Below are positions 1-23,751 of a stretch of DNA of 23,751 nt, one piece after another. The stretch comes from a virus. The stretch spans positions 1-23,751 of the IMG/VR virus record IMGVR_UViG_3300021092_000212. The stretch is one strand, 5' to 3'. The position numbers and the translations under genes were made by a program. Under the pieces are notes generated by a model. The model ran no database searches. It worked only from the letters and a program-made list of their open reading frames with translations, and was not told the origin of the DNA. The number at the start of each line of letters is the position of its first letter. The first letter of the stretch is position 1.

Positions 1-75
1 ATGCAACAACAACCTCAACAATACAATGAGACCTATCGTGGGGTCAAATTTGTAAAAGAGGGGACCAAGGGATGA
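1..75 (+). CDS. DUF4278-like small protein, possibly partial at window start
   Basis: An ATG is the first codon of the window and the frame runs 24 codons to TGA. The peptide is Gln-rich at its N-terminus and carries the motif TYRGVKF, the hallmark of the short cyanobacterial/cyanophage DUF4278 family (YRG-V/I-x-F/Y). The true start could lie upstream of the window, so it may be the C-terminal piece of a longer protein. Its TGA overlaps the ATG of the next gene (ATGA), and the next gene carries the same motif, so the two look like tandem relatives. Function unknown. Confidence 0.5.
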   Translation: MQQQPQQYNETYRGVKFVKEGTKG

Positions 76-233
76 CAGCAACCTATCGTGGTGTGAAGTA
101 TAATACTCACACTCCGAAACTAGAATACCGTAAGTGGTATTCAGAAACACATGCTCCATCTCATCCACCAAACAAATATCGTGGTATTTCCTATCGTCCA
201 TGTAACAATTGGAACTGGGAGGAAAAGAAATGA
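72..233 (+). CDS. DUF4278-type small protein with two YRG motifs
   Basis: 53 codons from an ATG that overlaps the preceding stop. Two copies of the family motif are visible: TYRGVKY at residues 4-10 and KYRGISYRP at about 35-43, separated by a Trp/His/Pro-rich linker. DUF4278 is a short family known from cyanobacteria and their phages, with no established function. The internal motif duplication suggests a tandem double-domain version. An AAGG lies close upstream of the start, and the end overlaps the next ATG by 4 bases, which suggests translational coupling. Confidence 0.6.
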   Translation: MTATYRGVKYNTHTPKLEYRKWYSETHAPSHPPNKYRGISYRPCNNWNWEEKK

Positions 234-328
234 AAAAACTTAACTTCCTACAATTGATTAAGGAGCAAAAGCAAAAAGAAGAGCGTCGTCATCAAGCACA
301 ACTAGCACAACTAGTGGGAGCAAAATAA
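230..328 (+). CDS. small basic/Gln-rich hypothetical protein
   Basis: 32 codons starting with MKKLNFLQLIKEQ. A good Shine-Dalgarno (GGAGG at 218-222) sits 7 nt before the ATG, which is the main support for translation. The peptide is a charged, Gln-rich amphipathic helix without cysteines or a membrane segment. It overlaps the upstream gene (AATGA) and the downstream gene (TAATG). No family recognised. Confidence 0.45.
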   Translation: MKKLNFLQLIKEQKQKEERRHQAQLAQLVGAK

Positions 329-417
329 TGATACAAACTATCATATCTCTAACTGCTGCAGCAGCTCTAGGAACAATCTTACTATCAACCTACATTCAAT
401 GGTTGTACAAGTATTAA
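328..417 (+). CDS. single-span membrane micropeptide
   Basis: 29 codons. ATG overlaps the previous TAA, and GGGAG at 316-320 is at good Shine-Dalgarno distance. Residues 2-22 are almost entirely hydrophobic (IQTIISLTAAAALGTILLST), followed by a short aromatic/basic tail (YIQWLYKY), as expected of one transmembrane helix with a cytoplasmic anchor. Similar tiny membrane peptides are common in T4-like cyanophage accessory regions. Function unknown. It could act on the host envelope, but nothing in the sequence proves that. Confidence 0.45.
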   Translation: MIQTIISLTAAAALGTILLSTYIQWLYKY

Positions 418-431
418 GTTAGTATTAAGTT
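410..431 (+). repeat. tandem 11-bp direct repeat
   Basis: Two perfect head-to-tail copies of agtattaagtt (410-420 and 421-431). The first copy contains the stop codon of the membrane micropeptide. The rest of the AT-rich 418-548 gap holds no gene I can support and no convincing -35/-10 pair. Confidence 0.6.
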
Positions 432-548
432 ATACTAAAAAGATACAAATGTTAGTGAATAAACATAAAGTATTATAGATAGTATGTCTATGGGTTAAAA
501 AGATGATTTAAAAACTCTTTGTTATGTGTTTTTTATTAGGAGGTTATT

Positions 549-719
549 ATGCATAACATAATTTCTTACAATCAACTAGCTGGATGGAAACAATTCGAAA
601 GCACGGTTGACCGATGTAACAAACAAAACGATTTAATTAATGATTACTTTAACTGTCTAATTGAATGTGATGATAAGCAACAAACCTGTAAACGTATCTG
701 TAGAGAATTAATTAAATAA
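549..719 (+). CDS. small cysteine-containing hypothetical protein
   Basis: 56 codons. The start is fixed by a strong Shine-Dalgarno AGGAGG at 538-543 placed 5 nt before ATG. The protein is polar with four cysteines: one in DRCNKQN, one in FNCLIECDD paired with the next, and one pair spread in QTCKRIC near the C-terminus. The spacing CxxxC...CxxxC hints at a helical hairpin stabilised by disulfides or at metal binding, but the family is not recognised. It is followed by the terminator at 760-785. Confidence 0.55.
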   Translation: MHNIISYNQLAGWKQFESTVDRCNKQNDLINDYFNCLIECDDKQQTCKRICRELIK

Positions 720-759
720 AACGAAGGGAGCACATGCCCACTTTTTTAAAACGTTCATT

Positions 760-785
760 GGAGGGGTTGACACCCTCCTTTTTTT
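760..785 (+). terminator. Rho-independent terminator
   Basis: Perfect 6-bp GC-rich stem GGAGGG (760-765) / CCCTCC (773-778) with a 7-nt loop, followed by seven Ts (779-785). It ends the small-gene cluster upstream. The loop contains TTGACA, the -35 box of the next promoter. Confidence 0.85.
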
Positions 786-795
786 ATTGTAAAAT
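767..795 (+). promoter_or_regulatory. sigma70-type promoter embedded in terminator
   Basis: TTGACA at 767-772, a 17-bp spacer, and TAAAAT at 790-795 (one mismatch to TATAAT). Predicted start is near 802, shortly before the ATG at 818. The -35 lies in the loop of the terminator hairpin, so terminator and promoter share DNA. Confidence 0.7.
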
Positions 796-817
796 GTATT
801 GAACTGGACAAATAAAA

Positions 818-982
818 ATGGACAGAGACAAACTTAAATTAATCGTCAAGAACCTGGAACTTCTAGTTGATGCATTAAAATCTGAAGTCTATTCGGATAT
901 TAAGTCTTATACAAATTCTTCTAGCAAAGATCAGAACTTACGATTTTCTGAGTATGATGACGATGATGGATATGCGGATTAA
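818..982 (+). CDS. conserved-type small acidic-tailed hypothetical protein
   Basis: 54 codons starting MDRDKLKLIVKNLELLVDAL. The N-terminal half is an amphipathic helix; the C-terminus ends in an acidic tail EYDDDDGYAD. Small proteins with a helix followed by a DDDDGY-type tail are familiar from T4-like cyanophage genomes, where they have no assigned function. It is the first gene after the promoter at 767-795 and ends 4 nt before the next ATG, so it probably leads this transcription unit. The Shine-Dalgarno is weak (GGA only). Confidence 0.6.
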   Translation: MDRDKLKLIVKNLELLVDALKSEVYSDIKSYTNSSSKDQNLRFSEYDDDDGYAD

Positions 983-986
983 AACT

Positions 987-1280
987 ATGGCACAAATTAC
1001 AGAATCACCACAATCTCTTCGACAGTATATTAAATGGTTACAAAATGCTGTTGAAAAAAGTCATTTGTATGACAATGAAGAATATGCTAAGATAAAGAAA
1101 GAACTTTATCAAGCAAAAAAACTTCGCACACTAATTCAATCACGAAGGAAATCAGCATATGGATTTGGATACAAATTTGAACCACTCGCAAGTCCGCCTA
1201 GTGTCAGTGACGCCTCAAGCGGAACAGACGATGGGGTACGTAGCGAGGGTGAGCAACCCACAGAACCAGGACAATCCTAA
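987..1280 (+). CDS. hypothetical protein overlapping thyX
   Basis: 97 residues from ATG 987 (MAQITESPQ). An in-frame ATG at 954 exists but lies inside the upstream gene, so 987 is preferred. Residues 1-60 are rich in charge and helix (YIKWLQNAVEKSHLYDNEEY, KKELYQAKKLRTL), and this part looks like a genuine conserved cyanophage protein. The last 40 residues are Ser/Pro/Gly/Glu-rich and lie in another frame of the thyX 5' end (122-nt overlap), so they may be non-conserved tail or an extension caused by loss of an earlier stop. Function unknown. Confidence 0.55.
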   Translation: MAQITESPQSLRQYIKWLQNAVEKSHLYDNEEYAKIKKELYQAKKLRTLIQSRRKSAYGFGYKFEPLASPPSVSDASSGTDDGVRSEGEQPTEPGQS

Positions 1281-1821
1281 TGTTGCTGGTCTGCTAAAGT
1301 ATTGTATCAAGCATCAACACTGGTCTGTATTTGAGCAAGCTCATATGACCCTGGAGATTGAAACCTCCCGTGGTATTGCAGCACAAATATTGCGTCATCG
1401 TTCTTTTACATTCCAAGAGTTTTCTCAACGTTATGCTGATGTAAATTGGTTGGAGACTGGTATTCCTGTACCTGATCTTCGCAGTCAAGATACAAAGAAC
1501 CGCCAAAATTCTATTGATGATATTCCAGAAGAGACCAAGAAAGATCTTCAAATGTATATCAGCAATCACTTTATAAATGCGATGGAGTTATACAACGAAC
1601 TCCTACGTCAAGGTGTGGCAAAGGAATGTGCTAGGTTTATATTACCTTTGGCAACACCAACTCGTATCTATATGACTGGATCTGTGCGTTCATGGATACA
1701 CTATATAAATCTACGGAGTGCTCATGGTACTCAAAAAGAACACATGGATATTGCTAACGAATGTAAATGTATATTCGCAGGTCAATTTCCTATTTGCGCC
1801 GAAGCTTTGGAGTGGATTTAA
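1159..1821 (+). CDS. thyX: flavin-dependent thymidylate synthase ThyX
   Basis: ThyX makes dTMP from dUMP using methylene-tetrahydrofolate, FAD and NADPH, feeding phage DNA synthesis in the cytoplasm. The ThyX signature is present at residues 79-92 as RHRSFTFQEFSQRY (family pattern RHRxxSxxxxSxRY, with Thr at the first Ser). Downstream conserved elements include the YxxLLxxGVAKECARFILP helix and the C-terminal SWIHYINLRSAHGTQKEH substrate-binding region. 220 residues is normal for the family. The start at 1159 is supported by AAGGA at about 1145-1149 but overlaps the upstream frame by 122 nt. A GTG at about 1198 is a possible alternative that would shorten the N-terminus. The gene ends at TAATG with the next one. 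Confidence 0.95.
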   Translation: MDLDTNLNHSQVRLVSVTPQAEQTMGYVARVSNPQNQDNPNVAGLLKYCIKHQHWSVFEQAHMTLEIETSRGIAAQILRHRSFTFQEFSQRYADVNWLETGIPVPDLRSQDTKNRQNSIDDIPEETKKDLQMYISNHFINAMELYNELLRQGVAKECARFILPLATPTRIYMTGSVRSWIHYINLRSAHGTQKEHMDIANECKCIFAGQFPICAEALEWI

Positions 1822-2060
1822 TGCCTACATATCCTTTAATCAATAAAGTAACTGGAGAAAAGAAAGAACTCTACATGACAATGACAGAGTACGACCAGTG
1901 GAGAAAAGATAATCCCGATTGGGATAAAGATTGGAATGCTGGCGTTGCTGGTGTTGGAGAGGTCGGTGATTGGAGAAATAAGATGGACAAGACCCATCCT
2001 GGGTGGGGAGATATGATGCGTCGAGCATCTAAACTTCGTGGTTCAACTATAGAGTGGTAA
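1821..2060 (+). CDS. small conserved-type hypothetical protein (FmdB-like N-terminus without cysteines)
   Basis: 79 residues from the ATG that overlaps the thyX stop (TAATG), with GGAG about 7 nt upstream. It begins MPTYPLINKVTGEKKELYMTM and has Trp-rich repeats of the form W-R-K-D-N-P-D-W-D-K-D-W and a C-terminal HPGWGDMMRRASK. The MPTY start recalls FmdB-type zinc-ribbon proteins, but the CxxC pairs are absent, so that relation is only a guess. Coupling to thyX and the 6-nt gap to phoH place it in the metabolic operon. Function unknown. Confidence 0.6.
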   Translation: MPTYPLINKVTGEKKELYMTMTEYDQWRKDNPDWDKDWNAGVAGVGEVGDWRNKMDKTHPGWGDMMRRASKLRGSTIEW

Positions 2061-2066
2061 TAAAAT

Positions 2067-2819
2067 ATGCCTAGAGCGAGAAAAAGAAATAACCCAGATC
2101 TTAATGGGATGTCTACAAAACAAATGAAGAGAAAGAAACCAATTAATTCTAACTATCTTCTTAACATAGATCCTCTAACCGATAGTCAGACAATGATGTT
2201 TGAAGAGTACGGTAGAGGACAAAATATTTTTTCTTATGGTTGTGCTGGTACAGGTAAAACATTTGTAGCACTTTACCTAGCACTTAGAGATGTTCTTGAT
2301 GAGAACAGTCCATATGAAAAAGTTTATATCGTTCGTTCTCTAGTTGCCACAAGAGAGATTGGATTTCTTCCTGGTACACATGAAGATAAAGCAGATATAT
2401 ATCAAATTCCATATAAAAATATGGTAAAATATATGTTTGAAATGCCTGATGCTCCTTCATTTGAAATGCTCTATGGCAATTTAAAAGCACAAGAAACTAT
2501 TTCTTTTTGGAGCACATCATTTCTCCGTGGATCTACTCTTGACAATAGCATTGTTATTGTCGATGAGTGTCAAAATTTAAACTTCCATGAACTCGATAGT
2601 ATTATTACACGAGTTGGTCAAGATAGTAAGATTTTATTTTGTGGAGATGCTAGACAATCTGATTTACAAAAATCAAATGAGAAGTCTGGCATCATTGACT
2701 TCCAAAGAATTCTTCAAAACATGGAAGAATTTAGCATGATTGAATTTGGAATTGAAGATATTGTTCGTTCTGGATTAGTCAAATCATATCTTATTAGTAA
2801 ACTTAATCTAGGATTGTAA
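2067..2819 (+). CDS. phoH: PhoH-like P-loop ATPase
   Basis: A cytoplasmic ATPase of the PhoH family, common in cyanophages and often discussed in relation to phosphate stress, though its true role is unsettled. Walker A GCAGTGKT is at residues 58-65, and Walker B VIVDECQ at about 163-169. Between them are the PhoH landmarks VYIVRSLVATREIGFLPG and LRGSTLDNS. A sensor-like GDARQSDL follows at about 190-200. The first 30 residues are a basic, probably disordered tail (PRARKRNN, KRKKP). 250 residues suits a PhoH-only protein without an added RNase domain. The stop overlaps the next ATG (TAATG). Confidence 0.93.
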   Translation: MPRARKRNNPDLNGMSTKQMKRKKPINSNYLLNIDPLTDSQTMMFEEYGRGQNIFSYGCAGTGKTFVALYLALRDVLDENSPYEKVYIVRSLVATREIGFLPGTHEDKADIYQIPYKNMVKYMFEMPDAPSFEMLYGNLKAQETISFWSTSFLRGSTLDNSIVIVDECQNLNFHELDSIITRVGQDSKILFCGDARQSDLQKSNEKSGIIDFQRILQNMEEFSMIEFGIEDIVRSGLVKSYLISKLNLGL

Positions 2820-3511
2820 TGAAACAATTTAATCATGTTGGTTTGATTGAGCCAATTGTAATGAACACTGTTACGGTTGATGGTAGGAGATACTATCAAA
2901 CTCCCACTGGCAACAGGCATAAATCAGTCACCACCGTGATTAGTAATAATCCTGCAAAGAAAAAAGTTATCTATGAGTGGAGAAAAAGAGTAGGAGAAGA
3001 GAAAGCAAATCAAATCTCTTCTCGCTCTACCAATAGAGGTAACAAATATCATAAATTAGTAGAAAATTATATTAATAATGAACATGATACATCTTTATAT
3101 AAAGATGTTCCTCTAATTTGGATGATGTTTAACTCGTCTGTCAAAGTTCTTGATAATATAAATAACGTATACCTACAAGAGGCAGCGTTATATTCTGATC
3201 ATTTAAAAATTGCTGGACGAGTAGACTGCATAGCAGAATATAATAACAAACTTTCAATCATTGACTTCAAAACTTCTGCAGAAGAAAAAAGAGAATCGTA
3301 TCTGTACGATTACTATGTTCAAGAAACAGCGTATGCGTGTATGCTGTATGAACTATATGGATTGAAAGTGGAACAACTTGTAACTATAGTCTCCTGTGAA
3401 ACTGGTGATGTTCAAGTGAGTATCGTGCCTCCTAAAAAAGAATACTTTGTCAAACTACAACAGTACATCAAGGAGTACGAAGAAACATATGAAAGAAAAA
3501 TTGGAGGATAA
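2819..3511 (+). CDS. PD-(D/E)XK family exonuclease (RecB/MGME1-like)
   Basis: Predicted DNA exonuclease acting in phage replication/recombination or host DNA breakdown. Catalytic-core motifs are visible in the expected order: GNKYHKL (His78) before the core, GRVDC with Asp136, IIDFKTS with Asp149 and Lys151, and the QETAYA helix at about 168-173 typical of RecB/Cas4/MGME1-like nucleases. 230 residues fits a single nuclease domain. No iron-sulfur cysteine cluster is seen, so Cas4 is unlikely. It is translationally coupled to phoH (TAATG) and lies just upstream of gp33 and gp32. Confidence 0.85.
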   Translation: MKQFNHVGLIEPIVMNTVTVDGRRYYQTPTGNRHKSVTTVISNNPAKKKVIYEWRKRVGEEKANQISSRSTNRGNKYHKLVENYINNEHDTSLYKDVPLIWMMFNSSVKVLDNINNVYLQEAALYSDHLKIAGRVDCIAEYNNKLSIIDFKTSAEEKRESYLYDYYVQETAYACMLYELYGLKVEQLVTIVSCETGDVQVSIVPPKKEYFVKLQQYIKEYEETYERKIGG

Positions 3512-3515
3512 GTTT

Positions 3516-3734
3516 ATGACCGTCGCGAAATTTTCACAAGAAGTGGAAAAAATAGCGCACGACAATTCAATGAATTATATTGATGCTATTGTGTACTATT
3601 GTGAATTGAATGAGATAGAACTTGAAAATGTTCCCAAGTTAATTTCAAGACCACTAAAAGAAAAGTTAAAGTTTGATGCTCAAAAATTAAACTATATAAA
3701 GAAAACTTCTAGAGCAAAATTGATGTTGGTATAG
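3516..3734 (+). CDS. 33: gp33-like late transcription accessory factor
   Basis: 72 residues from ATG 3516, chosen because GGAGG at 3503-3507 is correctly spaced. Upstream in-frame ATGs (3447, 3489) lie inside the exonuclease gene. The sequence MTVAKFSQEVEKIAHD and the C-terminal SRPLKEKLKFDAQKLNYIKK match my recollection of cyanophage gp33. T4 gp33 bridges the host RNA polymerase beta flap and the sliding clamp for late transcription, together with gp55. The position, close upstream of gp32, also echoes T4, where 33 lies near 59 and 32. The protein is too short and divergent to prove by motif alone. Confidence 0.7.
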   Translation: MTVAKFSQEVEKIAHDNSMNYIDAIVYYCELNEIELENVPKLISRPLKEKLKFDAQKLNYIKKTSRAKLMLV

Positions 3735-3735
3735 T

Positions 3736-4074
3736 ATGTCTGATTTTTTTAAATCCGAAATGGTTCGCGGGGATCTACAAGAAATGGCAGATCTCCAGCA
3801 GTATTGCATGAGATCTATGGTTGCATTTGCTGTGCTAACCAAAGAAAAAAAGATGGAATATTTTGATGTTCTCGCAACTCTTATCGAGAAACAAAAAATA
3901 TTTTATACCAGACTTCTGTTAAGTGATGATCCAGAAGCACAAGAGATGGCAGAAAACATCAAACAAGCAGCAATTATTCTTGGAGCCACTCCAGATGATA
4001 ATGCAAACAAAATGTTTGATGTGCTACTTGATAAACTGACCACCATGAAAGAAAAACTAGAGGCAGAGGGTTGA
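3736..4074 (+). CDS. DUF1825 family protein
   Basis: 112 residues, all alpha-helical in appearance: MSDFFKSEMVRGDLQEMADLQ, KKMEYFDVLATLIEKQKIFYTRLLLSDDPEAQEM, and a C-terminal amphipathic helix FDVLLDKLTTMKEKLEAE. This matches the DUF1825 pattern (short cyanobacterial proteins with SE-V/M-x-x-x near the start, an EKxxxFxxRxxLSDD segment and a helical end), suggesting a host-derived gene retained between gp33 and gp32. Function unknown. It starts 1 nt after the gp33 stop. Its last codons and TGA overlap the inverted repeat and -35 box of the gp32 promoter. Confidence 0.8.
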   Translation: MSDFFKSEMVRGDLQEMADLQQYCMRSMVAFAVLTKEKKMEYFDVLATLIEKQKIFYTRLLLSDDPEAQEMAENIKQAAIILGATPDDNANKMFDVLLDKLTTMKEKLEAEG

Positions 4075-4089
4075 CGCCGACCTCTGCCT
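4061..4089 (+). promoter_or_regulatory. 9-bp inverted repeat enclosing the gp32 -35 box
   Basis: Perfect arms AGGCAGAGG (4061-4069) and CCTCTGCCT (4081-4089) with an 11-nt loop. The left arm is in the last codons of the DUF1825 gene, and the loop carries its stop codon and TTGACG. It is not followed by an uninterrupted T-run, only by TGTTATTATT. It could therefore be a weak terminator of the upstream unit or a repressor site. Confidence 0.7.
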
Positions 4090-4099
4090 GTGTTATTAT
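4071..4099 (+). promoter_or_regulatory. sigma70-type promoter of gp32
   Basis: TTGACG (4071-4076), a 17-bp spacer, and TATTAT (4094-4099), with TG at 4091-4092 giving an extended -10 (TGTTATTAT). Predicted start is near 4106, leaving a leader of about 48 nt before the gp32 ATG at 4154. Confidence 0.7.
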
Positions 4100-4104
4100 T
4101 ATCC

Positions 4105-4120
4105 TGTGACAGGCGTCACA
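4105..4120 (+). promoter_or_regulatory. gp32 leader stem-loop
   Basis: TGTGAC (4105-4110) and GTCACA (4115-4120) form a perfect 6-bp stem with the tetraloop AGGC at the predicted 5' end of the gp32 mRNA. T4 gp32 represses its own translation by binding a structured leader, so this element is a candidate for a comparable control or for mRNA 5'-end protection. That role is inference. Confidence 0.5.
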
Positions 4121-4153
4121 AAGACCAAATCCAATTCAATCCGAGGTAATCCT

Positions 4154-5062
4154 ATGTCTTTTGCAGATCTGAAGCGTAAGTCCCAGAACAATTTTGATTT
4201 CCTTCAAAAGGAACTTGAGAAGTCTAGCACTGAGAAGAGTGGTGCAGACGAACGTTTCTGGAAACCAGAACTTGACGCTTCTGGTAACGGTTATGCCGTT
4301 ATCCGTTTCCTCCCTGCTCCCGAGGGAGAAAGTGTACCCTGGGCAAAACTGTACTCCCATGCCTTCCAAGGTCCTGGTGGTTGGTACATCGAGAACTCTC
4401 TCACTACTCTTAATCAAAAAGACCCTGTTGGTGAAGTAAACCGCAAACTGTGGAACAGTGGTCATGATGATGATAAAGAAGTTGCTCGCAAACAAAAGCG
4501 CAAACTGTCCTACTACTCCAACATCTATGTTGTGAGTGATCCTAAGCATCCTGAGAATGATGGTAAGGTGTTTCTCTACAAGTATGGCAAGAAGATCCAT
4601 GACAAGATCCTTGCTGCAATGAAACCTGAGTTTGAAGATGAAACTCCCATTAATCCTTTTGATTTTTGGGAAGGTGCTAACTTCAAACTGAAGATCCGCA
4701 CTGTCGCTGGGTATTGGAACTATGATGCTTCTGAGTTTGCATCACCCACTGCTTTGAGTGCTGCTGATGATGAACTTGAGCGCATCTGGAAAGAACAGTA
4801 TTCGCTTGAAGCGTTTACTGCTCCCGATCAATTCAAGACTTTTGAAGAACTTGAACAACGTTTGAACATTGTTCTTGGTATTGCACCTGCTCCGCGTCCT
4901 GCTTTTGTTCGTAATGAAGAAGACGAAGAAGAGTTTGAACCTGCTCCTGTTGCTGCTCGCCGCGAACCTTCACTGCCTAAGGTTGCTGCCACTGTAGGGG
5001 CGACTGATGACGATGAAGACGATGCTCTGTCATACTTCGCTCGCCTTGCTGAGGAAGACTGA
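4154..5062 (+). CDS. 32: gp32 single-stranded DNA-binding protein
   Basis: Coats ssDNA during phage replication, recombination and repair. 302 residues from ATG 4154, with GAGG at 4143-4146 and the expected N-terminus MSFADLKRKSQNN, including the basic LKRKS self-assembly (LAST-like) motif. An upstream in-frame start at 4106 would add 16 unlikely residues. The OB-core region WYIENS...KRKLSYYSNIYVVSDPKHPENDGKVFLYKYGKKIHDKI closely follows T4 gp32. The C-terminus is acidic (DDDEDDALSYFARLAEED), the usual partner-binding tail. The zinc-ligand cysteines of T4 gp32 are absent: IENS replaces IENC and no CxxC follows, so this version seems zinc-free. Confidence 0.95.
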   Translation: MSFADLKRKSQNNFDFLQKELEKSSTEKSGADERFWKPELDASGNGYAVIRFLPAPEGESVPWAKLYSHAFQGPGGWYIENSLTTLNQKDPVGEVNRKLWNSGHDDDKEVARKQKRKLSYYSNIYVVSDPKHPENDGKVFLYKYGKKIHDKILAAMKPEFEDETPINPFDFWEGANFKLKIRTVAGYWNYDASEFASPTALSAADDELERIWKEQYSLEAFTAPDQFKTFEELEQRLNIVLGIAPAPRPAFVRNEEDEEEFEPAPVAARREPSLPKVAATVGATDDDEDDALSYFARLAEED

Positions 5063-5089
5063 TTTCAAAAATGAAAATTTAATTTCACG

Positions 5090-5121
5090 ATTGGCGGAAA
5101 AATTTTTCCGCCAATTTTTTT
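5090..5121 (+). terminator. Rho-independent terminator after gp32
   Basis: Perfect palindrome with arms ATTGGCGGAAAAA (5090-5102) and TTTTTCCGCCAAT (5103-5115), giving a GC-rich base plus an A/T upper stem, followed by a T-run to 5121. It ends gp32 transcription before the convergent gp53 gene. In the opposite direction there is no T-run, so it should act mainly on the plus strand. Confidence 0.9.
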
Positions 5122-5135
5122 ATCAAAAAAGTCGA

Positions 5136-5786
5136 TCAAACTCCAGTCTTTTTAGTTGTCCTATCAATGTAATCTGAAGATTTTTTATAAAGATTGTTCT
5201 TTTTAAAATCGCCAAGGAAAGATTGTAAGTAAGCACCTTTTAAAATAAAGATTTCTCTTTTCTTTTCATTCATTTCGCTTTCATAATCAAATAATGTTAC
5301 TGGATATGAGGCGATCGATCCAGAAACTGTAGCGACTGAGTTACTATCCCAGTATTTAAATGGGCGATTATAAAATGCTTGATCAACAATTAAATCTTTT
5401 TGTAGAGCTATATTACCCAGAGAATTTTTAATCTCGTAGGTTTTATAGTGTTTGATAATAGAATATGGGTCATCATATTCTAGTTCTAAATTTTTTCTTA
5501 GTTCATATTCACTTATAGGCCAATCAAATAAAGGATTAATAATATTATTTGTAATTACAATTACCCAGTCAAGTTCTGCATCACCATATATTTTTTCTGC
5601 AACAGTATCTATCCTTTCTCCATCTTGAATGATATACTTTTTAAAGAATACACTATAAGAAAATGCATCTTCATTTACTTTATATCTTTTAAAGAAATTT
5701 TTCGCAAGAACATAATCAGATTCTTTGAATGGAAACGATATTGGTTTTGTATCGTATTGTATGTTGGGTATATTATTAAAGTACAT
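5136..5786 (-). CDS. 53: gp53 baseplate wedge protein
   Basis: 216 residues (T4 gp53 is 196). The protein begins MYFNNIPNIQYDTKPISFPF. It contains the gp53 core with a LysM-like part: the run IIQDGERIDTVAEKIYGDAELDWVIVITNN (roughly residues 50-80), then NPLFDWPISEYEL. Gp53 joins neighbouring wedges into the six-fold baseplate. It is the last gene of the minus-strand virion operon, and its ATG overlaps the gp48 stop by one base (TAATG). A Tyr/Asn-rich middle and a Lys-rich end make up the rest. Confidence 0.9.
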   Translation of the reverse strand: MYFNNIPNIQYDTKPISFPFKESDYVLAKNFFKRYKVNEDAFSYSVFFKKYIIQDGERIDTVAEKIYGDAELDWVIVITNNIINPLFDWPISEYELRKNLELEYDDPYSIIKHYKTYEIKNSLGNIALQKDLIVDQAFYNRPFKYWDSNSVATVSGSIASYPVTLFDYESEMNEKKREIFILKGAYLQSFLGDFKKNNLYKKSSDYIDRTTKKTGV

Positions 5787-6931
5787 TAGAATGTGTCTCC
5801 TTCTTCTGCTATTTCATCACCGAAAACGAGTTTCGTTTCTGAGAATGAAACTCTTAGTTCTGTCGCCACTGGTGATCCATCAGAATATGTTGCATATGAT
5901 CCATCAGGAGTATAGTTAATTGAAACATTTGTGATAGCACACAACTTAAACAGTGGAAGATAATCGTGTCTATTACTGCCCTTCATGTATGTTACTTGGC
6001 ACAAATCTGGAACTGTAATTAATGTTGTTGCTTCCAGATCTGCTGCTTCTCCTCCATAAGTAGGAAGCATCGCTTTTTTAAATCGATTACATATTCTTCT
6101 GATAGATTTTGCTTCTGGTTCATCTCTAGGTGTCATTTTAAATGATAATGAAAAGTTTCTAAGACGAGGACCTTCATACATCATTTCAACATTTGGGTTT
6201 AGAATGTTGCCACTTACTCCACCTATTAACTGATTTAAAGAAATACTACCACCAGTTACTTTATTAATACCATCTACAATAGCTTGGTAAGCAGTAGTTT
6301 TTACAGTGCTTGGAATTGCATTAACTGCTTGTTGTAAAGCACTTAATTGCGTTCCTGCTGATCTTGCCAGACCTGCTTGTGCAGCACCAAATGCCGCTCC
6401 TTGCCAATCAGCACCAAATTCTACTTGTACATCTTCTGGCATGTATAATATAATTGGTTTTATATCAGATGGTGAAGCATAGCTTCTTCTGTTACTTTGA
6501 TTGTATAAATCATATGCGCTTGCAGTTGGAGAAGTTGATGTCGATGCACTTGGCGCTGCAGTTCCACTTCTTCTACCAAATGGAGGAGCATATTTGAAAA
6601 ATTCAAAGATTACATAGTCGCTATTTGCATCAATACCTGGACTATTTGGGTATCTAGTTGTGCCACTTCCAAGAGTGGCAGCATTAATAGTTGGAGCATA
6701 CTTATATACAGAAAGTGATGCAGATGGTGTAGCGCCAGCTGATGGGGGTGGAGGGGTTGGAGAAATAGATCCTGATGCAACTCCTGTTTCATATTGTTGC
6801 AACTCCCATTTTATTCTATCAGTTACATGCACACCTTCAACAGTAGTGCCTGTAGCTGCTGCTAATATTCTTGCTCTTTGCCCATCAGTTAATGAACGAA
6901 ATACTGAAAGATTACTCGGGGAGATTGACAT
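5786..6931 (-). CDS. 48: gp48 baseplate tail-tube cap protein
   Basis: 381 residues (T4 gp48 is 364). Gp48 sits on the hub and, with gp54, starts polymerisation of the gp19 tail tube. Recognisable parts are YVIFEFFKYAPPFGRR (about 108-125), IILYMPEDVQVEFGADWQG (about 160-180), and the C-terminal tube-fold region NVEMMYEGPRLRNFSLSFKMTPRDEPEAKSIRRICNRFKKAMLP, ending with a beta-rich segment ATELRVSFSETKLVF. The N-terminal 90 residues hold a small helical part joined by a Pro/Ser/Gly-rich linker (SPTPPPPSAGATPSA). It overlaps gp2 and gp53 by one base each, so it is tightly coupled. Confidence 0.88.
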   Translation of the reverse strand: MSISPSNLSVFRSLTDGQRARILAAATGTTVEGVHVTDRIKWELQQYETGVASGSISPTPPPPSAGATPSASLSVYKYAPTINAATLGSGTTRYPNSPGIDANSDYVIFEFFKYAPPFGRRSGTAAPSASTSTSPTASAYDLYNQSNRRSYASPSDIKPIILYMPEDVQVEFGADWQGAAFGAAQAGLARSAGTQLSALQQAVNAIPSTVKTTAYQAIVDGINKVTGGSISLNQLIGGVSGNILNPNVEMMYEGPRLRNFSLSFKMTPRDEPEAKSIRRICNRFKKAMLPTYGGEAADLEATTLITVPDLCQVTYMKGSNRHDYLPLFKLCAITNVSINYTPDGSYATYSDGSPVATELRVSFSETKLVFGDEIAEEGDTF

Positions 6932-7593
6932 TAGATGCTCGTATACTTTTTAACTGTTCTTTGACCTTTTAATTTTTTAAAGTATTCGTCATCTGTCTCT
7001 GCCCATACAAGTTCTCTATCGTAAGGAATTTGTTTAGGTGTAACAAAATCTTCTACTGGTATAAAGATAGAAGTTGACCATTCTTTTTCAGACAGATCTA
7101 AGAATAAGCTAGTCACATGTCCATTGATATATTTATGGATACATTTCTTCGGTACATCTATTTTATTTTTTAGTAAATCAGTTACTATTTTTAGTCTTTT
7201 CTTTGGATTGATATAGTGTAAGTTGACTGCCCAGAATGAATCTCCTCCTGTTTTGAGTACATATGCTAAAGGATACTTATCATAATATGGAAGGTGTCTC
7301 ATTTTTGCTTCATACTCAAAGAAATATAAGTGTCCTTGTAATACTTTTCTTCTCAAAACATTTTCATCTTGGTGCTCTAATGCATCACTTGTATCGCGAT
7401 TTTCATCTTTCTCAAGTTTAGACGGATCACCTTTATATTGAGATGAAAGATTTCTAACTGTTCCTTTATACCATGAAAGTCCTCTACTTTCTCCCGCTGC
7501 TTCTGCTTTTACTTTCTCAAACAATGTTACATAATTATCTGGGGTATTAGATTTGTTTGCAAATCCAACCCCTCCAGATTTTGTTTTTGCCAT
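6931..7593 (-). CDS. 2: gp2 DNA end-protector protein
   Basis: 220 residues. In T4, gp2 is added to packaged DNA ends or the head portal and protects injected DNA from RecBCD. The assignment rests on the overall sequence (GLSWYKGTVRNLSSQYKGDP, HLYFFEYEAKMRHLPYYDKYPL, GGDSFWAVNLHYINPKKR) as known from cyanophage gp2, and on its position next to gp4, as in T4. No catalytic motif is expected. A good Shine-Dalgarno (AGGAG, on the minus strand at about 7605-7609) lies inside the 3' end of gp4, with only 4 nt between the genes. The stop overlaps the gp48 ATG. Confidence 0.82.
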   Translation of the reverse strand: MAKTKSGGVGFANKSNTPDNYVTLFEKVKAEAAGESRGLSWYKGTVRNLSSQYKGDPSKLEKDENRDTSDALEHQDENVLRRKVLQGHLYFFEYEAKMRHLPYYDKYPLAYVLKTGGDSFWAVNLHYINPKKRLKIVTDLLKNKIDVPKKCIHKYINGHVTSLFLDLSEKEWSTSIFIPVEDFVTPKQIPYDRELVWAETDDEYFKKLKGQRTVKKYTSI

Positions 7594-7597
7594 TGCT

Positions 7598-8035
7598 TTA
7601 AACTCCTAAGTGCTCTTCTGTAAGGATTAAAAAGTTCATCTGCCTGTCCTCACAAAAGTCTTTTGCTGCTTCCCACTTAGCATGGTTTTTCATAAAGGTT
7701 AAGACTTCTCGTTTCCAAGCGGCAGTTTTTTTCTTTGGTTTATCATCTGGTGGTATCGTTTGTTTTTTAGGTTTGACTTCAATCAAATATTTCTTTAGAA
7801 ATCCATTGACATCTTTTACTTTGATATAAAAATCGGGATAGTAGCGATGAACTCTCCCGTCAGTTGGACATCTATAAGGAATAATAACTTCTTCACTCCC
7901 CCATTCTATAATGGAGTCATTATTATCACAAAACACCATGAATTTTCTTTCCCACATAGAACGATAAATTATCTTTGTTGGATCGCCTTTATACTTACGT
8001 GGGTTGATTGGTTTATATTGTCCAGAATATGCCAT
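7598..8035 (-). CDS. 4: gp4 head completion protein, TnsA/PD-(D/E)XK-like fold
   Basis: 145 residues, close to T4 gp4 (150), with the characteristic start MAYSGQYKPINPRKYKGDPT and YRSMWERKFMVFCD. Gp4 seals the filled head before tail joining. A nuclease-like core is visible: RYYPDFYIK with Asp68, then YLIEVKPKK with Glu86 and Lys88, the D-ExK pattern of TnsA-type endonucleases. This hints at a DNA-trimming step at completion, though activity cannot be judged from sequence. It is the first gene of the minus-strand operon. Its start codon overlaps the late-promoter motif of the opposite strand. Confidence 0.93.
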   Translation of the reverse strand: MAYSGQYKPINPRKYKGDPTKIIYRSMWERKFMVFCDNNDSIIEWGSEEVIIPYRCPTDGRVHRYYPDFYIKVKDVNGFLKKYLIEVKPKKQTIPPDDKPKKKTAAWKREVLTFMKNHAKWEAAKDFCEDRQMNFLILTEEHLGV

Positions 8036-8040
8036 AAATA
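8033..8040 (+). promoter_or_regulatory. late promoter motif for the plus-strand tail cluster
   Basis: CATAAATA matches the T4-late -10 consensus TATAAATA except at the first base, the NATAAATA form reported for cyanophages. It lies 27 nt before the gp54-like GTG and overlaps the gp4 start codon on the other strand. Confidence 0.7.
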
Positions 8041-8059
8041 TAGGTAGACCAACTATTTG

Positions 8060-8067
8060 TATTTAGT
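8060..8067 (-). promoter_or_regulatory. probable late promoter motif for the gp4-2-48-53 operon
   Basis: On the minus strand this reads ACTAAATA, one mismatch from NATAAATA, 24 nt upstream of the gp4 ATG. No better candidate exists for this operon. It touches the GTG start of the divergent gene. Confidence 0.45.
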
Positions 8068-8778
8068 GTGGCACCAATATCAGGATCCATATCAAATTTT
8101 CTAGAGGCGATTAATAATCAAAGCGGAATGTCCATGAGTAATGGATATGACGTTAATTTTCAGTTGCCATCTGCTTTAGCAGCAAAAATTAAAACAGATT
8201 GTGATATAAATTTGGCAGCACCTTCTGAAGTAAGTAAAGATAAGTTACTTACTATGTTATGTGATGAAGCTCAACTTCCAAGTATGCAGTCTGCTACTGG
8301 TCAAATTACTGGAAGATATCTTGGTGAAGCACAAATAAATTATGCTCACACAAAGATGTATTCTGATTTTTCTTTAGGATGGATGCTTGATGCAAATCTA
8401 ACAGCACTTAAATTCTTTAACAGTTGGTACTCATATATCTACAGTGGTAATACTGGAGAAAATGATGCTCCAAAAACATACTCTGGTAACAGATTAAGTA
8501 CGATTAAAACTGTTGCACCAAAAGTTTTAAATAGAAACATTCGCCTTAACTACCCAAAAGATTACATGGGTACAGTTAGAGTTACAAAAACTGAAAGAGG
8601 TGTGAACGCGCCCAATGCTAGAGCAGGAGTAATGTATATTCTAGAAGATTGTTTTCCTTACTCAATTGATGCTATTCCTCTGGCATATGGCACATCTCAA
8701 ATTACAAGATTAACAGTTAATTTCTATTATGCCAAGCACACTGTAGTGTATAACGACATCTCATCTTTTAACGGATAA
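8068..8778 (+). CDS. 54: gp54-like baseplate tail-tube initiator
   Basis: 236 residues from a GTG start (reads MAPISGSISNFLEAINN). It has the tail-tube fold pattern shared by gp19/gp54-like proteins: YDVNFQLPSALA, LCDEAQLPSMQSAT, the YSDFSLGWMLDANLTALKFFNSW helix and the C-terminal NRNIRLNYPKDYMGTVRVTKT strands. In T4, gp54 sits next to gp48 and both are needed to start the tube, and here it is divergent from the gp48 operon. It is shorter than T4 gp54 (320), so gp19-paralog tube protein is the alternative name. No good Shine-Dalgarno precedes the GTG. The stop TAA is inside the next late promoter. Confidence 0.7.
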   Translation: MAPISGSISNFLEAINNQSGMSMSNGYDVNFQLPSALAAKIKTDCDINLAAPSEVSKDKLLTMLCDEAQLPSMQSATGQITGRYLGEAQINYAHTKMYSDFSLGWMLDANLTALKFFNSWYSYIYSGNTGENDAPKTYSGNRLSTIKTVAPKVLNRNIRLNYPKDYMGTVRVTKTERGVNAPNARAGVMYILEDCFPYSIDAIPLAYGTSQITRLTVNFYYAKHTVVYNDISSFNG

Positions 8779-8781
8779 ATA
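8774..8781 (+). promoter_or_regulatory. late promoter motif for gp26
   Basis: GATAAATA fits NATAAATA and includes the TAA stop (8776-8778) of the gp54-like gene. The gp26 ATG follows 24 nt downstream, so the mRNA leader would be very short and without a clear Shine-Dalgarno. Confidence 0.7.
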
Positions 8782-8805
8782 CCTATACGAATTGAATAAA
8801 TTTTT

Positions 8806-9519
8806 ATGGCATTACCTAAAATTGGCATTCCAACTTTTGAATTAGAACTTCCTTCTACAGGTAAAACAATTAAGTATAGACCTTTTCTTGTAAAGGAAGA
8901 AAAAGTTTTACTGATAGCATTGGAATCTGAAGACGAGCAGCAGATCATTGCAGCGGTAAAAGATCTGATCAAAAATTGTGTAATCTCAAAAATCAAAGTA
9001 GAAGATCTTCCTGCTTTTGATCTTGAGTATCTATTTTTAATGATACGTGCAGCAGCTGTTGGAGAAATTCTTACAATGAATGTAACTTGTAAGGATGATG
9101 ATAAAACTAGAGTAGAGGTTAATATCAACATCAATGATGTAACTGTCAAAAAAGATCCTGAGCATACAAATAAGATCATGCTTACGGAAGATACTGGTAT
9201 TATTATGCGATACCCAAGTATGGATAGATTTATTGAAGCAGAATTTCTAGACAAAGATATTAAAACAGAAGAAGTATTTGATTTTCTTGCTGATCATGTG
9301 GATCAAATCTTCTTTGGGGAGGATGTATATGATTCATCTACCACATCTAAGAAAGAATTTAAAGATTGGATTGAGACATTAACAACAAAACAGTTTGAAG
9401 CAATTCAAAAGTTTTACGACACAATGCCAAAATTATCTCATACATTTACGGTCATTAATCCTAATACTGGTGTTAAATCTGAATATACGATTGAAGGTAT
9501 GCAAAATTTTTTCGCATAG
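8806..9519 (+). CDS. 26: gp26 baseplate hub protein / putative tail-assembly chaperone
   Basis: 237 residues: MALPKIGIPTFELELPSTGKTIKYRPFLVKEEK followed by acidic helices, the usual cyanophage gp26. The T4 protein is required for baseplate hub assembly. The first 50 residues resemble a beta-rich head that in many myophages opens the tail-chaperone family; the rest is helical. The 3' end contains a complete -1 frameshift signal (9507-9545) that would replace the last Ala and extend the protein by 61 residues. This suggests it acts as the short form of a G/GT-type chaperone pair that holds the tape measure. The chaperone role is inference. It has a short leader from the late promoter at 8774. 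Confidence 0.8.
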   Translation: MALPKIGIPTFELELPSTGKTIKYRPFLVKEEKVLLIALESEDEQQIIAAVKDLIKNCVISKIKVEDLPAFDLEYLFLMIRAAAVGEILTMNVTCKDDDKTRVEVNININDVTVKKDPEHTNKIMLTEDTGIIMRYPSMDRFIEAEFLDKDIKTEEVFDFLADHVDQIFFGEDVYDSSTTSKKEFKDWIETLTTKQFEAIQKFYDTMPKLSHTFTVINPNTGVKSEYTIEGMQNFFA

Positions 9520-9545
9520 CACTCTTCCAAAATAGTTTGGAAGGG
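9507..9545 (+). promoter_or_regulatory. programmed -1 ribosomal frameshift signal
   Basis: Slippery heptamer T_TTT_TTC at 9507-9513 in the gp26 frame (an overlapping A_AAT_TTT lies just 5'). An 8-nt spacer (9514-9521), which holds the zero-frame TAG at 9517-9519, is followed by a stem-loop. Its arms are CTCTTCCAAA (9522-9531) and TTTGGAAGGG (9536-9545) with loop ATAG, ten pairs including one G-U. Type and spacing match known -1 frameshift sites. Confidence 0.75.
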
Positions 9546-9698
9546 TATTTTAAAACAAACTTTGCTTTAATGCAGTATCATAAATATAGCTTGAGTGAAA
9601 TAGAACATCTTATGCCGTGGGAACGAGAAGTTTACACAGCATTGTTAGTGCAGTATATTCAAGAAGAAAAAGCAAAGCAAGAAGCTTCTAAACGTTAA
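9513..9698 (+). CDS. gp51-like / chaperone C-terminal extension, expressed by -1 frameshift from gp26
   Basis: An open -1 frame of 61 codons running from the slippery site to TAA 9696-9698: RIALFQNSLEGYFKTNFALM, HKYSLSEIEHLMPWEREVYT, then ALLVQYIQEEKAKQEASKR. The first ATG in this frame is at 9570, after the well-formed LFQNSLEGYFKTNFAL segment, so an independent start would lose it; fusion to gp26 (297 residues in total) is more likely. The W-E-R-E-x-Y...EE pattern is like the ends of chaperone T domains that contact the tape measure. In cyanophage annotations a short ORF here is sometimes called gp51. Its TAA abuts the ATG of the tape-measure-like gene. Confidence 0.7.
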   Translation, partial: RIALFQNSLEGYFKTNFALMQYHKYSLSEIEHLMPWEREVYTALLVQYIQEEKAKQEASKR

Positions 9699-12600
9699 AT
9701 GATAGATCCAGCACCAGCACCAGAAGGAATACTAGATCCCGAAAAACCTTATTGGTCTGCTGATAGGGTTGGCGAGGCAACTTGGTTGCGTCTCAAAGGT
9801 AATCTAACTGGTAGACGAGTAGAGGGGTTGAGCGAAAACTTCACATCCTATGTAAAACTTGGTGATGCTGATGCTGATAAGTTAATTGAAAACCTTAAAA
9901 AATGGGGTAAGTATCCTCAACTAAATCAGAAGGATAAGTCTGGTGGTGCATATAATGCTGAAGCATACCAGAAGTGGTTGGTAGAAGAGTTCCTTGAGAA
10001 ACCATTTAGAGAAGAAACAGATAAAAAGATTGAAGAAGCAGCAATACAATCTCGTCTTGATGAAATACAAAAGGAAAAGCAAAAGCAAAAAGAGCAAGCA
10101 GTACAAGTTGTTGTAGAGCAATCTGATCCTGAAGAAGTTGAAGAACAGGTAGATATTGCTACAGAAGTTTTAGAGGAAGCACAAGAAACAAATCAACAAG
10201 AAATTAATGAAGAGTTTTTTGAAGATATTCCTCTCAGTGTTAGACCAAATCTTGTAGATATTATTAATAAAAAAACAGGTCGTAACGTTACTCTTCCAGA
10301 TCAAGAAAAGAAAAAAGAAGGACATAGTAATGCAAAAATTTATAGGTATCTAACCTTAAATTTAACTAAAATTCAAAGTCAACTAGAAGTAATTGATAAA
10401 AAAATAACAGAGCAAAATGCTCTATTAAGGTCTAGTCTTTCTGTCTCTGTTGCAACCTACGAAAAAATTGAACTGGAAGATGCTAGATTAGAAAGTAAAT
10501 TTGATGGCATTTTGAGTGCAATTGAGGAGCAGAATGCACTAGCAAAAGAACTTGCTGACAAACAAGAAGATGCAGTAAGAAGAAGTGCTCTAAAAAATAA
10601 GAGAGACGCTGCAGGAACGGAAGGATATGCAGATACACGTGGAGATGGTGACGGATTATTACAAACACTTCTTAAATATTTTGGTAAGAAACTAGGGAAA
10701 TTTTTGTTTAAACGTTTATATAAACTTCTTCCAAAAGGATTACGATCAAGAATTAGACTTGGAGGAATGCTTCTTCGTAATCCTGCTCGCCTTCTTACCA
10801 AAAAACCAGCACAAAAACTTGCTGCAAAAGCTGCAACTCCTATGGTTGCAAAAGGATTTGAGCACATTGCTCTGCCTGGTGTAACAAGGAGAGCAACAGC
10901 AGGAACTCAAGGTGCAGCTAAAAAACTATCGACATCTGGAGGACAAAGTATTTTTGAGAGAGCGTTGAGAAGTAAACCAATTCAAAATGCTCTTATAAAA
11001 AAACTTGGTAAAGAAGGAGCAGAAAAATTAACAGTTAAAGTTGCTGCTAAATTAGTTCCTGGAATTTCTACTGCCTATGGATTGGGAGAAGGACTTGCAC
11101 GTATTGCAATGGGAGATGTGAAGGGTGGTTTCTTATCATTTGGAAGTGCAATACCTGTTGCTGGATGGGCGTTCGCTGCCATTGATATTCTTCGTGATAT
11201 TGATATTGCTGCATATACAAAGCATATTGAACCAAATCTTCCTGCTCCAAAAGATGAACATTTCGCAGCATTTTTTAGTGAAGCTTTAGGTGTTGGTCCA
11301 GATCAATATGAGATTGGATCTAAAGATGTAAGACCAGGAACCGCAATGCTCCATGGTACGGAGTGGGTAGGTAATAAAAATGAGATGAACAATTTACAGA
11401 ATGCTATTCCAAGTACGATAGGTGCATCTCTGTTAACATCAACTGCGTCATTTGTTCAGTCATTAGGGAGTGCAGGATCTACTGTTTCTCCAGAACTTAA
11501 TAAAGAACTTGCTTTACTTGCAGAAAAATTTGGTGTTAATCCTTCAATGGTTTCTACAAATGTTGGAGGATCTTTCTCTGGAGTTGGATCAAAGGTAGAA
11601 GATTTAGTATCGAGAACTGAAACTGGTGATGGGGGAGAATATGATGGATTAAGTTCTGCAGAGAAAAGTGTTTTTAAAAATTCAACGGGTGCTTCTTTTC
11701 AACAACGTATGCTTGCATTACTTAGAAGTCCTTTAGATGCAATCAAAGAAGCATTGAATAATCGAGGAGGACCTGGGGGTCCTACACCCGAAATTGATCC
11801 TTATACTGGACCTATTAGTGGAGAAACTTTTAATCCTCTTCCAGGAGGAGCAGCTGGAACAGGATCTGGTCAAGTTTTTGGTGCTTCTAGAGATGGTGGA
11901 AAGCGATCTCATGCTGGTGTTGATATGGTAGAGCACAAACAAAAAGATTCTAGAGCACCGATTGTTGCTTATAAAACAGGAAAAATTATTAAATCAAAAG
12001 CTTCAGATGCATATCCATATGGAGACATGGAAATAGATCATGGTGGTGGTTTGATTACTAGATATTTGCATGTTATTCCCAGACCAGATTTGAAAGTTGG
12101 TGATACAGTTTATGGTGGACAACAAATTGGCAGATTATATAGATATTTTGATGGTAGTACAGAGCAAACACACTTACATTTTGAGGTGTATAAAAATGGA
12201 AAGTTATTAAATCCTACTAGATTTGTAAAGGAAGCAAGAAATAATATTGCTAGTCCATTAGCTGATACTAGAGCAAAAGAAGAACACCTTAAAGCTTCTG
12301 GTCAAACTGCTGATGATGTACCGACAGCTGCAGGCAAACCAAAGGGATACGGAAAAATTGAAATGGAACAAGATGGAAAAATTTTACAAATAGCAGAATA
12401 TTTTTACGTAAATGGAAAATATTACGAGAGGACAACAGTAAACAATAAGACAACAACTAAAGAAATAAGCGAATCTGTATACAAATCAGTTAGAAATAAT
12501 CATGCTGCTTCTTTTGGATTAGAAAGCAATAAAGAATATACTCTGCCAAGTAAAGGTGAAGTAAAACAAGTTTCTCAAATTGCTCCTCCATCTAGATCAT

Positions 12601-12779
12601 CTTCTAGAACAGCTACAGAAATTGCATATGCAGCACCAGCAGATACAGAAGCATCTAGTACAATTATTTTAAATGCAGCACCACAAATGCCTGTCGCTAA
12701 TGGGTCTAGTGGTGGAGTTCAATATGTTCCAATTGAACAACAATTGAATATTACTGCAATGCGTTTAGCTACGGCATAA
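9699..12779 (+). CDS. large tape-measure-like tail protein with M23 peptidase domain
   Basis: 1026 residues; begins at TAAATG with no Shine-Dalgarno, so it is probably coupled to the frameshifted upstream frame. Residues 1-300 are Glu/Gln/Lys-rich coiled coil. From about 302 a module starting AAGTEGYADTRG, also found at the start of the next protein, is followed by basic helices and a hydrophobic stretch (about 450-505, LVPGISTAYGLGEGLARIAM and PVAGWAFAAIDIL) that could insert in a membrane. Residues about 725-845 form an M23/LytM zinc peptidase: HAGVDM (His738, Asp742) and HLHFEV (His825, His827), which would cut peptide cross-links of host peptidoglycan. Its position after the chaperone pair and before gp27 matches a tape measure (T4 gp29 position). 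The tail is Ser/Thr/Ala-rich. Confidence 0.75.
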   Translation: MIDPAPAPEGILDPEKPYWSADRVGEATWLRLKGNLTGRRVEGLSENFTSYVKLGDADADKLIENLKKWGKYPQLNQKDKSGGAYNAEAYQKWLVEEFLEKPFREETDKKIEEAAIQSRLDEIQKEKQKQKEQAVQVVVEQSDPEEVEEQVDIATEVLEEAQETNQQEINEEFFEDIPLSVRPNLVDIINKKTGRNVTLPDQEKKKEGHSNAKIYRYLTLNLTKIQSQLEVIDKKITEQNALLRSSLSVSVATYEKIELEDARLESKFDGILSAIEEQNALAKELADKQEDAVRRSALKNKRDAAGTEGYADTRGDGDGLLQTLLKYFGKKLGKFLFKRLYKLLPKGLRSRIRLGGMLLRNPARLLTKKPAQKLAAKAATPMVAKGFEHIALPGVTRRATAGTQGAAKKLSTSGGQSIFERALRSKPIQNALIKKLGKEGAEKLTVKVAAKLVPGISTAYGLGEGLARIAMGDVKGGFLSFGSAIPVAGWAFAAIDILRDIDIAAYTKHIEPNLPAPKDEHFAAFFSEALGVGPDQYEIGSKDVRPGTAMLHGTEWVGNKNEMNNLQNAIPSTIGASLLTSTASFVQSLGSAGSTVSPELNKELALLAEKFGVNPSMVSTNVGGSFSGVGSKVEDLVSRTETGDGGEYDGLSSAEKSVFKNSTGASFQQRMLALLRSPLDAIKEALNNRGGPGGPTPEIDPYTGPISGETFNPLPGGAAGTGSGQVFGASRDGGKRSHAGVDMVEHKQKDSRAPIVAYKTGKIIKSKASDAYPYGDMEIDHGGGLITRYLHVIPRPDLKVGDTVYGGQQIGRLYRYFDGSTEQTHLHFEVYKNGKLLNPTRFVKEARNNIASPLADTRAKEEHLKASGQTADDVPTAAGKPKGYGKIEMEQDGKILQIAEYFYVNGKYYERTTVNNKTTTKEISESVYKSVRNNHAASFGLESNKEYTLPSKGEVKQVSQIAPPSRSSSRTATEIAYAAPADTEASSTIILNAAPQMPVANGSSGGVQYVPIEQQLNITAMRLATA

Positions 12780-12782
12780 ATA
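12775..12782 (+). promoter_or_regulatory. late promoter motif
   Basis: CATAAATA, containing the TAA stop (12777-12779) of the preceding gene and lying 22 nt before the next ATG. GGAG at 12791-12794 gives a Shine-Dalgarno for that start. Confidence 0.65.
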
Positions 12783-12803
12783 TCGAAGTAGGAGAAAGAT
12801 ATA

Positions 12804-15287
12804 ATGGCTGCAGGAACAGAAGGATACGTAGATACTAGAGGTAGCGTAAATCCTATTGCATCTGTTATCTCAAAGATACTTGCTGCCAGACAGATGGCAG
12901 AAGAAGAGAGACAGTATGCATCTGATATTGCAGAAGCAAATCAAACATCTTTAGAAGAAGCAGGAATTGAAAAAGGTTTCTTCTTTAAAAAAGCATTAGC
13001 GCATGAATTTGGTGGAGATTACATTGGTAGTAAGAAAGAAGATTTAAATAATCTCGTCGAGCGTGCAAAATTATTAAAAAACCCAAGACAAAATTTTTGG
13101 CAACTATTTAAGAAACAAAAGAAGTCAACAAAACTACAGAGATTTAAGGCAAAGTTTGATTATGCCGTAGAAATTGATGATCCAATGACACGACCAATGT
13201 CTCCTGTAACTGGAGGCAGTGCTCGTAAGGTACAAAAAGCAACTAGAGGATCTGGAAAAAGAATTAGTAAAGAACAACTACTAGAATCTTTAAATAGTTT
13301 AGTAGGTTCTTTGCAATCTATTAGTTCTTCTCTCAATGAAACAACATCACAATCATCAAAGAGTATTAATGCTGTTGCCGAATCACAATTACAATTAGCA
13401 GAACAATTAAAAACCAGAACTGATACTCTTGAAGACAAGTTAGATAAAATTGCTGCAGCAATTTCAAAGCAAACTCAATTCCAAAAAGTATCAATTGATA
13501 AAGCAGAAGATGTAGAACACGAAAAATCTTTAGACAAAGTTACTGATACAGCAACTGTAAGTGGATTTGATGATCTTAGTACAAAGGAGAATGAACTAGC
13601 AAGACCAACTGGTTTTGAACATATAGCTTTGCCAGGAAATATACCAGAAGCAGAGACTGGTGCTATACTTTCTGGTCCTGATAGCGGATACTTAGCGAAG
13701 TTACATGGCGATGAGATGGTTGTTCCTCTTAACAACAACTATACTCAAGGTCAACCAAGTGCAATGGATGGAAAGGTTAGACCAAAACCTTATCAATCCA
13801 GAAGACAATCATTTGAAATAGGATCTAAACCAGTTCCTGGTGTTAGTGCGGCATCACCTATGGGAACTGGTATCGTTAACTTGGGTGGCAGCACTAATCA
13901 ATTTATGAATGAAAGTTTGGTTAGAGCAATGGAACTACCGATGAAAGCAGTTGGCGGAGCAGTCATTTCATCAACTTCAAAATACATTGGAGCATTAGGT
14001 GGGCAGGCAGGTGGATTAGATAATGATTTGCAATCTCTTATTAGACCCGTTGCTGCAGTATTTGGATTGCCTCCATCATTTGCAAAGAGTGCTGCTGGAA
14101 CTGGTGCTAAAGAAGCAGAAGTACCAGCACCAGTAGAAAAGAAAGATGAGGGTCGTGGTGGTATCCTAGCAAAGATGTTAGAAACTTTTGAGACAGTATT
14201 AAAAGGTCTTGCTGATACTATTAATGAAAGCAATCCTCCTGGTCCTGGTCCTGGTCCCGATGGTGATTTATTAATTCCAGGTGATGCACCACCAGAAATT
14301 AAAGCATTGATGGAAACTATATCTGGTGGAGAGGGAGGACCAAACTCTGTAAATAATGTCGGAGAAGTTAAAGGTCTTTCTGACATGACTATTGATCAAG
14401 CAATTTCTAAGGGCCTGGAGTTAAAGGAACAAGGATTATCATCTGGAGCTCTTGGTGCATATCAATTCATGCCACAATACTTAAAAGAAAGAGCAGAAAA
14501 AGCAGGTCTTGATACATCAAAAGATAAATTTAGCATGGAAAATCAAACAAAAATTATGAGAACTTTTATGGTAGGTCTTTATGGACAAACTGAAGCAACC
14601 ATGGTTCGTCATTTAAAGGAAGGAAAATTAGAATCACATATTTTTCCAAAACTTGCTAAAGATTCTGGATGGCCTTCTCTTCCTGGTGGTAGTCAACCAA
14701 ATGTTCACACTCCTCACGCAGCAAAAAGATATGAAGCAAAACTAAAAAAATATCAACAAATTGCAGCATCTCCTGCTGCTCCACCGCCTTCTGCAGGAAT
14801 TGATCCAGCTAAAACTGAAGCAAGAGTAGAAAGTCTTAAAAAATTCTTGTCTTCTTCTAAGCCTGGAGATGGGACATCATTCCAGATACCAGAGTTGGGA
14901 GTATCTTATGTGAGAGGAAAAGATTTGTTTGGAAAACAAGTTGACAAATTAATTAGTACACGAGATGGAAAGACATTAATTTTCTCTGGGTCTAGTCAAG
15001 CTGTGAGACAAAAAATTACAGAACTCCTTGAGAAGAAAGGATTGCCATCTATAAATCCTCCTACTCCAAAACCAGAGAAAAATCCAGAGACTGCTTCTGC
15101 AAGAGCAGAGATGTTAAAACCAGATGCAAAAACTGGAAACGGATCTACTGCTATTGCAATGTTAAATACTAATGGATCTCCTGTGACAGATACTTCTACA
15201 CCTCCTGGTGCAGATAATCTTGCAATTGATAGAGGAGTTCCTGATCGTTCGTACAGAGATTTTTACCCCAATAAAGCAATCGGATAA
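12804..15287 (+). CDS. second tape-measure-like protein with lysozyme/transglycosylase-like domain
   Basis: 827 residues, start fixed by GGAGA at 12791-12795. It is a divergent paralog of the preceding protein. Shared features are AAGTEGYVDTRG at residues 2-13, GFEHIALPG, the LHGDEMVVPLNN motif (LHGTEWV in the partner), FEIGSKPVPG, and a segment with the pattern A(S/V)..STSKYIGALG...LPPSF. Residues about 155-235 are coiled coil (SLNSLVGSLQSISSSLNETT). Residues about 505-640 look like a muramidase/lytic transglycosylase fold: Glu510 in SGGEGGPNSVN is the candidate catalytic acid and GALGAYQFMP (548-557) the usual substrate-cleft motif. It may help the tail pierce the cell wall. A gp29-type role is inferred from position. 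Confidence 0.65.
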   Translation: MAAGTEGYVDTRGSVNPIASVISKILAARQMAEEERQYASDIAEANQTSLEEAGIEKGFFFKKALAHEFGGDYIGSKKEDLNNLVERAKLLKNPRQNFWQLFKKQKKSTKLQRFKAKFDYAVEIDDPMTRPMSPVTGGSARKVQKATRGSGKRISKEQLLESLNSLVGSLQSISSSLNETTSQSSKSINAVAESQLQLAEQLKTRTDTLEDKLDKIAAAISKQTQFQKVSIDKAEDVEHEKSLDKVTDTATVSGFDDLSTKENELARPTGFEHIALPGNIPEAETGAILSGPDSGYLAKLHGDEMVVPLNNNYTQGQPSAMDGKVRPKPYQSRRQSFEIGSKPVPGVSAASPMGTGIVNLGGSTNQFMNESLVRAMELPMKAVGGAVISSTSKYIGALGGQAGGLDNDLQSLIRPVAAVFGLPPSFAKSAAGTGAKEAEVPAPVEKKDEGRGGILAKMLETFETVLKGLADTINESNPPGPGPGPDGDLLIPGDAPPEIKALMETISGGEGGPNSVNNVGEVKGLSDMTIDQAISKGLELKEQGLSSGALGAYQFMPQYLKERAEKAGLDTSKDKFSMENQTKIMRTFMVGLYGQTEATMVRHLKEGKLESHIFPKLAKDSGWPSLPGGSQPNVHTPHAAKRYEAKLKKYQQIAASPAAPPPSAGIDPAKTEARVESLKKFLSSSKPGDGTSFQIPELGVSYVRGKDLFGKQVDKLISTRDGKTLIFSGSSQAVRQKITELLEKKGLPSINPPTPKPEKNPETASARAEMLKPDAKTGNGSTAIAMLNTNGSPVTDTSTPPGADNLAIDRGVPDRSYRDFYPNKAIG

Positions 15288-15289
15288 TC

Positions 15290-16693
15290 ATGGCAAATTT
15301 TCCATACGCAACTAGTGCTCAGTTGCTATCATGTACTATCTCTAATGCTAAAGGAGAAAATACTCTAGATATTACTGATCTCGTACAGAGGTTTGATTAC
15401 TTTGAAGATATTAATCAACCGATGACACATGCTAAGTTGCAGTTAGCAGATTCTGGAAGCAATATAATATCGTCTTACCCAATTCAAGGATTTGAAAAGA
15501 TTGTACTTTCCTTTAAAGCAACAGATGATCAAGATTATGAATATGAAATGCGAGTAAATAAAATACAAAACAGATTTGAAGGTCAAAGATTTCAAACATA
15601 TACACTAGGTTTAATATCTTTAGAAGCATTAGTAAATGAAAGTATTAAATTAGCTCAAACAATAGCAGGTAAACCAGAAGAATTAGTATCTCAGATGCTA
15701 GAAAAATTAAGTTCTGAGAAAGAATTTTTTTATGATAGAAGTTTGTTCAAAGTTAAATTTAATATTGCAAAAAAATCTCCTTTCTCAGTGATAGATTTTG
15801 TAAAGTCTAGGGCTGTTTATGGTCAGTCAACCTCAGAAGCAACGACTTCATCTAGAACAACATCTGCACCTGCAACTGGAACATCAGATTTAGGAAGAAC
15901 TAGCGCATCAACATACAGCAAAGTTCAAGGAACTGCAGGATATGCATTCTATGAAAACAGAACTGGTTACCATTTTAAATCTCTAGAGACTTTATTTTCT
16001 GTTGACGAAAACGAACCTGTTCAATCATTTTATTTGGCACCAGCTGGATCTTCTGTTGAAGAGATAAACAGAATATTTGATATAGAATTTCCACAGGAGA
16101 TAGATATTCTTTCTAAGTTAAGAATGGGAGCATTCTCTTCGGTTCTTTGTACATATGATTTTAGCACAGGAAAATATGAGGAAAGCACATATTCTTTAGC
16201 AGATGCATATGATCAACTTACTCATCTCGGCAGTCAATCTGTTCTTCCTTCAGGTCAAAGAGAACTATCACAATATCCTACACGAGTAATGAGTGTTCTT
16301 ACAGATCATGAAACTTGGAATGATGAAGCAACAATTGGTTCTCCAGATGCAAGTGATGGTGGATCTGGAACGTCTCAGTACCCAGACTTTCAAAAACATT
16401 ATATCATGCAGACAATTGCTAGATCTCATACCGCAATTAATCAAAAATTAATTCTTACTATTCCAGGAACGCCTGCTTTAAAAGTGGGTGACACAATAAA
16501 TGTATTCATTCCCAATCAAGTTCCTTCACAAAACAGATCAGCTGATAATGAATATGATCCAGAGCACAGCGGAACATATTTAATTTCAGAAGTTAATCAT
16601 GCATTTGCCCCAAAGAAAAAGCAAGCAGCAACATTTTTGACAGTCATACGTGATACTTATGGAGTACAAGATACTCCATCAAATGTACAATAA
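15290..16693 (+). CDS. 27: gp27 baseplate hub protein
   Basis: 467 residues (T4 gp27 is 391). Gp27 forms the trimeric ring of the central hub that binds gp5 and connects to the tail tube. The sequence starts with MANFPYATSAQLLSCTISNA and has the paired hub barrel pattern TLDITDLVQRFDYFEDINQPMTHAKLQLADS, EKIVLSFKA, and a C-terminal LKVGDTINVFIPN...SGTYLISEVNHAF barrel. A Ser/Thr-rich insertion at about residues 180-215 (SEATTSSRTTSAPATGTSD) explains much of the extra length. It starts 2 nt after the previous stop. Its own stop is inside the next late promoter. Confidence 0.88.
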   Translation: MANFPYATSAQLLSCTISNAKGENTLDITDLVQRFDYFEDINQPMTHAKLQLADSGSNIISSYPIQGFEKIVLSFKATDDQDYEYEMRVNKIQNRFEGQRFQTYTLGLISLEALVNESIKLAQTIAGKPEELVSQMLEKLSSEKEFFYDRSLFKVKFNIAKKSPFSVIDFVKSRAVYGQSTSEATTSSRTTSAPATGTSDLGRTSASTYSKVQGTAGYAFYENRTGYHFKSLETLFSVDENEPVQSFYLAPAGSSVEEINRIFDIEFPQEIDILSKLRMGAFSSVLCTYDFSTGKYEESTYSLADAYDQLTHLGSQSVLPSGQRELSQYPTRVMSVLTDHETWNDEATIGSPDASDGGSGTSQYPDFQKHYIMQTIARSHTAINQKLILTIPGTPALKVGDTINVFIPNQVPSQNRSADNEYDPEHSGTYLISEVNHAFAPKKKQAATFLTVIRDTYGVQDTPSNVQ

Positions 16694-16696
16694 ATA
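16689..16696 (+). promoter_or_regulatory. late promoter motif for the gp5-like gene
   Basis: AATAAATA fits NATAAATA and contains the gp27 TAA stop (16691-16693). The next ATG is at 16716 with only a weak AAAGG ribosome-binding site. Confidence 0.6.
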
Positions 16697-16715
16697 TTTA
16701 AAAGGCATTTTATAA

Positions 16716-19700
16716 ATGGATCCAGTATTATCATCATTATTTCCAATCAATAAGATAGGAAGCGATGGGTTTTCCTGGTGGATTGGACAGGTAGAAAATA
16801 CCAATGACCCTAAAAAGGGCGGAAGAGTTCAAATAAGAATTGTAGGTGAGCATCTTAGAGATTGTAGTGTTGTTCCTACTGCTTCTTTGCCATGGGCTCC
16901 CATTATGATGCCTGTGACTACTCCATATTCTGATAATGGAGATACAGGAGCATCATCTAATTTAGCTACTGGTTCTTGGGTACTTGGTTTTTACTTAGAT
17001 AACGATAAACAAAAACCAATTATCATGGGGTCGATCCCCCATACTCCAGGATCAACTAAAGTTGTTGGCGATGATCCAAATCCAGGCGGAGATTGTAAAA
17101 GTCTAACAAGATATGTTGCCGAAGCTGATCCTTATACAAACTTTAGTCAGGTAGATGGTGGTCCAACTGCATCAGCTGATAATGAAGTTGGATATGAAGC
17201 GGGAGCAGTAACTACTGGAGCTCAACCTGTTGCTAGTCAACGTGCTGGAGAAAGAGGTGGAGCTCCTCCAGTTATTGCTGGAGCATTCGGAAAGAACTCG
17301 GAGAACAATCCTACTGGAGGACAGTTTTGTGTAGTCATTGCTAATCCTCATTGTGGTGCCGAGAAAAATTTAAAAACAAATCTCACTCATATTATTGGTG
17401 AGATGCTTGCAGCAAATCAAGATTCTGGTGGACAACTAGGAGATTTTTATGTAAGTAAAGTAAGTGGAGTTTTAACTGAGCAAGTTGGAACTGGTCGGTA
17501 TCATATTAGTAGAGTTGTTAGATTGGTTAGAAGTTCTGTAGCAAGAGCAAAAGGAGAAGTTCTTAAAACTCTACGAGAAGGTATTGATACAGTAGTTGAA
17601 ACTGCATTGTATGAAAGAGAACGTCCGATTGTTCCTGATGATATTGATCAACCTCTTACAGAACAGCAAAGATCTGCAGTTCAAGAGGGAAGTGATGCTT
17701 TAAGTGCTGCACTTGAATCTGGAGATCAAGCAGAGATTGATGCTGCTAATGCTAGTTTTGCAGCGACATTGGAAGAAGTTACTGGTCAACGAGGACATCC
17801 TACAATTAAACCAAAACAATCCAGACTAAAAGGATTGCAAGACTTTTTTAACAATGCTGTAAAAGATCTTGGTTGTTCTTTCAAGGATATCACAGAAAGA
17901 TTAGCACAATTTATTACAGATCTTCTTCTTGGATTGCTTGAACAAGCATACAATGCTGCAGCATGTTTAATAGATCAAGTTGTTAATTACATTCTAAGCA
18001 CACTTCTCGGATTTATTGATGAAATTATTAATGCTGTACTTGGTCCAATACAAGAAATCTTGAGTGCAATTGCTAGTGTAGGCAACATGGTTGGCGCTGC
18101 AATTAAAAAAGTTACAGATCTTTTAGGACTGGTTTGCACTGGACCAGAAGCTCAGTGTGAAAAGATCCAAGTAACTTGTACTGATTGTTCTAACGGCGAA
18201 GAAAGTGAAGATGATCTCGACAGACTAATCAGAGCAGTTGAAGATGGAGCATTGGATTTTGGTTCTGGTATTTGTAGAGAAGCTACAGAATATCCTCCCG
18301 TTCCTGAAACTTCTGTAGTTTTTCTTGGCGGTACTCCAGCACCGACAACTCCACCTGTTGTTCCTGGTCCGCCATCTGGCCCTGTTCCACCATTTGGAGT
18401 TGGCGTTAGTGGGAGACTTGAATATACATCTAGTAATATTAGAGTTCCAGAAGGAAGTCCAGCTGTGTTCACAATTACTAGATCAGGAGATATTACTCAA
18501 CCATCTAGTTTAAATTTTACATTTAATAATATAACTACAACTGCTGCTGACTATACTTTGGTTTCGCCAGCAGCTGCTGGTGCTGTTGCATTTGCAGCAG
18601 GTGCAACTTCAGCAACTATAACCTTTAACACAATTGCTGATGCTGTTGTAGAAGGGTTTGAAGAATTTAGTATTGTACTTTCTGTAGGTACAACCCCTCC
18701 TGGGTATATTAATGTATTTCCATCTGGAGTTCAGTTTGATTGTACAATCATAGATCCTGCTGTTGCTGCTCCTGTGATTCCTGCCGTCCCTGGGATCCCA
18801 GCAGCACCACCCCCAGCCGCTCCTGTTGTTCCTGTCCTTCCAGTTGCAGGTCCATTTGTTCCTGCTATTCCTGCGGTAGCATTAGCATATGCTGTCAGTC
18901 CAGATAAAGCATTTGTAGACGAAGGAGATACAGTTACATTTAACATTGTTACTAAAGGAGTTCCAGACGGAGCATCTTTAAACTATACACTATCTGGTAT
19001 TAATTCTGCAGATATTGTAGGAGGATCATTGACAGGTAGTTTTGTTATCACTTCAGGTGCAGCATCAGTTCCTATTCAGATTGCTGTTAACGATGACGCA
19101 CCAGGAGATGATCCAGCAGAAGCACTAACATTTTCAATTGATACTACAACTGCATCTGCTTCTGTTACTATCAATGCAACAAGAAGTACGGCACCATCTT
19201 ACTTTATAAGTGCCGATAAAACTGTAGCAAATGAAGGTGATACTATCATATACACCGTAAAAACAACAAATGTTGCAGATGGAACAGTCTTAACTTATTC
19301 TTTAAGCGGTCCTAGCATCTCTTCTACTGATATTGTTGGTGGATTACTGACAGGAAATGTAACGATTACTTCTAGCATAGGAACATTCTCAATTCAAGTA
19401 GCAAATGATGGTATTTTTGAAGGACCAGAAGTTTTAACATGTAGTATTAATACTACAACTGCTTCAGTAGATGTTATTATTAACAATGCACCTCTTGCTG
19501 CAGTTCCAGTTGCACTTACTCCAACTTATGCTGTTTCTTCCGATAAGTTAATTTACGATGAGGGAGAGACTATTGTGTATACTATCACAACAACTAATGT
19601 TTCCGATGGAACTAATTTCTCGTATCAATTGTTTGGATCAGGAATTACTGCATCTGATTTTATATCGAGATCTTTGAGTGGAACTTTCACGATCTATAGT

Positions 19701-20387
19701 AACACAGCTACAGTTAATATTCAAATCGAGGATGATACAGATATTGAAGGAGATGAGACACTAAGATTTTCAATTATTACCACTGCAGCATTTACAGATG
19801 TTATTATCAGAGCAGATGTTCCTGCGTCATTGCCAACGACGGGGGTATTTAAACGTTGCATAGGAACTCCAAGAGCATCTGTTACTACTGATAGTTCTGG
19901 TAGAATTATTAGCATTGATTTAGATGATCCTGGTTGTCCATATGCTACTCCACCAAGAGTTATTATTACTGGAGTAGGATATGGTGCTGCAGCAATTGTA
20001 ACACTTGATAAAACTGGATACGTTTCTGGAGTAAAACTTACTAGAACTGGTGTTGGATATACACCAGCACTCCCGCCAACAGGTACGTTATGCATTGTAA
20101 CCTCATTCACGCTAATACGTCCAGGTTCGGGATATACTTCTATTCCAACAGTTTATGTTGATGATGATGACAGCATCGCAGAAGCAATAATTAAAGATGG
20201 TTTTGTTACAGAGATACGAGTTTTAAATAGGACAAGATCATTTGATATTCTTCCAAAGGTAAGAATTGTAGGTGGTGGCGGATATGGAGCAAGATTTTTA
20301 CCAAATCTATCTTGCCTAGATAGTGATGAGCTAACACGTAGAGGTTATGCGAAGATTGGTACTGGTAAATATATTGATTGTCCGTAA
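16716..20387 (+). CDS. 5: gp5-like OB-fold hub protein with Calx-beta repeats
   Basis: 1223 residues. Residues about 15-120 are the N-terminal OB domain of T4 gp5 (WWIGQVENTNDPKKGGRVQIRI...LPWAPIMMPVTTP...GSWVLGFYLDNDKQKPIIMGSIPHTPG), which binds gp27. No lysozyme domain follows. Instead there are helices (about 185-470, partly amphipathic), a Cys cluster (CTGPEAQCEKIQVTCTDCS, about 471-489), and a Pro/Gly linker. Then come four Calx-beta-like domains (about 566-658, 724-819, 826-921, 937-1031), the last three close tandem copies (SxDK...EGDT...YxLSG...DIVGG). A Pro/Ala/Val-rich spacer (about 676-722) separates the first from the rest. The end carries GxGYTxxPxV repeats typical of virion proteins. 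The Calx-beta array may bind surfaces or Ca2+. It abuts the spike gene (TAAATG). Confidence 0.75.
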   Translation: MDPVLSSLFPINKIGSDGFSWWIGQVENTNDPKKGGRVQIRIVGEHLRDCSVVPTASLPWAPIMMPVTTPYSDNGDTGASSNLATGSWVLGFYLDNDKQKPIIMGSIPHTPGSTKVVGDDPNPGGDCKSLTRYVAEADPYTNFSQVDGGPTASADNEVGYEAGAVTTGAQPVASQRAGERGGAPPVIAGAFGKNSENNPTGGQFCVVIANPHCGAEKNLKTNLTHIIGEMLAANQDSGGQLGDFYVSKVSGVLTEQVGTGRYHISRVVRLVRSSVARAKGEVLKTLREGIDTVVETALYERERPIVPDDIDQPLTEQQRSAVQEGSDALSAALESGDQAEIDAANASFAATLEEVTGQRGHPTIKPKQSRLKGLQDFFNNAVKDLGCSFKDITERLAQFITDLLLGLLEQAYNAAACLIDQVVNYILSTLLGFIDEIINAVLGPIQEILSAIASVGNMVGAAIKKVTDLLGLVCTGPEAQCEKIQVTCTDCSNGEESEDDLDRLIRAVEDGALDFGSGICREATEYPPVPETSVVFLGGTPAPTTPPVVPGPPSGPVPPFGVGVSGRLEYTSSNIRVPEGSPAVFTITRSGDITQPSSLNFTFNNITTTAADYTLVSPAAAGAVAFAAGATSATITFNTIADAVVEGFEEFSIVLSVGTTPPGYINVFPSGVQFDCTIIDPAVAAPVIPAVPGIPAAPPPAAPVVPVLPVAGPFVPAIPAVALAYAVSPDKAFVDEGDTVTFNIVTKGVPDGASLNYTLSGINSADIVGGSLTGSFVITSGAASVPIQIAVNDDAPGDDPAEALTFSIDTTTASASVTINATRSTAPSYFISADKTVANEGDTIIYTVKTTNVADGTVLTYSLSGPSISSTDIVGGLLTGNVTITSSIGTFSIQVANDGIFEGPEVLTCSINTTTASVDVIINNAPLAAVPVALTPTYAVSSDKLIYDEGETIVYTITTTNVSDGTNFSYQLFGSGITASDFISRSLSGTFTIYSNTATVNIQIEDDTDIEGDETLRFSIITTAAFTDVIIRADVPASLPTTGVFKRCIGTPRASVTTDSSGRIISIDLDDPGCPYATPPRVIITGVGYGAAAIVTLDKTGYVSGVKLTRTGVGYTPALPPTGTLCIVTSFTLIRPGSGYTSIPTVYVDDDDSIAEAIIKDGFVTEIRVLNRTRSFDILPKVRIVGGGGYGARFLPNLSCLDSDELTRRGYAKIGTGKYIDCP

Positions 20388-21476
20388 ATGTCTAGAAGTC
20401 CTTTAAAACCTGCATCATATTTAAATTCAAGTGCATCAGGTCTAGCTGGTACTCCTGCAGCTAGACCTACGGGTGGCACTCCACCAGATTCACCACCAGC
20501 GCAAGATAAATTCACAACAATCTTTAAAGACAAAGGTTGGACGATGGGTGTATATGAAAATGAAACTGATGGCACGCAAGGATTTATTTTAACAAATGGT
20601 CAAACTGCATTCCACTTTGACCAAGCTGGCAACATGATCATGACCACAGGTAAACCTTTGGGTGGATGTGGTGGTAAAATTATCATGAAAGGTCAAGATA
20701 AAATTGACAAGTTTCATTCAGTCGCAATTGAAATTACAGGAAACGACGATGAAGAGGAAGAGACAACAAATGCTGCTGGAAATACAGAAGTAAAAAAGAA
20801 ACCAGCATATTCTTTGACAGTTTATGGTGATATTGCAATTGAATCTGTTGGTGGAGACATCGGCATGAAAGGAGATAATATTACTATTCAAGCGAATGAA
20901 ACTTTAACTTTAAAAAGTCTAGAAAATTTACAGATACAATCGGAAGCAAATGTAAATATATTTTCACCAAATATAAACCTTGAGGGTTCATATCTTAGAA
21001 AGAAAATATCTGCAGGAGAATATAGCGAAGGTTCGGGAGAAGTCAAGATAGAGCAGACTAAACCAGGAGCAAGCATGTCAATTGAAACTCCTGGCAGTTT
21101 GAAATATGTTGTCAACGGCAACTACGAACTTGGTGTTAAAGGAGATTTCGCCATCAATACTGAAGGTAGCTATGCGTTAAGTTCAAATAAAAATTACTTC
21201 CTTACAGTACAAGGAAATGCAAATGAAAAAATTGAAGGAAAGAAAAAAGAATATGTTGGTGGTTCATCTGCCACTGTTGAAATTGATCAGGAAGAAGCAT
21301 ATCTGATTGAAATAGCAGCTGGTGGAGGTACAGTTTCTTACAAAGTTGAAGCAGACAACGACATAGAACTATCATCTAAGCTTGGAAAATTGTCTCAATC
21401 TGCTAAAACTGAGATCAATATTCAAACTGAAACTGGTTTGGTTCGTATTGAAGGAAAACAAATTTACCTAAACTAA
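20388..21476 (+). CDS. gp5 C-terminal-type beta-helix spike protein
   Basis: 362 residues. The first 40 are disordered and Pro/Ser-rich (SRSPLKPASYLNSSA...PPDSPPAQDK). Then comes a beta domain (WTMGVYENETDGTQGFILTN...GNMIMTTGKPLGGCGGKIIMKG) and, after an acidic loop (DDEEEETTNAAG), from about residue 140 a repetitive beta-helix: YGDIAIESVGGDIGMKGDN, ITIQANETLTLKSLENLQIQ, SEANVNIFSPNINLEGSYL and so on to the end. This matches the triple-stranded beta-helix of T4 gp5 that forms the puncturing spike below the hub. Here it is a separate gene right after the OB-domain protein. No C-terminal PAAR-like tip is evident. It ends the tail cluster. Confidence 0.8.
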   Translation: MSRSPLKPASYLNSSASGLAGTPAARPTGGTPPDSPPAQDKFTTIFKDKGWTMGVYENETDGTQGFILTNGQTAFHFDQAGNMIMTTGKPLGGCGGKIIMKGQDKIDKFHSVAIEITGNDDEEEETTNAAGNTEVKKKPAYSLTVYGDIAIESVGGDIGMKGDNITIQANETLTLKSLENLQIQSEANVNIFSPNINLEGSYLRKKISAGEYSEGSGEVKIEQTKPGASMSIETPGSLKYVVNGNYELGVKGDFAINTEGSYALSSNKNYFLTVQGNANEKIEGKKKEYVGGSSATVEIDQEEAYLIEIAAGGGTVSYKVEADNDIELSSKLGKLSQSAKTEINIQTETGLVRIEGKQIYLN

Positions 21477-21545
21477 AATTCGTTTTTCAAATACACGAAT
21501 CTGGGAAAAAAATTCCCGCCAAAAAATTAATAAAAAAAGTTGATC

Positions 21546-21574
21546 TTGACAAATTAGCATATATAGCTTATAAT
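21546..21574 (+). promoter_or_regulatory. consensus sigma70 promoter
   Basis: Perfect TTGACA (21546-21551), a 17-bp spacer, and perfect TATAAT (21569-21574). Predicted start is near 21581, 17 nt before the next ATG. Such a strong host-type promoter marks the start of an early unit. Nothing else in the 121-nt gap after the spike gene looks coding, and no terminator with a T-run is visible there. Confidence 0.85.
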
Positions 21575-21597
21575 TAGCCACATATATCAATTTTGTT

Positions 21598-21798
21598 ATG
21601 GCACACTACAAACCATACTCCCCTGAGTGGCATCGTTATCGGTATCTGAAAGAAGCACTGGATAAGTATCTGGATGAATATATCGATAACGAAGTAATTC
21701 TTGAAGACATTTCTGATATCCTATCGGAAAGGTCGGAAAAAGCATACGAAGAATTCAGCAGGGTCAATGAGTTAGAGTCAATGATTCATGCTAAATAA
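21598..21798 (+). CDS. small acidic helical hypothetical protein
   Basis: 66 residues: MAHYKPYSPEWHRYRYLKEA then acidic helices (LDKYLDEYIDNEVILEDISDILSERSEKAYEEFSRV). Codon usage looks normal and the gene is first after a perfect sigma70 promoter, so it is very likely expressed early. There is no Shine-Dalgarno before the ATG (TATCAATTTTGTT). No family or motif recognised. Confidence 0.65.
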   Translation: MAHYKPYSPEWHRYRYLKEALDKYLDEYIDNEVILEDISDILSERSEKAYEEFSRVNELESMIHAK

Positions 21799-21814
21799 CC
21801 CTATATGGAAAACT

Positions 21815-21886
21815 ATGAGATCAACTAATAGGGGATGCTGTGGGGCAGGATGTCCTGATTGCCCCTTCCGACCTAAAAATAAATAA
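21815..21886 (+). CDS. 23-residue four-cysteine micropeptide
   Basis: ATG 21815 to TAA 21886. The peptide is MRSTNRGCCGAGCPDCPFRPKNK. The CCGxGCxxCPF core is the signature of small cysteine-rich domains of the DUF5522/oxidoreductase-like type (CCGxGCxxC), which are expected to bind a metal. Such a compact signature is unlikely by chance in a 72-nt frame. GGA at 21807-21809 is a weak ribosome-binding site. The stop lies within a late-promoter-like motif. Confidence 0.55.
   Translation: MRSTNRGCCGAGCPDCPFRPKNK
21878..21885 (+). promoter_or_regulatory. possible late promoter motif
   Basis: AATAAATA fits NATAAATA, 21 nt before ATG 21907, and overlaps the stop of the micropeptide. Because the surrounding genes look early, this could give the downstream genes a second, late expression phase, or it could be chance in AT-rich DNA. 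Confidence 0.4.
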
Positions 21887-21906
21887 CCTTACATCTGGAA
21901 AATCTT

Positions 21907-22224
21907 ATGCTCTCCACGCAATATAGATTAAGATTAGAAGCAATTTGTGAAAAGATTGTTTTGAAAGAGGAAGTAAGTCTTGAGGATATGATCTGGGCAG
22001 AAAAACTTTCCAAAGCAAATCGCTCTGCTGCGACTATACTTCGTCAGGCAAGAAGAAAAGCAGAAAACCCTGATATGGATGCGATGGACGATTTCATGAA
22101 CCAACTTGATATTGGTGGATTGGGACATGAAAGATTTGGTCGTCGTGGTTTTGATAATCCAGATGATCTACATGATTGGTTCAAGCGTGATGAAGATCAA
22201 ACTGATTGGAGACAGAGGGATTGA
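21907..22224 (+). CDS. hypothetical protein with helical N-terminus and acidic tail
   Basis: 105 residues. The N-terminal half is charged helices (LRLEAICEKIVLKEEVSLEDMIWAEKLSKANRSAATILRQARRKAE). The second half is Gly/Asp-rich (MDAMDDFMNQLDIGGLGHERFGRRGFDNPDDLHDWFKRDEDQ). The helical part could bind nucleic acid or another protein, but no known domain is recognised. The 3' end is formed by a 16-bp sequence repeated at 22551-22566. Probably a conserved cyanophage gene of unknown function. Confidence 0.65.
   Translation: MLSTQYRLRLEAICEKIVLKEEVSLEDMIWAEKLSKANRSAATILRQARRKAENPDMDAMDDFMNQLDIGGLGHERFGRRGFDNPDDLHDWFKRDEDQTDWRQRD
22209..22224 (+). repeat. 16-bp direct repeat, copy 1
   Basis: GAGACAGAGGGATTGA, identical to 22551-22566, 342 bp apart. 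In this copy it encodes the last codons and stop of the upstream gene. Confidence 0.75.
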
Positions 22225-22412
22225 ATCACGCACTAGTTGTTTCCCTATGTTTTTTACCCCTTGGTGTGATATGGCTGGTGATGAAGTTATCTCTGTGGTT
22301 GTCCTCTAGCGTATCAGAAGTTAATTATGTCCGAGAAGATGCCAAACGAGAACATGGACCCTACTTGGAGAACCCATATGGAGACATTGATGAAGAGAAT
22401 GAGGCAGACTGA
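22221..22412 (+). CDS. small membrane protein with PYGDI tail
   Basis: About 63 residues from TTG 22221 (reads MNHALVVSLCFLPLGVIWLV); a TTG at 22206 is an alternative. No ATG is available near the start. Residues 4-30 form one strong transmembrane helix, followed by a charged tail VNYVREDAKREHGPYLENPYGDIDEENEAD. This tail layout is familiar from small cyanophage membrane proteins of unknown role. It overlaps the upstream gene by a few bases (ATTGA) and the next gene by 86 nt in another frame. The long overlap and non-ATG start lower confidence in the boundaries, not in the frame. Confidence 0.5.
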   Translation: MNHALVVSLCFLPLGVIWLVMKLSLWLSSSVSEVNYVREDAKREHGPYLENPYGDIDEENEAD

Positions 22413-22551
22413 GATTGCTGAAAAGATTGATGAAGCACTGTGCAAGTGGTATTTTGAGCGTGGAATGGAAGTTCCAAACTGGAAAATGGAAAAAGACCCA
22501 CAATGGTGGATAGATTACTTAAACGAATTGAAAGGAGAAACTGATGACTAG
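22327..22551 (+). CDS. small Trp/Met-rich hypothetical protein
   Basis: 74 residues: MSEKMPNENMDPTWRTHMETL, then MKRMRQTEIAEKIDEALCKW and EVPNWKMEKDPQWWIDYLNELKGETDD. Helical with several aromatic clusters; soluble. Its 5' part overlaps the membrane-protein gene in another frame (86 nt), and both frames look protein-like. Family unknown. It ends at the second copy of the 16-bp repeat, just before a sigma70 promoter. Confidence 0.6.
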   Translation: MSEKMPNENMDPTWRTHMETLMKRMRQTEIAEKIDEALCKWYFERGMEVPNWKMEKDPQWWIDYLNELKGETDD

Positions 22552-22566
22552 AGACAGAGGGATTGA
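22551..22566 (+). repeat. 16-bp direct repeat, copy 2
   Basis: Identical to 22209-22224. This copy is mostly intergenic and supplies the first bases of the TTGACA box and the left arm of a small inverted repeat. Both copies are preceded by AAACTGAT a few bases upstream, so the duplicated unit may originally have been longer. Confidence 0.75.
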
Positions 22567-22591
22567 CAAGATCCCAGAAACCGAGTAAAAT
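22563..22591 (+). promoter_or_regulatory. sigma70-type promoter
   Basis: TTGACA (22563-22568), a 17-bp spacer, and TAAAAT (22586-22591). The -35 lies within the inverted repeat GGGAT (22559-22563) TGACAAG ATCCC (22571-22575). Start near 22598; the gene begins at 22626 with GAGAGG upstream. Confidence 0.7.
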
Positions 22592-22625
22592 AACTCTGTG
22601 CAGGGTTCAAGAGAGGTAGAATTCT

Positions 22626-23042
22626 ATGGGCATGTTTGATTACTTTAGAAGCTCTTATGATATAGGAGAATACTTTACCAATACTATTTGTCAAACTAAG
22701 GATATCGAAGATTATGATATCGGTGGTACACTGACAAATTATTGGTTAGATCCAGCTGGAAGACTTTGGTATCCAGATTATACAGGTACGAATACTTTTG
22801 AACTAATTGATGAAGATGATCCTCGTTATGATAAACGTAGGCAATTTTTAAATTATGAATGGGTTCCTACTGGCAAAAAAGGAAGATATGTTATTCATGG
22901 CATTACTAAATATATTGAAATTTATCCTGCAGAATGGGGAGGTTCTTGGGAAGATTGGCCTAGAATAAGATTACATTTTAAAAATGGTGTATTACAAGAT
23001 TTTGTTAGGATAGACCGAAAAAATGTGGAGACTATGGTGTAA
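22626..23042 (+). CDS. conserved-type hypothetical protein rich in Trp and Tyr
   Basis: 138 residues beginning MGMFDYFRSSYDIGEYFTNT, with Shine-Dalgarno GAGAGG at 22611-22616. The protein is rich in aromatic and acidic residues, with a beta-like second half (KGRYVIHGITKYIEIYPAEWGGSWEDWPRIRLHFKNGVLQDFVRI). The MGMFDY start with few cysteines is typical of a small cyanophage protein family that I know only as hypothetical. It has its own sigma70 promoter, so early expression is likely. It overlaps the next frame by 20 nt. Confidence 0.7.
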   Translation: MGMFDYFRSSYDIGEYFTNTICQTKDIEDYDIGGTLTNYWLDPAGRLWYPDYTGTNTFELIDEDDPRYDKRRQFLNYEWVPTGKKGRYVIHGITKYIEIYPAEWGGSWEDWPRIRLHFKNGVLQDFVRIDRKNVETMV

Positions 23043-23241
23043 AGCACTAGGAGAGAAAGCTACTAATGATGACAGAGAAGCAGACAACATTGCTCGTATA
23101 CGGACTATTATATTTGTCACTTATCTCACTACTAACCTTTTTATTATTGCGGGGGTCGTGAGACATTGGAATGATGTTGACATCCAATCCAAGAACCAGT
23201 ATAATAAATGTGAACTGAACACTAATTATGGCACTAGGTAA
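23023..23241 (+). CDS. small single-span membrane protein
   Basis: 72 residues. The N-terminus is polar (MWRLWCKALGEKATNDDREADNIARIR). One transmembrane helix follows at about residues 28-46 (TIIFVTYLTTNLFIIAGVV), then a polar tail. It overlaps the genes on both sides by 20 and 14 nt. The -35 and -10 boxes of the next promoter lie inside its 3' third, so the tail may be shaped by regulatory sequence. Function unknown. Confidence 0.55.
   Translation: MWRLWCKALGEKATNDDREADNIARIRTIIFVTYLTTNLFIIAGVVRHWNDVDIQSKNQYNKCELNTNYGTR
23177..23205 (+). promoter_or_regulatory. consensus sigma70 promoter inside a coding region
   Basis: Perfect TTGACA (23177-23182), a 17-bp spacer, and perfect TATAAT (23200-23205), within the membrane-protein gene. 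TTGACA overlaps the inverted repeat GATGT-TG-ACATC (23173-23184). Start near 23212, 16 nt before ATG 23228. Confidence 0.8.
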
Positions 23242-23431
23242 ACAAGTAGAAGATAGTTTAAAAGAAGCAGAAGCATCTCTGCGTAATGCGCTTGCTTTTG
23301 CTGCGAGACAAGAACGACCGATTGTTTGTAGTCAAATTGCTAAGATGATTAACGAAATTGACAATATTGGTTCATTTGATGGTATACTAGATAAACTTGA
23401 GGAAATGAATAATGGCAAAGAAAAGTTTTAA
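23228..23431 (+). CDS. small helical hypothetical protein
   Basis: 67 residues: MALGKQVEDSLKEAEASLRN, then ALAFAARQERPIVCSQIAKM and a C-terminal helix GILDKLEEMNNGKEKF. Predicted all-helical and soluble. It follows a perfect sigma70 promoter with a very short leader and no Shine-Dalgarno. It ends inside the next gene (20-nt overlap). It looks like a conserved cyanophage protein of unknown role. Confidence 0.65.
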   Translation: MALGKQVEDSLKEAEASLRNALAFAARQERPIVCSQIAKMINEIDNIGSFDGILDKLEEMNNGKEKF

Positions 23432-23552
23432 GCGTATTGATAGCAAGGGTCACGAAGAAGTGTGGGAATGGGATGAAACGCCAGAATTAAAAGCATTCAT
23501 CAAAAGTCAGACAATCACAAAACTGTCCACACCCCCCGCTCGTCCTAAATAA
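23412..23552 (+). CDS. 46-residue basic hypothetical protein
   Basis: ATG 23412 overlaps the end of the previous gene; the frame runs to TAA 23552. The sequence MAKKSFKRIDSKGHEEVWEW, with ETPELKAFIKSQT and a Pro-rich end, is basic at the start and Trp/Glu-rich in the middle. GAGG at 23399-23402 gives a fair ribosome-binding site. No family recognised. Confidence 0.5.
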   Translation: MAKKSFKRIDSKGHEEVWEWDETPELKAFIKSQTITKLSTPPARPK

Positions 23553-23556
23553 TTCA

Positions 23557-23565
23557 TGCTATAAT
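23557..23565 (+). promoter_or_regulatory. possible extended -10 promoter
   Basis: TGCTATAAT (TG at 23557-23558, TATAAT 23560-23565) with no recognisable -35 at 16-18 bp. It is placed 23 nt before ATG 23589 and could also serve the tRNA gene that follows. Confidence 0.45.
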
Positions 23566-23588
23566 TACTAGGTAATCAAGGCAAAACG

Positions 23589-23717
23589 ATGACTACGTTT
23601 CCAAACTGGCAGCACCACAGCAAAAAAGAGCAGAAGCGTAGTCTGAAACCACAGGCATTACGCCAAGCTAAAAAGCGTAAGCAAGCACTCAAAGCGAAAC
23701 TATTAGTGCGAATATGA
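23589..23717 (+). CDS. 42-residue Lys/Arg-rich peptide
   Basis: MTTFPNWQHHSKKEQKRSLK, then a strongly basic helix (PQALRQAKKRKQALKAKLLVRI) to TGA 23717. Charge and length recall small DNA- or RNA-binding phage peptides, but no family is recognised. It lies between an extended -10 element and the tRNA gene. Confidence 0.4.
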   Translation: MTTFPNWQHHSKKEQKRSLKPQALRQAKKRKQALKAKLLVRI

Positions 23718-23724
23718 ACCCCAT

Positions 23725-23751
23725 GGGGGTGTAGCTTAATGGTTAGAGCGA
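23725..23751 (+). tRNA. tRNA gene, 5' part only
   Basis: The last 27 bases read as the start of a tRNA: acceptor strand GGGGGTG (23725-23731), TA at positions 8-9, then the D-arm GCTTAATGGTTAGAGC with the invariant GG and A residues. The anticodon lies outside the window, so the amino acid cannot be told. The upstream CCCC (23719-23722) makes a short palindrome with the acceptor Gs. Confidence 0.8.

Follow-up and report, generated by a model that had tools for sequence, protein, structure and literature searches.

One gene of a virus infecting marine bacteria very probably yields a tail-building helper protein in two sizes

Introduction

Many tailed phages are known to obtain a second, longer protein through a backward slip of the ribosome by one base. 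Lambda G/GT and related pairs of a short and a long tail assembly chaperone (TAC-N and TAC-NC) were reportedly treated by Xu, Hendrix & Duda in 2004.

T4 gp26 and gp51 are listed as hub assembly chaperones (PMC3004832), and the TAC genes of T4-like phages were, according to papers that cite the work, identified by Vladimirov, Gautam & Davidson in 2022 (Virology 566:9-15). As cited in PMC10885494, that study reports that some T4-like phages have a short gene and a long fusion copy, not frameshifting, and PMC12846349 gives it as the source for poly-T slippery sites in the TAC-N genes of these phages. A TAC frameshift of Vandenendeviridae and Andersonviridae (phage Adele) with the motif GTTTTT is described in PMC12846349 itself.

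Here we present an analysis of the gp26 junction in a virus record of 23,751 bases, the whole of which is referred to as the window. Like lambda G/GT, the locus would supply a short protein and a rarer -1 extension, and it is flanked upstream by a tail tube gene and downstream, where a tape-measure gene would be expected, by a long gene. The slippery heptamer is T_TTT_TTC here and G_GGA_AAG in lambda; further differences from lambda are the size of gp26 (about 240 aa, with domains beyond a TAC-like part of about 90 residues) and the presence of a downstream stem-loop. The gp26 family and the C-terminal domain of the long form are shared with the T4-like TACs, but unlike in the Tevenvirinae, where T4 has gp51 as a second gene and no heptamer, the long form is predicted to arise here by -1 frameshifting. 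As in the Adele-type TACs, an invariant poly-T slip motif ends TAC-N, the -1 frame is open in all genomes and the extension is annotated as hypothetical, with TTTTTTC in place of the Adele motif. The original prediction that gp26 and gp51 represent one chaperone system is supported but not new, since the TAC genes of T4-like phages had been published in 2022 (Vladimirov et al., as the citing papers report).

Features of the junction

The features of the locus are listed in Table 1. In the zero frame gp26 ends with ATG CAA AAT TTT TTC GCA TAG (9499-9519, read from the sequence). The original prediction of an in-frame heptamer followed, after an 8-nt spacer that holds the stop, by a 10-bp stem is borne out: the spacer occupies 9514-9521 and the stem 9522-9531/9536-9545, to which the predicted fold adds A9521-U9546 as an eleventh pair. 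The minimum free energy of this stem-loop has a z-score of -3.2, none of 200 shuffled sequences is equally stable, and none of the sampled 40-nt segments of the same locus folds as well. Read from CGC at 9513, the -1 frame continues through 61 codons (9513-9695) and ends with TAA (9696-9698), which directly abuts ATG 9699, as had been claimed; the predicted translation of the fusion likewise has the proposed length of 297 residues. The extension was said to lack a start codon before its well-formed segment, and no AUG or GUG is present near the junction. The sole start-like codon in the -1 frame before ATG 9570 is TTG 9537, which lies within the conserved SLEG segment and has, as read from the sequence, no Shine-Dalgarno-like sequence at usable distance. 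A sequencing error as the source of the split frame is ruled out by more than 80 loci.

Table 1. Features of the gp26 locus in the window
Feature	Position	Strand	Description and evidence
Tail tube protein gene, directly upstream	8068-8778	+	PF23849 E 1.7e-50; phrog_45 tail tube E 2e-42
gp26, short form (TAC-N candidate)	8806-9519	+	237 aa; PF12322 T4_baseplate E 1.5e-68; phrog_150 E 5e-75
Predicted frameshift fusion (TAC-NC candidate)	8806-9698	+	297 aa; colinear with the T4 gp51 family
Slippery heptamer T_TTT_TTC	9507-9513	+	in the gp26 frame, X_XXY_YYZ phasing; T_TTT_TTN in 81/84 non-redundant loci
-1 frame extension (TAC-C candidate)	9513-9698	+	61 codons RIALFQNSLEGYF...EASKR, then TAA; phrog_634 E 1.9e-25
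Zero-frame stop TAG	9517-9519	+	inside the spacer, 3 nt past the heptamer
Stem-loop, candidate stimulator	9521-9546	+	11 bp, loop ATAG, 7-8 nt past the heptamer
Downstream 1026-aa gene, tape-measure candidate	9699-12779	+	position, size; M23 peptidase domain PF01551 E 1.4e-14

Conservation among relatives

The relatives comprise 80 IMG/VR sequences (gp26 48-70% identical), a dozen annotated phages and further loci; the non-redundant set holds 84 sequences with less than 90% identity. In this set the heptamer T_TTT_TTN is kept in phase at 81 gp26 loci (75 TTC, 4 TTT and 2 TTG), and the three loci without a perfect heptamer are Ackermannviridae types. The codon preceding Phe-Phe varies in meaning among Ser, Asn, Ala, Gly and Asp, yet ends in T in 69/69 cyanophage-type loci; the two Phe codons are TTT and then TTC in all 69, and elsewhere in gp26 74% of the Phe codons are TTT. 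Such fixed synonymous choices would be unexpected at this protein divergence without selection. Judged from these alignments the heptamer is more than a chance occurrence, a statement to which no formal probability is attached because the loci are related by descent.

The zero-frame stop lies at +10 from the heptamer start in 67/68 cyanophage-type loci, and the extension measures 56-66 aa in all complete loci. The same geometry is found in the annotated phages S-CAM1, S-PM2, P-SSM2, Melnitz and Mosig and in KVP40-like, Aeromonas and Rhizobium phages, and the cassette is kept in KVP40-like, Aeromonas PX29, Rhizobium, Sinorhizobium, Stenotrophomonas and Pelagibacter phages. Alignment of the junction across relatives, proposed together with the original prediction as a check, thus returned a conserved heptamer, stop position and open -1 frame (56-66 codons), and downstream structure with covariation.

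Some loci deviate. Pelagibacter phage Mosig has its stop 31 nt, not 10 nt, from the heptamer start, which gives a longer gp26 tail. Two Ackermannviridae loci (L092 and L118) carry GATTTTC in place of the heptamer; in the former, CbA120, a -1 ORF with a similar C-terminal pattern is still open, so that the long form may be made differently there.

An extra U added by RNA polymerase on the T run would also bring a minority of transcripts into the fusion frame, and a T6 run is present here (T8 in HTVC008M, Melnitz and locus L103). This transcriptional slippage is extremely unlikely as the explanation: in bacteria it usually requires longer runs, and nearly every locus has exactly T6 followed by C, in X_XXY_YYZ phase and with an RNA stem at frameshift spacing.

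Averaged over 81 loci, the folding energy of 40-nt segments is lowest, at -8.8 kcal/mol, for the segment starting 10 nt past the heptamer start, with means of -2.5 to -6 kcal/mol for most neighboring segments. The stem of the window was followed over 12 relatives, where 95.5% of cells are paired and one C-G to G-C compensatory pair occurs. In all, three clades with different stem registers each have 92-99% of cells paired, with compensatory changes of C-G to G-C in one, U-A to G-C in another, and G-C to A-U and C-G to U-A in the third; with few such changes, and among related sequences, the covariation lends support but does not amount to proof. A single homologous stem for all clades was rejected, as the register shifts between clades. 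The stem of the window lies within the 5-9 nt expected of a stimulatory structure and is a candidate stimulator; in some clades the structure is weaker or absent (about 15 loci lack a strong stem and show little structure).

Among 68 compared genomes, substitutions ahead of the heptamer fall on third positions of the zero frame, and beginning with the very next codon mostly on third positions of the -1 frame. The first codon after the slip encodes Arg in 66/68 genomes and Gln in 2/68, where the zero-frame codon is one for Ala, Gly, Val or Ser, and the second encodes Ile, Val or Leu in 68/68, where the zero frame has a stop in 67/68. This shift of constraint, as would be seen at a programmed -1 frameshift cassette, indicates that the -1 frame is translated from the heptamer onward, ahead of any AUG.

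Alternatively, the extension could be a small protein of its own, as gp51 is annotated, made by ribosomes that terminate at the end of gp26 and restart just past it. About half of the relatives do have an in-frame AUG 5 nt after the stop, TGATG or TAATG overlaps occur in Stenotrophomonas, Rhizobium and KVP40-like phages, and databases annotate gp51 from such restart-type starts. Restart is nevertheless very improbable as the source of the extension. The window and 29 other non-redundant loci, i.e., 30 of 81, contain no ATG or GTG in the -1 frame between the upstream stop and 12 codons past the slip site; at AUG-less loci annotators omit the gene (S-CAM1) or use an inner ATG that truncates it (S-CAM3). 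The codons of the -1 frame ahead of the AUG position are conserved from the heptamer onward, and restart has no need of an invariant T_TTT_TTC.

The public record of S-CAM1 has no annotated extension gene, those of S-CAM3 and S-RIM8 begin it at inner starts, which in S-CAM3 removes conserved residues, and in that of Sf-FR1 the ORF begins at the stop overlap; the frameshift is marked in none of the public records inspected. An ATG of the -1 frame overlaps the gp26 stop in Stenotrophomonas (L087), Rhizobium (L088), KVP40-like (L089) and Vibrio VAP7 (L091) phages, and it is accompanied by the heptamer in the first three, not in Vibrio VAP7. At loci with an AUG near or overlapping the stop, restart may add a product. 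It is unlikely, though worth noting, that about half of the relatives make three products, with restart at the AUG giving a free C-terminal domain in addition to TAC-N from termination and TAC-NC from frameshifting; if true, such loci would be an extant intermediate stage between making chaperone parts by frameshifting and encoding them separately.

Comparison with T4 gp51

Genes 26 and 51 of T4 lie on opposite strands. The control set consisted of nine Straboviridae, T4 among them, that share this arrangement and have a full-length gp51 as a separate gene. The heptamer is missing from gp26 in all nine, with Phe-Phe spelled TTC TTT or TTC TTC, or replaced. The slip site is absent exactly where the long form has its own gene, and the Straboviridae thus agree as a natural negative control.

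An accidental combination of a conserved Phe-Phe ending with an unrelated overlapping ORF, without programmed slippage, might be argued from T4 gp26, which retains Phe-Phe without frameshifting. The T4-type gp26 genes, however, use the spellings without the heptamer, and the fixed synonymous choices, the fixed stop and the selection on the -1 frame across 68 genomes speak against an accident, to which we give hardly any probability.

The nine gp51 proteins are colinear with the whole fusion of gp26 and extension (hhalign 99.3%, E 3.7e-20) and share with the cyanophage fusion the C-terminal motif YSL..I..M(I/L)P.ER. The extension had been called gp51-like, which holds for its match to the C-terminal end of gp51; alone it matches only that end, and T4 gp51 equals the whole fusion, the only form colinear over the full length. 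On this sequence comparison gp51 is the T4 version of the long form, carried as a gene separate from gene 26.

Protein families and structure

PF12322 spans residues 9-237 of gp26, and T4 gp26 matches the protein of the window with an hhalign E-value of 2.5e-17, which places it in the T4 gp26 family. The AlphaFold2 model of gp26 is of high confidence (pLDDT 88.8). Residues 1-90, re-aligned to solved structures, match 2ob9 (HK97 TAC, Z 6.7), 3klu (YqbN, 6.7) and 3fgx (RBSTP2171, 6.2), the latter two of which come from phage-like elements and are, we take it, members of TAC families; a satellite protein (5ir0, Z 4.8) follows, and then unrelated chains (3.2). A Z of 6.7 is moderate and within the range that can reflect a common arrangement, so that the specificity of the match list is what counts. 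The solved structures that come closest to the modeled N-terminal domain of gp26 are tail assembly chaperones. A Foldseek search of gp26 against the PDB gave by itself no significant match, and a profile search against PDB sequences no credible one.

For PDB 5ir0, which is ORF19 of a PICI-like element from Vibrio cholerae, the alignment covers gp26 residues 6-91 in the TAC-like domain; a phage satellite may carry a TAC-like protein.

The extension is modeled as three helices (pLDDT 82); its matches to HIV gp41 coiled-coil sequences in the PDB look like an effect of helix composition. The short form and the predicted, C-terminally extended long form have the arrangement of a TAC pair.

Neighboring genes

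The gp26 cassette lies between the tail tube gene and the 1026-aa gene, which is a tape-measure candidate by position and size only. The 1026-aa product has one hydrophobic segment near residue 477 and matches what is annotated as the HTVC008M tape measure only weakly; no similarity to T4 gp29 was found. It shows weak repeated similarity, and a shared AAGTEGYxDTRG segment, to the product of the gene at 12804-15287, and the repeats suggest a tail gene duplication. At 8774-8782, overlapping the tail tube stop just upstream of gp26, GATAAATAC resembles a T4-type late promoter box (candidate).

Proposed mechanism and significance

We put the probability at roughly 0.92, as judged from sequence, that programmed -1 ribosomal frameshifting takes place at the junction and gives gp26 and a 297-aa long form. 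Most ribosomes would terminate at TAG 9517 and release the short form, and a minority would slip back one base on T_TTT_TTC, where the P- and A-site tRNA-Phe would re-pair from TTT TTC to TTT TTT. The stem-loop would help slippage, and reading would continue for 61 codons. That slippage takes place, and at what efficiency and ratio, we infer from sequence features.

Conserved heptamer, frame switch, RNA folding, the Straboviridae control and the N-terminal fold match together make TAC-N and TAC-NC the most likely identities of gp26 and the extended gp26. The G/GT-like pairing of the original prediction is upheld by the first three of these and by the 30/81 loci without AUG or GUG. If lambda G/GT is a guide, the tape-measure protein would be coated by short forms as the tail is assembled, and the long form would bring in the subunits of the tail tube.

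Frameshifting would explain why databases lack the cyanophage 'baseplate hub assembly catalyst' or give it a wrong start. To the general idea, in print since 2022, the present analysis adds support from the broad conservation, the exactness of the frame switch and the stems of individual clades. The genetically known, mechanistically obscure T4 pair gp26/gp51 would be tied to the lambda-type chaperone system, and related phages would reach the same long form by two routes, frameshifting or gene duplication.
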